This document shows positions 1 through 64,000 of a stretch of DNA of 64,000 bases, in pieces. Below the pieces are notes generated by a model. That model worked only from the letters and a program-made list of their open reading frames with translations, made no database searches and was not told where the DNA came from. The stretch lies in assembly GCF_000011485.1 (NCBI RefSeq), contig NC_005071.1, forward strand, positions 2,049,347 through 2,113,346. Reading direction: 5' to 3'. A program made the position numbers and the translations under genes. The DNA comes from Prochlorococcus marinus str. MIT 9313 (GTDB taxonomy: Bacteria; Cyanobacteriota; Cyanobacteriia; PCC-6307; Cyanobiaceae). Within the stretch, counting starts at the first letter, position 1, and each line of letters begins with the position of its first letter.

Positions 1-1
1 C

Positions 2-709
2 AGTTGGGGCAGCTTGGCTCTGATCACGGAACTCACTCTGCGCTGCCAACCAATCCGCCCAGCACACATCGGCCTTCGCCTTGATGGTTCTCTGGAAGCG
101 CTGGAAGCATGGCGAGCTGCACTATTGCGCACCAGCTTCACCCCGGAATACTGCGATTGGATCAAAACAGATTTAGCAAACTGGCATCTCAACATCGGTG
201 TGGCCAGCGTGAGCGATCAAGCCGTCAACGACCAAATAGGCCATCTCAAAGCCCTCGCCAATCAACATCAACTGGGCACAAAACAGCTCGACTGGCTCGG
301 CCCCCATCAAGAGCCACACCCATCTGAAGGATCCTTCGATAGCAACCATTGGCTGGTACGGGTAGCGCTGCAACCAAGCAACATTCACCGGCTGATCGCC
401 AGCAAAGAACTGCAAGCTCTCAACGGCTGGCATTGGCAGCTTGCCGCTGGCGCTGGCATCGGCGACGGCTGGCAAATATCAGCAGACAACGCCAAAGGGA
501 TCAGCCAAAGCGAGGATCTCAAAGCGCTGCGCCTCGAGATTGCTCGCCTCGGCGGCCAGCTCACGCTCCTGCAGCAACCCAGCCAAGCTGGCGATCACCT
601 GCCTGCTTGGCTGGATGCACCATCAAGGCCACTGATTGAAGCTGTGAAGCAACAATTCGATCCAAAGCAACAGCTAGCGAGAGGCCGATTGCCAGGAGTT
701 GCTGGATAA
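2..709 (+). CDS. glcE: GlcE-like FAD-binding oxidase subunit, C-terminal part (5' end outside window)
   Basis: The reading frame is open to the left edge, so this is the C-terminal 235 or so residues of a longer protein. The first residues (SWGSLALITELTLR) match the end of a PCMH-type FAD-binding domain, where a short Gly-Ser-Leu-Gly-x-Ile-Thr-Glu pattern precedes the FAD-oxidase C-terminal domain. The extreme C-terminus (FDPKQQLARGRLPG) is the usual ending of GlcD/GlcE-type oxidases. In this family GlcE partners GlcD and GlcF to oxidise glycolate in photorespiration. A different FAD-linked oxidase is possible because the N-terminal half is not visible. The next gene is over 600 bases away. 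Confidence 0.72.
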   Translation, partial: SWGSLALITELTLRCQPIRPAHIGLRLDGSLEALEAWRAALLRTSFTPEYCDWIKTDLANWHLNIGVASVSDQAVNDQIGHLKALANQHQLGTKQLDWLGPHQEPHPSEGSFDSNHWLVRVALQPSNIHRLIASKELQALNGWHWQLAAGAGIGDGWQISADNAKGISQSEDLKALRLEIARLGGQLTLLQQPSQAGDHLPAWLDAPSRPLIEAVKQQFDPKQQLARGRLPGVAG

Positions 710-1321
710 CAAATAACGAAAGGCAATTATACTAAGGTGCGAAAGCCGAGGATGATTATTAGATGCAATAATTGCATCTAATAAATGCAGCACTTAATCA
801 TTCACTTCATGCAGATCCAAGTGGCAATAGGCGAAGAATTTTGCAGACTTGTCATGAGCAAACTACCAAGGCTCATGAGAAAAAAAGAAAGCGATGATCT
901 TGATATCAGAATAGTCATATGAGCTGAATTCCGGAGCATTGGCTTTCTGAATTCAAGGCAGTCATAAGGAGGTGGAATAATATCCTTAATCTAGATCTTT
1001 TGTCATTGCCAAAGAGTAAATGGTGGCCATACAATAGCCTCTTGAGATTCGCAACTGAAAAGTTTGCTTGGAATAGATGCTATTGCTTGATTTCACGGAC
1101 CCTCAACTAAATCTGGCTTAATTTCATTCCATACCAATCCTAAATCAAAACATAGAAGGTGTGCGACGAAAACATAACAACTACAAAAATTTCAGCTTAC
1201 TTTTAGAATTAATGTGAGCAAGATCACAGCAATATGTAAGGCAGAACATATACCCTTCAAAGTTTCAACCGATATTGTTTCCATGGAGGAAAAGACTTTT
1301 ATCAATTAAAAACTATAAAGA
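710..1321. other. AT-rich intergenic stretch, no clear gene
   Basis: This 612-base gap is visibly richer in A and T than the flanking coding DNA. It holds the palindrome at 756-784 and one short open frame at 785-922 on the plus strand (45 codons, start ATGCAGCAC, basic in the middle and acidic near the end), which has no convincing ribosome binding site and is not called as a gene. A purine-rich stretch near 967-975 (AAGGAGGTGG) resembles a Shine-Dalgarno sequence but no start codon follows it at a suitable distance. Upstream of the gene at 1322 the DNA is A-rich without a recognisable promoter. Confidence 0.6.
756..784. repeat. 29-base perfect palindrome
   Basis: Two 14-base arms, TTATTAGATGCAAT and its exact reverse complement, flank a single central A. 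The arms contain few G or C bases and no T-run follows, so it is not a typical Rho-independent terminator, although it lies 47 bases after the GlcE-like gene stop and could end that transcript. It could also be an operator for a dimeric regulator. Confidence 0.75.
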
Positions 1322-2554
1322 ATGACTTCCTGCAAAACTAAGCTTCAGTCTCTCAGTTCAGCTTTCTATCAAAGCAGTCTTACAAAGAGCGCTTTTACCA
1401 TCGGAGTTGCTGGCACAATTTTGGGGTTGTCTACGGCTCCAGCATTCGCAGACGCAATGGGGTTGGGCTGGTGCGTCCACAACTGCGGCTTTGGGCTTGA
1501 GGATAAGATTACAGCAGCCCATGTGCATTTGAGACTGCACGTTAAGTTACAAAAGCAAAGCCTTATTCAATGCATGGATAAAGCTTATCTTATTGAGCAT
1601 AAAAGACATGGACCAGCTAAAATCGTAAGCTTTTTATCAAAGCGGTTCGAGCTCCCTATTGCGATTTTCTACGTTGGAATGGGAAATGTTTTTGACAAGA
1701 ATTCTGAAGGCAAACCCGTTATGAAGGCAGCCACCAAATGGCTAGGCAAAAAAGGAGGTTACATTAAATTCGATCATAGCTTTGTTGATACTAATACAAC
1801 CAAGAGAGTTGCTAGCAAAATTGCCCATGCGCTAATGCACTATAGTGGATTTAAACATATTAAAGATATTCATCACCCACTGCATCCAAATACTGTTCCT
1901 GCACAAATTGAGGCATGCATCCTGAAAGGTAGTCCCAATAACTACAATGGTTTTGGAAATGATAAATATAACTCAAAGGATGTCGTAGGGATTGGGATTG
2001 ATGGAGACAACAATCATTTCTTTGCATGGTATAAAGATGGAACTGTTACTGCAGGTTCAAGCACGCGTATTCATAACTATCGTTCTCCATACAAGTACTC
2101 CATTAGGAATGGCTACTCCAGCTCCAATATTGTAGGCATGGCAATTGATGGTGACATCAATAGCAGTTACGCCTGGTTCGACAATGGAATCGTTACTTCT
2201 GGAAGCACAAATGATCTTAGCAAGCATCGCGCTCCATATAAATATTCATTGCCCAAAGGTTATTCGCCTAAGGATATTGTAGCAATGGCACTCGATGATG
2301 ACGATAACCACGTATATGCCTTTTACAAGAATGGCATGGTTTCGTCTGGAACGACTAACGATCTAGACAAGTTTAGGAAGCCATACGAATACAAATTACC
2401 ACCAGGCTATTCGCCAAGTGATATTGTTGGAATTGCAATCGATGGTAACAACAACAAGGTTTTCTCCTTCTATCGAAATAATAAAGTATCGCAAGGAACC
2501 ACGGCTAATCTTTATAGGGATGAAGCTCTTAGAGAAGTAATTACTGGCAGATAA
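1322..2554 (+). CDS. Secreted repeat protein with glutamate-less metzincin-like motif
   Basis: Family not recognised. Residues 1-43 form a signal peptide: a basic start, a hydrophobic run around 26-38 and an AFA cleavage site before DAMGLG, so export is likely. Residues 169-179 read HALMHYSGFKH, which fits the metzincin zinc pattern HExxHxxGxxH in its three histidines and glycine but has Ala170 in place of the catalytic Glu (codon GCG at 1829-1831). Residues 220-410 are four repeats with an exact 49-residue period (starting at 220, 269, 318 and 367), each with an IVGxAIDGDNN core, an aromatic AWYxNGxVxxG strand and a PYKY...GYSP linker; the last is short. Such repeats suggest a beta-propeller or lectin-like domain. 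The gene is AT-rich compared with its neighbours, stands alone between long gaps and has its own terminator. Enzymatic activity is doubtful as the sequence stands. Confidence 0.85.
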   Translation: MTSCKTKLQSLSSAFYQSSLTKSAFTIGVAGTILGLSTAPAFADAMGLGWCVHNCGFGLEDKITAAHVHLRLHVKLQKQSLIQCMDKAYLIEHKRHGPAKIVSFLSKRFELPIAIFYVGMGNVFDKNSEGKPVMKAATKWLGKKGGYIKFDHSFVDTNTTKRVASKIAHALMHYSGFKHIKDIHHPLHPNTVPAQIEACILKGSPNNYNGFGNDKYNSKDVVGIGIDGDNNHFFAWYKDGTVTAGSSTRIHNYRSPYKYSIRNGYSSSNIVGMAIDGDINSSYAWFDNGIVTSGSTNDLSKHRAPYKYSLPKGYSPKDIVAMALDDDDNHVYAFYKNGMVSSGTTNDLDKFRKPYEYKLPPGYSPSDIVGIAIDGNNNKVFSFYRNNKVSQGTTANLYRDEALREVITGR

Positions 2555-2580
2555 ATTATGTGATCCTTAAAACATTCATG

Positions 2581-2606
2581 CCCCGTCTCGCACGGGGTAT
2601 TTTTTT
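2581..2606 (+). terminator. Rho-independent terminator of the secreted repeat protein gene
   Basis: A stem CCCCGT/ACGGGG with a 5-base loop is followed by TATTTTTT. It starts 26 bases after the stop codon at 2554, so it most likely ends that transcript. Nothing convincing was seen between it and the convergent gene ending at 2833. Confidence 0.85.
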
Positions 2607-2832
2607 ATTAGCAGCAAGATCAGCAATCTTGAGCAGTGGTGTTCCGTTTTCCAGCCGAGTCGTCGCTGATCAAGTCGGCGGCGTTCCACTGCCTGATCAA
2701 CCCCTCCAGGATTTGGAAATTAAAAACTCCAGGAAGCTTTACACAAGGTGTTCCAGCCGTCCTCGACGATTTAGAACACATGAAGGCTGGAGCCCCTCGG
2801 AGTCGTTGCCACCTTCTAATCCAAAGATGTTG

Positions 2833-3744
2833 TTAACAACTAGCCGCACGAACAGTTTTCTCAAGATTTATTGAAAAGGAGCATCTCAGCCTCTGCTGGC
2901 CACCAGCTTCGATCTCCAACTTGCGATCACCACTAATCAATGCCTCCCGCGGACCAGTCCAAGGTTCAAGGCATAACATCTGCCGCGGCGGATCAGTCCA
3001 CACAACAGTGAGATCCATGGGATTCTCATGCTGAAGCTGCAGAGATCTCCCAGAGGCTTCATCCACAAGGGTGACTGGCCCCGCAGGGCGAGTCAAGAAG
3101 TCCACCCCCTCAGTTAAAGCTGCCAATTGGATGGCGGTTTCAGCTTCTGCCATCTGCAAATGATTGAGACATGAATTTGGCAAGCCTTCGAGGCGAACCT
3201 TGTTCAAATCAGTCACCTTGAAATAAGGGTGTAAACCAAAACTGAAGGGCATCGCACTTTGACTACGGTTATGTACATTTACGTCGATCTCTAAAGCATT
3301 GCGAATAGGGCGCACCACCATCTCAAGCAAAAAAGAAAATGGATAAGCAGCACGCGTCTCTTCACTATCAACAAAGCTAAGCTTCACGCCACTGTGATCT
3401 TCTAATAACTGTAATTCCCAAGGCTGATCCCTAGCAAAACCATGCTGTTTAAGAATGAACTCACCACTTGGCAAGGGTAATAAATCACCTGGCAGGTTTC
3501 CGCAGATGGGAAACAACACTGGAATGCCTCCGCGAATACTTTTCTCTGGATCTGCAAAACGCTCCTGATCCAAATAGAGCAGCTCATGGCCGTTACAACA
3601 CCAATCAGTGACTAAACCACCTCGCTCAGGCACAATCCGCAAACGATCACCACTTTCTGGGTGCAGATACTGCCAATGAGGATAGGGACTCTGCTTGCGT
3701 AGAAGAGGAGAACTATCGCCGTCAATCATTCCTAATTTAAGCAA
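2833..3744 (-). CDS. Aldose 1-epimerase family protein
   Basis: The 303-residue product has the layout of the aldose 1-epimerase (galactose mutarotase-like) superfamily. Recognisable segments are the early RGGxPVLFPxCG motif near residues 71-83, QHGFARDQPWEL near 97-108, and FGLHPYF near 168, which supplies a conserved histidine. This subgroup includes YeaD-type glucose-6-phosphate 1-epimerases, so the substrate could be a free or phosphorylated hexose. The 3' end runs up to a gap shared with the plus-strand terminator at 2581. The start overlaps the end of the upstream hydrolase gene by 8 bases, indicating co-transcription. A second in-frame ATG at 3729 is an alternative start. Confidence 0.82.
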   Translation of the reverse strand: MLKLGMIDGDSSPLLRKQSPYPHWQYLHPESGDRLRIVPERGGLVTDWCCNGHELLYLDQERFADPEKSIRGGIPVLFPICGNLPGDLLPLPSGEFILKQHGFARDQPWELQLLEDHSGVKLSFVDSEETRAAYPFSFLLEMVVRPIRNALEIDVNVHNRSQSAMPFSFGLHPYFKVTDLNKVRLEGLPNSCLNHLQMAEAETAIQLAALTEGVDFLTRPAGPVTLVDEASGRSLQLQHENPMDLTVVWTDPPRQMLCLEPWTGPREALISGDRKLEIEAGGQQRLRCSFSINLEKTVRAASC

Positions 3745-4696
3745 TACTCAAACCATTTAGCCACTCCAGTAATTCAGAATTCACCAAGTCAGGCACCTCA
3801 TCATGAGGGCAATGTCCAGCATTTAAAAGCACCTCTTTCACTTCCAAAGAAGCTTCTCTGGCATATGTGCGAAACTTATCTTGCTTGGCTTTTGCATTCC
3901 TCAACCAAGGATCACCATCACCCCAGAGCAATAAAAGAGGAGCTTGCAAGTCATTGAACAATTCATCAATAGCCTTACCCCTAAGCCCACGTGCCTGAAA
4001 AACATTGCGAAACACTTGGAATGCGCCTGGATCGAGAGAAGGCCTACGAATCGACTCAATTAGATCATCATCAACATTGGCAGGGTCTATATAAACCTGC
4101 TGGAGAGTCCTGCGAATGACACCAGGCCTGCGCAGATTCTCAAAGATCATTCTCTGGATCAAGGGATATATCAACCACTTCACCACAAGATCCCTTGAAA
4201 GACCTTGCCCAATCATCTGGCGAAGCCTCGAACTCATGTCTTTTGGTTTTGGAGAAAACTTCTCATCGCTGAAATAACCAGCAGCATTCAGTAAAACCAC
4301 TCCGGCCGATTGCGATTCAAGAGCAGCAGCTGCAGCCAAGGCTGCATAACCTCCCAGCGAATTGCCAACAATCACAGTGGGCCTTCCAATCCGCTCATTG
4401 ACATATGCAACCAACTGGTCTTTCCAAAGGTCCCCGCCATAATCGAGCCCACCAGGTTTGGCACTACGACCAAAGCCAAGCAGGTCTATGGCATGCACCT
4501 CATGGGTGAGAGAAAGCTTTGGAATGTTGTGGCGCCAGTGATCGGTAGAAGCCCCGAAGCCATGCACCAACAACAATGCCGGCCGTTGGCGTCCCCCATG
4601 CTCAACATCCTGATCTGGGATGCGTTGTAAGCAATGAACATCGTGCCCCAGATGGCTCCAGGAAGCATTAAGAACGGCAGATGGAGCTGACGTCAC
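3737..4696 (-). CDS. Alpha/beta hydrolase fold protein
   Basis: The 319-residue product carries the alpha/beta hydrolase signatures: an oxyanion-hole strand LLLVHGFGAS (41-50), the nucleophile elbow GNSLGG with Ser113, the acid in GDGDPW (Asp262), and the base in AGHCPHDE (His295 or His298). The pattern of residues around HGFGASTDHWRHN and DLLGFGRSAKP resembles the cyanobacterial and plastid hydrolases related to haloperoxidases and pheophytin- or chlorophyll-processing enzymes, but the substrate cannot be told from sequence. The start is a GTG; no better ATG is present before the first conserved strand. The gene probably forms a two-gene unit with the downstream epimerase. Confidence 0.85.
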   Translation of the reverse strand: MTSAPSAVLNASWSHLGHDVHCLQRIPDQDVEHGGRQRPALLLVHGFGASTDHWRHNIPKLSLTHEVHAIDLLGFGRSAKPGGLDYGGDLWKDQLVAYVNERIGRPTVIVGNSLGGYAALAAAAALESQSAGVVLLNAAGYFSDEKFSPKPKDMSSRLRQMIGQGLSRDLVVKWLIYPLIQRMIFENLRRPGVIRRTLQQVYIDPANVDDDLIESIRRPSLDPGAFQVFRNVFQARGLRGKAIDELFNDLQAPLLLLWGDGDPWLRNAKAKQDKFRTYAREASLEVKEVLLNAGHCPHDEVPDLVNSELLEWLNGLSIA

Positions 4697-4770
4697 AACG
4701 GCGACGGTGGCGAAAGTTGATGGTAGGCAATTCTTTTACTTATCAGGGCTATGCAATCAAAAAAGCTGCA

Positions 4771-6144
4771 CTAAACCAGGCCAACAGGATTGGCAGCAAC
4801 GTCATCAGGGATGGAGTTGCCGCCTCCAGGCGTTTTGTCTTTAAGCACCAAACGCAAAAGCAACGGTGCAAGGAAGGTGGTGCTAATCACCATCAATAGA
4901 ACGGCAGCTTCTAAAGAAGGAGAAAGCAGTCCGGCGCTTGTACCCAGCCCAAGAAAAATCAAACCAACTTCACCGCGAGGCATCATTCCAAGACCAACAA
5001 CCAAACGATTGGTGGGTTTGTCAATCCAGAAAGCCCAACCAGCAGCAATCTTGCCCACAATCGCTACAACAACCAGGAATCCAGCCACAACGAGTGCAGA
5101 GCGGCTCGCAGGATCCAGAGGATTGATCACTGAAAGATCCATGCCAGCGCCAACCAAAACAAAGAAAATCGTGGCGAAGAGGGTCACGATCGGCAAAACC
5201 GACTGCTGAATCGCGTGATTGTTCTTCGAGCTGCTGAGGATCAATCCAGCGGCAAAGGCCCCCAAAGCGGCTTCCAAACCAATCGCCGTAGCGATAAAGC
5301 AACACAGCACAAGAATCACAAACGAGGCCACAACAACCGCTCCAGGCGCTTTAAGTCGGTCGATCACCCAATCAAAGGCTGGAGCCGCAGTACGGCTAAG
5401 CACGATTGCTAAGACCACAAACACTGTCGCTGCTACGACAAGTTTCACAATCGGGGCAATCTCGAGGTTGCCTCCTGTGGCCAAGGCCACAACAACAGCC
5501 AGGATCACAATGCCAAGGATGTCATCAAGCACAGCCGCACCAATCACGATCTGGCCCTCTCGCGTTTTGAGATAACCGAGTTCGCCAAACACACTGGCAG
5601 TGATGCCGATGCTGGTAGCAGTCATCGAAGCACCAGCAAAAATCGCCGGGATCAATTCCACCTGGAAGAGAGCCATCAAACCAAAGGTGCCTAAGGCAAA
5701 AGGCAGCACCACGCCAGCCATGGCCACTGTGAAGGCCTGGACTCCTACAGCGACCAACTCTTCCAACTCACTTTCCAACCCGGTGAGGAAAAGCAGGGCA
5801 TACAAGCCGAGCGTGGCAACCGCTTGCAGAGAGGGGAAGGTTTCGTAATAGAGGTCTGGTACTGCCTCAGGAGGAATCGAGGCCAAAGCGCTGATCAGGC
5901 TGACCAAACCCTCATTCAAATGAGAATGAGTACTCGGCGGCACCAATAGATGCAAACCTGAGGCCCCGATCAGAACCCCTGCCAGCAGTTCGCCGACGAT
6001 CGTAGGTAGATGCAAACGCACCAAAAGCTCAGCCAGAGTGCGTGCTGCAACAAAAATCAGCAGGAAATTCAGCACACCGATCAAAGTTTCAGCCACCTCC
6101 ACGTCGTGGCTGCTCAGCACGGACAACACTGAATGCAAAACCAT
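4771..6144 (-). CDS. CPA2-family cation/proton antiporter (NapA-like)
   Basis: The 457-residue protein is hydrophobic throughout, with about 12-13 membrane segments. The early segment LPTIVGELLAGVLIG (47-61) and the paired aspartates in VLDDILGIV (Asp207-Asp208) are characteristic of electrogenic CPA2 Na+/H+ antiporters, where they carry the ions. A late MPRGEVGLIFLGLG segment also fits. The hydrophilic tail of about 25 residues lacks the TrkA-N or universal-stress domains found on KefB-like relatives, which favours Na+/H+ over glutathione-gated K+ exchange. The expected role is salt and pH homeostasis in the plasma or thylakoid membrane. It is 74 bases upstream of the hydrolase gene on the same strand. 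Confidence 0.87.
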   Translation of the reverse strand: MVLHSVLSVLSSHDVEVAETLIGVLNFLLIFVAARTLAELLVRLHLPTIVGELLAGVLIGASGLHLLVPPSTHSHLNEGLVSLISALASIPPEAVPDLYYETFPSLQAVATLGLYALLFLTGLESELEELVAVGVQAFTVAMAGVVLPFALGTFGLMALFQVELIPAIFAGASMTATSIGITASVFGELGYLKTREGQIVIGAAVLDDILGIVILAVVVALATGGNLEIAPIVKLVVAATVFVVLAIVLSRTAAPAFDWVIDRLKAPGAVVVASFVILVLCCFIATAIGLEAALGAFAAGLILSSSKNNHAIQQSVLPIVTLFATIFFVLVGAGMDLSVINPLDPASRSALVVAGFLVVVAIVGKIAAGWAFWIDKPTNRLVVGLGMMPRGEVGLIFLGLGTSAGLLSPSLEAAVLLMVISTTFLAPLLLRLVLKDKTPGGGNSIPDDVAANPVGLV

Positions 6145-6502
6145 GGAGCCGGATTTCAGTCTTTGTGAGCGAGATTAAAGGAAAGGCAAATCCTGCTTTG
6201 GTGGGCTCAAAACGAAGCGTGAGGAGAACCTGCAGGTGTTGATGTGCGGTTGCTAGGGCAAACAAGCCGCACATCGCAGCTAACTTCCAGAGATTCCCCA
6301 GCTGGGTTCGATGGCCTAAACCCTTCGCCTCAAGAGGATGAGCATCCTCAACACACGTGACGAGGATGAACAAATCAATCACCTTGACACCTTTTGAGCT
6401 GCCGATTGGCCACTGACTCCTGCTACGCCTGATTACTCGTTCCCTTAATACCCCTTACAAGGAGAGCCTCCAGCCCTCCAACATTATTTTCTCTCCGCCG
6501 TC
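6145..6502. other. Divergent intergenic region between antiporter and glgP
   Basis: This 358-base gap must hold the promoters for the minus-strand antiporter and the plus-strand phosphorylase. A short hairpin GAGGATG-AG-CATCCTC lies at 6334-6349 and has no T-run. A TTGACA hexamer lies near 6382, but no convincing partner -10 box was found. A minus-strand open frame crossing the region overlaps the antiporter start and looks like a shadow. Confidence 0.5.
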
Positions 6503-9028
6503 ATGAGCAGCTCCCACCCCCTAGATCTACGCCTGCCCACTCCGGGGTGCTTCGCCGACCCTGAACGAGCCGGGCTGGATGCCGATGCTGTATTCGACGG
6601 CATGACAGAACATCTGTTCTTTACCCTCGGAAAACTTGCTCCCACAGCAAGTAACCATGACCTCTACATGGCCCTGAGTTATGCCGTGCGGGATCGGCTG
6701 ATGACTCGCTACCTGGCAAGTCTTGAGGCAATCCGAGCCAGACCCCACAAGACGGTGGCCTATCTATCTGCTGAATTCCTCATCGGTCCGCAGCTGAACA
6801 GCAACCTGCTCAACCTTGGCATCTCGAAAGAAATCGCAGAGCAAGCTTTACGCCGCTTCCGGATCGAATCACTCGATCAGATCCTTGAGGTCGAGGAAGA
6901 GCCCGGTCTCGGCAATGGAGGTCTAGGCCGTCTTGCCGCCTGCTACATGGAATCACTGGCCAGCCTGCAGGTGCCAGCTATCGGCTATGGAATCCGCTAC
7001 GAATTCGGCATCTTCAACCAGTTGATCCGAGATGGCTGGCAGGTAGAGGTCACAGACAAATGGCTCAAGGGTGGTTGGCCATGGGAACTCCCCCAACCCG
7101 AGGAGGCCTGCTTCGTAGGCTTTGGTGGTCGCACCGAGAGCTACACCGACGGCAAGGGCAACTACCGCTCACGCTGGATCCCCTCCGAGCATGCCATCGG
7201 AATTCCCCACGATGTGCCGGTCCTTGGCTATCGGGTCAACACCTGTAACCGCCTACGCCTCTGGCGAGCAGACGCGACTGAAAGCTTTGATTTCTACGCC
7301 TTCAACATCGGTGACTACTACGGCGCTGTGGAAGAAAAGGTTGGTTCAGAAACCCTTTCCAAGGTGCTCTATCCCAATGACGGCACCGATGAAGGACGCC
7401 GCCTGCGCCTCAAGCAGCAACACTTCTTTGTGAGCTGCTCACTCCAAGACATGCTGCGCAGTCTTGGAAACCGAGGCATTCCCATTGAAGAGTTCCCTAA
7501 TCACTGGACCGTTCAGCTCAACGACACCCACCCGGCGATTGCGGTAGCAGAGCTGATGCGACTGCTCATTGATGAGCACTATCTGGATTGGGACACCGCC
7601 TGGGACATCACGACCCGCTCAGTCGCATACACCAACCACACGTTGTTGCCAGAAGCCCTAGAGAAGTGGGATCTCACTCGCTTTGCCAGCCTGCTGCCCC
7701 GCCACCTTGAGCTGATCTATGAGATCAACCGCCGCTTCCTACAACAGGTACGCCTGCGTTACCCAGGCAATGATGCGATCCAGAGAAAATTGTCGATCAT
7801 CGATGAGGATGGTGGCAAGGCCGTGCGCATGGCGAACTTGGCCACCATTGCAGCCCATCATGTGAACGGTGTTGCGGCGTTGCACTCTGATCTTTTGAAG
7901 CGACAGCTGATGCCGGAATTCGCTGAGATCTGGCCGGAGAAATTCACCAATATCACGAATGGCGTCACGCCACGGCGCTGGGTAGCCCTTGCCAACCCAG
8001 CCCTCTCACGACTACTCGATGAACACGTTGGTCCTGAATGGATCACCAACATGGAATTACTCACCAAGCTGGAGGAGCGGCAACATGACACCGCCTTCCT
8101 AGAGCAATGGGGAGCAACCAAACTTTCGGTGAAGCGCAAACTTGCCGGTTACATCCATCGACAAACCGGTGTTCTGGTGGATCCTTCGAGCCTCTTCGAT
8201 GTGCAGGTCAAACGAATCCATGAATACAAACGCCAACACCTCAATGCCCTGCAGGTGATCACCCACTACCTGCGCATCAAGAACGGCCAGGCCAATGGAA
8301 TGGCTCCGCGCACCGTGATCTTTGGAGGCAAGGCAGCACCTGGCTACTACATGGCCAAACTGATCATCCGCTTCATCAATGGCATTGCCGAAACAATCAA
8401 CGCTGATCCCGATATGGAGGGCCGCCTTCGGGTCGTTTTCCTACCTGACTACAACGTAAAACTCGCTGAGCAGATTTATCCCGCCTCAGACCTCTCCGAA
8501 CAGGTCTCAACCGCAGGCAAGGAAGCTTCAGGCACCGGCAACATGAAGTTCGCGATGAACGGAGCTCTCACCATCGGCACCCTTGATGGTGCCAACGTTG
8601 AAATCCGTGAGCGAGTCGGCCCTGAGAACTTCTTCCTGTTTGGCAAAACCGAGACGGAAATCATGGAACTCCAAACCAAGGGCTATCGACCCAGGCAAAT
8701 TGTTGAAACCTTGCCCGAGCTAGCGGAAGCCTTAAGGCTGATCGGCCTTGGCCATTTCAGCAACGGCGATGGAGAACTGTTCCGCCCCCTGCTCGACAAC
8801 CTAACTGGCTTCGATCCATTCTTCGTATTAGCGGATTTCGCCGATTATCTGCGCGCCCAGGACGAGGTCAACCAAGCCTGGACCAACCGGAAACAATGGA
8901 ACCGGATGTCACTGTTAAACACGGCAAGGACTGGCTTCTTCTCCTCAGACCGCTCAATCCAAGACTACTGTCAGACAATCTGGAAAGCTGAGCCCTTCCC
9001 TGTAGAAATTACCTGCGATGTGCCCTGA
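6503..9028 (+). CDS. glgP: Glycogen (alpha-glucan) phosphorylase
   Basis: The 841-residue product matches the usual length of bacterial glycogen phosphorylases (GT35). It releases glucose-1-phosphate from stored glycogen using pyridoxal phosphate. Visible landmarks are EEEPGLGNGGLGRLAACYMES in the N-terminal half, NDTHPAIAVAELMR, the VKRIHEYKRQ segment, and the cofactor-binding region GTGNMKFAMNGALTIG containing the Schiff-base lysine. The ATG follows a GGAGAG-like purine run some 35 bases upstream, too distant to be a clear ribosome site. The gene converges with two small minus-strand genes, with only 28 bases before the first of them, and no terminator hairpin was found in that gap. It supports night-time carbon use. 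Confidence 0.97.
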   Translation: MSSSHPLDLRLPTPGCFADPERAGLDADAVFDGMTEHLFFTLGKLAPTASNHDLYMALSYAVRDRLMTRYLASLEAIRARPHKTVAYLSAEFLIGPQLNSNLLNLGISKEIAEQALRRFRIESLDQILEVEEEPGLGNGGLGRLAACYMESLASLQVPAIGYGIRYEFGIFNQLIRDGWQVEVTDKWLKGGWPWELPQPEEACFVGFGGRTESYTDGKGNYRSRWIPSEHAIGIPHDVPVLGYRVNTCNRLRLWRADATESFDFYAFNIGDYYGAVEEKVGSETLSKVLYPNDGTDEGRRLRLKQQHFFVSCSLQDMLRSLGNRGIPIEEFPNHWTVQLNDTHPAIAVAELMRLLIDEHYLDWDTAWDITTRSVAYTNHTLLPEALEKWDLTRFASLLPRHLELIYEINRRFLQQVRLRYPGNDAIQRKLSIIDEDGGKAVRMANLATIAAHHVNGVAALHSDLLKRQLMPEFAEIWPEKFTNITNGVTPRRWVALANPALSRLLDEHVGPEWITNMELLTKLEERQHDTAFLEQWGATKLSVKRKLAGYIHRQTGVLVDPSSLFDVQVKRIHEYKRQHLNALQVITHYLRIKNGQANGMAPRTVIFGGKAAPGYYMAKLIIRFINGIAETINADPDMEGRLRVVFLPDYNVKLAEQIYPASDLSEQVSTAGKEASGTGNMKFAMNGALTIGTLDGANVEIRERVGPENFFLFGKTETEIMELQTKGYRPRQIVETLPELAEALRLIGLGHFSNGDGELFRPLLDNLTGFDPFFVLADFADYLRAQDEVNQAWTNRKQWNRMSLLNTARTGFFSSDRSIQDYCQTIWKAEPFPVEITCDVP

Positions 9029-9056
9029 AGAATCAATAAACGATGGATTAGGAAAG

Positions 9057-9515
9057 CTAATTGCGATCAGGCAAATCAGGGGTCTGATGCAGAAGACGGT
9101 TGAGGCGAAGCCGATCTGCATTGAGAGGATCTGGAGCTAGTTCACCTGCAAGTTCTCGGAATTTCTGCTCAACAGCTTCTGGCACCTTCACATCAAAGAT
9201 GCGTTCCATCAGGGCTTCGATGGAAAACAGGTGCGCATTGATGTTCTCCAAATCAGCGATCGATTGCTGGATTGCATCAGCTGGCTCTTCTCCCCCACTA
9301 ACAGGAGTGGCGTGAGTATTAGCAGCCTCATTGGCTTGGGAGCCATATTGCTTCTGCAGATCTTCAAGAACACGACCAGAAAGTGTTCGAAAAGACTGCA
9401 AAGCAGCCCAATTGAGCTCCTGCTGATGACGCAAGGTAGGGCACTCACGAATCAGCCGATCATGCTCCCGGTAAAACCTTTGACAGTCCGGGCATTGACA
9501 GGGCTCTTCAGGCAC
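9057..9515 (-). CDS. Conserved hypothetical protein with N-terminal cysteine cluster
   Basis: Function not recognised. The 152-residue product begins with PCQCPDCQRFYREHD, where Cys6, Cys8 and Cys11 sit close together and His18 could complete a metal site; this is suggestive only. The rest is acidic and helix-forming, with a stretch at about 80-120 rich in Ala, Glu, Leu and Ile that could form a coiled coil. There is no signal peptide or membrane segment, so it is probably cytoplasmic. The start is a GTG. It lies 37 bases downstream of another small minus-strand gene and may be co-transcribed with it. The composition matches the surrounding coding DNA. Confidence 0.7.
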   Translation of the reverse strand: MPEEPCQCPDCQRFYREHDRLIRECPTLRHQQELNWAALQSFRTLSGRVLEDLQKQYGSQANEAANTHATPVSGGEEPADAIQQSIADLENINAHLFSIEALMERIFDVKVPEAVEQKFRELAGELAPDPLNADRLRLNRLLHQTPDLPDRN

Positions 9516-9552
9516 CGCACTCCGTCTAGCTCAGATCCCATCATGCCATCTA

Positions 9553-9882
9553 CTAAGCCGCAAGAGGAGGCTCGCTTGAAAAACTGCCCTGCCCCGAATC
9601 TGTATCGCCTGGAGCCGGCAAGGGAATCTCAATGGTGGACACCACCTGGATCACGTCGCGCAGTCGCATCGAATCAGCAAACCAACCCATCGCCTGCTCT
9701 GTATCACCTCGACGTTCAGCATCACTGGCCTGATCTTCATGAGCCTCAGCCAATAAAGCCAACCAACAGAGGCAGCGTGCCTGAACCACAGAGAGGTCCA
9801 GGTCCATGGGCTGTGAATTTGCAATGCTCTCGCTTTCCTGCTGCACAAGTAGCCGTAGCCGCAGATCGTGAAGCTGGGTCAT
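9553..9882 (-). CDS. Small conserved hypothetical protein
   Basis: Function not recognised. The 109-residue product has an ATG start and a helical N-terminal two-thirds (MTQLHDLRLRLLVQQE, then QARCLCWLALLAEAHEDQ and ERRGDTEQAMGWFADSMRLRD) resembling a TPR-like helical pair, followed by a proline- and serine-rich tail. No signal peptide or membrane segment is present. It is followed by the cysteine-cluster gene on the same strand. Its codon pattern is like that of neighbouring genes, and the two short plus-strand frames on the other side look like shadows. Confidence 0.65.
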   Translation of the reverse strand: MTQLHDLRLRLLVQQESESIANSQPMDLDLSVVQARCLCWLALLAEAHEDQASDAERRGDTEQAMGWFADSMRLRDVIQVVSTIEIPLPAPGDTDSGQGSFSSEPPLAA

Positions 9883-9977
9883 GACGCCTGATCCACCGAA
9901 TCAACACTAGCGAGAGCGTGGCATTTGCCTAGCCCACCAGATGTAGTACCGGCTACCGCGAACAGTTGGCAAAAAAC

Positions 9978-10050
<73 letters not shown>

Positions 10051-10086
10051 ATCACAGGGAATTATGCCCTCAATGCATGATGGAAG

Positions 10087-10489
10087 CTGAAAGCAGGTGA
10101 GGTGTTCGCGATCAAGTTGTCATTGCCCTTGGCAAGACGAGCTTGGTTGAGGAAAGTCCGGGCTCCCCGATGGCCAGACTTGCTGGGTAATGCCCAGTGC
10201 GGGTGACCGTGAGGAGAGTGCCACAGAAAAACACCGCCGATGGCCTCATGGGGTTCTACTCCGGGCACAGGCAAGGGTGCAAAGGTGCGGTAAGAGCGCA
10301 CCAGCAGCATCGAGAGGTGCTGGCTCGGTAAACCCCGGTTGGGAGCAAGGCCAAGGGGCGATGGCTGGCCATCTGCCACGTTCCACATAAATGCGCCGCT
10401 TGAGGCCGTCGGTAACGGCGGTCCTAGATAGATGAGCACCCACTGCTCTTGAGCAGTGAACAGAACCCGGCTTACGAACTGCTTTCACC
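10087..10489 (+). ncRNA. rnpB: RNase P RNA
   Basis: This is the catalytic RNA of RNase P, which cuts 5' leaders from pre-tRNAs. The universally conserved blocks are present: GAGGAAAGTCCGGGCTCC near 10149-10166 near the 5' end, and ACAGAACCCGGCTTACG near 10460-10476 near the 3' end. The terminal P1 helix is visible as TGAAAGCAG (10088-10096) pairing with CTGCTTTCA (10479-10487), which sets the ends to within a few bases. The internal GGTAAACCCC-like segment near 10328 also fits. The length of about 400 bases is usual for type A bacterial molecules. It is divergent from the tRNA-Arg gene and 57 bases upstream of rnc, so two RNA-processing genes are adjacent. Confidence 0.95.
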
Positions 10490-10546
10490 CTCTTCCCTAA
10501 CGCTGTTGATCAATCTGCAGAGAAGACCAGACAATCCATCCTTAGC

Positions 10547-11395
10547 GTGATGACTCATCGATCGAAGACGAAAACATCCCGAACAACCCCAAAAAACCTC
10601 TCTAACGAACGGGTCCAGCAACTACAAAACCTGCTGCAGAAACTCGCGCTGGTGGATCCTGCACGATCAAAAAGCTGCCCTGGAACTGAACCGAGAGGTC
10701 TAGCCGTTATCGATGAAGCACTGACGCACACCTCAGCTCAAGAAATCATCAACCACGAGCGCCTGGAATTCCTTGGCGACGCAGTTCTGCGGCTAGCCGC
10801 CTCGGAATATATCGATCGCCACTTCCCGCGCATGAATGTAGGCGAGCGCTCGGCATTAAGAGCTCACCTTGTGAGTGATCGCTGGCTAGCCGAAGTCGGT
10901 CAACGTATCGGCATCGAATCAGTACTCATCATCGGACCCATGGCTGCAGGGGATGCCTCTGCTAAACCCACCCTGCAGGCTGAAGCAACCGAAGCGTTGA
11001 TTGGAGCGCTCTATGAGTGCTGGCAAAGCCTTGAGCCAATCCACCGCTGGCTCACACCTCACTGGCAAGAGGCAAGCAGTGCGGTGCTAACCGATCCTCA
11101 TCGACTGAACAGCAAATCCGCGCTGCAGGAATGGAGCCAGGCAAGGGGGCTCGGGCTACCCCGCTACGAATGTGCAGAACGCAGCAAGCAACATGGAGAT
11201 CCTCAACGTTATGTTTGCCAAGTTCATCTCGATGATCGGCCAATTGGAGAGGGTTGGGGAGGCTCCCGCCGCAATGCCGAGCAAGAGGCAGCTCGCCGCT
11301 CACTACAGGCACTCACCCAATCAGCCAACGACAACTCAAGCCGAACTGAACAGAAAGCCATGCTCCTGAAAGATGGAGATCAATCTCCTTGCTGA
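10547..11395 (+). CDS. rnc: Ribonuclease III
   Basis: The 282-residue enzyme cleaves double-stranded RNA in rRNA maturation and mRNA decay. Residues from about 73-81 contain the RNase III signature HERLEFLGDAVL with the catalytic acidic residues, followed by LRAHLVSD and by EATEALIGALYE, which supplies the second metal-binding Glu cluster. The C-terminal third is a double-stranded RNA-binding domain ending in GGSRRNAEQEAARRSLQAL. The N-terminal 25 residues are basic and not conserved in the family. The protein is somewhat longer than the roughly 230-residue E. coli enzyme. An immediately following second ATG (10550) could also be used. Its 3' end faces the small ndhS gene. Confidence 0.95.
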   Translation: MMTHRSKTKTSRTTPKNLSNERVQQLQNLLQKLALVDPARSKSCPGTEPRGLAVIDEALTHTSAQEIINHERLEFLGDAVLRLAASEYIDRHFPRMNVGERSALRAHLVSDRWLAEVGQRIGIESVLIIGPMAAGDASAKPTLQAEATEALIGALYECWQSLEPIHRWLTPHWQEASSAVLTDPHRLNSKSALQEWSQARGLGLPRYECAERSKQHGDPQRYVCQVHLDDRPIGEGWGGSRRNAEQEAARRSLQALTQSANDNSSRTEQKAMLLKDGDQSPC

Positions 11396-11438
11396 CTAGA
11401 GAAAATCAGTGGCAGCAGTGAAGGGACTGCCAAAAACC

Positions 11439-11654
11439 TCAAGCCAGCAAAAGATGTTTCAGAGGGATCGTGACCAACTTGTCCCAGTTCCCCCCCTCAA
11501 ACAAGACCGCAGCTCGATCTCCACTGATACGTTGCACACATCCGCTATAGCCGTTGTAGATCGAGCGAATCTCATTCACAACCACATTGGAACCAGGCAA
11601 GATCAGTGCTTCTACAGAGGCCATGAGATCAACTTTTGGCAGTCTTAGCGCCAT
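11439..11654 (-). CDS. ndhS: NDH-1 subunit NdhS-like protein (DUF3252)
   Basis: The 71-residue product has a small SH3-like barrel pattern ([45 protein letters not shown]) that I recall from cyanobacterial NdhS. NdhS helps form the ferredoxin-binding site of the photosynthetic NDH-1 complex on the thylakoid membrane. An internal ATG at 11624 would give a 61-residue protein starting closer to the conserved region, so the true start is uncertain. The assigned start overlaps the possible upstream extension of rimM on the opposite strand, so the two genes share a tiny divergent control region. Assignment is from memory of the family, not a search. Confidence 0.75.
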
Positions 11655-11665
11655 TATCAGCAGAC

Positions 11666-12211
11666 ATGCTTTCTCCGCCCATGAACGGCGACGAAGACTG
11701 GCTCACCGTGGGAAAAGTGGTGGCCGCCCAAGGAATGCAAGGTGAACTACGCATCAACCCCAGCAGTGACTTCCCTGAACGCTTCACTCTTCCTGGTCAA
11801 CGCTGGCTCAAAGAACGCAACGGTGAGCCACGACCTATTGAATTGCTGACTGGACGTCAACTACCTGGCAGGTCGCTCTATGTCGTGAAATTTGCTGGGG
11901 TGAACAATCGCAATGCGGCCGAAGCGCTTGTAGGCCAAAAACTACTGGTGCCTTCAAGTGATCGTCCTAGCCTGGCCGAAGGCGAGTTTCACCTGCTTGA
12001 TTTAGTCGGCCTCGAAGCCCGTTTGCAAGCCGAAGGCCCTGCAATCGGTCATGTCATCGACCTCACCACCGCCGGGAACGACCTCCTCGAGATCGAATTA
12101 CTGACAGGAAGGCGGGTTCTGGTTCCATTCGTAGAAGCCATCGTTCCAGAAGTGCAACTCAATCAAGGCTGGCTCCGACTCACCCCACCTCCTGGACTGC
12201 TAGAGCTCTAA
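11666..12211 (+). CDS. rimM: 16S rRNA processing protein RimM
   Basis: The product of about 181 residues assists maturation of the 30S subunit head. The N-terminal RimM domain is seen in [19 protein letters not shown], with [16 protein letters not shown] in the middle. The PRC-barrel domain follows, with [13 protein letters not shown], then GNDLLEIEL and [13 protein letters not shown]. The frame extends upstream to a TTG at 11636 that would overlap ndhS. The ATG at 11666, or the one at 11681, just before the conserved [12 protein letters not shown], is a better start. The gene is followed after 56 bases by manC. Confidence 0.93.
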
Positions 12212-12267
12212 GCAATCGACAGAAGCAAGATATCTAAGCGATTCTGGGAACACTGAAGTAGCAAACC

Positions 12268-13722
12268 GTGGCGACCCCCCCCCTGATTCCAGTAATCCTC
12301 TGTGGGGGAACAGGTACCCGCCTTTGGCCGCTGTCGCGCGCGAGCTACCCCAAGCAGTACTGGGCTCTAAGCGGCTCCAGTGAAGAAACGCTGCTTCAGC
12401 AAACACAACAAAGACTGAAAGGCATCGAGGGGCTTAGTGCGCCACTGCTGATCTGCAACGAAGAGCATCGCTTCATCGTGGCCGAGCAGATGCGCCAAAT
12501 CGATGTGGAGCCCAATGCAATCCTGCTCGAGCCCATGGGTCGCAATACCGCTCCAGCAGTAACAGTGGCGGCACTGCAAGCCACAGAACGAGGCGAAGAT
12601 CCGATCCTGCTAGTTCTGGCTGCAGACCATGTCATACGCAATGCAACCCAGTTCCGTCATATCATCGAAGCCGGGCGCATCCCCGCAGAAGCCGGGCGAC
12701 TTGTGACCTTCGGCATCGTGCCCACCGCCCCTGAAACAGGTTACGGATATATCGAAGCAGCAGAATCATTCGGCAACGGTGAACCCAAAGCCGTACCCAT
12801 TGCCAGGTTTGTGGAAAAACCTGATCGCATCGCCGCAGAGCAGTTCCTCGCAAATGGATGCTTCACCTGGAACAGTGGCATGTTTATGTTCAAAGCGAGC
12901 GCCATCCTGAGCGAGCTGGAGCGACTATCTCCCGAGGTGGTGAGCTGTTGCCGTGCTGCCCTGGAGCAGGAAGTGCCAGACCTCGACTTCTTGCGGCTGG
13001 AACGTGAAGCCTTCGCCAAATGTCCAAACGTTGCTATCGATGTCGCCGTCATGGAAAAAACTGAGCTGGGCACGGTGCTGCCTCTCGATGCTGGCTGGAG
13101 TGACGTGGGCAGCTGGAGTGCCCTATGGAACACCACTGATCGAGATCTGAACGGCAACGTTCTACGAGGTCATGTCATCGCTGAAAGCAGTCGAAATTGT
13201 TACCTACGTAGCGAACATCGCCTGGTGGTAGGCCTAGGAGTAGAAGACCTTGTTGTGGTTGAAACGGACGACGCAGTACTGATTGCCAACCGTAATCAAG
13301 CCCAGGACGTAAAAACGATTGTGAAGCAATTGGAGGCGGATGGAAGCCCGGAAGGCAAAGCTCACCGCAAGATCTATCGACCCTGGGGGCATTACACCTC
13401 TGTGGTGAAAGACAGTCGCTGGCAGGTCAAACATATCGAGTTAAAACCTGGTGCAAGCCTCTCACTACAAATGCACCATCACCGTGCTGAGCACTGGATC
13501 GTGGTCAAGGGAACCGCCTTAGTCGAAAAGGACGGAGACAAGCAATTGGTAGGAGAAAACCAGAGCACCTACATCCCTTTGGGCTGCAAACACAGACTCA
13601 CCAATCCAGGACGAATGCCTATGGAATTGATTGAGGTACAAAGTGGCCCATACCTCTGTGAAGATGACATCGTGCGCTTTGAGGACCGCTACGGACGTAG
13701 TGAAAGCGTGATCGTCAATTGA
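12268..13722 (+). CDS. manC: Mannose-1-phosphate guanylyltransferase / mannose-6-phosphate isomerase
   Basis: This 484-residue bifunctional-type enzyme makes GDP-mannose, the donor for surface mannans and for fucose-type sugars. The nucleotidyltransferase domain starts with VILCGGTGTRLWPLSRASYP and contains GRNTAPA, LAADHVI and FVEKPD. The C-terminal cupin domain, with the LKPGASLSLQMHHHRAEHW metal-binding segment near residue 392, is the type II phosphomannose isomerase module. The start is a GTG 29 bases before the conserved loop. The 3' end is 7 bases from the convergent glmS gene, with no terminator between. It feeds the surface-polysaccharide functions suggested by genes further along the window. 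Confidence 0.96.
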   Translation: MATPPLIPVILCGGTGTRLWPLSRASYPKQYWALSGSSEETLLQQTQQRLKGIEGLSAPLLICNEEHRFIVAEQMRQIDVEPNAILLEPMGRNTAPAVTVAALQATERGEDPILLVLAADHVIRNATQFRHIIEAGRIPAEAGRLVTFGIVPTAPETGYGYIEAAESFGNGEPKAVPIARFVEKPDRIAAEQFLANGCFTWNSGMFMFKASAILSELERLSPEVVSCCRAALEQEVPDLDFLRLEREAFAKCPNVAIDVAVMEKTELGTVLPLDAGWSDVGSWSALWNTTDRDLNGNVLRGHVIAESSRNCYLRSEHRLVVGLGVEDLVVVETDDAVLIANRNQAQDVKTIVKQLEADGSPEGKAHRKIYRPWGHYTSVVKDSRWQVKHIELKPGASLSLQMHHHRAEHWIVVKGTALVEKDGDKQLVGENQSTYIPLGCKHRLTNPGRMPMELIEVQSGPYLCEDDIVRFEDRYGRSESVIVN

Positions 13723-13729
13723 GCTTGAG

Positions 13730-15634
13730 CTATTCCACCGTCACACTTTTGGCGAGATTGCGTGGCTGATCCACATCAAGACCCCTATGAGCTGCAATGT
13801 GATAGCTCAGTAGCTGTATCGGAACAAGCGTGAGCAAGGGGCTGATCCACTCGCTCACCTCAGGGACAGGAAGCAAAGCATCAAACAAGGCCGTATCCGG
13901 ACACTCCGGCGCCACACCGATCAGCTTTGCATCACGCGCTTTCGCCTCCTGGGCATTGCTGAGCACCTTCTCAAAAACCACTCCAGGCATCGCAATCGAG
14001 ACCACCGGCACACGCGCATCGAGCAAAGCAATCGGTCCATGCTTCATTTCCCCAGCTGGGTAGCCCTCTGCATGGATATAGCTGATCTCCTTAAGCTTGA
14101 GAGCTCCCTCAAGGGCAATGGGATAGTTGATGCCACGACCCAAAAAGATCACATCCTGAGTATCAGCGAAGCGGTTAGCTAAAACTTCGCAGCGTTGATC
14201 ATGGAGCTCTACCAGCGAGCGCAGCTGATCCGGTAAAGCCCTTAGTTCGTCTTTGAGGCTGGCAATCTCACTCAATGAGCGCTGACGACGACGAGCAGCA
14301 AATGCCAGTGCAAGCCCATAGAAAGCCAACAACTGCCCCAAGAAGGTCTTTGTAGCTGCCACCCCCACTTCAATCCCTGCGCCGATGTCGAGAATGTATG
14401 GAACCTGACGAGTCAGGGAGCTTTCTGGCCGATTCGTGACCCCTAACTGGCGAGGGGCAAATGCAGGCTCCCCATGAGCCTGCCTACGTTGAGCATCCAT
14501 CGTCAATGCCGCGAGAGTATCTGCGGTCTCCCCAGACTGAGTCACACCAATCGTGAGTGTGTGGGGTGCTAGTGGAGGCGGTGCATAGCGAAACTCACTT
14601 GCATAAAAGACAGAAGTGGGAATCCCCGCGAACTGCTCCAACAAATAGGCCCCTACAAGTGCCGCATGACGACTCGTGCCACAGGCCAAAATCTGAATTC
14701 GCTCTAGATCGGCATAAAAGGAATGATCCAAGGGCAAAGCCACAGGCTCATCAGACGAGAGATCTGGAGGCAAATGACGTGCTACCCACAGCTCCGCAGT
14801 CTCAGGCTGCTCGTGGATTTCCTTGAGCATGAAATGACGGAAGTGACGTTTATCGGCCACTTGATCACCGCCACTGAGCAGTGAAGGGCTTCGCTGCTGC
14901 CGTTCACCTTGTGCGTTGTAAAGCTCAATCCCCAAAGGCGTGAGCAAGGCCACCTCACCATCCTCCATAGGAAGAATCGTGCGCGTGAAGCCTGCCAAAG
15001 CTGGCGTATCACTTGCGCAGAGGAATTCACCTTCGCCAAGACCAATCAACAGCGGCGCCTGCTTGCGTGCAACGACAAGAGCACCTGGTACTTCCGCCCA
15101 AACCACTGCCAGGGCATAGGCACCCTTCAACTGGGGCAACACCCGTTGCACAGCTTCTAACAACATCCTTCCATTCACGACACGGTCCTGAACCTGCAGA
15201 GCACGAAGTTCAAGCGAGATGAGATGAGGAATGACTTCCGTATCTGTCTCTGAAACAAACCTCACCCCTTCAGCCTCAAGTGCCTCGCGGAGAGAACGGT
15301 GATTCTCGATAATGCCGTTCTGCACTACCGCCACAAGACCAGAGCCATCCCTATGGGGATGAGCATTGCGCTCTTCAGGTTTGCCATGGGTGGCCCAACG
15401 GGTGTGGCCGATACCGCAATGCCCTGGCGCACCCTTCTCTTCCACACATGCTGTGAGGTTTACCAGCTTTCCTTGAGCCCGCTGACAAGTGAGCCGACTG
15501 GAACCATCCTCAGCTAACAGTTCAACAGTGGCAAGACCAGCAGAGTCGTAACCGCGGTATTCGAGCTGCCTAAGCCCTTCTAACAGCAACGGGGCCGCCT
15601 CACGAGAGCCAATAACCGCAACGATTCCGCACAT
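13730..15634 (-). CDS. glmS: Glucosamine-fructose-6-phosphate aminotransferase
   Basis: The 634-residue enzyme converts fructose-6-phosphate and glutamine into glucosamine-6-phosphate, the first step to UDP-GlcNAc for peptidoglycan. The glutaminase domain begins MCGIVAVIGS, where Cys2 becomes the N-terminal nucleophile after Met removal, and contains GIGHTRWATHG and NGIIENH. The second half holds two SIS sugar isomerase domains (ACGTSRHAALVGAYLLE, GVTQSGETADTLAAL, LGRGINYPIALEGALKLKE) and ends in the conserved PRNLAKSVTVE. It is slightly longer than the 609-residue E. coli enzyme. The start cannot move because of Cys2, and the psaC terminator U-tract abuts this ATG directly, leaving no room for a ribosome binding site. 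No glmS ribozyme was recognised upstream. Confidence 0.97.
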   Translation of the reverse strand: MCGIVAVIGSREAAPLLLEGLRQLEYRGYDSAGLATVELLAEDGSSRLTCQRAQGKLVNLTACVEEKGAPGHCGIGHTRWATHGKPEERNAHPHRDGSGLVAVVQNGIIENHRSLREALEAEGVRFVSETDTEVIPHLISLELRALQVQDRVVNGRMLLEAVQRVLPQLKGAYALAVVWAEVPGALVVARKQAPLLIGLGEGEFLCASDTPALAGFTRTILPMEDGEVALLTPLGIELYNAQGERQQRSPSLLSGGDQVADKRHFRHFMLKEIHEQPETAELWVARHLPPDLSSDEPVALPLDHSFYADLERIQILACGTSRHAALVGAYLLEQFAGIPTSVFYASEFRYAPPPLAPHTLTIGVTQSGETADTLAALTMDAQRRQAHGEPAFAPRQLGVTNRPESSLTRQVPYILDIGAGIEVGVAATKTFLGQLLAFYGLALAFAARRRQRSLSEIASLKDELRALPDQLRSLVELHDQRCEVLANRFADTQDVIFLGRGINYPIALEGALKLKEISYIHAEGYPAGEMKHGPIALLDARVPVVSIAMPGVVFEKVLSNAQEAKARDAKLIGVAPECPDTALFDALLPVPEVSEWISPLLTLVPIQLLSYHIAAHRGLDVDQPRNLAKSVTVE

Positions 15635-15660
15635 AAAAAAAGCCCGGCACCTGCCGGGCT
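15635..15660 (-). terminator. psaC terminator abutting the glmS start codon
   Basis: On the minus strand a 9-bp stem AGCCCGGCA/TGCCGGGCT with a 2-base centre is followed by seven T residues. It lies 59 bases after the psaC stop and its T-run ends at the base before the glmS ATG. It should end psaC transcripts. Any transcript entering glmS would read through it or begin within a few bases of the start codon. Confidence 0.9.
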
Positions 15661-15719
15661 GAGCTTATGGGGTAGATGCGCAAAACAGGGACAACTGAAA
15701 CTGAGACGTTGAACTCAAA

Positions 15720-15965
15720 TCAGTAAGCCAGGCCCATACTGCGCGTGGTCTCATCGCCTAAATAAACCCGAATGCTGAGGAAATGAGTGGGGCAAGCGGT
15801 TTCGCATCGCTTGCATCCCACACAATCTTCAGTGCGAGGAGATGCAGCTATCTGGCCGGATTTATGGCCATCCCAGGGAACCATCTCGAGAACATCGAGA
15901 GGGCATGCACGAACGCATTGAGTGCAACCAATGCATGTGTCGTAAATCTTGACAGCGTGAGACAT
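15720..15965 (-). CDS. psaC: Photosystem I iron-sulfur subunit PsaC
   Basis: The 81-residue protein binds the terminal [4Fe-4S] clusters FA and FB on the stromal side of photosystem I and passes electrons to ferredoxin. Both CxxCxxCxxxCP motifs are complete: Cys11, 14, 17 and 21, and Cys48, 51, 54 and 58. The [14 protein letters not shown] start and the TRSMGLAY ending are diagnostic. The open frame extends 15 codons further upstream, but the 81-residue start at 15965 fits the nearly invariant family length. It is transcribed divergently from acpP across 138 bases and ends at the strong terminator at 15635-15660. Confidence 0.99.
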
Positions 15966-16103
15966 GAGCCTGGTCCGGAACAAAAGGCTTGAAGTAACGG
16001 TAACTGGCAAGACTCCTAGTGAGACAAGTTCGACGTGTTGCCGTCACCGTTGTTAACCCCACTACCGCCAGCTCGTAGGATGCATCGTCCCGTCTTCACG
16101 GCT

Positions 16104-16346
16104 ATGTCCCAGGAAGCGATCCTTGAGAAAGTCCGTTCAATCGTTACGGAGCAACTGAGTGTTGAGGCCGGCGAAGTGAAGCCAGAATCGAGTTTTCAGA
16201 ACGACCTTGGTGCCGACTCCCTCGACACCGTGGAACTCGTGATGGCCCTCGAAGAGGCCTTTGATATCGAGATCCCAGACGAGGCGGCTGAGGGCATCAC
16301 GACCGTCGGTGATGCCGTCAAGTACATCGAAGACAAGCAAGCCTGA
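16104..16346 (+). CDS. acpP: Acyl carrier protein
   Basis: The 80-residue acidic protein carries growing acyl chains on a phosphopantetheine arm. The attachment site is Ser39 in [16 protein letters not shown]. The start [14 protein letters not shown] at 16104 gives the standard length; the frame runs 23 codons further upstream with unrelated residues and is not used. The next gene, fabF, begins 8 bases after the stop, so the two are very likely co-transcribed, as in many bacteria. Confidence 0.98.
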
Positions 16347-16354
16347 GGATCGGC

Positions 16355-17602
16355 ATGATGGAGGATCTCCATCGGGTTGTGATCACCGGTCTCGGAGCGG
16401 TCACACCGATTGGCAACACGGTCGCGGACTATTTAGAAGGGTTGAAGACAGCCAACAATGGCGTAGGCGCCATAAGCCTGTTTGACGCGTCAGCCCATGC
16501 ATGTCGCTTTGCCGCAGAGGTCAAAGACTTTGACCCAACCGGTTTCCTCGAAGCGAAGGAATCAAAAAGATGGGATCGATTCAGCAAATTCGGTGTTGTA
16601 GCAGCCAAGCAGGCAGTTGCTGATGCCGGGCTAAGCATCGAAGAGGAAAATTCCTCCCGCATCGGGGTGATTATTGGTTCAGGTGTCGGTGGTCTGCTCA
16701 CCATGGAGACCCAAGCCCACGTTTTGAATGAGAAAGGTCCCGGTCGGGTCAGCCCATTCACAGTGCCGATGATGATCCCCAACATGGCTACTGGGCTTGC
16801 CGCCATTGCGTTGGGGGCCAAAGGACCCAGCTCAGCAGTGGCCACAGCCTGTGCAGCTGGATCCAATGCCATCGGCGATGCCTTCCGGCTGCTGCAACTC
16901 GGCAAAGCGGATGTCATGGTGTGTGGTGGTGCAGAAGCAAGCATCACACCACTAGGTGTGGCTGGCTTCGCCAGTGCCAAGGCCCTCTCCTTCCGCAATG
17001 ACGACCCCACCACGGCTAGCCGTCCGTTCGATGCAGAACGAGATGGATTCGTCATCGGTGAAGGCTCTGGCGTCCTGGTCCTTGAAACCCTTGAGCACGC
17101 CAAAAATCGCGATGCCACGATCCATGCTGAGATTGTGGGCTATGGCATGACCTGCGATGCCCACCACATCACTGCCCCAACCCCTGGCGGCGTTGGTGGT
17201 GCAGAAGCAATCCGCCTGGCCCTAAAAGACGGAAAGCTGGAGCCCACCAGCGTGGATTACATCAATGCCCATGGCACCAGTACTCCTGCCAATGACAGCA
17301 ACGAAACAGCAGCCATCAAAAATGCTCTCGGCGAAAGGGCTTCTCAGATTCCTGTGAGCTCCACAAAATCCATGACGGGTCACCTTCTTGGTGGATCGGG
17401 CGGCATTGAAGCTGTGGCGTGCGTGCTTGCCCTTCAGCACGACATGGTGCCTCCCACAATTAATTACCTCAACCCAGATCCACAGTGTGATCTCGACTAT
17501 GTCCCCAACATGGCCAGAGAACACAGATTAAGCGTGGTGCTCTCCAATTCCTTCGGCTTCGGCGGCCACAACGTCTGCCTCGCCTTCCGCCAAATGCCCT
17601 AA
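16355..17602 (+). CDS. fabF: Beta-ketoacyl-ACP synthase II
   Basis: The 415-residue condensing enzyme elongates acyl-ACP with malonyl-ACP. The catalytic triad is visible: Cys166 in [10 protein letters not shown], a His in [16 protein letters not shown] and a His in [14 protein letters not shown]. The C-terminal NSFGFGGHN glycine loop is present. The N-terminus [20 protein letters not shown] is typical; either of the first two Met codons may be used. It follows acpP by 8 bases and is 52 bases ahead of tkt on the same strand. Confidence 0.98.
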
Positions 17603-17654
17603 GCGGCTCTACCGCCTCCATCCTTCAGACTCCCTGCTATCCCATCTCAACACC

Positions 17655-19664
17655 ATGGTCGCTGCGACTGCTTCCCTAGACACGCTCTGCATCAACAGCA
17701 TTCGCATGCTGGCCGTCGATGCGGTCAACAAGGCCAACAGCGGCCACCCTGGTCTTCCCATGGGCTGTGCCCCCATGGGCTACACCCTCTGGGACCAATT
17801 TCTGCATCACAACCCCAAGAATCCTCAGTGGTTCAACCGCGACCGCTTTGTCCTCTCAGCAGGTCACGGCTGCATGTTGGTTTACGCGCTGTTGCATCTC
17901 ACCGGGTATGACTCGGTAAGCATCGAGGACATCAAGCAGTTCCGCCAATGGGGCTCCCGCACTCCTGGACATCCCGAAACATTTGAAACCCCTGGAGTCG
18001 AAGTCACCGCAGGCCCCCTTGGTGCTGGGATCTCTAATGCCGTTGGCCTTGCGATCGCTGAAGCTCACCTTGCGGCCAAATTCAATAAACCCGAAGCAAA
18101 GATCGTTGATCACTACACCTACGTGGTGATGGGCGATGGCTGCAACCAAGAAGGTATTGCCTCGGAGGCCTGCTCCCTTGCCGGCCACCTCAAGCTAGGA
18201 AAACTGATCGCCCTCTACGACGACAACCACATCACGATCGACGGCCGCACAGACGTTTCCTTCACCGAAGACGTGCTCAAGCGCTACGAGGCCTATGGCT
18301 GGCATGTACAACATGTCGCCAATGGCGACACCGACGTGAATGCCATCGCCAAGGCGATCGCTGCCGCCAAGGCCGTGACCGATAAGCCTTCGATTATCAA
18401 GGTGACCACCACCATTGGTTACGGCTCCCCTAACAAAAGCGATACTGCCGGCGTGCACGGGGCCCCCCTTGGCGAAGAAGAAGCCACTCTCACTCGCCAA
18501 CAACTGGGATGGAACTATGGCCCTTTTGAAATTCCCCAAGAGGCCTACGACCAATACCGCAAGGCCATCGATCAAGGCGCTCGCCTTGAATCTGAGTGGA
18601 ATCAAGCACTCGCCAACTACAGAAGTCAATACCCAAATGAAGCAGCTGAATTCGAGCGGATGTTGCGCGGTGAGCTTCCCAAGGGGTGGGAAAAAGATCT
18701 ACCGACCTATACCCCTGCAGACAGCGGCCTCGCAACGCGTAAGCACTCCCAGATCTGCCTGGGCGCTCTCGGCCCAAACCTACCGGAACTCATCGGCGGC
18801 TCTGCCGACCTCACTCACTCCAATTACACCGATATCAAAGGTGAAACCGGCTCCTTCCAACCGGAAACACCCGAAAAGCGTTATCTACATTTCGGTGTGC
18901 GCGAGCACGCCATGGCCGCCATCCTCAATGGCATCGCTTACCACAACAGTGGCCTAATCCCCTACGGCGGAACCTTCCTGGTTTTTGCTGACTACATGCG
19001 CGGATCAATGCGCCTTTCAGCCTTAAGTGAGCTTGGCGTGATCTACGTACTCACCCATGACTCAATCGGCGTCGGTGAAGATGGGCCTACCCACCAACCG
19101 GTCGAAACCATTCCCTCCCTGCGCGCCATGCCAAACATGCTGGTGTTCCGTCCCGGAGATGGTAATGAGACCAGCGGAGCGTACAAAGTAGCCATCCAGA
19201 ATCGCAAACGCCCCAGCTCTCTTTGCCTGAGCCGTCAGGGCATGGCCAACCAAGCCAATTCATCCATCGAAAATGTCGCTCTCGGCGGCTACGTGCTGGA
19301 AGATTGCGAAGGCACAGCTGATCTGATCCTGATCGGTACAGGCACAGAGCTTGACCTTTGCGTGCAAGCCGCCAAGCAACTCAGTGCTGAAGGCCACAAG
19401 ATTCGCGTGGTCTCGATGCCTTGCGTAGAACTTTTCGAAGAGCAGAGCAGCGCATACAAACAAGAGGTGCTGCCAAACGCTGTACGCAAGCGCATCGTGG
19501 TGGAAGCCGCCGAATCATTTGGCTGGTACAAGTACATCGGCCTTGATGGCGACAGTGTGACCATGAACAGCTTTGGCGCTTCTGCACCAGGTGGCACATG
19601 CATGGAGAAATTTGGCTTCACCGTAGAGAATGTGGTAGCGAAGTCAAAAGCGTTGCTGAATTGA
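17655..19664 (+). CDS. tkt: Transketolase
   Basis: The 669-residue thiamine diphosphate enzyme moves two-carbon units between sugars in the Calvin cycle and pentose phosphate pathway. Landmarks are [13 protein letters not shown] at the N-terminus, the ThDP-binding [18 protein letters not shown] with [10 protein letters not shown], and [16 protein letters not shown] in the pyrimidine domain. The length is standard. A hairpin terminator follows about 40 bases after the stop. The position just after acpP-fabF is a small carbon-metabolism cluster. Confidence 0.98.
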
Positions 19665-19703
19665 TCTGCAAGTGAATCAATAGCTCTAGCAAGCCCCGTT
19701 TCT

Positions 19704-19736
19704 GCTCCGCATCTCTACAGGTGCGGAGCTTTGTTA
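19704..19736 (+). terminator. Probable terminator of tkt
   Basis: An 8-bp stem GCTCCGCA/TGCGGAGC encloses a 10-base loop and is followed by TTTGTTATT. It begins 39 bases after the tkt stop and precedes the sugar-nucleotide gene at 19799. The T-run is interrupted, so termination may be incomplete. Confidence 0.75.
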
Positions 19737-19798
19737 TTGATATCAAGTGAGCAGACATCTCCGCCTAGACTCAGATCTAAATATCTAACACTGACGCC

Positions 19799-20731
19799 TT
19801 GCAACCGACTCGCAATCTTGTTACCGGAGGCGCTGGTTTTCTTGGTTCGCATTTAGTCGACAGGCTCATGCAGGCGGATGAGGAAGTGATTTGCCTCGAC
19901 AACTATTTCACTGGGCGCAAAGTCAATCTTGCGCAATGGATCGAGCATCCACGCTTCGAATTAATCAGACATGATGTCACCGAACCAATCAAGCTCGAAG
20001 TTGATCGGATCTGGCATCTGGCATGCCCTGCATCACCGGTTCACTATCAGTTTAATCCGATTAAAACAGCCAAAACCAGTTTTCTTGGTACCTACAACAT
20101 GCTTGGCCTCGCACGCAGAGTAGGCGCACGCCTACTACTCGCCAGCACCAGCGAAGTTTACGGCGATCCAGAAATTAATCCCCAGCCAGAAAGTTATCGC
20201 GGCTGCGTTAACACAATCGGGATTCGCAGCTGTTACGACGAGGGAAAGCGAATCGCAGAAACACTCTGCTTCGACTACCAGCGCATCCATGCCACGGAGA
20301 TCAGAGTGATGCGCATCTTCAATACTTATGGCCCCCGAATGTTGCCCGATGACGGCAGGGTGGTGAGCAACTTCATCATGCAGGCACTACGTGGTGAACC
20401 ACTAACCCTGTACGGAGATGGCCTACAAACACGTTCATTCTGTTATGTGGATGATCTCATTGAAGGCATGTTGCGCCTCATGAACAGTGATACAACTGGA
20501 CCCATTAACATCGGCAACCCCAGTGAATTCACGATTCGCCAACTAGCAGAGTTAGTTCGCAATAGCATCCAACCCAATCTGCCTTTAATCTCAAAGCCCT
20601 TGCCTCAAGACGATCCAATGCAACGCCAGCCAATAATCGACTTAGCAAAAAAAGAACTGGACTGGGAACCATTGATTCAACTTGAAGATGGACTAACAAG
20701 AACGATCGACTGGTTTCGCAAGCAACTATAA
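19799..20731 (+). CDS. UDP-glucuronate decarboxylase-type NAD-dependent epimerase/dehydratase
   Basis: The 310-residue short-chain dehydrogenase begins with the NAD-binding [16 protein letters not shown] and has the [19 protein letters not shown] and [17 protein letters not shown] segments typical of UXS enzymes, which convert UDP-glucuronate to UDP-xylose. The catalytic pair is in CYDEGKR (Tyr and Lys), and TSEVYGDP supplies the Thr/Ser. UDP-xylose would feed surface polysaccharides. The start is a TTG, with no ATG before the Rossmann loop. Other sugar-nucleotide epimerases share these motifs, so the exact product is inferred. Confidence 0.9.
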
Positions 20732-20926
20732 AATAATTAAGCAATAGAATTTATCCTGGCCGAGGCAAATTCAAACATTATCCATCAACCAGACAATCCC
20801 ATTTGCCAAAATAAACTATCAAGGATAACACGGGTCCAACAACAGACAAGCACTAAAGAAAATATTGATCTATGCTCTACAGGGGCTTGCCTTGCAGAGC
20901 ATCTAAGGATGTTAAAATAGAAAGTG

Positions 20927-22048
20927 ATGAACCAATGCTTTGAGATGGCAGAGACTGCCAGCCTATCAATAATACTACCTGCTTTCAATGAAAGGGATAA
21001 TATTTGCACCATCATCGAATCAATCATTAATCTATCCTTGCAATGCAAGTTAGAGATTATCGTTGTAGACGATGATTCGCCAGATGGAACCTCTGAGGTG
21101 GTATTGGCATTGGCTCGTCAATATTCATTTATCCGATTAGTTAGGCGAGTAGGCAGAAGTGGCCTTTCCAGCGCTATCAAAGAAGGGCTCTTAAATGCTT
21201 GCCATGAATATGCTCTTGTCATGGATTGCGATGGTCAACATCCTACGTCAGTCATCAAACAAGCAATAAGTCATCTAAGAGATAAAGACTTAGACCTTGT
21301 TGTTGGCAGCAGATTTCTTCAAGGATCTGTAATCAATGGTCTCACCAATGATCGCGAAAGCGCTTCTACTTTTGCAAACTTTCTTGCCAAAAAAAGTCTC
21401 TCAAAAAGATATCGCTATCTAACTGATTACATGAGTGGATTTTTTGCAGTCGACTTGAAGCAGGCCATGCCAATCATTCGCTCTGTTGATGTCAATGGCT
21501 TTAAGTTCTTATATGAATTACTAGCCAAAAGCAATGGAGCCTTATTAGTTGGCGAGGTACCCCTGATCTTCGAGAAAAGGCTTCATGGTAGCTCTAAACT
21601 GGATATCGCAGTCGCATGGGATTTCTTATTATCATTTCTACATTCAATCAGCTTAAAGCTTATTCCTCGTCGAGCAATAAGCTTTGCACTCGTTGGCCTA
21701 AGTGGTGTTTTTGTACAGCTATTTAGTGTTTTCATTCTTACCAATACACTTAGCTATTCCTTTCAGTCCTCTCTGCCTATTGCTGTCATATTAGCAGCAA
21801 CATCCAACTACTTAATCAACAATATTTTGACTTTTAGGTTTGCACGTCTTAATGGTTTAAAATTAATAAAGGGCCTTACAAAGTTTTTACTTGTTTCCTC
21901 TTTACCATTCTTGGCCAATATTGGATTGGCATCTGCTTATTACGAGCACATCTCTTCCAACGAGCTGATCGCACAACTGCTTGGCATCATCTTTGCATTT
22001 ACTTGGAACTATGTGGCAAGCAGCAAATTTGTTTGGAATACTCCATAG
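20927..22048 (+). CDS. Dolichol-phosphate-mannose-synthase-like GT2 fused to a GtrA membrane domain
   Basis: The 373-residue product begins with a GT2 catalytic domain: SIILPAFNERDN near residue 15, VVDDDSPDGT, and the metal-binding MDCDGQHP. It closely follows the layout of bacterial polyprenyl-phosphate sugar transferases. From about residue 240, four hydrophobic segments form a GtrA-like domain thought to help move lipid-linked sugars across the membrane. A GTG at 20924 and an ATG at 20945 are other possible starts. The gene and its flanks are AT-rich compared with the rest of the window, hinting at different ancestry. It follows the UXS-type gene by 195 bases, so the pair may decorate surface glycans. 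Confidence 0.88.
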   Translation: MNQCFEMAETASLSIILPAFNERDNICTIIESIINLSLQCKLEIIVVDDDSPDGTSEVVLALARQYSFIRLVRRVGRSGLSSAIKEGLLNACHEYALVMDCDGQHPTSVIKQAISHLRDKDLDLVVGSRFLQGSVINGLTNDRESASTFANFLAKKSLSKRYRYLTDYMSGFFAVDLKQAMPIIRSVDVNGFKFLYELLAKSNGALLVGEVPLIFEKRLHGSSKLDIAVAWDFLLSFLHSISLKLIPRRAISFALVGLSGVFVQLFSVFILTNTLSYSFQSSLPIAVILAATSNYLINNILTFRFARLNGLKLIKGLTKFLLVSSLPFLANIGLASAYYEHISSNELIAQLLGIIFAFTWNYVASSKFVWNTP

Positions 22049-22442
22049 CCATATAACTTCTGCTCTTCATTAGTGACACAAAAATATTTTAGGACAATGC
22101 CATTGCAGACTTGCAATTGATGTGATGGATCTATCTCGCATGACTCAACATAGTCTCCAGCCATTCTATATCCTCTCGAGACAGATTTTCATTTACAGAA
22201 TACTTCCTTCAGTCAGCAGATCGAGAAATGATCAATTGGCTAATATGCATTCAACTCTAGATTAACATCGTAGTGCTCCTTAAAAAAATCGCGAAATAGA
22301 ACAATTATAAGTGATGCTTTCAAGGCTAATGATGTTAAAGAGAGCTTGGCTTGAGTTTGTCTTCTCGATACGTAATGCCTGCACGATTGCATCGGAGTTC
22401 AGCAACATCTTGTCAAAGCACACTAAACCTATCCAAATGAAC
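22049..22442. other. Intergenic stretch, nothing identified
   Basis: This 394-base AT-rich gap separates the GT2-GtrA gene from a convergent small gene. Short open frames on both strands were read; none has a ribosome site plus a protein-like translation that I could support. No terminator with a clear T-run was seen. Confidence 0.5.
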
Positions 22443-22715
22443 TCAACCTTGAACAGATCCAGGAGGTTCCAGGCGTACCGCAAACCACTGCAGGCAGAGA
22501 CCTTGACCCACCTCCAGCTCACAAGCAGTATCAAGCAACCGCTGGGCCGCTGCAACGAGTGAGTTCTGACTCTGCAAATCCTCTGGCAAGACATCCAAAC
22601 TCTGGAGCCAAGTCTGCAACCAAACAAGTGTGTCAGCAGCGCTCAGAAGCCGCTCAGACTGGCCAGGCTCCAAAACGACGTAGTGATCAGAATCACGAAT
22701 CAAGGGATCAGACAT
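22443..22715 (-). CDS. CRR7-like small protein (possible NDH-1 related)
   Basis: The 90-residue product starting MSDPLIRDSDHYVVLEPGQ ends in a pattern (LLDTACELEVGQGLCLQWFAVRLE) that I recall from CHLORORESPIRATORY REDUCTION 7 proteins of plants and cyanobacteria, where it is linked to the chloroplast NDH complex. This is a recollection, not a search result. The frame extends 11 codons upstream to 22748, but those residues would nearly touch the GST gene stop at 22752 and are not conserved-looking. It lies 36 bases downstream of the GST gene on the same strand and is probably co-transcribed. No membrane segment is seen. Confidence 0.68.
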   Translation of the reverse strand: MSDPLIRDSDHYVVLEPGQSERLLSAADTLVWLQTWLQSLDVLPEDLQSQNSLVAAAQRLLDTACELEVGQGLCLQWFAVRLEPPGSVQG

Positions 22716-22751
22716 TAGACAGCCATTTCTGGATCGATGTTCAAGCAAGGC

Positions 22752-23492
22752 TCATCGGGCTGAGTCATCCTTCTCAAGCAATGACAACTCAAGCTGATCC
22801 CTCCAGTGGAATAAGGGCTGCAGCCGCGGGTGATCACTCAGGCCGAACACACCTTTACCGGCAAGTGCTGCCCCAGCCGAGGCTGGGAAACGCATTAAAG
22901 AAATCTGAGCGGCTACAGCTAAATCAGCCAAGCTCATCGCATCTCCTACTAGCCAGGACCTTTTCTGCATCAAATCAGCCAATTGTTCGAGGCTCGTTAA
23001 TAACTCAACCCTCTCTGCCTTGCCAATGATCTCAGAGGCACCGTTCAACAACCCCCCAGGGAGATCTCCCATGACCTGACGCAAGGGAGTTGGCAAATCT
23101 TCTGGAAGAAGAGCTAAACGCAACTCAGAATCCAAGGCAGCAGCCTGCAACAAAGCTGACCGGCCTGCCCGCGCCAATGTCGTATCAGCCCAATCTTCAA
23201 TCAAGTACACCTGCGCGGCCTGCTGTGGATCAACCGGAATGAGGGGTGGTTCCGGCTGCTTAGCCTCTAGATGTCGAGCAATAGTGCTGGAATCTGCCAA
23301 AACAACATCGCCATCGACAAGTACCGGGACCTGACGCTGACCTGACAAGCGAAACACGTTGAGCTGTCCTAACCCGGGGGTAACTTCCACCACCTGGTAA
23401 GTCAAACCCTTGGCCTGCAAGACCATCCGCACCTTGAGACAGAAGGCGGAATGGCGGAATTGATGCAGTTCCATCATCGTTTGCTCTGCCAA
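22752..23492 (-). CDS. Glutathione S-transferase family protein
   Basis: The 246-residue product has an N-terminal thioredoxin-like domain with FRHSAFCLKVRMVLQAKGL, the cis-proline segment GQRQVPVLVDGD and ADSSTIARHLE, which together form the glutathione site of GSTs. The C-terminal helical domain includes SWLVGDAMSLADLAVAAQ, a conserved folding motif. The substrate is unknown; members act in detoxification or as reductases. The likely start is one of the two close Met codons at the N-terminus (MAEQTMMELHQF). It heads a two-gene unit with the CRR7-like gene. Confidence 0.88.
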   Translation of the reverse strand: MAEQTMMELHQFRHSAFCLKVRMVLQAKGLTYQVVEVTPGLGQLNVFRLSGQRQVPVLVDGDVVLADSSTIARHLEAKQPEPPLIPVDPQQAAQVYLIEDWADTTLARAGRSALLQAAALDSELRLALLPEDLPTPLRQVMGDLPGGLLNGASEIIGKAERVELLTSLEQLADLMQKRSWLVGDAMSLADLAVAAQISLMRFPASAGAALAGKGVFGLSDHPRLQPLFHWRDQLELSLLEKDDSAR

Positions 23493-23723
23493 AAGAACGG
23501 CAGAGTAGCTAACAGCGTCAAAAGCCCGCTAAGGCAAAGAGGGCAATAATCGCATTTCACTTTCGGCTGAGAGTAAAAAATGAAAAGAGGTGTTGTATAC
23601 AGATTCAATCAAGCCAAGTCAATACAATTGACTTTAAAAGATAGCAAAATGGCTGTATTTTAAGACACCAATCATACAGTTTCTTCTAGGCAAATAATTC
23701 AATTTAGCAACCGCAAATGGTGG
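23493..23723. other. AT-rich intergenic start of a 625-base gap
   Basis: The gap between the GST gene and the DUF751 gene runs from 23493 to 24117. The left part is AT-rich with no gene seen, the middle holds the 50-residue reading frame at 23724-23876, and the remainder (23877-24117) shows only a minus-strand frame that overlaps the DUF751 start and was not accepted. Confidence 0.5.
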
Positions 23724-23876
23724 ATGCTGAGCAATAAATCAACAGAAGTTTACTGCGCGCCGAAGAGAAGTGTTCCAGATTTCTTCCGCTTTAAAGGCTT
23801 CACCAATTGCCTTTTCTGGAGCAACACTGGCTACGACTATCACCAGAATGGCCGCACGAACTGGGCTGAGATCTGA
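23724..23876 (+). CDS. Small unknown protein, 50 residues
   Basis: Not recognised. An ATG-started frame of 50 codons encodes a protein-like sequence that begins MLSNKSTEVYCAPKRSVPDF, continues with phenylalanines and basic residues and ends YHQNGRTNWAEI before TGA. It is rich in aromatic residues and has Cys11 and Cys29. GGTGG directly before the ATG could be a weak ribosome site but is close to the start. The amino-acid mix (eight Phe/Trp/Tyr, balanced charge, polar C-terminus) is unlike random translation of this AT-rich gap, and GC rises locally within the frame. No membrane segment. Conservation in relatives would decide whether it is real. Confidence 0.5.
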   Translation: MLSNKSTEVYCAPKRSVPDFFRFKGFTNCLFWSNTGYDYHQNGRTNWAEI

Positions 23877-24117
23877 GCCCCCCGCTCACCGCTCTAAGCA
23901 ATAGAGGCAACAGCAAGCCCTAAGGCGCTGCTCTGCGGTCTCTCAAAGGAACTGCCGCAGTGACTTCTGCCTCACTAAACTAACGTCGTATAACTGGTCA
24001 CACTGAGGATGCACGATACAGGCAAGCTTCGCTCTCAGCTGATCTGTGACTTCAGAAGTAGCTTCATCCTCACTTTGGGCTAACCCCTTTCCCAAAAACC
24101 CTCTGCAATAACTGAAG

Positions 24118-24324
24118 ATGAGAGAGTTATTTCTCAACTTGTCACGCTATCCGCGATACCTCATCGCCTTCTGTCTTGGTTTGCTCAACAACTACATCGA
24201 GCCACTCGCCAAGCGACGCAGTAATCCCGTGACAGCAATAGCCATCATTGGAGCCCTAATAAGTGGATTGATCAGCATTGTCTTAATCATGCATGCCATG
24301 GTGTATCCAACATCACTGACATAG
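24118..24324 (+). CDS. DUF751 / Ycf33-like small membrane protein
   Basis: The 68-residue product starts [20 protein letters not shown] and has two hydrophobic segments (about 14-25 and 40-60) separated by a short basic loop. This matches the DUF751 (Ycf33) family of cyanobacteria and some plastids, whose function is unknown. It is 2 bases upstream of rbfA, so co-transcription is likely. Confidence 0.85.
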
Positions 24325-24326
24325 AT

Positions 24327-24755
24327 ATGGCACCTGGGCGACGAGTGGAGCGGGTCGCTGCCCTAATCCGCCGAGAAACAAGCGAATTACTCATCCATGG
24401 CATCCGCGACGAACGGGTGCATCAGGGCATGGTGAGTATTACGAATGTGGAAGTCTCCGGCGATCTACAGCACTGCAAGATTTTTGTGAGCATTTACGGC
24501 GAAGAGATCCAACGCTCTGAAGTGCTAGAGGGTCTAGAAGCCGCCAGTGGTTTCCTCAGAGGCGAGCTTGGCCGCAGATTGCAGATGCGACGTGCACCTG
24601 AAGTGCACTTTCATTTGGATCGCGGAATCGAGAAGGGAACTTCGGTATTGAACCTTCTTGAGCAATTGGAACAACAGCGAGAAACCCTTGGAGAAGTGCA
24701 ATCAGAGAGTGATCAACCAACGACTTACGAGACAACAACTGTCAACAAAACGTGA
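24327..24755 (+). CDS. rbfA: Ribosome-binding factor A
   Basis: The 142-residue KH-fold protein binds the 30S subunit and helps mature the 5' end of 16S rRNA. Recognisable stretches are [38 protein letters not shown] and [22 protein letters not shown]. The C-terminal 25 residues are a polar tail. Its stop overlaps the start of the next gene (GTGA), and it follows the DUF751 gene directly, indicating one operon. Confidence 0.96.
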
Positions 24756-26401
24756 GCCCGCCGATCCAGAGCCCCCTTCGACGTCAAGTCGCTGAGTTGC
24801 TGGTGGTGCGAGCAAGTGGTCATGCCAGCGATGATCAACGCCGTTATCCAAAATGGGAACTAAGCAACGCTGAGCTCAAACGTCTGCTCGCTGAAGGTGT
24901 GGGCGGTGTGATTTTGCTGGGCGGCACAAGCAACGAAATAAGGCATCGCTGCAAGAAACTTAGACAATGGGCGAAAGCACCCCTCCTGTTATGTGCCGAT
25001 GTGGAAGAGGGTGTCGGTCAACGCTTTGAAGGCGGTACTTGGCTCGTACCGCCCATGGCCCTTGGACGGCTCTATCAAGAAGACCAACGTCGTGCTGCCA
25101 ATCTGGCCGAGCGCTACGGCCGCTGCACAGGACACCAAGCTCGACGCTGCGGACTCAACTGGGTGTTAGCACCCGTCTGCGATGTCAACAACAACCCAGC
25201 CAACCCTGTCATCAATGTGCGGGCATGGGGAGAAGACACTGCCACCGTCTCTTCTTTGGCCTGTGCTTTCCAACAAGGCCTTGCAGCAGAAGGTGTGCTG
25301 GGATGCGCCAAACACTTCCCAGGTCATGGCAATACGGGAATGGATTCCCATCTGCAGTTGCCTGTACTGGATGACAACCTCCGCCAGCTTATGGAGCTTG
25401 AACTCGTGCCTTTCCAGGCCGTCATGAAAGCCGGCATCGACAGCATCATGACGGCCCATCTATTGATGCGAAACCTCGACGCCTCCTCTCCGGCGACCCT
25501 GTCCCCAGCTGTTCTCCAAGACATTTTACGCCGCCAACTCAAGTTCGAGGGCTTGGTCGTGACCGATGCCCTGGTCATGCGAGCAATCACTCAGTCCTAT
25601 AACGCTGGCGAAGCCGCCGTGATGGCCTTTGCCGCCGGAGCTGATCTGATTTTAATGCCCGAGAACGCAGATGACGCTATCGAGGCCCTATGCGAGGCCC
25701 TCCAGTCGGGCCAAATTCCAATGCAACGTTTGCACGCCTCCCAAGAGCGCCGGAGAGAAGCCTTACAAAAAGTTGGTACCTCCACTGCAAAGCTGGCCCT
25801 CAAAGACAGCACAAGCATTGACAAACCCCTGGAACGAGATGAAGACCGTGCTCTCGCCAGAGAACTGGTGACTGCATCGCTAAAAATCCACCATCCAGGA
25901 CCGGTCACCCCAACTGAGTCAGGCATCAATCTCCTGCGGGTGGATGGAGTCTTGCCCTGCTCGGTACTCACAGCCACGGCCCCAGCACTCGTACTGCCCT
26001 CTGAAGCTGGGTTTCAAAGTTTGCTCTATCACCCCCTAGGGATCTCTCCCTGGCAAGACGACCGAGATCAGCCTTTAGCTCTAGAACGATTGGGCATCGG
26101 CCCAGTAATGCTGCAACTTTTCTTACGCGGGAACCCCTTCCGTGGCGACCAGGATCGCCACGAGCCATGGGTGGCAACCGTCAAGCAACTCCAACAGCAA
26201 AAACGCCTCGCAGGCCTAGTTGTCTACGGCAGTCCTTACATCTGGGATGAGCTGATTGAAGTGTTAAATATCGGCATCCCCGCGGCTTACAGCCCTGGTC
26301 AGATGCCTGAAGCGCAGCGCCAGGTTCTTACCTGCCTGCTACAACCAGCGCAGGTGCAATCAAGTGCCCAAACGCCGCTGTTCCAAGACTTCACTGACTG
26401 A
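24752..26401 (+). CDS. Glycoside hydrolase family 3 (beta-N-acetylhexosaminidase-like)
   Basis: The 549-residue protein has a GH3 barrel domain with [14 protein letters not shown], the GH3 N-acetylhexosaminidase signature [16 protein letters not shown] and a probable nucleophile Asp in LVVTDALVM. These are NagZ-type features; NagZ releases GlcNAc from muropeptides in cell-wall recycling. It is longer than a typical 340-residue NagZ because of a C-terminal region (from about 360) resembling the second GH3 domain. No signal peptide is seen, so it should be cytoplasmic. It starts at a GTG overlapping the rbfA stop by 4 bases. Confidence 0.9.
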
Positions 26402-26438
26402 CGTCTATATCCTCGAGCCAACCTACGAACCAGCTCCA

Positions 26439-27647
26439 ATGCTCAGCCTCTCGATGGTCGTACGCAACGAAGAGAGTCGCCTGGGAGCCTGCCTGGCGTC
26501 CGTGAAAGGGTTCGTAGACGAAATCGTGCTAGTCGACACGGGGTCCACGGATGCAACAGTGGCCATAGCTGAAGCCGCCGGTGCACGAATAGAGCACCTG
26601 CCGTGGCCAGGGGACTTTGCCCCAGCCCGTAATGCCGCCCTGAACCTGATCACGGGGGATTGGGTCCTTGTTCTTGATGCCGATGAACAACTACGCGCTG
26701 AGGCCATCTCAGGCCTACAAAACTTGATGGCTCAGCCAGATGTTCTGGTTATAAACCTGCTGCGCTTTGAGCAGGGAGCAACGATGTCCCCTTATTCCAA
26801 CGTCAGCCGTCTGTTCCGCCGACACCCGCGAATCCACTGGAGCCGCCCATACCACTCCATGATTGACGACAGCGTGAGGGATCTGCTCAGCGAAGAACCC
26901 CATTGGCGCATCGTCGATTACCTTGAGCCGACTTTGTTCCACGAAGGCTACCGGCCAGATCTACTCCAAAGCAGCAACAAATCCCAACGGTTGAGGACAG
27001 CAATGGAGGCCTGGCTGGCTGAGCATCCAGGCGATCCATATACCTGTGCAAAGCTCGGCGCTCTCGAGGTGGACGAAGGGCAAAAAGAGCGCGGCATCCA
27101 ACTCTTGCGGCAAGGCCTAAAGCAGAACGAAAACACGAATGCCAATCCGATCGAACGCTACGAACTTCTTCTGCACCTAGGCATTGCCCTTGCCCAAGAC
27201 GATCCCCAAGGAGCCGTCACCGCCTACCGCGAAGCCGTGGCTCTACCCATGGACATCAGAGTGAGCCTGGGAGCTCGCCTCAACCTGGCAGCCCTGCTCA
27301 TGCAACAAGAGCAACTGGATGAAGCCATCGCACTCACCACCACCGCTACCCAACAAGCCCCGGAAGTCGCTCTGGCGTGGTACAACCTCGGATTAATGCA
27401 GCGTCGCCAAGGCAATCTTGTAGAAGCCTTATACGCCTACGAACAAGCGAAGCAACTTAATCCTGAACATGCTGAGACCCACCAAAATCATGCGGTCGCG
27501 ATGCTCGTCGCTGGGGACATCAATGGTGCCCGCAACAGCTTTAACAAGGCGATTACGCTGCTGCACCGTCAAGGACGAAGCAAGGAAAGCGAAGGGCTGC
27601 GCCATCAGGTAGCAGGCATTGTGAAACTGAATGAGGAAGAGAAATGA
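26439..27647 (+). CDS. GT2 glycosyltransferase with TPR repeats
   Basis: The 402-residue product begins with a GT2 domain (LSLSMVVRNEESRLGACLAS, IVLVDTGSTDATV, DWVLVLDADEQL) of the SunS/WaaE-like type, whose DxD-like motif binds the nucleotide sugar. From about residue 200 the sequence is made of TPR helices, for example ALAWYNLGLMQRRQGNLVEALYAYEQAKQLNPEHAE. Such fusions are common in cyanobacteria and may glycosylate proteins or lipids; the target is not known. The frame starts upstream at 26364 inside the previous gene, but the ATG at 26439 directly before the GT2 strand is preferred. Its stop overlaps the hemD start. Confidence 0.88.
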   Translation: MLSLSMVVRNEESRLGACLASVKGFVDEIVLVDTGSTDATVAIAEAAGARIEHLPWPGDFAPARNAALNLITGDWVLVLDADEQLRAEAISGLQNLMAQPDVLVINLLRFEQGATMSPYSNVSRLFRRHPRIHWSRPYHSMIDDSVRDLLSEEPHWRIVDYLEPTLFHEGYRPDLLQSSNKSQRLRTAMEAWLAEHPGDPYTCAKLGALEVDEGQKERGIQLLRQGLKQNENTNANPIERYELLLHLGIALAQDDPQGAVTAYREAVALPMDIRVSLGARLNLAALLMQQEQLDEAIALTTTATQQAPEVALAWYNLGLMQRRQGNLVEALYAYEQAKQLNPEHAETHQNHAVAMLVAGDINGARNSFNKAITLLHRQGRSKESEGLRHQVAGIVKLNEEEK

Positions 27648-28477
27648 GCAGCAAACCCATAGCTCCCCTTCATGGCCGCACAATCATCATGACCCGTGCC
27701 CAGGAGCAACAGAGTGAGGCTCGGAGTCAGCTTCATGCCCTTGGATCAAACGTTCTGGATCTGCCCGCTCTTGTAATTGGCCCACCCGACGATTGGCAAC
27801 CCCTCGATGATGCCTTAGCCGACATCAAGACATTCCACTGGTTGGTGTTCTCCAGTGCCAATGGAGTACGGGCCGTTGAAGAACGGCTGCAGCGGATCGG
27901 CCAATCTCTTGCCAATCGTCCCAAGGGACTAAAACTTGCAGCAGTAGGCCGCAAAACAGCCCAATATCTTGAACACCTAGGAGCTGCTGTTGATTTTGTT
28001 CCACCCAACTTTGTGGCTGACAGCCTGATCAATCATTTCCCAGTGTCAGGCTTTGGACTGAAAATGCTGCTGCCAAGAGTGCAGAGCGGTGGCCGCACCA
28101 TTCTGGGAGAAGCCTTCCGGGAAAGCGGAGCACACGTGATTGAAGTGGCAGCTTATGAATCCCGTTGCCCAGAAGCAATCCCGGATGACACGGCCACAGC
28201 CCTCGCAAACAGCAATGTGGATGCAATTGCTTTCAGCAGCGGCAAGACCGCTGCACACACAGCAAGTTTGCTCAGCCATCGTTTTGGCAGCGACTGGCTA
28301 CAGCAACTTGAAACAGTCAAAGTCATCTCCATCGGCCCCCAGACAAGCCTCAGCTGTGAGCAGCATTTTGGAAGGGTCGATCAAGAAGCCGATCCCCACA
28401 ACCTTGAGGGGCTTATCAGTGCTTGTGTTAAAGCATGCAGGTCGGAGGCTGAGACTTGCCCCCCTGGCTCAAGGTGA
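27644..28477 (+). CDS. hemD: Uroporphyrinogen-III synthase
   Basis: The 277-residue enzyme closes hydroxymethylbilane into uroporphyrinogen III for heme and chlorophyll. HemD proteins diverge strongly, but the two-lobe pattern is visible: an N-terminal GRTIIMTRAQEQ, FHWLVFSSANGVRAVEE, LKLAAVGRKTAQYLE, ending in AIAFSSGKTAAH and VKVISIGPQTSLSC. The start overlaps the stop of the GT2/TPR gene by 4 bases. The 3' end overlaps a minus-strand lipoprotein gene by 50 bases. Confidence 0.9.
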   Translation: MSSKPIAPLHGRTIIMTRAQEQQSEARSQLHALGSNVLDLPALVIGPPDDWQPLDDALADIKTFHWLVFSSANGVRAVEERLQRIGQSLANRPKGLKLAAVGRKTAQYLEHLGAAVDFVPPNFVADSLINHFPVSGFGLKMLLPRVQSGGRTILGEAFRESGAHVIEVAAYESRCPEAIPDDTATALANSNVDAIAFSSGKTAAHTASLLSHRFGSDWLQQLETVKVISIGPQTSLSCEQHFGRVDQEADPHNLEGLISACVKACRSEAETCPPGSR

Positions 28478-28895
28478 TGCACCCGCGCTGAACGTCGATC
28501 GATAGCAGCGACCAGCTTGGCGGTAACAGCTGGTCCGCCTCAACCTGACCGGGGCAACGACCTCCAGGCCCCACGCACAATGCTCCTGATCCATCTGATG
28601 TTTGAACCAATGCCCGCTGCTGCCCGCCAACAACCAGGACACCTTTCAGGATGAAGCCATTTGAAGTCGTTGAGCCAACAAGCGGTTGAAAAGGATCCCT
28701 TCGACCTGCAACCACTCGATCCTGAACCTCTATGGCCGAAGGCAGTGGCGTGAGCCGATCAGAAAGATCAATCGGCATCAAAAGCTGCTCAGAACTATCC
28801 GTAGCCGATCGCGGTGTTGTAGCCAACTTCTCGGTAGTGGAGCGATCGGTACTGCATCCCGTTAGCGCAACCGTGAGCAGGATCAATCCACTCAT
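28428..28895 (-). CDS. Predicted lipoprotein, unknown function
   Basis: The 155-residue product starts MSGLILLTVALTGCSTDRS, a short signal peptide ending in a lipobox (LTGC), so the protein is probably lipid-anchored at the cell envelope. Its middle contains VVAGRRDPFQPLVG and GFILKGVLVVGGQQRALVQ, an arrangement like the periplasmic pilus protein PilP, but the similarity is weak and the function is unassigned. A longer frame reaches 29000 and would overlap the SRPBCC gene; the ATG at 28895 places the signal peptide at the N-terminus and is preferred. Its last 50 bases overlap hemD on the other strand. It follows crtQ and the SRPBCC gene. Confidence 0.72.
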   Translation of the reverse strand: MSGLILLTVALTGCSTDRSTTEKLATTPRSATDSSEQLLMPIDLSDRLTPLPSAIEVQDRVVAGRRDPFQPLVGSTTSNGFILKGVLVVGGQQRALVQTSDGSGALCVGPGGRCPGQVEADQLLPPSWSLLSIDVQRGCITLSQGGKSQPPTCML

Positions 28896-28923
28896 CAGCC
28901 GCCAGGCGGCTGTCCTCGAGCAC

Positions 28924-29373
28924 TCAGGAAGAAACGCAGTAACCGCTTTCCACAAGATCCCTAAATCTGTCAAGATTGGCCTGGAGCTCACGAGTAACAA
29001 TCCCTCCCAGGATGCTCGGTTCCATCAAGGGTGCCAAGGGCCTCGGTAACTCGTAAGTAACGCTCAATTTCACAGCTGTACGGTTCTCGCTCTCCGGATA
29101 GAAACGCACAGCACCTTTCGTAGGTAGCCCTCCTATGGATTCCCATTGCAACTGCTGGCCTTCAACCTGCTTGCTGATCCTTGCCTGCCAATGGAAACGA
29201 AAGCCCTGAGCAGCCAAGGTCCAATCAGTGAGACTCGGATCATCAAGAGTCTTGACAGATTCAATCCAGTTCATCCAGCGAGGCATGGCCTCGAGATCCA
29301 TCCATACAGCCCATACCTGCTCAACGGGAGCATTGATATCGCTAGAAACTGTATGTTCAAGCCAGCGTCCCAT
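28924..29373 (-). CDS. SRPBCC (START-like) family protein
   Basis: The 149-residue product has a SRPBCC helix-grip pattern: INAPVEQVWAVWMDLEAMPRWMNWIESV at the N-terminus, typical of polyketide-cyclase/dehydrase-like lipid-binding proteins. No signal peptide is seen. It begins 2 bases after the crtQ stop and is clearly co-transcribed, so it may bind or deliver a carotenoid or a related hydrophobic molecule; that link is inference. Confidence 0.88.
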   Translation of the reverse strand: MGRWLEHTVSSDINAPVEQVWAVWMDLEAMPRWMNWIESVKTLDDPSLTDWTLAAQGFRFHWQARISKQVEGQQLQWESIGGLPTKGAVRFYPESENRTAVKLSVTYELPRPLAPLMEPSILGGIVTRELQANLDRFRDLVESGYCVSS

Positions 29374-29375
29374 CG

Positions 29376-30848
29376 TTAAGCCACCGCCTCATTGGTGGCC
29401 AACATCGCTGGTTGATGAAGGATCGCCGCCGCAGCCAAATGGCCACTCATCGTGGCACCCTCCATTGAGTCGATGTAATCCTGGCGGGTATAACTCCCCG
29501 CCAAAAAGAAATTACTGACAGGCGTGCACTGATCTGGTCTATAAGGCTCCATCCCTGGGGCTTCTCGATAAAGAGACTGAGCAAGTTTGACGACGTTGCT
29601 CCACACCAGCTTGAGAGAAAGAGACGAAGGGAACAATTCACGCACTTGAGCATCGGTGTGCGAAACGATCGTCTCTACGGATTTAGAAATCCAGGGGTCA
29701 CCAGGAGTGAGTACACATTGGAGTAAAGAGCCCAGACCCTCCCGGCGATAGTCCTCAGGACTCGCCAAAGCCAGATCCGCAAAGCAGCTGAAATCTGCAT
29801 CAGCTGTATACAAAAGATTATCCAAGCCAACAGGACTCCGAAGATCCCTGCGTGCAGCCTCGTGTATGGGGTCATTACCCAACTCAGTCACCCAGCCGTC
29901 GTAACGCAGCTGCACGGTGGCGACTGGCACGGCTTGGAGCTTGTAGATGTCATCAAATTGGGGGAACTTACGCCATGCTTCAGGAAGCAAGCGCTGAATG
30001 CCTGGCACATCGCAAGCGGCCAAATAGCAATCAGCTTCAACCATGACATCCCCTTCTGGTGTGCCAAGGCTGAGCCCGGTAACCACGGGAACGTCGTCAT
30101 CGCGAAAGTGCACCTCACGAACACGATGGCGGAGATGAAGACGACCACCCCTTGCCTGGATGTAATCAAGAATCGGCGCGGTAAGCCAACGATGAGGGGA
30201 GCCTTTAAGCAAATTCAGCTTGGATGCTTCCGTACGAGCTGCAAACATCATGAAAATGGTGAGCATGCAACGGGCAGAGATCGCCTCACAGTCAATAAAG
30301 CCAAGGGCATAGGCAACCGGGTTCCACATGCGCTGAATGCTCTGCAGGCTGCCGCCATGACTGAGAAACCACTGTTGAAAACTCACTGCATCGAGAGCAC
30401 GGATTGTGCTCATGGCCCCCTCGTAATCCACCAGGCCCCTAACAATGGGACTCGTTCCCAGAGCAAGGGCATTGCGCAATTTATCGATCCAGTTCAGCTG
30501 AGGAGTGGTAAAAAATGCCTTGAGACCGTTAAAAGGAGCCCCTAGCGCAAAACGAAAATCAAGAGATCGAAGATCACCACCACGATTGACGAACAAATGG
30601 GTGTGGTCCTTTGGCAGCAGATTGTCAATGGCACCCACCTTGCGCATCAGCGCAAAAAGATTGGCGTAATTGAAAAAGAAAACATGCAACCCCATTTCGA
30701 CATGGTTGCCATCTGGATCTTCCCAACTACCAACCTTGCCACCAATGAACGGCCGAGCTTCGTAGAGATCCACGGTATGACCGGCATCAACGAGATCAAC
30801 CGCTGCAGCCAATCCGGCAAGCCCAGCGCCCACAATGGCGACCCGCAC
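29376..30848 (-). CDS. crtQ: Zeta-carotene desaturase
   Basis: The 490-residue flavoprotein desaturates zeta-carotene towards lycopene. It starts with the FAD-binding [20 protein letters not shown], followed by [20 protein letters not shown] and [10 protein letters not shown], which are plant-type phytoene/zeta-carotene desaturase features. Late [13 protein letters not shown] is the C-terminal FAD-contacting motif. ZDS and the similar phytoene desaturase CrtP are hard to separate by eye; [18 protein letters not shown] and the length favour CrtQ. It is divergent from a SufA-like gene across 117 bases and leads a unit with the SRPBCC gene and lipoprotein. Confidence 0.93.
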
Positions 30849-30965
30849 GCGCTTCCTACAAAAATCCTTCCGACTCTATAAATATGGCGGATAGGTTGAC
30901 TGCATTGGATAGTGCAACGAGAGACATCCCTCCATAAAATGAATTGAGGTCTGTGCCAGCACTGA

Positions 30966-31358
30966 ATGACCAGCACCACTCATCCTGCAACCCACCACAC
31001 AGCGACTGACGGCAAAGGCATCCAAATCACCAACACAGCTATGCAGCAGTTGGCCAGGCTCTGCCTTGAGAAGGGGAATGATCAGGTACTGCGAGTAGGC
31101 GTGCGCTCGGGCGGCTGCAGCGGCATGAGCTACACCATGGATTTTGTCCCCTCAGCCGATATCCAAGAGGGTGATGAGGTCTATGAGTACACCGCAACCG
31201 ATGGCGCAAGTTTCCGTGTGATCTGTGATCCCAAGAGCCTGCTGTACATCTATGGGATGCAATTGGATTTCAGCACTGAAATGATTGGCGGCGGCTTCAA
31301 TTTCACCAATCCCAACGCCAGCCAAACCTGCGGTTGCGGCAGCTCATTCGCTGTCTGA
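30966..31358 (+). CDS. A-type iron-sulfur carrier (SufA/IscA family)
   Basis: The 130-residue protein is an A-type carrier that passes Fe-S clusters to apo-proteins such as those of photosystem I. The three cysteines are in place: one in RSGGCSGMSY and two in QTCGCGSSF near the C-terminus. The N-terminal 15-20 residues (TSTTHPATHHTATDG) are polar, histidine- and threonine-rich and not conserved. It is transcribed away from crtQ and begins a plus-strand run with the TPR gene. Confidence 0.94.
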   Translation: MTSTTHPATHHTATDGKGIQITNTAMQQLARLCLEKGNDQVLRVGVRSGGCSGMSYTMDFVPSADIQEGDEVYEYTATDGASFRVICDPKSLLYIYGMQLDFSTEMIGGGFNFTNPNASQTCGCGSSFAV

Positions 31359-31417
31359 AGTCAATGGCCACCGCTCCGTGGGAATCTGAAGAGACCTAAG
31401 CAGTTCTGCTGCATCAG

Positions 31418-31837
31418 ATGGCGTCCACCAACGAGAACCTCTTCGAAACAGCCATGGCCCGGTATCAGTCCGGAGCTGAAGCCAGTGAGCTGATCGAAGA
31501 CTTCAAAACCATCACAGCAACGACGCCCAATCAAGCGGCTGGCTGGACATGCCTAGCCTGGCTACAGCTTCTAAATGCTCAACCCGATGAGGCCCTGCGC
31601 AGCGCGCGCACTGCGGTAAAGCTCAACGCCCAGGATCCCCAAGCTCGTATCAACCTCAGCCTGGCCCTGCTGGAAACCAACTCCAAGGGTGTAAGAGATC
31701 AAATCGACATGGTGCAAAAAATTCTTGCTGTTGCACCGGAGTTTGCAAAAGACCTCAAGGACTCAATCGCCGATGGGTTACTTCGCAGACCAAATTGGCA
31801 TGCTTTGAAGAAAGTAAAGGCTTGGCTGGAGCTCTGA
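31418..31837 (+). CDS. Small TPR repeat protein
   Basis: The 139-residue product consists largely of TPR-like helix pairs: QAAGWTCLAWLQLLNAQPDEALRSARTAVKLNAQ and DPQARINLSLALLETN. Partner proteins are unknown. It has no signal peptide. One base separates it from the LpxB-like gene, so the two are co-transcribed. Confidence 0.82.
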   Translation: MASTNENLFETAMARYQSGAEASELIEDFKTITATTPNQAAGWTCLAWLQLLNAQPDEALRSARTAVKLNAQDPQARINLSLALLETNSKGVRDQIDMVQKILAVAPEFAKDLKDSIADGLLRRPNWHALKKVKAWLEL

Positions 31838-31838
31838 T

Positions 31839-33050
31839 TTGGCGAAGCTGCTGCTGTTGAGTAATGGACACGGGGAAGACCTTTCCGGTGCCCTACTAGG
31901 CAAAACCCTGCTCAACCTCGGCCATCAACTAGAGGCCCTGCCTTTGGTCGGTCATGGTCATGCCTATACCGAGGCAGGAATCAAAATCCTTGGACAGGCC
32001 AAAGCATTCAGCACAGGCGGGCTTGGATACACCAGTCTTCGAGGCAGGCTGACTGAACTGCTACAAGGCCAAGTGTTCTATCTCCTAAGGCGCCTGGGAC
32101 GTTTGTTGCAGGTGGCAGACCACTACGACCTGCTGGTGGTGATTGGCGATGTGATCCCTGTGATGGCAGCTTGGCTTAGCTGCCGTCCCGTCGCGATCTA
32201 CCTAGTGGCTTATTCCAGTCACTATGAAGGTCGGCTGCGATTGCCTTGGCCTTGTGGCAGCTGTCTGAAAAGTAAGCGGTTTTTGGGTGTTTACAGCCGC
32301 GACGAGCTCACCGCAACAGACCTCACGGCTCAACTTCAACGCCCAGTGAGCTTTCTGGGCAATCCCTTTATGGATCCAGTCCTCACACCTCAAGCACCCT
32401 TACCAAGCTGCCGTTATCGCCTAGGACTTCTGCCTGGCAGCCGCCTCCCAGAACTAGAACACAACCTGCTGTTGCTGTTGGCGATGGTGGAAAATCTTCC
32501 AGAACAACTACTAGCCTGCGATGAAATAAGCCTAGATCTTGCACTGGTCCCAGCTCTAGACGACAGCAGCCTGGCTCAATTAGTCGCTCAAAAAGGCTGG
32601 CAAATGCAACCTGGTATTGGCAACGCAACACGCACCAAGCTTGTGCTCGGTCAACGACACATCACCTTGCAACGCAACTGTTTCATTGCGGTCCTTCAGA
32701 GCAGCGACCTCCTGATCAGCATGGCGGGCACGGCGACTGAACAAGCGGTAGGACTCGCTAAGCCAGTGCTACAACTTCCAGGGATGGGGCCCCAATTCAC
32801 CGCCGCATTCGCAGAAGCTCAGCGCCGACTACTCGGGCCCACTGTGTTTTGTGCTGGTGGGAAGCCTGGCGAAGCGCTCAACCTGCAGAACACTGCCAAA
32901 CTGACTCTGGAGCTATTGAAACGCAGCCAAGCGGACCCTGACCTGCAACAACAATGCCAGAAGCAGGCCTTGCAAAGACTCGGGGTGGCAGGTGGCGGGC
33001 AACGATTAGCCCAAGCCATTACAAACATGCTCACTGAAAGACATCAATGA
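31839..33050 (+). CDS. LpxB-related glycosyltransferase-like protein
   Basis: The 403-residue product begins LLLLSNGHGEDLSGALLGKTL and contains GDVIPVMAAW and LLPGSRLPELEHNL, patterns of the lipid-A-disaccharide synthase related family found widely in cyanobacteria. The true LpxB makes lipid A disaccharide, but this branch is distinct and its reaction is not established. The start is a TTG directly after the TPR gene. The stop overlaps the following small membrane gene by 4 bases (ATGA), giving a three-gene unit. Confidence 0.85.
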   Translation: MAKLLLLSNGHGEDLSGALLGKTLLNLGHQLEALPLVGHGHAYTEAGIKILGQAKAFSTGGLGYTSLRGRLTELLQGQVFYLLRRLGRLLQVADHYDLLVVIGDVIPVMAAWLSCRPVAIYLVAYSSHYEGRLRLPWPCGSCLKSKRFLGVYSRDELTATDLTAQLQRPVSFLGNPFMDPVLTPQAPLPSCRYRLGLLPGSRLPELEHNLLLLLAMVENLPEQLLACDEISLDLALVPALDDSSLAQLVAQKGWQMQPGIGNATRTKLVLGQRHITLQRNCFIAVLQSSDLLISMAGTATEQAVGLAKPVLQLPGMGPQFTAAFAEAQRRLLGPTVFCAGGKPGEALNLQNTAKLTLELLKRSQADPDLQQQCQKQALQRLGVAGGGQRLAQAITNMLTERHQ

Positions 33051-33316
33051 CAACTCCTTCTGCCGATCCCCAATGGAAACAGTGGTTGGACCGACTGCTG
33101 ATCATCGATGTGTTCCTAGTGATTGCCGGAGCACTCTGGTTTGTCACAGCGATCCTGGCCGCAAGCCAGGGAGTGGAGAAACCAATAGGACTGTTTCAGC
33201 AACTCTGGATGCCCCTATTTTTGCCCGCCATCAGCCTGTTAATGACCGCTGCCCTCATCAATGGGGTGTGGGCATGGTGGCTGCGGATAAGGCCTGGCAT
33301 AGATCGGGATACTTAA
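33047..33316 (+). CDS. Small two-segment membrane protein
   Basis: The 89-residue product has two hydrophobic segments, about 21-43 (DVFLVIAGALWFVTAILAAS) and 55-78, and a short polar N-terminus. It was not matched to a family. It overlaps the LpxB-like stop by 4 bases, which supports it as a real gene, and its 3' end overlaps the convergent epimerase gene by 59 bases. Confidence 0.8.
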   Translation: MTTPSADPQWKQWLDRLLIIDVFLVIAGALWFVTAILAASQGVEKPIGLFQQLWMPLFLPAISLLMTAALINGVWAWWLRIRPGIDRDT

Positions 33317-34199
33317 ACCTGAAACCCAACCCTGCAAGTCGTTCTGAGACCACCTGTTGACCCTCAAGGACGACACGAGCGCCATCCCCAAGCAAGATTT
33401 TGAGGAGCGGACCTGGAACCGGCAAGAGGCTTGGACGACCAAGAGTCTTGCCGAGAACCTCCGCGAACGAAGCCATAGGGACAGGCTCAGGAGCAACCCC
33501 ATTCACCACACCGGACCAAGCCCGTTCCTTAAGAGCCTTTTCAATCAACTGACACAGATCAGTGCGATGAATCCAACTCATCCACTGAAGGCCACTGCCC
33601 ACCGGACCACCAATACCAAGCCTGAACACTGGCAGCATCTTGCCTAGAGCCCCTCCGTCGGGCCCTAGAACGATGCCAATACGCACTACTACCAATCTGG
33701 TAGCAGACGGTTTAGCAGCAGCTGCAGCCTCCCAGCGCTCACAAAGGTGAGCGAGGAAATCTTGTCCACAAGGACTCTTTTCCGTGAAGTAGCCATCTGG
33801 ACTGGTGCCGTAATAGCCCACTGCAGAGGCATTCAAGAGCACTCTTGGTGGTGTCTTGAGTTGACTCATGGCTTTCACCAATGCCCTGGTTGTGTCCAAA
33901 CGACTCGACTCCAGCTTCTGACAATGAGCAGCTGTCCAGCGCTGCTCAGCGATAGGTTCTCCGGCCAGGTTCACCACTCCTTCTACTTGGGCCAAGGCAG
34001 TCAGTAGTGGGCCATCAAGCCAACTGTTTGGATCCGCCGGATTGATCTGCAGCCACTCCAACTGCCCTGCCTGGCGCTCTTGATCGAACCCAGAGGCAGC
34101 CTTGCGACTGACCAAGATCAACTGATGCTTGGCTGCCAACAACTGGGGGACCAGCTCACGGCCGACAAAACCTGTGCAACCAACAAGTAGAAGGCGCAT
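33258..34199 (-). CDS. TIGR01777-type NAD-dependent epimerase (YfcH-like)
   Basis: The 313-residue product has a Rossmann start MRLLLVGCTGFVGRELVPQLL and the family marks VVNLAGEPIAEQRWT and LLNASAVGYYG, the latter carrying the catalytic-site tyrosine. Several cyanobacterial relatives are named SulA-like or cell-division-linked, but the substrate is not known. Its 3' end overlaps a small membrane gene on the other strand. It lies 28 bases after the antiporter gene, so they may share a transcript. Confidence 0.88.
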   Translation of the reverse strand: MRLLLVGCTGFVGRELVPQLLAAKHQLILVSRKAASGFDQERQAGQLEWLQINPADPNSWLDGPLLTALAQVEGVVNLAGEPIAEQRWTAAHCQKLESSRLDTTRALVKAMSQLKTPPRVLLNASAVGYYGTSPDGYFTEKSPCGQDFLAHLCERWEAAAAAKPSATRLVVVRIGIVLGPDGGALGKMLPVFRLGIGGPVGSGLQWMSWIHRTDLCQLIEKALKERAWSGVVNGVAPEPVPMASFAEVLGKTLGRPSLLPVPGPLLKILLGDGARVVLEGQQVVSERLAGLGFRFKYPDLCQALSAATMPTPH

Positions 34200-34227
34200 A
34201 AAAGAACTGACGGCATTGGCCGCGAGA

Positions 34228-35547
34228 CTAAGGGGCTGAGAGCGGAGCCTTCAGTGGACTAGCTAGCCCAAGGCGATTTGCAATAGGCACTAAAGCAAAC
34301 CCCTGGAACAACAATCCGAACAAAACCACCGCCAGGGCGAGGGGAGGCATGGTTTTTCCCCAACTCACCGACGACGAAGCCCAGACCTGAATCGCTAAAG
34401 CAATAGGCACCGCACCACGCAGGCCAGCCCAGCACACAAACGTCCGCTGCCCTAACGAAAATGAGCTGCGTAAGAGCAGAAAGTGAACAATCAACCAACG
34501 CACCACCTGCATTAAGAGAAACAGTAGGAATGCTCCGCCAGCTGCTCGAACAACGTCCTCAGGGGAAACCACCAGCCCCATACAAAGAAACAAAAGCAGT
34601 TCAGCCATTTTTGCAAAACTGGAATGGGCCTCCGCAAGCACCAACTGATCGGTGCTTGAACCATTGCCGAGCACAAGCCCCGCCACATAAGCAGCCAACA
34701 AGGCACTGCCACCCATCAAGGTGGTTCCACCTGCAAGCACCATCAACAAAGCAAGACTCACAACTGGCAACATGGAATTGGTATTTAGAGACCTACGACT
34801 ACCGAGCACCTGAGTGGTGAGACTCCCCCCGAGAAAGCCAAGCAAGATGCCCAACAGAAACTGACGTAACACCACAGTCACCAAAGCAGCCGGAGCAACA
34901 CCCTCCCCGCCTGCCAAAGCCATTGCCACCCCTGCCAAAACCACAGCGACAGGGTCGTTGAAGCCCGACTCCGTCTCAATCAGGTCCAAAACAGGCTTAG
35001 GTAGGCGTCCAGCGAGAGGCCGCAAGAGAGCAAAGGTCGCAGATGCATCCGTACTGGACAACATCGCGCCCACGAACAAAGCCTGCGGGAACAACACCAC
35101 CCAACCAGCACTCCCTTCGGCCAAGCCAAATCCAAGCATCGCCAAGGTGATCAGAAGGGCTGTGAATAAAGCACCAAAACTTGCCAGCCTTAGGGCCGAT
35201 GGGATCACAGAGCGCATCTCTGCCCAATTCGTCGTGAGCCCCCCGAAGAAAAGCACTAAAACAAGTGCTGCCTGCGTGATTTGGTCTGCGTGGACCAAGG
35301 AAAGCAAGGGAGGGAGCGCATCAGCCGCATCCGAAGCCACAGTCAAATGGTTATCAACCAACAAACCAAGAATCAGCACCATCAGGATCCCCGGAACCCT
35401 CACGCGAGCCGCCATGTCATCGAGAAGCACGGCTACAAGCAACAGAGCTCCGAAGGCCAAAAAATAGAGGGCGAGTGAATGACCCAAATCAGAATGTTGG
35501 TGTTCCTGAGGAGGTTCTAGCCTGAGTCTTAGAGAAAACCACGTCAT
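34228..35547 (-). CDS. CPA1-family potassium or sodium/proton antiporter (NhaP2/CvrA-like)
   Basis: The polytopic protein of about 439 residues has a CPA1 core: LGLLVDNHL, GAMLSSTDASATFALL, ESGFNDPVAVVL with the Asn-Asp pair, and WAGLRGAVPIALAI. This resembles NhaP2/CvrA transporters, many of which prefer K+; the cation here is not certain. No C-terminal TrkA domain is present. The frame continues upstream to 35637, but the ATG at 35547 gives a compact N-terminus and shares bases with the divergent ndhO start (CATG at 35545-35548). A start within the longer frame remains possible. With the CPA2 antiporter at 4771 it makes two antiporters in one window. Confidence 0.85.
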   Translation of the reverse strand: MTWFSLRLRLEPPQEHQHSDLGHSLALYFLAFGALLLVAVLLDDMAARVRVPGILMVLILGLLVDNHLTVASDAADALPPLLSLVHADQITQAALVLVLFFGGLTTNWAEMRSVIPSALRLASFGALFTALLITLAMLGFGLAEGSAGWVVLFPQALFVGAMLSSTDASATFALLRPLAGRLPKPVLDLIETESGFNDPVAVVLAGVAMALAGGEGVAPAALVTVVLRQFLLGILLGFLGGSLTTQVLGSRRSLNTNSMLPVVSLALLMVLAGGTTLMGGSALLAAYVAGLVLGNGSSTDQLVLAEAHSSFAKMAELLLFLCMGLVVSPEDVVRAAGGAFLLFLLMQVVRWLIVHFLLLRSSFSLGQRTFVCWAGLRGAVPIALAIQVWASSSVSWGKTMPPLALAVVLFGLLFQGFALVPIANRLGLASPLKAPLSAP

Positions 35548-35791
35548 GGCCGAAACATCTGCACCAGCAAAGGCCACGGCAGCCCTCAAAAAAGGAGCCC
35601 TTGTTCGGGTCAATAGGCACGCCTTTAGCAGCAGCACTGAAGCAGCGGCCAGTGATCCTTCTCCCCCCGACTACATTTTCGAAGGTCCAGGTGAACTGCT
35701 GGCCGTCAAAGAGGGCTATGGGCAAGTGCGCTGGCGCATGCCTGTTCCGGACGTGTGGCTAAGGATCGATCAGCTGGAACCCTTCTCATGA
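35546..35791 (+). CDS. ndhO: NDH-1 subunit O
   Basis: The 81-residue protein is a small regulatory subunit of the photosynthetic NDH-1 complex. The family marks [33 protein letters not shown] and [19 protein letters not shown] are all visible. Its start codon overlaps the antiporter start codon on the opposite strand. Its last 22 bases overlap the convergent GT39-like gene. There is no room for an ordinary intergenic promoter unless it lies within the antiporter coding sequence. Confidence 0.95.
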
Positions 35792-37863
35792 GAAGAGGGC
35801 TTTAGCGCTTCCTCAACCTGTTCCACAGCCTTAGGGATCGAGCCTGAGGCCGCAGGCAAACGCCACAAAGCTCCTGCCAAAACCCCACTGAGATCACCAA
35901 GACCGGCCAATAGATCATTGGGATGCTTGCGCTGGGCTCTATCAGCCACAGCTGATGCCTGCCAGGGATTCAAGCCCGCCAGGATCACCCCACTGCGATA
36001 AACACTGGGCCAAGGACTCTCTGGTAGTCGTTTCTCCAAGACGGCGAATTGAGTCGCTGCCTCAACAGGGCGATTCGCCAACACTGCCAAAAGCGCCAAT
36101 GTCCAGCGGGCATCGGTATCAACAGGATTATCAAGCAAACGCCGCATTGCGGCTTCTCGCACTTCAGTTCGATAACTGAAATGGCCATCCAACATATGTT
36201 CGACAGAGACCGCAGCAAAGACTGGCTCAAGCCCTTGAGGTCCCTTCGCCAACCCCTGGGCCAGAGAGGGAAAACGCTCAGCAAAGCTTGCTGCCCTAGG
36301 AGCCCCAGAACTGCGTGCCCAAAGGGAATAGCTGCCGCCAGATTGCCGTGAAAAACGGCGCAGCTCAACAAATACACCACTGCTGCGAACAGCCTGATCA
36401 AGGCGTGCCGCAGTGTCTCGAACTGAGCCCTGATCTCCCTCTGCAAGCACAACCCACTCAGCCTGCTGCAGCACCGGCTCCACATCACCTGCACTACTAC
36501 CAAGCTGGCGACCTACCAATCGTCCACCCCGTCTGCGACCGAAATAACTGACATTGTGCTGATTGAGATCCGGAGTACTGGGCACCACGATGATTGTGGT
36601 GGGCAAGCCATTGGGATCAGCGCCTCCAGCCGCCCGGACAATGGCCTCCACAGGCCCCTTGTGGCGCTCTGACAAACGAGTGATCTGAGCCGACAAAGCT
36701 GAAGGAAGGATGGCCAACAACCCCGCCAAGAGGGTCGTAGGCAAAATCAGCCAGGAGCCCTTCAGCCAGCGACGCTTCGCCCACAACCCCCATTGCCACC
36801 AACCCCTAGCAAGCAACAAAAGCAATGGTGGGAGCAGTGGAGTGATATATCGATCACCCTTATTCGGACTGAGGCTGGTGAACAACCAACCAGCCAGCAG
36901 AGTCACGATCAGCCAACGCCAAGCCAGTGGATCATCAGAAGACACTGCTCTCTGTGTTGAAGATCCAAGGCTGCGGCAGTGAATACCCAACCAGAGCACA
37001 CAACCACTGAGGCCAACGATGAGCAGAACAGGGCCTAACTGCGCCGGCAACAAACGTGGATACCAAAGCCAGTTTTCAAGGGTCCATAGAGAAGGGTCCC
37101 CTTCCCTAGCCGCCGATTCGATCACGGCCCTATTGGTTCCTCCAAGCGTTGTGATCCAGTTGTGACGTAACCAAGGGCCCACGCCGAACAAAAACACACC
37201 CACACCTGCCAGCAGCTGAAATCGGGTGCGATTGGTACGACATAAGGCACACCAACTGGCCCATAACAGCGCCGGAAGCAAAACCAACAAAGCGCTTTGC
37301 TTTACCAAAAGTGCCGCCGTACAAGCAGCCGCAGCAAAAAGGGCCTGTACCCAACGTCCACCTCGCTGTGGATCCCACCAACACCCCAGCCGCCATAACG
37401 CCAAGGTGACTGCAGCAGTGAGCGGCATCTCCAACACATAATCCGCGCGCAACTCCAACAAGGCTGGAGCCATGGCAACAAAGACAACGGCAAGCAATGC
37501 CATCCCCTGCCCACGCAAACGCAACCCCCATGCCGCAACAGCAACAAGGAGCAGCCCATGCCAAAAGCTAAGGCTCCAAGCAGCCTGCTCCGGAGCATCA
37601 CCAGCCACTGCCATCACAGTGCCATTCACCAGCGAAGCCAAGGGCGGAATTTTGGGAGAAAGGTCGAGTAAAGCGTTCCATCCCTGCCATTGGCCTCCTG
37701 GTAACAGGCCTAATGCCCGTCCATGATCAAGAGCGCTGTTGAGATAATCGGCCTGATCCCAAGAGGGAATGCTGGCGTAGTGATGCCACCAGATCCGATC
37801 GATGCCCGTAGACAGCAACCAGATCAGAGCAATAAACGACCAAAAGCGCCAGGCAGCTTTCAC
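35770..37863 (-). CDS. GT39-like polytopic membrane glycosyltransferase
   Basis: The 697-residue protein has about 10-12 membrane segments in the first 400 residues and a soluble C-terminal part with TPR-like helices. The N-terminal [18 protein letters not shown] loop with an early Asp, then [14 protein letters not shown] and [18 protein letters not shown], fit ArnT/PMT-like (GT39, GT83) transferases that use polyprenyl-phosphate sugars at the outer face of the membrane. The acceptor is unknown. It overlaps the ndhO 3' end by 22 bases and its start overlaps the J-domain gene by 4 bases. Confidence 0.85.
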
Positions 37864-38585
37864 GAAATCTCCAGCCGACGGCGTTCCTCCTTTAAGCGTA
37901 AACGCCGCTTTTTGGCTTCCCGCAACATCTCTCGACCATCGTGGAGATAACTATCGACATAGCCCATCGTGTAGCGCTCCAACTCGGCCAAAGCGTCTTC
38001 TACTTGGGAGAGGCAGTGATACAAGCTCAAGCCAAAACCTTGGGCGGACGCAGGGATAGGCAAAGCTCGATAAAGGCTATTCACCTTTTCAATCCGATTG
38101 CTACTGTCTTTCAGGTAAGTGCAAAAGACCTCCATCAACGAATCGTCGTAAGGGTCAGCCGAAAGAGAACGAAACTGAGCAGGAAAAGGATTGATCACTT
38201 GCCCCAACAATCGATCAATTGGGACATAAACCTGCTTGATCCACTGCAAAAGAGCCTCATCTGCTGCTGCTGCCTGGCCTTTGGTCGCTCGAGCAGCAGC
38301 ACTAGCACGAGCATTGCGAACGCCACGCTGATGCGCTTCGTCAGCAACTAAAACACCATGCGTTCTTATGCGGTCATAGGCGCGTCGATGCTCTGAATCC
38401 CCCAAAACCTCCCAAGCTGCATTGAGCGCAAGAATCTCCTGCTCATCCCCACCAGCGTCAGGGTGATGCCTTTTCACCAACTGGCGATAGGCAGCCTTGA
38501 TCTCAGCCGAGCTAGCGGTGGAGGTTACTCCCAACACCTGGTAAGGATCTGCAGCCATAGCAGCCAGCGGCTTTGAAGACATCAA
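37860..38585 (-). CDS. DnaJ-domain protein
   Basis: The 241-residue product has a J domain near the N-terminus: [24 protein letters not shown], then the HPD motif in [12 protein letters not shown] and [19 protein letters not shown]. The remainder has no glycine/phenylalanine stretch or zinc fingers, so it is a class III J-protein that would recruit an Hsp70 to a particular client. The basic C-terminus ends in [13 protein letters not shown]. It overlaps cysK by 4 bases upstream and the GT39-like gene by 4 bases downstream. Downstream of the J domain it is helical and could be plastid-type specific; the client is unknown. Confidence 0.92.
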
Positions 38586-39550
38586 AGGTATCCATCACGC
38601 TGCGCCGGCACCGCCGAAGCAGCGCTAAACATCGGCGTTGATAGATAACGCTCACCAAAACTTGCCAAGACAACAACAAGACGCTTGCCCACCATCTCAG
38701 CCCTACTACCCACTTGCAGTGCAGCCGCAACAGCAGCGCCACTGCTTACCCCACTTAGCAAGCCCTCCTCCCTCGCCAAGCGCCGACCCATCTCCATCGC
38801 GTCGTCATCAGAGACCGGCAGGATCTCATCGATCAAAGAGAGATCAAGAACGCTAGGAATGAAGCCAGCACCAATCCCCTGAATGCGATGGGGAGCAGGG
38901 CTCCCGCCTGCCAAAACAGGGCTTAACGCTGGCTCTACCGCAAACACTCGCAGGCTTGGATTGCGTTGCTTGAGCAAACGCGCACAACCTGTGAGTGTGC
39001 CCCCCGTTCCTACTCCAGTGATCAGACCATCCAACCGCCCCTCGCAATCATTCCAGATCTCCTCTGCGGTTGTACGCTCATGCACCTGCGGATTCGCAGG
39101 ATTATCAAACTGCTGCAGCAGATAAGCCTCAGGGATGGTTGCCACCAACTCCTTTGCCAACTCAATGGAACCAGTCATTCCATCGCTGCCTGGGGTGAGT
39201 TGCAGTTCAGCGCCATAGGCCCTAAGCATGGCGCGACGCTCTGTACTCATCGTGTCCGGCATGGTGAGAATGAGGCGATAGCCTCGGGCGGCAGCCACCA
39301 TGGCCAAGGCGATCCCAGTGTTGCCACTGGTGGGTTCCACCAACACGGTGCGCCCCGGAGCAATGGTTCCAGCTTCCTCCGCTGCTTGAATCATGGCCCC
39401 CGCGATGCGGTCTTTAACCGAGGCAGTGGGGTTGAAGCTTTCCAACTTGGCCAGCACCTCCGCATGGCAACCACTCAACTGTGGCAAGCGATTCAGCCGC
39501 ACTATTGGGGTTCGGCCAACCAGGGCCGTGATGTCCGCAGCAATGGGCAT
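38582..39550 (-). CDS. cysK: Cysteine synthase A
   Basis: The 322-residue PLP enzyme makes cysteine from O-acetylserine and sulfide. The PLP lysine is in [14 protein letters not shown], the substrate loop is [12 protein letters not shown], and [14 protein letters not shown] binds the cofactor phosphate. The frame extends to a TTG at 39586, but the ATG at 39550 begins [20 protein letters not shown], which is the conserved N-terminus, and gives the usual length. The stop overlaps the J-domain gene start by 4 bases. Confidence 0.96.
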
Positions 39551-39611
39551 AAACGATAGTGAAGGGAGAGCCACGGACCCATCCAAACAAAGCGATGGGG
39601 ATCAAGCCATG

Positions 39612-39636
39612 AAAAAGCCCCCCGTTTCCGGAGGGC
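39612..39636 (-). terminator. Terminator of the porin gene
   Basis: On the minus strand a 9-bp stem AGCCCTCCG/CGGGGGGCT with a GAAA loop and one G-T pair is followed by TTTTTC. It is 63 bases after the porin stop at 39699 and before the cysK start. It isolates the porin transcript from cysK. Confidence 0.9.
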
Positions 39637-39698
39637 TGAAATTGATCGAGATTGTGAGGGGTAGTAGTAATGGCCCAACATATTGTTGGGCCAATTGA

Positions 39699-41441
39699 TC
39701 AGAACTTAAATGTGGTTCTAACTAAACCACCAAAGTTGCTAAAGGTGTCGTCTTCGCCGCCTTTGGTAAGTGAGCCATCAGTCAGCTCACCGTAAGGACG
39801 GCTGAGATAGAACACGGCAGGAGTCACAGAAATGTTGTCTGTAACCTGGAACTTGTACCAGAGTTCAAATGCATAGTTGCCATCAGCAACATTGTCATCT
39901 GGATCTTCGCCGTATGCTTTCTTATACGCATCTTCGAATTTCCCGTCCCAATTAAGGTTGGTCACGAAGGTGGGTTGACCTCCTGCAACACCTAGGACAT
40001 TGCCCTCGATGAATGCATCTTCCCACTGAAGAGCTACATACCAGGATTGAGATGTAGCACTATCTAAGATGTCGTCAGTGTCAACGCCCAGCACCTGTGT
40101 GTTGCCGGAGTTGCTGTTGCTACTTACGGAGTTAATACCCCAACCAGCACTGACGCTTGGCATCCAACCGGTATTTTCTGGAGCCCACCAAGCGCTTAAA
40201 GCAAAGGAGTTGGTAGTTCCAAAGCCTTGAATGTCATTAGCAAGTGGTGTGCCATTTCCAGCATACAAACCTACGCCATTATCAGTGGAGGCGTAGTTGT
40301 AGGCCGCAGCAGCACCCCAACGCTCATCGGCGTAAGCGATTTGGGCTGTTGCATTGGAGCCAGCACCATCAGTAGCAACTCCACCAGTATTGGGGTTGCC
40401 ATCATCAGCATTTGTAGAGAGATAGCTAGTGCTAATGCTCCAACCGCTGTCGTTGTCATCCCACCAGATACCGGCTCCACCACCTTTGGCGAGGTTATAA
40501 GCACCAGGTGCACCCGCGTAGGTGAAGAAATCGATGACAGTTTCAGCAGGATAGTTGCTTGGCCATACGGCAAGCATGTTGTCCTGGCGAACCATGCCAC
40601 CAATGGTCGCAGTGAACTCTTCGCCGAGTGGGAACTGATACCAGAGGCGATCAACGGTGACTTCATTCTCGTCACCAGATTCTCCAAAAGCCACTTCCAT
40701 GGCTGAGAGGCCGACATAGCCATTACTGCCGAAGGGGGATTCGGCAAAGTTGCCCGCGCGCAGACGAGTCTTCAAGAGATCCTTACCCGTGAAGCTGGTA
40801 TTCAGCTCAAGGCGCATGTCGTAGTTGAAGACGGTCGCGCCAGAGGCAGCGGCAGCTTCATCAGCTCGCTCGTCGCCGGCCTTTCCAGAGCGGTAGTTTG
40901 AGCCAGCCCACGCGGATGTGGTGAAAACCTCATCTCGGAAGCCTTGTCTAGCGTCACCGCCGTAGCTGTTGGCGCCAATCACGAAGGATGTCTGACCAAC
41001 AAGCTTGGTGGTGGTGGAAAACTGAGTGGCTTCGAGTTCACCAACGCGGGCTTCTAGCCCATCAACACGGCCCTTGAGGATTGCGAGCTCCTGCTCGAAT
41101 TCGTTGAGCAGACGACGCAGTTCGTCGGTGACTTCAGTGATGCGATCGAGGCAAGCATTCAATAGAGCAGCCGCTTCAAAGCGGGTCATTGCTCTGTTGC
41201 CGAGGTAGCTTCCGCTTGGATAGCCAGCTACACAGCCGTAGCGCTCAATCAGGTTGCTCAGCGCCTGGTAAGCCCAATCGGTTGGGTAAACATCTTGGAA
41301 TTGGGAGATGCTGGTGACCTGCTCGCTGGAGGCCGAATAATCGGACACACCTTTGATGTCTAGGTCTGCGGCATTAGCAGCCATTGGTGCCATAAGGCCC
41401 AAAGCAGCAGGTGCCACCAGCAATTGCTGGAAGAGTTTCAT
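39699..41441 (-). CDS. SLH-domain OprB-type outer-membrane porin
   Basis: The 580-residue protein starts with a signal peptide (MKLFQQLLVAPAALGLMAPM, cleavage near NAA) and an SLH domain (DVYPTDWAYQALSNLIERYGCV, GNRAMTRFEAAALLNACLD) that binds the peptidoglycan polymer. A short coiled coil follows (VDGLEARVGELEATQ), then an OprB-like beta-barrel ending in Phe (VRTTFKF). This is the standard marine cyanobacterial porin (SomA/SomB-like) and is often the most abundant outer-membrane protein. A GAGGA run six bases upstream supports the ATG at 41441 over the GTG at 41453. It has its own terminator. Confidence 0.93.
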   Translation of the reverse strand: MKLFQQLLVAPAALGLMAPMAANAADLDIKGVSDYSASSEQVTSISQFQDVYPTDWAYQALSNLIERYGCVAGYPSGSYLGNRAMTRFEAAALLNACLDRITEVTDELRRLLNEFEQELAILKGRVDGLEARVGELEATQFSTTTKLVGQTSFVIGANSYGGDARQGFRDEVFTTSAWAGSNYRSGKAGDERADEAAAASGATVFNYDMRLELNTSFTGKDLLKTRLRAGNFAESPFGSNGYVGLSAMEVAFGESGDENEVTVDRLWYQFPLGEEFTATIGGMVRQDNMLAVWPSNYPAETVIDFFTYAGAPGAYNLAKGGGAGIWWDDNDSGWSISTSYLSTNADDGNPNTGGVATDGAGSNATAQIAYADERWGAAAAYNYASTDNGVGLYAGNGTPLANDIQGFGTTNSFALSAWWAPENTGWMPSVSAGWGINSVSSNSNSGNTQVLGVDTDDILDSATSQSWYVALQWEDAFIEGNVLGVAGGQPTFVTNLNWDGKFEDAYKKAYGEDPDDNVADGNYAFELWYKFQVTDNISVTPAVFYLSRPYGELTDGSLTKGGEDDTFSNFGGLVRTTFKF

Positions 41442-41749
41442 TAGGTTCCTCACACGGATGGGCGCAATGCGCCGATTCGATGTTGGCCCTTACTCTCTGT
41501 TTAAACACCTCTTGGTGTGACAGATGTATCAATGGTTTCAATGGTGGGTATCAGAAACACCAAGTCAAACCATGCCAGCCAGCATCCCTTCTAGTCCTGG
41601 CAAGCGCTGACTTGCCCCCTGAAGTCAGCACTGGCGAACTGAACCAAACTGAAGCAGAAAAAGAATGTGAATGACCAATCACTAGGAACATTTGGGCGAT
41701 AGCGCTCATCACTTATCCCCATGCCATGTTCGCCTACCAGCTCTAACCA
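41442..41749. other. Divergent region between the porin and a glycosyltransferase gene
   Basis: The 308-base gap should contain the promoters of both genes. A plus-strand open frame overlapping the porin start was judged a shadow. No operator or hairpin with a T-run was recognised. Confidence 0.45.
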
Positions 41750-43390
41750 TTGCTTTTGCCATCAGCTGATCACAGGCCATTAATTCGTAGATCACCTCTT
41801 ATGGGGTTGCTACTGCTGTGGCTTGTGGCATGCGTGCTTGCACTGGTGGGGCTAGGAGATCTACCCCTACGCGATTTTGATGAAGGCATCGTTGCCAGAG
41901 TGGCCTTTGAGTTAAGCCAAAAACAAGGCCCAGAAGCTCTACTACCCACCCTGTGGGAATCGCCCTACCTCAACAAACCACCAGGCTTGCATTGGCTGGT
42001 TGCTGCAGCAATACAACTCAACAACAACGGCGGGTCCTCTTTGACATGGCTCCCCTCAAACACTCTGGTGAGACTGACGCCGGCATTGCTATCGACGCTG
42101 ATTGTTCCCTTAGGGGGGCTCGTGCAATGGCATCTAAGACCAAATGATCGAACGAGCTGCCTTGCTACAGCTGCAATTTTGCTAACGCTGATGCCAGTGG
42201 TACGACATGGTCGGCTAGCCATGCTCGATGGTCCACAACTCAGTGCCATGGCCTTGTTGTGGTTACTCATTTTAAGCCTCGACCGCAGCCAAATGGACCG
42301 CTGGCGAACGCTGGGGGCAGGACTCATCAGCAGTGGCATGCTGCTGCTCAAAGCCCCTCTACTGCTGCCAACAGCAGTAGCAGCCTTGATTCCTATCCTC
42401 TGGGGTGGCGAATTCAGGCGATGGTGGCGATGGCCACTTACAGGCTGGTTTGCAGTAGGGCTGATCCCTGGTCTGACCTGGCACCTCTGGCATGGCTTAC
42501 ATCGAGGAACTGGAGCGTTGTGGCTCTGGGGAGGCGATGGTGCAGGCCGCGTCCTGTTTGATGCTGGAGAAGGCAGTGACCTCGGCTGGAGAGTCCCGGC
42601 CATTGAGTTGCTGGAGGGTGGTTGGCCATGGCTATTGCTATGGCCCTTCGCAATGGCCTGGGCCTGGCGTCAACGACACAACCGTTGGGGCAAATGGGCA
42701 CTGGGCACGCAGGTCATTTTGGCCATTGCAATCCTGCCACTTAAGACCCAACTCCCCTGGTATAGCCACCCCCTTTGGCTGCCATTTGCACTGCTCTGTG
42801 GAGCACCACTGGCCTGGCTCATTAACAGGAAGGATGTGACAAATCCTCCTGGTGCAGCAGTTTTAAAACATGTTCCGTTCCTCTGGCTGGCCCTAGGAAC
42901 CACTCTTGTTCTATTCGGGCTCATCGGCGCATCAGGGCGAGTTCTCAAGTTTTATCCCTATAGCGGTATTGCACTCGCTGCTGGGGTGGGCTGGAGTATC
43001 GGCGGCTGGCTGATGCTGCGCCCAACCCATGCCAAACGCAAATTGGGCGCAATCAGCATGGTGGCTGGAAGCGTCGCAGCTCTATACCTATTAATGGGCT
43101 CCTCACTCTGGCTCTGGGAACTCAATGAGAATTGGCCCGTTGAGCCTGTCGCCCAACTCGCCGCACAAGCAAAGGGAGCGAAGGTGGTGCTCGAGGGGAA
43201 TGATGAAAGGCCCAGCCTCAACTGGTATGCAGGCCAGCGCATCAGCTCCTTAGATGCTGTTCCCGACGCTGAATGGATCTTGACGCGCAATCCCCAGCGA
43301 ATCAGCAGCATGGCTCAGGAACGGCAGTGCAAGGTTGCGAAAAACAAGGAAGACTGGGCCCTGCTTTTTTGTGGCCCACCAAACCAATAA
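41750..43390 (+). CDS. ArnT-like polytopic glycosyltransferase
   Basis: The 546-residue product has about 11 membrane segments, and a conserved loop DLPLRDFDEGIVARVAFELSQ after the first segment carries the Asp-Glu pair of GT39/GT83 enzymes such as ArnT. These take sugars from polyprenyl phosphate and add them to lipid or protein acceptors in the periplasm; the acceptor is unknown. The start used is a TTG; an ATG at 41801 (MGLLLLWLVAC) is an alternative at the first hydrophobic segment. It is the first of a run of large glycan-related membrane genes. Confidence 0.86.
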   Translation: MLLPSADHRPLIRRSPLMGLLLLWLVACVLALVGLGDLPLRDFDEGIVARVAFELSQKQGPEALLPTLWESPYLNKPPGLHWLVAAAIQLNNNGGSSLTWLPSNTLVRLTPALLSTLIVPLGGLVQWHLRPNDRTSCLATAAILLTLMPVVRHGRLAMLDGPQLSAMALLWLLILSLDRSQMDRWRTLGAGLISSGMLLLKAPLLLPTAVAALIPILWGGEFRRWWRWPLTGWFAVGLIPGLTWHLWHGLHRGTGALWLWGGDGAGRVLFDAGEGSDLGWRVPAIELLEGGWPWLLLWPFAMAWAWRQRHNRWGKWALGTQVILAIAILPLKTQLPWYSHPLWLPFALLCGAPLAWLINRKDVTNPPGAAVLKHVPFLWLALGTTLVLFGLIGASGRVLKFYPYSGIALAAGVGWSIGGWLMLRPTHAKRKLGAISMVAGSVAALYLLMGSSLWLWELNENWPVEPVAQLAAQAKGAKVVLEGNDERPSLNWYAGQRISSLDAVPDAEWILTRNPQRISSMAQERQCKVAKNKEDWALLFCGPPNQ

Positions 43391-43517
43391 CGTTCCTCGA
43401 TCTAGGGCAACCGTTGCCTAAAACGCATTCTGCCGACAACACCAAACAGAACGCCTTTAGGCGGTTCTGCGAAACCACAACGAACGCGACAACAACCTCA
43501 CTACACAGCTCAAGGAA
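43391..43517. other. Start of a gap with two doubtful small reading frames
   Basis: The gap between the ArnT-like gene and the next glycosyltransferase runs from 43391 to 43965. A short palindrome GGCAAC-C-GTTGCC near 43407-43419 and an imperfect hairpin at 43447-43469 (CAGAACGCC...GGCGGTTCTG) lie here; neither has a T-run. The rest is occupied by the two small frames listed next. Confidence 0.45.
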
Positions 43518-43655
43518 ATGCTTGCTCTGACGAAGCCCTATCAGCTCAAACAACCCGTAGTGGCTGACATTTCAAACCATGGCACCGCAGCATTCATCAT
43601 GGCGCTGACCCAGCAAGATCACCGCATCCAACGCATGCATCGTTTCAGCAACTAA
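43518..43655 (+). CDS. Possible 45-residue protein
   Basis: Not recognised. An ATG preceded by CAAGGAA (a possible AGGA ribosome site) opens a 45-codon frame with a balanced translation, MLALTKPYQLKQPVVADISN at the start, ending HRIQRMHRFSN. It has no membrane segment. A second small frame follows 15 bases later on the same strand. The pair may be a small cassette, the remnant of a longer gene, or chance. Confidence 0.33.
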   Translation: MLALTKPYQLKQPVVADISNHGTAAFIMALTQQDHRIQRMHRFSN

Positions 43656-43670
43656 GACTTAACGAAGACA

Positions 43671-43922
43671 ATGAAAGAAAGACTGCTCGATACCAAAGTT
43701 GGCCTGGTAGCCGTCATCGACAGCATGAACAAGCTGCCATCCTTCTATGCATTCCAGCGACTGAGAGAAAACAGGCAGAATTTGCTTACCAGAAGCCATT
43801 GTCTAGGGATACTGGCCAACGTCGACGTAGCTAACTGCGACTACAAAAACATTCTCGCAAATACCTTCTGGGCTCAAATAGCAGTGATCCTGATGATGGT
43901 TGTCTGGAACGATGTCACCTGA
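43671..43922 (+). CDS. Possible 83-residue protein with C-terminal membrane segment
   Basis: Not recognised. The frame starts MKERLLDTKVGLVAVIDSMN at an ATG and includes a hydrophobic run at about 67-79 (AQIAVILMMVVW), so it could be tail-anchored. Codon pattern is similar to nearby genes but the reading is not strongly protein-like. It lies 43 bases before the next glycosyltransferase gene. Confidence 0.4.
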   Translation: MKERLLDTKVGLVAVIDSMNKLPSFYAFQRLRENRQNLLTRSHCLGILANVDVANCDYKNILANTFWAQIAVILMMVVWNDVT

Positions 43923-43965
43923 TCCAGTTGCATCCGGAATACCCCTTGATTGAAAACAATTGCTG

Positions 43966-45513
43966 ATGGCGAAGTCTGTTGCCCGCTGGGCTCAACAAAT
44001 CTGGTTTCCCGTGGGCTTAGGGGTGATCCTGCGCCTTATCCAATTACAGGCTCCCATCCTCGGCATCCATAGCTGGCGCCAGGCGGATACAGCAGCCATG
44101 GCGAGGCATTTTGCCCTGGAAGGCACACCGATCTGGTTACCGCAAATTGATTGGAGTGGAGCCAGCCCTGGATATGTGGAATGCGAGTTTCCTTTATATC
44201 CCTATCTACTTGGCCAGCTTTACAAGCTTGCGGGTCTGCACGAATGGTTGGGACGAGGCCTTTCGGTTTTATGTAGCGCACTAACCATCTTGCTCATCAT
44301 CCGCATTGGGCGTCGCCTGCTTGATCCGATTAGCGCTTGGTGGGGCGGGGTCTTCTTCGCTGTCCTGCCACTAGGGGTTTATTACGGCCGCACTTTGCAG
44401 GCAGAAGCGCTGCTACTGCTACTAGCAGCAATGAGTATCGAGCGTCTGCTTGTCTGGAAACAGCGGCGCTCTCGGTGGGCTCTGCTCACCAGCTGGCTGG
44501 CATTTTGCCTTGCCTGCTTGATCAAAGTGCTGCCCTTGATCTGGCTCGGCATACCCCTTTTGGTCGTGCAAATGCAGCCTCAACCACTTGGACCAGCACT
44601 GCCACTTGCGACGTTAATTCGAGGCTTAGGAAAACTTGCACGTTCGCCTGGTCCTTGGCTCTATGCGGGTAGCTCAATACTGATTGGAGCCCTTTGGTAT
44701 GGCCATGCTTTTCAACTTGGCCAAACCAGTGACTTGAGCTTCGGATTCTGGGGCAACAACTCTGATCGCAGCAGCCTGAGCCTGCTGCTGGATGTCAATC
44801 TCTGGCTAAACCTATTACTGAGAATCAGCGTACGAAACCTGGCTGTGCTGGGTGTACCGATCGTGATCTTTGGCCTGTGGGAATGCCGCCGAAATGCAGG
44901 TGGTCAAATTCTGGCAGCAGGCCTACTCAGCATGGGAGCCTGCACAGCAGTTTTCTTACGAGCAAGCTCCATTCATGAGTACTACCAACTGCCCCTATTG
45001 ATTTTTCTCTGCCCATTAATGGGAAGGGGCTGGCATTCTTTAACGAAGCTAATTGCATCCAAAAAACTACATGACCAATGGCTGATCAACATCAACCTTG
45101 CTCTAATTGTTGCCATCAGCCTCACTGTACTCAATTTTGATTATTGGGCTCTCGAGCGTCGACAAACAGAAATCTGGATGCCATTAGCCCAAAGCATCCG
45201 CAAAGAAGTACCAAGCAAGGCTCGGATCGTAAGCGTGACTGGCAGTGATCCCAGTTTGCTGAACCTTGCACAGCGTCAAGGATGGCTCACCAGTGCCAAA
45301 AGTATTAATCAGAAACAGCTGCAAGCCTGGGCTGCACAAGGTGCTACCCATCTAGTAGGGAGCCTTAACTGGGAAGAAAGCTTTAAACCTCTCACTCAAG
45401 GACATGCAAGAAAGAACCTGCAGGTTCTTTTGTGTAACCAGCCAAACTCCACTTACTGCCCACAGATACCGCATCAAACCTATCTAGTACCAATCAAAGA
45501 ACTCATCCGATAG
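43966..45513 (+). CDS. GT39-like polytopic glycosyltransferase
   Basis: The 515-residue protein has a first membrane segment then the loop SWRQADTAAMARHF, which matches the Arg-Gln-Ala-Asp-Thr pattern of GT39/GT83 family proteins; the Asp is the presumed catalytic acid. About 10-11 membrane segments follow, and the C-terminal 130 residues are soluble. The sugar and acceptor are unknown. A TTG two codons upstream (43960) is another start. It is 82 bases before the next gene. Confidence 0.86.
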   Translation: MAKSVARWAQQIWFPVGLGVILRLIQLQAPILGIHSWRQADTAAMARHFALEGTPIWLPQIDWSGASPGYVECEFPLYPYLLGQLYKLAGLHEWLGRGLSVLCSALTILLIIRIGRRLLDPISAWWGGVFFAVLPLGVYYGRTLQAEALLLLLAAMSIERLLVWKQRRSRWALLTSWLAFCLACLIKVLPLIWLGIPLLVVQMQPQPLGPALPLATLIRGLGKLARSPGPWLYAGSSILIGALWYGHAFQLGQTSDLSFGFWGNNSDRSSLSLLLDVNLWLNLLLRISVRNLAVLGVPIVIFGLWECRRNAGGQILAAGLLSMGACTAVFLRASSIHEYYQLPLLIFLCPLMGRGWHSLTKLIASKKLHDQWLININLALIVAISLTVLNFDYWALERRQTEIWMPLAQSIRKEVPSKARIVSVTGSDPSLLNLAQRQGWLTSAKSINQKQLQAWAAQGATHLVGSLNWEESFKPLTQGHARKNLQVLLCNQPNSTYCPQIPHQTYLVPIKELIR

Positions 45514-45594
45514 CTCATCTACACCGCCAACATGCTTTATCTGAGCAGAGGCGAAAGCCTATGAGATGCTCACCAACATCTTGAGCATTCCTGC

Positions 45595-47007
45595 TTGGAC
45601 ACCAAGGCCTGCCCACCCCGCCGCCTGAGCCTCGCCTGCCTGGCAATCTTCCTGCTGCTTTGGGCCGCCGCCGCAACTCGTCATGCTCTGCTGCAGAGCA
45701 ATGCTTACGATCTTGGCCTGTTCGACCAGTGGATCTGGTTGGCCAGTCAAGGATTGCCACCCTATTCATCGATGGAAGGGGTGCATCTGCTAGCTGATCA
45801 CGGCGCCTGGGCTCTCTATCTGGCAGCCATTCCATATCACTTCCATGCCAGCGTTCAATGGCTACTCGCCAGCCAGGCGGCTGGACTAAGCCTGACAGCA
45901 CTACCCCTTTGGTGGGTGGGCCGACAAGCAGGCCTTACTCCAAAACTGTGCTGGCTGATCTGCACACTTTGGTGGCTGCAGCCAGTGGTGTTCAACGCCA
46001 ATCTGTTCGACTTCCACCCAGAGGTATGGGTGATGCCGGCCCTGGCAGCTTGTTACTGGGCCAGTCGAGCCAAAAAAGCCTGGCTCTGGTTTGGCTTACT
46101 GCTCTTATTGCTTGGCTGCCGTGATGGACTTGTGCTTGTGGTGGTAGGCCTGGGGTTAGAGCAGGCTTTGCGTAAGCGATGGATCTGGGCCTTTGCAGCC
46201 ATTGGATTGGCCTTGGGCTGGTTGGCCATGCTCAATCACTGGCTTTACCCCTGGCTGAAAGGAAGTACTGGAGGCCCTAAGGCAGCCGGAGCCCTTTTCT
46301 CTTACCTAGGCGACAGTTTCGATGAGGTTCTCTTCAATCTGATCACAAAGCCTCAGTTGCTAATCGAGCATGTGGATTGGATCGGCGGACTGATCTATCT
46401 GCTGTTAATCAGTATTGCCGTCGCTCCATTCTGGCGCCGAAACTCCCTACCCGTTCTGATGGGAGGTTTACCGCTAGTTCTGGTGAATCTGCTATCGGAA
46501 GAGTCACCGCAACGAACACTGATCCATCACTACAGCCTGCCAATTGCGGTGATAGCTGTTGTAGCTGCCATCGATGGACTGGCTGTACGCCCAAAACAAG
46601 CTGTTCCTTGGCGGCTACTGACCTGGAGCACCATCTGCTGGGTAGCCCTTGCTAAGCCCTGGTTTTTTAGTGGGCCTTATCTGGAAAGACTCAATGCATT
46701 GACCCCATCCCATGAAGCCATCGCAAACATTCCTAGCAGTAGCCGCCTTGCCACTACCAGTTATCTCGCCCCCCATCTCAGCCAACGCATTGCAATTGAC
46801 TTCCCCCGCCGCAAAGGAAAGTCTTTAGATCTAGAAAGCTTTGATGTACTGCTTCTCAACCCAAAAGATCCAGGTTGGGGATCCAGCCAAAAACATCAAC
46901 AGAAGCTATTAAGCAAAGCCAAACAAGCTGGCTGGTGGTGCGAAAGCTGGGACAACGGCTTGGAACTTTGTCAGCGATCCGAGCACAAATCGATCAAACA
47001 ACCTTAA
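45595..47007 (+). CDS. DUF2079 family membrane protein
   Basis: The 470-residue polytopic protein has the DUF2079 N-terminal pattern NAYDLGLFDQWIWLASQGLPPYS, with the conserved Asp-Leu-Gly-x-Phe-Asp-Gln, followed by FHPEVWVMPALAACYW and RDGLVLV. The family is related in fold to GT39-like transferases but its reaction is not known. The start is a TTG close before the first membrane segment. It ends 36 bases before the hairpin at 47043 and converges with a second DUF2079 gene. Confidence 0.87.
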   Translation: MDTKACPPRRLSLACLAIFLLLWAAAATRHALLQSNAYDLGLFDQWIWLASQGLPPYSSMEGVHLLADHGAWALYLAAIPYHFHASVQWLLASQAAGLSLTALPLWWVGRQAGLTPKLCWLICTLWWLQPVVFNANLFDFHPEVWVMPALAACYWASRAKKAWLWFGLLLLLLGCRDGLVLVVVGLGLEQALRKRWIWAFAAIGLALGWLAMLNHWLYPWLKGSTGGPKAAGALFSYLGDSFDEVLFNLITKPQLLIEHVDWIGGLIYLLLISIAVAPFWRRNSLPVLMGGLPLVLVNLLSEESPQRTLIHHYSLPIAVIAVVAAIDGLAVRPKQAVPWRLLTWSTICWVALAKPWFFSGPYLERLNALTPSHEAIANIPSSSRLATTSYLAPHLSQRIAIDFPRRKGKSLDLESFDVLLLNPKDPGWGSSQKHQQKLLSKAKQAGWWCESWDNGLELCQRSEHKSIKQP

Positions 47008-47042
47008 GACCGCCTTACTGGATTAAAAGCCTGCAAAACGAT

Positions 47043-47070
47043 GCCCCCTCCATGAATGCATGGAGGGGGC
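47043..47070. terminator. 12-bp hairpin, probable shared terminator
   Basis: The perfect arms GCCCCCTCCATG and CATGGAGGGGGC enclose an AATG loop. On the minus strand the hairpin is followed by ATCGTTTT, a weak T-run, and on the plus strand by TCTCGTC, so it fits best as a terminator for the minus-strand transcript but may act in both directions. It lies between the convergent genes. Confidence 0.72.
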
Positions 47071-47125
47071 TCTCGTCGGGTCCACTCTGGCGCGGAACCA
47101 TTTGATCAGGGAACAGGTGTAAAAA

Positions 47126-47302
47126 TCAGCCGGCGTTCTCCGCGATCAGCAGACCCTGCATCGAACAACTGGAACTCATGAGCACCTCCTCCTTTGGGGA
47201 TAACGACAATTCACGAAGCATGCGACGCATGCCTATGTCAGGCAAAGTCACTTCGCTATTGCCAAAGCAAATCAACAGTAACCGGAATCGAGCAGAAGGC
47301 AC
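47126..47302 (-). CDS. Small unknown protein, up to 58 residues
   Basis: Not recognised. On the minus strand a GTG at 47302 starts a 58-codon frame, 17 bases after the stop of the DUF2079 gene. Its translation is protein-like: RFRLLLICFGNSEVTLPDIG, then MRRMLRELSLSPKEEVL, ending SMQGLLIAENAG before TGA. Inside it, GGAGGAGGTG lies just upstream of an in-frame ATG at 47179, a strong ribosome-site match that could start a 17-residue product instead; ATGs at 47230 and 47221 are further possibilities. The hairpin at 47043-47070 follows 55 bases after the stop. Charge alternation in the middle suggests a short helix. Confidence 0.45.
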   Translation of the reverse strand: MPSARFRLLLICFGNSEVTLPDIGMRRMLRELSLSPKEEVLMSSSCSMQGLLIAENAG

Positions 47303-47319
47303 GTTCTGAACCTTCTATT

Positions 47320-48957
47320 TCATCCAGGCTCAAGTGCTAGCAATGCATCAAGGCAACGTCTTGCATCAGGAGAGGAATCAACGCTATTGCGCAAAACCAC
47401 CAACCCATCCGCGCAGCTCACCACCCCGTAACGCCCCTCTTCCATGAGTTCCTGCAAGGCCTTATTGATAGATCGCCAACGAGACGTTTCCTGGCGAAAC
47501 AGTGGCATCAACGAACGGTAATAGCCAGGGAAAGCCAAGACCCATTGAACCGATTCAATTTGATCCTGACGGTTGTAGTACTCGATATGTTTCGGGAAGC
47601 GCAAGGCAACTTCCCGTTCCGCCAGCAGCGGCAACAAGGGAGTATCAGCAGCGACCGAGGCGTTATCTGGCACAAGCCCAACGGCATGACGGGCCGTTGC
47701 AGCTCGCTGCAGCATGGCGCCCGGCGAGACATGAACCAATGGACTAAAGCTATCTGGTACCAGAGCGGAGAACGTGCGATGGGGATTGCTTGCCAAAGTC
47801 AAAACAAGCCCTAGGGCAAGACATCCTGTCCAGAAACGCCGGAACCAAAGATGAGACCAGAAACCTGAATGGGCCTGCCACCAAAGCATTGCGCCCATAA
47901 ATAACCCTGGAACCAAAGCAAGCACATACCTGAGCGTTACCGACAACGCACTCATGCCCTGGGACACCAAGGCGATGAATAAAGGCACAGCCACCATCAG
48001 GGCCACATCCAGCGAAACAAAGGGGATAAAGGCCAAAGGCAACGCTGGCGCCAGCAGAAAAGCCAAGGTGGTTCCAGGGGGAGACACCAAGGCCGCCAGC
48101 AAACGAAGCGGATGGGTCACCATCGTCCATAGAACGGTGAAGGTCCCACCAGTGCGGCCTTGCAAAAGATGCCCAAACTTTTCCTGCAGGAAGCGATCAG
48201 ACAGGGAGGAATCAAACTGGGGCTGAATCCAGCCAGTCATCACTGCCACATAAACCAACGACATCGCCATGACCATGAGGCCGATAGCGCGTGCACCAGG
48301 TCGACGAAGCGATGCCCACAATCCAAGTGAAAACAGGGTGAGACCCGCATCTTCACGCACCAACAGCATCAGGAAACTGCAAGCCATAACCTGGCGCCAC
48401 CCCTGCTTCAGGAGACCATCAACAACCAAAAAGCCCAGTAATGGCAACCAACAAAGGTCGTGAAAGTTTTCAACAAGTGGGCCAATCACGGTTCCACTGA
48501 GGTAGTAGGACGCGGTCAAGCGAATCGCCAAGGGTCGCGACAATCGGGCCGACGCCATCCGCCACAACACCAAACCTGCTAGAGCCAACAGGCCCACTTG
48601 AATCAACGGCAATGCCCAGCGACCAAAGAGTGCAACTAAGGGCGCTGCCAACACAGTCAGCACATTGGCGTGCTGGCCAAGATGGAGATAGTCGATGCTT
48701 GGCAAAGCATCTTGATTCGCAACAGCTGCCGACAACTCCGACGAAAGGCTACTTTCAAAAAAATGACCCCTAGCAGTAGACCAAAGCTCCTGCAAAAAAA
48801 GAGCTTGGTCGTAAGTAGCAGTCAGACTTTCAAGGCGCCAAAACTGAATCAGCAGTCCGACCAGCCAAAAGCCGCCAGCCATCCCAAGAACCACCCAAGG
48901 GAAGTTGTCTCTGCGATAAGACATCAACCCACTGACAAGAGATGACATTCGCATCAT
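47320..48957 (-). CDS. DUF2079 family membrane protein
   Basis: The 545-residue polytopic protein has the DUF2079 layout: ATYDQALFLQELWSTARGHF after the first membrane segment, then LHLGQHANVLTVLAAPLVAL, GPLVENFHDLCWLPLLGFLV and LVREDAGLTLF, the last a conserved Arg-Glu-Asp motif. The function is not established; a role in surface glycans is inferred from fold and from neighbouring GT39-like genes. It is convergent with the other DUF2079 gene and probably arose by an old duplication. The small reading frame at 47126 follows it directly. Confidence 0.87.
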   Translation of the reverse strand: MMRMSSLVSGLMSYRRDNFPWVVLGMAGGFWLVGLLIQFWRLESLTATYDQALFLQELWSTARGHFFESSLSSELSAAVANQDALPSIDYLHLGQHANVLTVLAAPLVALFGRWALPLIQVGLLALAGLVLWRMASARLSRPLAIRLTASYYLSGTVIGPLVENFHDLCWLPLLGFLVVDGLLKQGWRQVMACSFLMLLVREDAGLTLFSLGLWASLRRPGARAIGLMVMAMSLVYVAVMTGWIQPQFDSSLSDRFLQEKFGHLLQGRTGGTFTVLWTMVTHPLRLLAALVSPPGTTLAFLLAPALPLAFIPFVSLDVALMVAVPLFIALVSQGMSALSVTLRYVLALVPGLFMGAMLWWQAHSGFWSHLWFRRFWTGCLALGLVLTLASNPHRTFSALVPDSFSPLVHVSPGAMLQRAATARHAVGLVPDNASVAADTPLLPLLAEREVALRFPKHIEYYNRQDQIESVQWVLAFPGYYRSLMPLFRQETSRWRSINKALQELMEEGRYGVVSCADGLVVLRNSVDSSPDARRCLDALLALEPG

Positions 48958-49188
48958 TCCTCAGCTGCCGAAATGAATACTAGAGAGCCGCCAAATACCA
49001 TCCTAAGGAAGGATAAAGACCAGGAGAAAAGGGCAGAGACAGTCTGGTTAGAGACTTTCCCAAATCCAGTCATCAATGGAATAATAGGCGAAAAAAATTA
49101 TACTTAACACCAAAAGACAACCTTCACTCATAACATCACTGACTCAGGCGGTAACTTGCTCAATACCGGCAGATATCTATCAACCATT

Positions 49189-50175
49189 TTAGCGCCCTGA
49201 CGGATTTGCTAGCAAGACATAGGTTCGCAGCAACCCTAGGCCGAAGGAGAGATAAAGCATCAACTCTGCCCACTCCTGATCAATATTCAGAACCATAGCT
49301 GTCGCTGACCTGGTAGCAACAAAATAAGACAAAAACGCAGCACAAAAGAATAGAGGCCAGAAATACCTGGGCAGAAAAAATGTTCCGGCAGGAATTACAT
49401 CCTCTCGAGATGATCTTGCTTTAAACAATCCAAAAGATGGCCGCCATAACACCAAAACCAGAATCAATACTGACACCAGAAAAAGATTAATATCGAGATA
49501 ATCTTGAAAAAACTCGAGGTTATGAATTGTTGTCTGATTTTGAGCATTAAGAGCAGCTATGTTATCAGGTGTTCTCCAGCCGAACAAAACCTGACCCCAA
49601 GCAAGCTCCTCTAAGCCAACAAAAAGCATTCCCAAAGCAATCATCCCATAAATGGCTCCATGCAAGCGCATCAAGAGACGCCTCCATAAGTCCCTAGAAA
49701 TCAGCCAAGAGACCCAAGCAGAAGTGAACAGAATTAGAGCCTGCAAGTACTCAAGAATTCCTCCTTCTCCAAGCAGCCGTTTGTAACGCAAAACATCCTG
49801 AACGGACAGCTTGAATAGAGCTACAGATCCCATAATAAATAATGCAAGGATCAACATCAATAGAGAGCGACTTGCTCTAGCCGAAGGACTAAACTCCGAA
49901 AGCAAAGACCTTAAGAAGGTTGAGCGTCGCAGAAAATTCCCTAAAAAAACTAACAACAGACCAGCGACTCCAAGCTGCAGCTCAGGCCAAGGAGAGACAT
50001 CTAACGAGAAAGCGCTGACAAATTTATACAGCGAAACTGCAACAATAAATGCCCCAAAATAGATAACAGCCTGGCCGCAAATACGTTGCACAAGCTTTTG
50101 TCTAACCACGCTCTCGCGAAGAGAATCACCAGCATCTCGCTGAACCTGGGAATTCGACGGAAGGGGAGTACTCAT
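49189..50175 (-). CDS. Polytopic membrane protein of unknown function
   Basis: The 328-residue protein has a polar N-terminus of about 35 residues and about eight membrane segments. A conserved-looking motif, GLEELAWGQVLFGWRTPDNI, followed by NAQNQTTIHNLEFFQDYLD, is one I recall from a widespread bacterial membrane family carrying EEISWGQ-type motifs and no assigned function. The paired glutamates could lie at an active site. AT content is a little above that of its neighbours. It stands alone between gaps of 231 and over 600 bases. Confidence 0.8.
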   Translation of the reverse strand: MSTPLPSNSQVQRDAGDSLRESVVRQKLVQRICGQAVIYFGAFIVAVSLYKFVSAFSLDVSPWPELQLGVAGLLLVFLGNFLRRSTFLRSLLSEFSPSARASRSLLMLILALFIMGSVALFKLSVQDVLRYKRLLGEGGILEYLQALILFTSAWVSWLISRDLWRRLLMRLHGAIYGMIALGMLFVGLEELAWGQVLFGWRTPDNIAALNAQNQTTIHNLEFFQDYLDINLFLVSVLILVLVLWRPSFGLFKARSSREDVIPAGTFFLPRYFWPLFFCAAFLSYFVATRSATAMVLNIDQEWAELMLYLSFGLGLLRTYVLLANPSGR

Positions 50176-50472
50176 TAGGCACTGCTCTGTGTCTTAAGGG
50201 AAGATTAATACAATCTTAATTGGCCATGTGATAGTCAAGAGAAGAAGCCCATGACAGCCACCTAGGCCATTGACCTCGCCAAAAGACTCATAGCAAAGGA
50301 CTTCAATCAATAAATTCACTGCTTACTAGGGATTGATTTAAAATTAAAATCCAGCCCTTGATGCCATAAATCTCACGGCATTGCCTGCAGCCAGCAGATC
50401 ATAATGGGGAAGACAATTTTAAAAATACTTGCCCACAAAGGGCTTCCAGGCTCTAATTACTGCAATCAAAAA
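50176..50472. other. AT-rich intergenic stretch
   Basis: This is the left part of the gap from 50176 to 50811 between the membrane protein gene and the UPF0367 gene. No gene, hairpin with T-run or promoter was recognised here. The middle of the gap holds the frameshifted reading frame at 50473-50648. Between that and 50811 there is a partial inverted repeat TAAGT...ACTTA near 50725 of unknown meaning. Confidence 0.45.
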
Positions 50473-50648
50473 TCAATACTCAAGCGAGAAGCTGTCGAGC
50501 TCTAACTCCTCAGGGGCGCAGATTTCCTTTGAGACGAAATCGGTGAGCTGCAGATCGGCACCCAAACAAACAATGCCGACACGACAAGATCAAAGCCTAA
50601 AGGGACACACAGCACCCATCCGAGCAAAAGATCCTTGACTGTCCACAT
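50473..50648 (-). pseudogene. Possible frameshifted small gene
   Basis: On the minus strand an ATG at 50648 opens a frame reading MWTVKDLLLGWVLCVPLGFD and then VVSALFVW, a membrane-like stretch. In the adjacent frame, from about 50562 to the stop at 50473, the translation is GADLQLTDFVSKEICAPEEL and then ELDSFSLEY, an acidic, protein-like tail. Joining the two near 50562 by a single-base shift would give one protein of about 58 residues with a membrane segment and an acidic end. This could be a broken gene, a sequencing error, or two chance frames. Confidence 0.35.
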
Positions 50649-50811
50649 CACTCAAACTGGACGCTGAGGGCACTGGCCAAATGGAGAGGATGAATGAAGA
50701 CCACTCGAGCGAACGGCTCATTATTAAGTGTAAATACTTATCCACTTTGGCCTACATGGCAAATGGTGGGGCGTGATTCGCAAGAATGATGCAATCCTGT
50801 CAACGTTGTCC

Positions 50812-51075
50812 GTGTACGTCATTGAGCTGGCCCTCAAATTGAGCCCCTTGCCGGTATCGGTGCAGCGAAAAGCATTAACAGATGCGGAAGCCGTTTACCA
50901 GCAAGTGCGCAAGTGCCTGGAGAGAGGTCAGCCTCACCTTCTCGAGCTCAGTTGCGAAAAAGTCGAAGACAAGAAAGTCACTGTTTTGGTCAGTGAAATA
51001 GTTGCTGTTCAGCTCTATGAGAAAACAGCAGCAACTGGAGGCAGTAAGCGGCCTGGCTTTTCCTTTGAAACCTGA
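50812..51075 (+). CDS. UPF0367 family protein
   Basis: The 87-residue product begins at a GTG ([20 protein letters not shown]) and contains [21 protein letters not shown] and a C-terminal [21 protein letters not shown] recall this as the UPF0367 family of cyanobacteria, of unknown function. The open frame reaches 50773, but the GTG at 50812 aligns with the family's usual N-terminus. The ABC ATPase gene starts 41 bases downstream. Confidence 0.85.
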
Positions 51076-51116
51076 GGCCATGGTGGACGAGAACGCTGAT
51101 CAAAGCATCTTTAGAG

Positions 51117-51794
51117 ATGGCCCCCCTCCTAAGCTTTGAGCAGGTGAGCTTCATTTGGCCCTGCGGCACAAAAGCCTTGGACCAATGCAGTTTTTCAATT
51201 CCAGAACCAGGCCTATGGATGCTCGTAGGCAGCAATGGCAGCGGCAAAAGCACCCTTGCCAAGCTGATCAGCGGTTTATTACAGCCAGAGCATGGTCAGG
51301 TGACTTGCATGCTCAAACCTGCTCTGGTGTTTCAAAACCCTGACCATCAACTGCTGTTGCCAAGTTGCGGCAGCGACTTGCTGCTGAATTTACCTAGCGA
51401 CATCCCAATCAAACAACGCCAACAGCGCATTGGCGATTCCCTAGAGCAGGTTGGTTTGGCCGCCATGGAATCGCGCCCGATTCACACCCTTAGCGGAGGC
51501 CAAAAACAACGCCTAGCAATTGCCGGCGCCCTGGCCAGTGAGGCCACACTGCTGCTGCTGGATGAACCAACAGCACTACTAGACCCAGCAAGCCAACAAA
51601 GGATTTTGGCAACAGTTCAACAACTTTGCCATCGCTCCCACGCACCCCTGACCGCCCTTTGGGTCACCCATCGCCTAGAAGAACTCGACCATGCTGATGG
51701 GGCTGCCAGGATGGAAAACGGCCGAGTAGGAGCCTGGCAATCTGGCCATCTGCTACGACAAAACCTCCAACCCCTTGCAGGTCGGCGGGGATGA
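51117..51794 (+). CDS. ABC transporter ATP-binding protein (energy-coupling-factor type)
   Basis: The 225-residue ATPase has a Walker A GSNGSGKST, a Q-loop in LVFQNPDHQLL, the signature LSGGQKQRLAIAGALA and Walker B LLLLDEPTALLDP. The QNPDHQL segment is typical of CbiO/EcfA-type ATPases that power uptake of cobalt, nickel or vitamins. No membrane subunit gene is adjacent, so the substrate is unknown. The tRNA-Asn gene follows 23 bases later on the same strand. Confidence 0.92.
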   Translation: MAPLLSFEQVSFIWPCGTKALDQCSFSIPEPGLWMLVGSNGSGKSTLAKLISGLLQPEHGQVTCMLKPALVFQNPDHQLLLPSCGSDLLLNLPSDIPIKQRQQRIGDSLEQVGLAAMESRPIHTLSGGQKQRLAIAGALASEATLLLLDEPTALLDPASQQRILATVQQLCHRSHAPLTALWVTHRLEELDHADGAARMENGRVGAWQSGHLLRQNLQPLAGRRG

Positions 51795-51817
51795 AGGGTA
51801 GGTTCTTCGGGTTGCAA

Positions 51818-51889
51818 TCCTCGGTAGCTCAGCGGTAGAGCGGTCGACTGTTAATCGATTGGTCGCAGGTTCGAATCCCGCCCGGGGAG
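51818..51889 (+). tRNA. trnN-GTT: tRNA-Asn (anticodon GTT)
   Basis: A 72-base cloverleaf is visible: acceptor stem TCCTCGG/CCGGGGA with one T-G pair, D arm GCTCAGCGGTAGAGC, anticodon stem-loop with CTGTTAATC and anticodon GTT, and T arm GCAGGTTCGAATCCCGC. The discriminator base is G and CCA is not encoded. A terminator follows 9 bases later. Confidence 0.97.
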
Positions 51890-51898
51890 TTTTCAGAT

Positions 51899-51922
51899 CC
51901 ACAGCCGGTGGCTGTGGTTTTT
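51899..51922 (+). terminator. Terminator of tRNA-Asn
   Basis: An 8-bp stem CCACAGCC/GGCTGTGG with a 3-base loop is followed by TTTTT. It lies 10 bases after the tRNA-Asn gene and ends its transcript. Confidence 0.93.
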
Positions 51923-52169
51923 GATTGACTGTTAGAGGGCATCCACAACAGTGCGTGGACAGATTCGGAAGACTTCCTAAAAAGAGGACACCTTTAAGGA
52001 ATTCGTCAGCCAGTCAAAAGGTCAGTCTGCATGGGAGTTTCAGTGATTGGCCTCTATGCCCCCACAGAGATGCCAATGATGCACCTCAAAGCAAATCTTG
52101 AGAGAATCTGACAAGCGCTGACTTCACAGCACCCCGATGATTTCAAATTCCTCCTGGACTCCGATCTAA

Positions 52170-52976
52170 ATGAAGCCTTGCATCCTGCTGATCGAAGACG
52201 ACCAGGACATGCGTGAACTGGTAAGCAGCCATTTAGAGCACAATGGTTTTGACGTACAGAACGCTGAAGACGGCATCAAAGGTCAGGCTCTTGCCCTTCA
52301 GTACACCCCAGACCTGATTTTGCTCGACTTGATGCTTCCCAACGTAGATGGGCTAACTCTCTGCCAGAGGTTGCGTCGAGACGAGCGCACCGCGGGGATT
52401 CCGATCTTGATGATCACCGCCTTGGCAGGCACAAAAGATAAGGTCACCGGCTTCAATTCAGGCGCGGATGATTACCTAACAAAGCCTTTTGATCTTGAAG
52501 AATTGCAAGTGAGGGTGAAATCCCTACTACGTCGCACCGATCGAGCGCCGGTGGGCACCAACGCTCATCACGAGATCCTCAGCTATGGCCCTCTCACACT
52601 CGTGCCTGAGCGATTTGAAGTGATTTGGTTTGAGCGTCCCGTACGGCTCACGCACCTGGAATTTGAGCTGCTCCACTGCCTACTTCAGCGCCATGGACAG
52701 ACCGTGGCACCTTCTCTAATCCTTAAGGAGGTATGGGGCTATGAACCTGATGATGACATCGAAACCATCCGAGTACATGTTCGCCACCTGCGCACCAAGC
52801 TGGAACCCGATCCGCGCAAACCCCGCTTCATTAAAACCGTCTACGGTGCTGGTTACTGCCTTGAATTGCCTACAGGAGGACAACTCGAAGGGATCCAAGA
52901 CCTCCTAATCCAAGCACGCCAAGAGAGGGAAGCCAGAGAAGCACAAAACAAGCAAGGAGAGCGCGCCAGCGCTTAA
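52170..52976 (+). CDS. rpaA: OmpR-family response regulator RpaA
   Basis: The 268-residue protein is a DNA-binding regulator. The receiver has acidic residues Asp10-Asp11, phosphoacceptor Asp53 in LILLDLMLP, Thr/Ser in MITALAG and Lys in LTKPF. The winged-helix output domain shows [20 protein letters not shown] and the recognition-helix region [20 protein letters not shown]. The segments [10 protein letters not shown] and [16 protein letters not shown] are those I recall for RpaA, the circadian output regulator phosphorylated by SasA, rather than for RpaB or PhoB. A polar tail rich in Glu and Arg follows the output domain. Its stop overlaps the convergent holB stop by 4 bases. Confidence 0.9.
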
Positions 52977-53953
52977 GCGCGAGGAATCAATTCCAGCAAA
53001 GCCACTTCCCAGGCCAGCCTGGGTTGCACAAACCCCAGCAGGTGTGAACGCAGCCTTTCCAAACGTTTCAGTGGTGTTGGATCAGGCCGTTGGATCCAAA
53101 AATGTTGTTGCCACCAATCAATCAGCCAAAGCTGCTGCTCCCCATTAAGAGCCTCCGTAAGGTCCCTCGCCAGAGCTAAGGCTTCCATTGGCTTTTGGGG
53201 ACGCTCTTCAAGCCGTAGCCAAAACTCCTCTGGGACTGCCTGCCAGAGCCCAAAATTCTGCAACAGCGCCCCAGGAGAACCAGCGGCCATCGCAACCAGT
53301 TCCGGCTGATCCAATGCCAACAAGGACGACCCCATCTCAGCTGTGCTCGTCCTGGCCAGAGCAGCCTGCATGTCAGCTGCTTCAAGACGAGCAAAAAGAA
53401 TCTGTTGGCATCGAGAGCGAATTGTCTTGAGCAAGCGCTCAGAAGCGGTCGAAAGCAGAATCAACAAGCCATGACCTGGTTCTTCCAGCGTTTTAAGCAA
53501 AGCATTGGCAGCAGCTTCGGGCATAGACTCTGAAGCTTCAATCACGACCATGCCCCTTGGGGCCTCAACAGGTCGTCGTCCTAGGAATCTTGTCACCCCG
53601 CGAATCTGTTCGAGGCGCACCTGTGGGGGGGAACGGCGGTTGACACCTTCTTCCTCTGCCTGGGACTTAGGGACCAAGCGGCCTTGATGCTGATAAGTCG
53701 GTTCGACCCAAAGCAGATCAGGATGGTTGAACGCCTCTAGACGACGGCGTTCACGCAGGGCCGGCTTACCACTGCTGATGAGGCCCTCGAGAAAACGCAA
53801 TGCCGCCAAACTGCGACCCACTCCATCTGGACCAGAAAAGAGATATGCGGGAGCCAGTCGACCCTGACTCAACGCTGCCTCCAGCAATGCAACTGCCAAC
53901 GGCTGAGCGATCAAATCTTCAAACAGCCCACGCGACTCAATCTCAAGGCTCAT
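52973..53953 (-). CDS. holB: DNA polymerase III delta' subunit
   Basis: The 326-residue clamp-loader subunit has an AAA+ core: [19 protein letters not shown] (a P-loop with Arg in place of the Walker A Lys, as in non-hydrolysing delta' proteins), [26 protein letters not shown] and sensor-1 [16 protein letters not shown] with the SRC motif. The zinc-binding cysteines of the E. coli protein are absent. It sits in the order copper ATPase, tmk, holB on the minus strand with 4-base overlaps, the usual bacterial tmk-holB pairing. It overlaps the rpaA stop by 4 bases. Confidence 0.93.
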
Positions 53954-54600
53954 CGCATGCTCTCTTGCAAAGGCCCAAAATGGTGCTTCAGCTGGCTCTC
54001 CAAAGCAGAACTAACTGACTCAACTTGTTGATCCGCCTGCAACGGCACCCAAGATCGTTCCCTAGCCAAAACAGCAAATCCAGTTGCCACCCTGGTTAAA
54101 AAATCAACTCCTTCCGCTTCGATTCGATCGTTAGATCTTGCATCACGCCGAAGCAGACTTTCTTCTACAGGCAACTCCAACCAAAAAGTTAGGTCCGGGA
54201 CAAGTCCAGCCGTGGCGATCTGCTCGAGTTGCTGAATCAAATCCAGATCCAACTCTCTTCCATAACCCTGATAAGCAAGGGTAGAGCCACTAAAACGATC
54301 ACTGAGAACCCAGTGCCCCTGCTCAAGCGCCGGTCGGATCAACTGAGCCACGTGCTGGGCTCGATCAGCCGCATACAACAACAGTTCCGCAAGGGGTTCT
54401 GGGGAGGCATCCCCAGGCGGGTGAAGAACCAACTTGCGCAAGGCAATACCCAAAGCCGTACCACCGGGCTCACGGGTGAGATGCAACCTTGCACCCTCAG
54501 GCATCAAACCGCTGCGTGGCAGCCAGTTGGCAAGGTGACGAAGCTGAGTGGTCTTGCCACAGCCGTCAATACCCTCCAGAACAAGAAAGCGACCACTCAT
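53950..54600 (-). CDS. tmk: Thymidylate kinase
   Basis: The 216-residue enzyme phosphorylates dTMP to dTDP. The P-loop is FLVLEGIDGCGKTTQLRHLA, the conserved DR motif is in WVLSDRFSGSTLAYQGYGR, and LTREPGGTALG binds substrate. The length is typical. Its start overlaps the copper ATPase stop by 4 bases and its stop overlaps holB's start by 4 bases, indicating one transcript. Confidence 0.97.
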   Translation of the reverse strand: MSGRFLVLEGIDGCGKTTQLRHLANWLPRSGLMPEGARLHLTREPGGTALGIALRKLVLHPPGDASPEPLAELLLYAADRAQHVAQLIRPALEQGHWVLSDRFSGSTLAYQGYGRELDLDLIQQLEQIATAGLVPDLTFWLELPVEESLLRRDARSNDRIEAEGVDFLTRVATGFAVLARERSWVPLQADQQVESVSSALESQLKHHFGPLQESMR

Positions 54601-56921
54601 GTAGTACGCAGTGCCAAAGCGTTCACGACCACCGTGATTGAACTAAGGGCCATCAATAGAGCTGCGATGGGTGGGGAGAGCAATAACCCAAAGCCCGGCA
54701 ACAACAATCCTGCAGCAATTGGCAAAGCAATGAGGTTGTAGCCAAAGGCCCAAGTCAGGTTTTGACGCACTTTTGCCATGGTGCGGCGAGCCAACAAAAG
54801 GGCTTCCGGCAAACCCTCCAGGCGATCCCCAAGCAACACCAGATCAGCAGAATCCTGGGCTATCTGCGTGCCGGTACCCACAGCGATACCAAGATCTGCT
54901 GCCGCCAGAGCTGGGGCATCATTAATGCCATCGCCAACCATTGCCAACAGTCCAGCCTTGCGAAGACGTTGCAAGCGCTCCAGCTTCTGATCAGGCAACA
55001 ACTGCCAGCCCAGTTGATGGGGTTGAAAACCCAACTGCTGCCCCAGGCGTTCCACCGCCTGACGTCTATCACCACTAAGCATGGCCAGAGTCATCCCCTG
55101 CTCTCGTAATCGATCCAAAGCAACAGACACATCAGGTCGAAGCCGATCATCAATGGCCACAAGGCCCAAAGGCTCTTCCCCCAGAGCCACGGCTACCACC
55201 GATTGCCCCTGAAGAGACGACAGCTCAACATCAGCCTGAAGTTCAGCTGTCCAATGAACCCCTTCAGCCTGAAGCCATTCCGGTGTACCTACTCGAACCG
55301 TTCCTTCTACACCTTCAAGCTCACCGGCCAGGCCGGAGCCTGGATAGGTACGGGTTGCCAAAGTGGACAGAAGCGAAAGCCGATGCCGTTGAGCCTCTTG
55401 CAAAACAGCATGGGCCAAGGGATGGCGACTGTTTTGCTCAAGACTTGCAGCTAGCTGCAACAATTGATCAGGTTTTTTTGTGCCAACAACCCCTGCCACC
55501 AAAGGGCGGCCAAGGGTAAGAGTGCCAGTTTTGTCGAAGACAACTTGCCTCAGCGAGGCTGCCATTTCAATCACATCCCCACCGCGAAATAACCACCCCC
55601 GGCGGGCCGCCTGACCAGAGGCCACTGTGATCACTGTGGGCGTTGCCAATCCCAATGCACAGGGACAGGCCACGACTAGAACAGCGATGGCAAGCTGTAA
55701 AGCCAATCCTAAGGAGGTTTCAGCGACGCCTCCAAGCGGGACATGATGACCATATCCATGCACCAACCCCTGACCCGAAGCGTGCAACACCTCTGGCCAA
55801 AGACGTGCACCCAGTTGCCACCAAAACAGAAAAGTCAGCAGTGCCAGGCTGACAACGCCATAGCAAAAGCGACCTGCAACCCGATCAGCCAGGCCTTGAA
55901 TAGGAGCCTTACGCGCCTGGGCCTGTTCCACCAAACTAATGATTCTTGCCAGAGCTGTCTCAGCTCCCACATGTCGCACTTCTAGCAACAAGGTGGCTTC
56001 AAGATTGAGGCTGCCTGAAGTCAGCTCGATTCCTGGAGCTGCCTCCAACGGCAATGGCTCACCAGTAATGCATGACACGTCGACAGCGGAATGTCCCTCC
56101 AGCACCATGCCATCAACAGGAATGCGATCCCCTGCTAACAACTGAACCCTCTCCCCAGGCCTGAGAGCACCGACTCTTACCTCACGGATAGTCCCATCAC
56201 CTGCCAGCAACCTGGCAGTATCTGGCTGCAATTGAGCCAGCTGTTGGAGGGCCCGCCCAGTGCGGAAACGAGCACGCTCCTCAAGGAACCTTCCCAACAA
56301 AACAAAGCCGAGCAACATCACGGGTTCATTGAAGAAGCAAGGCCAACCCACCTGAGGCCAAAGCAAAGCAACCAGGCTCGCCAGATAGGCACTGCTAACG
56401 CCCAATCCCACCAAGGTGTCCATGGTGGGGGTTAAGGCAAGAGCCGCCCGCGCTCCGCCAACAAGAATCGGCCGACCAGGGCCCAACAAAGCCACCGTGG
56501 CCAATCCGGCATGGAAGGGCAAGGCCCCTACAATCACCAGCTCAAGATGTCCACCGGCAGCAAGGTGGCCAAGAACAGACAGCAACAGCAACACCAAGGC
56601 CACCATTAACTGACGCCACTGACTCCACCAAGCCCCTAGGGAGTCACGCGTTGAAGGCGTTAGCTGTTCTAATGAGCCCGTATTTCTTGGCTGAGCAGAG
56701 AAACCCCGGGTTGCCAGAGCAGCAAGGATCGGCTCAAGAGACTGGCCTGGATCGTTGAGATCCAGCCACGCAGTGCGGGCTACCAAGTTGACACTGGCAC
56801 GAGCAACACTGGGCTGCTCAAGCAAAATACGCTCTACCGATTGAACGCAGCCGCCGCATTTCATCCCCTCGATATCGAGTGCGACGGATGGATGAGCCAA
56901 TGGACGGTCGTTGCGGCTCAC
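54597..56921 (-). CDS. Copper-translocating P-type ATPase
   Basis: The 774-residue P1B-ATPase has an N-terminal heavy-metal domain with Met20, Cys22 and Cys25 in GMKCGGCVQS, eight predicted membrane segments, the CPC ion motif in VVACPCALGLATPTV, the phosphorylation site DKTGTL and a nucleotide hinge GDGINDAPALAAADLGI. CPC pumps of this layout move Cu+. In cyanobacteria CtaA and PacS supply copper to plastocyanin and cytochrome oxidase; which one this is cannot be said. It leads the unit with tmk and holB and is divergent from ycf3 across 144 bases. Confidence 0.92.
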   Translation of the reverse strand: MSRNDRPLAHPSVALDIEGMKCGGCVQSVERILLEQPSVARASVNLVARTAWLDLNDPGQSLEPILAALATRGFSAQPRNTGSLEQLTPSTRDSLGAWWSQWRQLMVALVLLLLSVLGHLAAGGHLELVIVGALPFHAGLATVALLGPGRPILVGGARAALALTPTMDTLVGLGVSSAYLASLVALLWPQVGWPCFFNEPVMLLGFVLLGRFLEERARFRTGRALQQLAQLQPDTARLLAGDGTIREVRVGALRPGERVQLLAGDRIPVDGMVLEGHSAVDVSCITGEPLPLEAAPGIELTSGSLNLEATLLLEVRHVGAETALARIISLVEQAQARKAPIQGLADRVAGRFCYGVVSLALLTFLFWWQLGARLWPEVLHASGQGLVHGYGHHVPLGGVAETSLGLALQLAIAVLVVACPCALGLATPTVITVASGQAARRGWLFRGGDVIEMAASLRQVVFDKTGTLTLGRPLVAGVVGTKKPDQLLQLAASLEQNSRHPLAHAVLQEAQRHRLSLLSTLATRTYPGSGLAGELEGVEGTVRVGTPEWLQAEGVHWTAELQADVELSSLQGQSVVAVALGEEPLGLVAIDDRLRPDVSVALDRLREQGMTLAMLSGDRRQAVERLGQQLGFQPHQLGWQLLPDQKLERLQRLRKAGLLAMVGDGINDAPALAAADLGIAVGTGTQIAQDSADLVLLGDRLEGLPEALLLARRTMAKVRQNLTWAFGYNLIALPIAAGLLLPGFGLLLSPPIAALLMALSSITVVVNALALRTT

Positions 56922-57065
56922 AGATCGGTGAAATGTTCCCGCACGCTAATGACAATCGTTACGCATAGCCCATCCCATAACAGCAGCCCAAAGATCTCAC
57001 CAGAGACTCAAAACAGTCTTTTCAGAATAAGACGAGGATAATGGTGTGATTCCTTTATTCACGCC

Positions 57066-57587
57066 GTGCCACGCACCCAAAACAAAGACAACTTCATTGA
57101 CAAGACCTTCACGGTGATGGCCGATCTAATCGTGAAGATGATGCCAATCAACGATAAGGCGAAAAGAGCCTATGTGTATTACCGCGATGGCCTATCAGCC
57201 CAGAACGCAGGCGACTATGCAGAGGCACTGGAAAACTATGAAGAGAGTCTCAAGCTTGAGGAAAGCCCCTTCGACCGGAGTGAAACCCTCAAGAACATGG
57301 CGATCATCTATATGAGCAACGGGGACGAGGACCTCGCTCTTGATACCTATCAGAGGGCCCTTGACCAAAACTCAAATCAGCCCTCCTGCCTAAAGAACAT
57401 GGGCTTGATTTACGAAAAACGCGGCCGCACAGCGCAAGAAGCTGGTCTGCAAGACGAAGCTGATCGGTTGTTCGACAGAGCTGCAGACGTGTGGACCCAA
57501 GCGGTAAGGCTCTATCCCGGCGGCTACCTAGATATTGAGAACTGGCTGAAAACAACAGGCCGAAGCAACATAGACGTCTATTTCTAA
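57066..57587 (+). CDS. ycf3: Photosystem I assembly protein Ycf3
   Basis: The 173-residue TPR protein helps assemble photosystem I at the thylakoid membrane. Its N-terminus [20 protein letters not shown] is highly characteristic, and three TPR units follow, including [24 protein letters not shown] and [13 protein letters not shown]. The start is a GTG. The stop is 14 bases from the convergent radA stop. Confidence 0.97.
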
Positions 57588-57601
57588 AGCGAAAACATCC
57601 T

Positions 57602-58996
57602 TCAGCAGCCATCATCAGCTGGATTCACACCGAGGGCCATGACCAAAGCCTCAGTCACACTCGCAGCCTCAAGTAGTTCCAACTCCAGCTCCTTGCCGAT
57701 GGGTCCTAGGCCACTGCCCTGCGGCACTACTGCACGATGAAAACCTAAGCGAACTGCTTCCTTAAGACGCTGCCCAAGCTGCCCCACTGGCCTCAATTGC
57801 CCCCCTAAGCCCAACTCCCCAAGCAAAACTGTGCCTTTTGGCAGCATGAGATCTCGATAACTGGAAACAACGGCAGCGGCGACACCCAAATCAGCAGCAG
57901 GCTCTTCGACTTCTAATCCGCCAGCAACAGCCAGATAACAGTCATAGCGTGACAATGGCAAGCCCATGTGCTTCTCCAATACGGCCAGAATTTGGTGCAA
58001 GCGGTTGGTGCCTAATCCTGTAGCGGTACGGCGAGGACTGGCATAGCTGGTTACACCCACCAAAGCCTGCAGATCCACCACCAATGAACGGGTGCCTTCA
58101 AAGGCCACGATGGTGGCCACCCCAGAAGCAGACTCACCCTTGAGAAAGAGCTCGCTTGGATTCCCGACTTCAGCTAAGCCCTTCCCCTGCATCTCGAACA
58201 CCCCAAGCTCATGGGTGGCTCCAAAGCGATTTTTTACAGCCCTCAGAAGGCGATGACTGGCAAATCGATCGCCCTCAAAAGTGAGTACTGCATCGACCAA
58301 ATGCTCAAGCACCTTGGGGCCCGCCAGCATCCCCTCCTTGGTGACATGGCCCACCAAAACCAAGGCTGTTTCCTGACGCTTAGCCAAACGCTGTAAAGCT
58401 GCTGCACACTCGCGCACCTGAGCGACAGAGCCAGGCGCACTGGAAAGCGACCCATCATGCAAAGCCTGAATGCTGTCGATAATTGCCACCGCAGGCCGCA
58501 GTGCTTCCAATTCCTCAAGCACCAATTCCAAGTCCGTTTCCGCCAAAAGCTGCAGGTCCGACGTAACCCCCTCAAGGCGCAGCCAACGCAACTTCACCTG
58601 CTGGGCAGACTCCTCAGCACTCACGTAAAGCACAGAGTGTTGCAGTGCCATAGCCGTGGCGCTCTGCAACAGCAACGTGCTCTTGCCAATCCCAGGATCA
58701 CCTCCAACTAACACCATTGATCCAGGCACCAGCCCGCCGCCCAGGACTCGATCCAACTCTTCGTAGCCACTGGCAAGACGGCGAACGGGTTGATCCCCGA
58801 GAGAAGCCATCGCCATCGAGCGCCGCGCCACTGGTTCCACGGCCGGATCAAAACTGTTACTGCGGCGGCGGCCATCGGTTGAATGAGCGACCTGTTCGAC
58901 CAAAGAATTCCAAGTCCCGCAACTGGCGCAGCGACCAAAAAACTGGCTGGTCTTAGCGCCACAGCTCTGACAGACGTAGACGGAAGCAGTGCGCAC
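57602..58996 (-). CDS. radA: DNA repair protein RadA
   Basis: The 464-residue RecA-like protein helps process recombination intermediates. The N-terminal zinc finger CQSCGAKTSQFFGRCASCGTW has the four cysteines, followed by Walker A GGDPGIGKSTLL, the RadA-specific KNRFG motif in VKNRFGATHELG, and a C-terminal Lon-like domain. The start is a GTG. It is divergent from rpaB, with about 100 bases between. Confidence 0.96.
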   Translation of the reverse strand: MRTASVYVCQSCGAKTSQFFGRCASCGTWNSLVEQVAHSTDGRRRSNSFDPAVEPVARRSMAMASLGDQPVRRLASGYEELDRVLGGGLVPGSMVLVGGDPGIGKSTLLLQSATAMALQHSVLYVSAEESAQQVKLRWLRLEGVTSDLQLLAETDLELVLEELEALRPAVAIIDSIQALHDGSLSSAPGSVAQVRECAAALQRLAKRQETALVLVGHVTKEGMLAGPKVLEHLVDAVLTFEGDRFASHRLLRAVKNRFGATHELGVFEMQGKGLAEVGNPSELFLKGESASGVATIVAFEGTRSLVVDLQALVGVTSYASPRRTATGLGTNRLHQILAVLEKHMGLPLSRYDCYLAVAGGLEVEEPAADLGVAAAVVSSYRDLMLPKGTVLLGELGLGGQLRPVGQLGQRLKEAVRLGFHRAVVPQGSGLGPIGKELELELLEAASVTEALVMALGVNPADDGC

Positions 58997-59100
58997 TTAC
59001 TAAGATAGGTAAAGAAAGTTGGCTTTAAATGAACCAAAAGGCCGGTACGCCTTAACAGCTCTTATCTAAGATTCATTGATTGCAGCCGCCAAAGAAAAAA

Positions 59101-59847
59101 ATGACGGCCACCAGCCCATCTAAAGAGACGATCCTCGTGGTCGACGATGAGGCCAGCATTCGTCGGATCCTCGAAACCCGTCTCTCGATGATCGGCTATC
59201 AAGTGTTCACGGCATGTGACGGCAACGAAGCTCTCGATATCTTCCACAACTGTGAGCCTGATCTTGTTGTGCTCGACGTGATGATGCCAAAGCTTGATGG
59301 CTATGGCGTTTGTCAAGAGCTTCGCAAAGAATCGGATGTGCCGATCGTGATGCTCACGGCCCTTGGAGATGTCGCTGACAGAATCACGGGGCTTGAGCTG
59401 GGTGCAGACGACTACGTCGTCAAACCCTTCAGCCCTAAGGAACTTGAAGCGCGCATACGCTGCGTGCTTCGACGAGTCGAGAAAGAGCACGTTGCCGGCA
59501 TCCCTAACTCAGGGGTGATTCAAGTGGCTGAACTAAGAGTCGACACCAACAAGCGACAGGTTTTCCGAGGAGATGAGCGGATTCGCCTTACCGGTATGGA
59601 ATTCAGCCTGCTTGAGCTACTGGTCAGCCGCTCAGGGGAGCCTTTCAGTCGCGGCGAAATCCTCAAGGAGGTATGGGGTTATACACCTGAACGACATGTA
59701 GACACCAGAGTCGTGGATGTTCATATTTCACGTCTTCGCTCCAAACTCGAAGACGATCCCGCCAATCCCGAGCTGATCCTCACCGCTCGAGGTACCGGCT
59801 ACCTGTTCCAGCGCATCATCGACTCCCTTGCCCCCGAAGGACTCTGA
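59101..59847 (+). CDS. rpaB: OmpR-family response regulator RpaB (Ycf27)
   Basis: The 248-residue regulator controls high-light and photosystem genes, usually in partnership with the kinase NblS. The receiver has Asp15-Asp16, phosphoacceptor Asp59 in LVVLDVMMP, MLTALGD and VVKPFSP; the winged-helix domain has LTGMEFSLLELLVSRSGEPF and VDVHISRLRSKLEDDPANP. The segment GVCQELRKESDVPIVMLTAL is typical of Ycf27/RpaB. The frame opens 7 codons earlier (MQPPKKK at 59080), but the ATG at 59101 matches the family N-terminus. The 3' end overlaps the plsX frame by 20 bases. Confidence 0.93.
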   Translation: MTATSPSKETILVVDDEASIRRILETRLSMIGYQVFTACDGNEALDIFHNCEPDLVVLDVMMPKLDGYGVCQELRKESDVPIVMLTALGDVADRITGLELGADDYVVKPFSPKELEARIRCVLRRVEKEHVAGIPNSGVIQVAELRVDTNKRQVFRGDERIRLTGMEFSLLELLVSRSGEPFSRGEILKEVWGYTPERHVDTRVVDVHISRLRSKLEDDPANPELILTARGTGYLFQRIIDSLAPEGL

Positions 59848-61174
59848 TTCCTCCACGGCCTCCGGGCCCCGGAGCAAGACCACCCGCCCCAGAGCCATTA
59901 GGCGTCTGGTGATCTGGTATCGCCGCAATGCTGCCGTTACCAGCCTGGTAGGAAGTGCCACAAACTCAGCTTCCGCCGCTGGAAACGTAGCCGGAACAGT
60001 TGTTTCCAGTGCTGGATCCGTGGTGTCGAATGCTGGATCAATGGCAGGAAGCATGCTTCAGCCACTCGTTTTTGATCCCCTGCGGCGACTACAAAGCAGC
60101 GAAAACAACCCAGAAGCGGAGGACATCAAAAATAGCGATCGGCTCTGGGTTGCCGTCGATGGCATGGGTGGAGACGAGGCTCCTGGCCCCATTCTTGATG
60201 GCTGTCTAAAAGCGATTCAAAGACTTCCCCTCCGCATCAAGTTCGTCGGAGAGACCGAAAAAGTGTTAGGCGCTGTCCAAGCCATGGGTCTCACCGAACT
60301 CTTCAACCAAGCCACAGCCGCTGGTCATCTGGAGCTTGTCGCAAGCGGTCCCTCTGTGGGCATGGATGAAGAGGCCACTGTGGTGCGCCGCAAACGCGAC
60401 GCCAGCATCAACCTGACCATGGACCTGGTCAAAAAGGGCGAAGCTCTAGCAATGTATTCAGCTGGAAATTCCGGAGCCATGATGGCCTCAGCCATCTTCC
60501 GACTGGGGCGTCTAGCAGGGATAGACCGTCCGGCCATCGGTGCTCTATTCCCAACAAAAGATCCAACACAACCAGTGCTAGTACTGGATGTGGGCGCCAA
60601 CATGGATTGCAAGCCCATCTACCTCCACCAATTTGCCCTACTTGGCAATATCTATTCCCGCGACGTTCTCCAGGTGGCTCGCCCACGCATCGGGCTTCTG
60701 AATATTGGCGAAGAGGAGTGCAAGGGCAACGATCTAGCCATTCGCACTCATGAGCTACTCAGCGAAGAGCATCGGCTTCAATTCGCGGGCAACTGCGAAG
60801 GTCGTGATGTTCTTTCAGGGGCTTTCGACGTGGTGGTATGTGATGGCTTCACCGGCAATGTGCTCCTCAAATTCCTGGAGTCTGTCGGCAGCGTGCTGCT
60901 TGATGTATTACGAGCCGAACTGCCACGAGGCAGACGCGGCAAGGTGGGTTCTGCGTTCCTACGCAGCAACCTCAAACGAATTAAGAAACGCCTCGACCAT
61001 GCAGAACATGGTGGGGCACTATTGCTGGGTGTGAATGGCATCTGTGTGATCGGCCATGGCAGCAGCAAGGCGCTATCGGTGGTCAGTGCACTACGACTAG
61101 CCCACTCCGCAGCGAGCCATGGTGTCATGGACGATTTAGCCGAACTGCAAAAGGCACCTGTTGAAAGCGCCTAA
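59828..61174 (+). CDS. plsX: Phosphate acyltransferase PlsX with long N-terminal extension
   Basis: The enzyme makes acyl-phosphate from acyl-ACP for phospholipid synthesis. The PlsX core starts at DRLWVAVDGMGGDEAPGPIL (from residue 104) and includes NSGAMMASAIFRLGRL and VVCDGFTGNVLLKFLES. Before it are about 103 extra residues: a basic head, then a low-complexity Ala/Gly/Ser/Val stretch (residues 43-75). Typical PlsX proteins have about 330-350 residues; this frame gives 448. The TTG at 59828 overlaps rpaB by 20 bases; a start nearer the core is possible, but ATGs at 60042 and 60054 lie too late for the low-complexity region. It heads plsX-fabH-fabD-plsC. Confidence 0.92.
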   Translation: MPPKDSDSSTASGPRSKTTRPRAIRRLVIWYRRNAAVTSLVGSATNSASAAGNVAGTVVSSAGSVVSNAGSMAGSMLQPLVFDPLRRLQSSENNPEAEDIKNSDRLWVAVDGMGGDEAPGPILDGCLKAIQRLPLRIKFVGETEKVLGAVQAMGLTELFNQATAAGHLELVASGPSVGMDEEATVVRRKRDASINLTMDLVKKGEALAMYSAGNSGAMMASAIFRLGRLAGIDRPAIGALFPTKDPTQPVLVLDVGANMDCKPIYLHQFALLGNIYSRDVLQVARPRIGLLNIGEEECKGNDLAIRTHELLSEEHRLQFAGNCEGRDVLSGAFDVVVCDGFTGNVLLKFLESVGSVLLDVLRAELPRGRRGKVGSAFLRSNLKRIKKRLDHAEHGGALLLGVNGICVIGHGSSKALSVVSALRLAHSAASHGVMDDLAELQKAPVESA

Positions 61175-61229
61175 AGGCGCTCTGCCGAAACGCTGTGATT
61201 GACTGACGCCACCTTGGACCACTTGCCCC

Positions 61230-62249
61230 TTGGCTGAAACGTCCACAATCGGTAGTGGAGTAGCTCTGGTGGGCTGCGGCAGTGCCACACCATCCCAACG
61301 GATTAGCAACGACCAACTCGGACAAAGGGTTGACACCAGCGATGCATGGATCCGTAGCCGCACTGGAATCAGTGCCCGACGTGTTATCGGACCGGATGAA
61401 ACGCTGACAGGCCTAAGCCATCAAGCTGCAGCCAACGCCCTAACAATGGCTGGCTGGGAACCCGAAAGTGTTGATCTGATCATCCTGGCCACATCAACCC
61501 CTGATGATCTCTTTGGTTCAGCCCCGCAACTGCAAGCCATTTTGGGAGCTCGCCAAGCAGTGGCTTTTGATCTCACAGCCGCTTGTAGTGGTTTTCTATT
61601 CGCCCTGATCACTGCCGCCCAGTTCCTTCGCACTGGTGCAATGCGGCGAGCACTCGTGATCGGTGCGGACCAACTAAGCCGCTGGGTCGACTGGGACGAT
61701 CGTCGCAGTTGTGTGCTGTTTGGCGATGGAGCCGGAGCTGTTGCTCTGGAAGCAACGAGTGCTGCTCAGAACGGGCTGCTGGGCTTTCAGCTGAAATCTG
61801 ACGGCAGCCGCGGCGACTGCCTCAACCTGCCGCAAGTTCAAAACCATCTATCCCTGGTAGCGGGTAATAGCCATCAGCAAGGCGGTTTTAAGCCAATTCA
61901 GATGAACGGACAGGAGGTCTACAAATTCGCCGTCCGAGAAGTACCTGCCATCCTCCAAACCCTTCTCAAAGCCACCAACACAGCCCCGGAGTCACTGGAC
62001 TGGCTCCTGCTTCATCAAGCCAATCAACGCATCCTCGATGCAGTAGCAAATCGCTTCGCCATTCCGCAGGCCAAGGTGCTCAGCAACCTGGCTGAGTACG
62101 GCAACACATCGGCAGCAACCATCCCACTCATGCTTGATGAAGCCGTACAAGACGGAAGAATTAAACCTGGTCAACTGATCGCAAGCAGCGGTTTTGGAGC
62201 TGGTCTCAGTTGGGGTGCAGCATTAATCCGCTGGCATGGGCCCATCTAG
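61230..62249 (+). CDS. fabH: Beta-ketoacyl-ACP synthase III
   Basis: The 339-residue enzyme starts fatty-acid synthesis by joining acetyl-CoA to malonyl-ACP. The active-site Cys119 is in FDLTAACSGFLFAL, the His is in LLLHQANQRILDAV and the Asn is in EYGNTSAATIPL. The start is a TTG 55 bases after plsX; no ATG precedes the conserved GSGVALVGCGSATPS. The gene order plsX-fabH-fabD is the common bacterial cluster. Confidence 0.97.
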   Translation: MAETSTIGSGVALVGCGSATPSQRISNDQLGQRVDTSDAWIRSRTGISARRVIGPDETLTGLSHQAAANALTMAGWEPESVDLIILATSTPDDLFGSAPQLQAILGARQAVAFDLTAACSGFLFALITAAQFLRTGAMRRALVIGADQLSRWVDWDDRRSCVLFGDGAGAVALEATSAAQNGLLGFQLKSDGSRGDCLNLPQVQNHLSLVAGNSHQQGGFKPIQMNGQEVYKFAVREVPAILQTLLKATNTAPESLDWLLLHQANQRILDAVANRFAIPQAKVLSNLAEYGNTSAATIPLMLDEAVQDGRIKPGQLIASSGFGAGLSWGAALIRWHGPI

Positions 62250-62277
62250 GCTCGCGCTAAATCGCTAGACCATTCTG

Positions 62278-63174
62278 ATGTCGATCGCTTGGGTGTTCCC
62301 TGGTCAGGGCTCACAAAAGCTGGGCATGGCTGACCCGATCATCAGCCTGCCCGATGCCGAAGAGCGCTTTGCCCTCGCCTCTCGACTACTGGGACGTGAT
62401 CTCCTTGCGATTTGCCGTGGTAGCGACCAAACCAATCATGACCCGGCCGACCTTAATGACACCCGCAATACCCAACCCGCACTTTTTGTCGTTGAATCAT
62501 TACTGGTGGATGAACTGCGCAGGCAGGGTCGTGAGGCATCGCTCATCGCAGGGCACAGCCTGGGTGAACTTGTAGCCCTCTATGCGGCTGAGGTTTTTGA
62601 CGTAAACACCGCCCTGCTGCTTCTGCGACGCCGCTCAGAACTGATGGCCTCAGCCGGTGGTGGGGCCATGACAGCCATCTTGGGCTTTGACCGCACACAG
62701 CTAAAAGCTCTGGTAGCAGACACAGAAGGAGTCGTGATCGCCAATGACAACAGTGCTGCCCAGGTGGTTTTATCCGGCACCCCAGAGGCTGTTAGCAAGG
62801 TCAGCAGCCAGCTGACCTGCAAGCGAGCGATTCCGTTGCCAGTCTCGGGAGCCTTCCATTCGCCTTTCATGGCCACAGCGGCCACTGAATTTGCAGCTGA
62901 ACTGGATCAAGTGACTTTCAAAGACGCCCGTGTCCCCGTTCTCTGCAATGCCGATCCAATCCCAACCTGCGATGCCAACTTGCTTAAGCAACGGCTAAAA
63001 GATCAAATGACAACAGGCGTCCGTTGGCGCGAAACGATGGATACCATGGCCAGCCAAGGCGTCAACACAGTGGTCGAAATCGGCCCTGGCAATGTGCTGA
63101 GTGGTCTGGTCAAGCGATCTCTTCCAGGAGTTGCGACCATCCAGCTGAGCTGTGCTGCAGACCTGGGGAATTGA
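62278..63174 (+). CDS. fabD: Malonyl-CoA:ACP transacylase
   Basis: The 298-residue enzyme loads malonyl groups onto ACP. The N-terminus is AWVFPGQGSQKLGM, and Ser94 in GHSLGELVALYA is the nucleophile; VSGAFHSPFMA carries the catalytic His. The length is standard. It starts 28 bases after fabH and ends 3 bases before plsC, so all are co-transcribed. Confidence 0.97.
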   Translation: MSIAWVFPGQGSQKLGMADPIISLPDAEERFALASRLLGRDLLAICRGSDQTNHDPADLNDTRNTQPALFVVESLLVDELRRQGREASLIAGHSLGELVALYAAEVFDVNTALLLLRRRSELMASAGGGAMTAILGFDRTQLKALVADTEGVVIANDNSAAQVVLSGTPEAVSKVSSQLTCKRAIPLPVSGAFHSPFMATAATEFAAELDQVTFKDARVPVLCNADPIPTCDANLLKQRLKDQMTTGVRWRETMDTMASQGVNTVVEIGPGNVLSGLVKRSLPGVATIQLSCAADLGN

Positions 63175-63177
63175 ACT

Positions 63178-63882
63178 TTGACCCAAACCAAACCCCGCCT
63201 GAGCTCAAGCATGCCGGTGCTAATGACACCGCAGCCAAGTCTCACCTATCGACTCGTGAGCTATCTACTGGTGTTTCCCATCTTCCGGGTTCTATTTAGG
63301 GGATGCACCTTTGGCAACGAAAATGTTCCGCGTCAAGGTGCTGTTGTGGTCGTCGCCAACCACGGCTCTCACCTTGACCCGCCCCTCCTTGGCCATGCTC
63401 TTGGGCGGCCTGTGGCCTTCATGGCCAAAGCAGAACTGTTCCGGATCCCCTTCTTAGGAGCAATCATCCGTGCCTGTGGTGCTTACCCGGTGAAACGCGG
63501 CGCCAGTGACAGGGAAGCCATTCGCATGGCCACTGCCCGCCTGAACGAAGGCTGGGCCATAGGGGTCTTCCTTGATGGCACTCGCCAAGCCAACGGCCGC
63601 GTCAATGCCCCCATGCCTGGGGCCGCACTGCTAGCGGCTCGCAGCGATGCGCCCCTACTTCCAGTAGCGATCATCAATAGCCACCGTGCCCTTGGTAAAC
63701 GTGGACAATTACCCCGACTCATACCAATACAACTTCGAATCGGCAAACCGATCCCCCCACCTTCCAGCCGTCGTAAACACGACTTGGAAGCCACCAGCGC
63801 AGAACTTCAAAAAAGAATCAATGCGCTGCTGGATCAAGGACTTTTGAGTTCGGCAGAAGAGCGTCTCCGCCGCCAGCGCTGA
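63178..63882 (+). CDS. plsC: 1-acyl-sn-glycerol-3-phosphate acyltransferase
   Basis: The 234-residue PlsC-type enzyme makes phosphatidic acid. The catalytic NHGSHLDPPLLG has the NHx4D pattern, followed by AKAELFRIPFLGAIIRACGA and VKRGASDRE; the glycerophosphate-binding motif, usually FPEGTRS, reads FLDGTRQ here. A hydrophobic stretch near residues 25-40 should anchor it to the membrane. The TTG start is 3 bases after fabD. Its last 65 bases may overlap a minus-strand frame at the window edge. Confidence 0.93.
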   Translation: MTQTKPRLSSSMPVLMTPQPSLTYRLVSYLLVFPIFRVLFRGCTFGNENVPRQGAVVVVANHGSHLDPPLLGHALGRPVAFMAKAELFRIPFLGAIIRACGAYPVKRGASDREAIRMATARLNEGWAIGVFLDGTRQANGRVNAPMPGAALLAARSDAPLLPVAIINSHRALGKRGQLPRLIPIQLRIGKPIPPPSSRRKHDLEATSAELQKRINALLDQGLLSSAEERLRRQR

Positions 63883-64000
63883 GTGCCTCTGGCCAGCGCC
63901 GCTGCGCCCACTCCTTAAGATCACTGCCTGTAGCCACCCAAGCCCAAGCCCTTAACCAATCGCTGATCCGCTTGCGCAACCCCTCCTCCCGACATTGATT
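63818..64000 (-). CDS. Unidentified protein, C-terminal part (start outside window)
   Basis: On the minus strand a frame is open from the window edge to a TGA at 63818-63820, giving at least 60 residues such as LRKRISDWLRAWAWVATG, SDLKEWAQRRWPEAL and AGGGDALLPN. It is tryptophan- and arginine-rich and protein-like, with GC-rich third positions. The last 65 bases overlap plsC on the other strand, so the frame may be partly a shadow. From memory of picocyanobacterial gene order a TsaB-like gene might follow plsC here, but no TsaB motif was recognised. Confidence 0.4.
   Translation of the reverse strand, partial: NQCREEGLRKRISDWLRAWAWVATGSDLKEWAQRRWPEALSAGGGDALLPNSKVLDPAAH

Follow-up and report, generated by a model that had tools for sequence, protein, structure and literature searches.

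The stretch of DNA analysed here (the window, 64,000 nucleotides) represents positions 2049347-2113346 of the 2,410,873-base single-contig genome of Prochlorococcus marinus str. MIT 9313. Within it psaC and glmS lie on the same strand, 85 nt apart, and the features of this junction are as follows.

15720..15965, minus strand: psaC, photosystem I iron-sulfur subunit, 81 aa, the upstream gene (TIGR03048, 181 bits, above the cut-off)
15661..15671, minus strand: conserved element CCCATAAGCTC, interpreted as the -10 region of glmS and flanks (from conservation and decoupling in four genomes)
15662..15667, minus strand: predicted -10 hexamer TAAGCT, fitting TANNNT (weakly based, on diverged copies)
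15641..15660, minus strand: psaC intrinsic-terminator hairpin, 8 bp, loop AGGT (hairpin prediction)
15655, minus strand: predicted glmS transcription start, a G 7 nt past the hexamer in the 5' arm of the hairpin (from hexamer spacing)
15635..15641, minus strand: T7 tract, the first T paired in the stem, touching the glmS ATG (read from the sequence)
13730..15634, minus strand: glmS, glutamine--fructose-6-phosphate transaminase, 634 aa (TIGR01135, 731 bits, above the cut-off)

The identities of psaC and glmS are firmly established. ORF calling places the start of glmS at 15634, upstream of it the frame stays open for just 10 codons (644 versus 634 aa) with no ATG, GTG or TTG among them, and GlmS is matched from residue 2 by TIGR01135 and from residue 1 by PRK00331, all of which upholds the fixed start assumed in an initial sequence-only reading of this locus. 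The minus strand at 15660-15641 reads AGCCCGGC-AGGT-GCCGGGCT, followed by T through 15635 and the glmS ATG at 15634, and 59 nt separate the end of psaC (15720) from the hairpin. The same reading had correctly placed a terminator hairpin downstream of psaC ending at the glmS ATG, and had rightly counted seven T residues, of which six are unpaired, the first being paired with the A that opens the stem; its 9-bp stem is amended here to 8 bp with a 4-nt loop, a ninth pair leaving a loop of 2 nt. It was also right that no space remains for a Shine-Dalgarno site before glmS, the T-tract of the terminator abutting the fixed ATG. The element CCCATAAGCTC lies directly 5' of the hairpin.

GlmS was present in 388 of 400 family genomes, and the psaC-glmS junction was read in 151 cases, comprising 30 loci from the GlmS search, three further family loci and 100 plus 18 fetched stretches; these derive mainly from the best GlmS matches, and close relatives are over-represented. 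One locus (L094) was left out as it gave no match to the glmS start pattern. The element, variants included, stood directly 5' of a strict terminator following psaC in 117 junctions, and 18 more had the psaC terminator without the element; the rest held both features apart (4, including an ambiguous hit in L208), the element without a strict terminator (5) or neither (7, including L137, in which psaC is cut short). Comparison of the junction across relatives, as proposed in the sequence-only reading, showed that the terminator adjoining the element is kept in 117/151 and that exact touching is strain-specific. Among the 117 coupled junctions the T-run touched the ATG in 5, lay within 5 nt of it in 50 and was up to 71 nt away in the others; exact touching was seen in two of the five genomes of the window's own genus, with CT intervening in the other three. 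In L137 (G235) psaC seems to be cut after about 14 codons, passing almost directly into the T-run and the glmS ATG, which is perhaps an assembly fault. Outside the family, glmS was found within 900 nt of psaC in 3 of the 19 loci read, using the strict start pattern, and in two of these three (L101, L102) the terminator was followed by a TACGAT hexamer.

A search of the 2.41-Mb genome for the exact stem GCCCGGC-N3..7-GCCGGGC found a single site and, because in addition a coupled terminator follows psaC in 117 of 151 junctions, the hairpin is not a product of chance. Paired stem changes in relatives were few (GCCCAGC/GCTGGGC in L152 and AGCCAGGC/GCCTGGCT in L161). The fold of the wider junction was no more stable than that of shuffled sequence (z -0.86). 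A strict terminator scan of 424 kb of the MIT 9313 genome (the window and 18 stretches of 20 kb) identified 35 terminator-like hairpins, three of which are followed at a distance of 6-7 nt by what could be the start of a long ORF: that of glmS, one after an ahcY-like gene (L232:8675) and one with a doubtful TTG start. The touching arrangement is not unique to glmS. At L232:8600-8680 (genome about 158,675) the T-tract of this second terminator touches the ATG of a 524-aa ORF, the preceding gene being presumably ahcY. The G+C stem, short loop, T-tract and position 3' of a gene are shared with intrinsic (Rho-independent) terminators; at this junction, however, the T-tract ends at the ATG of the next gene, whose transcription start is predicted to fall within the stem. 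We consider with moderate confidence that the hairpin and T-tract form the Rho-independent terminator of psaC, as part of a whole reading in which a glmS promoter lies inside the junction.

The sequence ATAAGCTC was exact in 116 of the 151 junctions (0.08 expected from mononucleotide shuffling) and was present with at most one mismatch in 126 (about 2.5 expected after shuffling); exact copies came from 19 of 32 genera, and inspection by eye showed the sequence in junctions rich in A+T (L022) as well as in G+C (L024). Alignment was anchored on ATANGNTY, present in 110 of 133 junctions, an anchor which fixes five positions, including T1, A2 and T6, that are conserved by construction. Starting at approximately CCC at -4, conservation in the anchored columns extended into the hairpin; further upstream there was just a T-rich rise. 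The element lay 31-38 nt before glmS in 53 of the 110 anchored junctions, a roughly constant place in compact genomes, and the distance from the psaC stop to CATAAGCTC was 9-18 nt in several genomes (L162, L177, L008 and L030), the smallest gap being 9 nt (L162 and L177). As to a possible competing anti-terminator partner, the anchored columns and the widespread 8-mers listed showed no strongly conserved block further upstream. The MIT 9313 genome holds three exact copies of CCCATAAGCTC, and a genome-wide promoter motif was rejected since both other copies fall within open frames: one lies midway along a long frame with what we take to be petH-like sequence, and the other towards the end of a frame of 82 codons.

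Decoupling of the element from the terminator was detected in four genomes, all of one genus. In G351 (L210), G249 (L227) and G343 (L265) psaC has a different terminator far upstream and CCCATAAGCTCA lies 50-53 nt before glmS, and these three loci have GCCCATAAGCTCA before glmS without the hairpin; in G267 (L255) the element lies 63 nt before glmS, and a strict terminator and psaC were not found in the stretch read. A pattern search in this genus matched 5 of 42 genomes, namely three of the four decoupled genomes together with L250 and L251, where the pattern match is a two-mismatch CCCATCAGCTC. A further 14 junctions (nine from g35, two from g48, two from g51 and one from g37) had the psaC terminator without the element, and glmS stood 94-247 nt away with a different conserved stretch, TAGAAA/TAGAAC, close before it. 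Because the element is decoupled in four genomes and is absent where the terminator stands alone in 14 junctions, comparison of these sequences indicates that it goes with glmS and not with the psaC terminator. The TAGAAA/TAGAAC stretch (in g35 GATCCTTTAGAAACAGCC) was seen where CATAAGCTC is missing in L154, L166, L172, L175, L178, L182, L190, L209 and L270, and also in L028, L130, L134, L174 and L225; the TAGAAA of g35-type genomes lacks T6.

A promoter is the simplest reading of the element, because it goes with glmS, TAAGCT fits TANNNT and a G is located 7 nt further on in the 5' arm of the hairpin. The hairpin and T-tract would terminate psaC, and glmS would have its own promoter in the psaC 3' UTR, with CCCATAAGCTC (hexamer TAAGCT), directly upstream of the terminator, as the -10 region. 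Transcription of glmS would begin in the 5' arm at about 15655, the whole terminator would form only in psaC RNA, and glmS RNA would start with a leader of about 21 nt composed of the stem end and the T-tract. This RNA would be translated without a Shine-Dalgarno site, and the psaC read-through RNA, with its start codon in the hairpin region, would be poorly translated. The promoter role, the register of the hexamer, the position of the start and the outcome for translation are inferred, and a glmS promoter overlapping the psaC terminator, with a start at about 15655 and a leader of approximately 21 nt, is judged reasonably probable. The sequence-only reading had admitted just two options, translation from read-through RNA or from a nearly leaderless RNA; this choice appears too narrow, as an element that goes with glmS upstream of the hairpin predicts a leader of about 21 nt. 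The same spacing leads to a G in L210, L227 and L265 and to a C in L255.

Closely packed or overlapping transcription units are known in compact bacterial genomes, and these likewise place a downstream promoter in the 3' UTR of the upstream gene; what distinguishes the present case from such packing is that 117 of the 121 junctions scored with both have the terminator next to the element.

TAAGCT forms part of the 116 exact copies, and the register of the hexamer was assessed in diverged ones. The 35 junctions without an exact copy comprised 10 with one mismatch, 12 with two and 13 with three, the best matches with two or three mismatches often being due to chance. Among the one-mismatch copies, an unforced check, 8 of 10 kept T1, A2 and T6 (about 6 expected by chance). 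By eye, TANNNT was kept in 11 of 19 diverged copies before the hairpin near glmS (for example as TAGGAT, TACGAT or TAAGGT) and lost in eight (L163, L208, L266, L167, L147, L142, L212 and L214). The TANNNT register of the element is weakly supported by these copies, and the promoter reading draws more on the decoupling and on other lineages than on the register. CATAAG was rejected as the -10 register, being broken by CATACG and CATAGG (L098, L211, L213), in which TANNNT is kept; other copies break TANNNT. With the pattern fixed beforehand, 78 of the 93 readable junctions also had a TANNNT hexamer upstream of psaC; it was not found in the other 15, in seven of which the searched stretch ended too early. 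A consensus scan for sigma-70-like promoters found none in 10000-20000 (4.9 expected in shuffles), and in the anchored junctions there was no clear conserved -35 element, just T-rich columns at -18 to -15. A -35 element is not always needed in cyanobacterial promoters.

More bases are conserved than a -10 hexamer requires, and another constraint on the stretch may exist. It is possible, though we consider it unlikely, that CCCATAAGCTC is instead a protein-binding site or other control element of glmS and that the promoter is elsewhere, for example inside psaC. The conserved length of about 11 nt, the failure of the consensus scan to find a canonical promoter in 10000-20000 and the retention of TANNNT in only 11 of 19 diverged copies are consistent with such a site. 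However, the psaC stop-element gap falls to 9 nt in L162 and L177, so an upstream promoter would there fall inside psaC, and the fairly steady distance of the element from glmS in compact genomes (31-38 nt, 53/110) also argues against this reading.

The psaC-glmS order was also kept in 33 junctions of g18, which are small-genome Prochlorococcus, and 31 of g56 (L033-L092, L095, L096, L100 and L103), and a hairpin of 5 bp or more with three G+C pairs was found in none of these 64 junctions. TANNNT, which was demanded in the search, was found in all 33 g18 junctions 21-24 nt before glmS, 31 being TATAAT; in g56 there was no convincing single hexamer before glmS by eye. Read-through of psaC RNA into glmS is likely in these 64 junctions, with the gene order kept and the hairpin absent. 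Expression of glmS in MIT 9313 mainly from a psaC-glmS RNA, with terminator strength setting the ratio, would be compatible with two genes on the same strand at a distance of 85 nt, but the junction there carries a T-tract terminator, the start codon is buried in the predicted read-through fold and the conserved element travels with glmS and not with the terminator; we regard this explanation as doubtful.

PMC6091082 quotes 5'-UTR lengths of 27 nt for MED4 and 29 nt for MIT9313, to which the roughly 21 nt predicted for the glmS leader come close; PMC5607370 suggests that Prochlorococcus is likely not reliant on Shine-Dalgarno sites. Folding predictions, which were made for one sequence, gave a cost of opening -12..+13 of 19.0 kcal/mol in the read-through RNA, with the AUG unpaired to no more than 3%, and costs near the start of 15.3 kcal/mol for RNA from the stem base, 10.7 from 15655 and 2.7 for a leaderless RNA. 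In the RNA from 15655 the G of the AUG was still mostly paired. The leaderless RNA, starting at or beside the ATG, is thus predicted to fold most openly, and PMC5607370 places 6-8% of the primary starts of Prochlorococcus MED4 no more than 10 nt from the start codon; the -10 position of a leaderless glmS RNA would, however, coincide with CCGGGC of the G+C stem, a sequence unlike a promoter, and such a start seems highly improbable.

A more elaborate form of the promoter reading would make the junction a composite element, in which the 5' arm serves as glmS discriminator and first transcribed bases, polymerases from psaC block glmS starts, and the hairpin and CAUAA mask the read-through AUG. 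We rate this as quite improbable; if true, strong photosystem I transcription would lower glmS output. Pairing of the element CAUA with the start UAUG occurs in the predicted fold but was not counted as evidence, a T preceding the ATG being frequent whether or not the element is present.

The feature is real but mostly ordinary, the terminator of psaC being interleaved with what is likely the promoter of glmS. A compact picocyanobacterial genome would here end one gene and begin the next within some 35 bases and with no classical leader and, if the predicted start is right, placing it in the terminator arm would allow one sequence to stop the upstream RNA and leave the downstream RNA unhindered. 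It had been proposed that terminator folding controls a link between photosystem I and amino-sugar supply, a tempting suggestion which is corrected here: such a switch is not supported by the junctions compared, because exact touching occurs in just 5 of the 117 coupled junctions and none of the 64 junctions from two streamlined Prochlorococcus genera (g18 and g56) shows the hairpin. Among the literature matches listed there was no published work on the psaC-glmS junction.

The glmS ribozyme and GlmY/GlmZ are known to control glmS and also act in front of or on this gene. The junction has no Rfam match: in 13000-17000 nothing came near a gathering score, the one hit being suhB (19.7 against 41 bits, E 0.91), and a glmS ribozyme or other Rfam cis RNA at the junction was rejected. 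Two copies of psaC were seen in one partial genome (G423). A block resembling AACAANNGTGA(C/A)GGC recurs between the divergent acpP and psaC genes, in the window at about 15966-16075 and in family loci.
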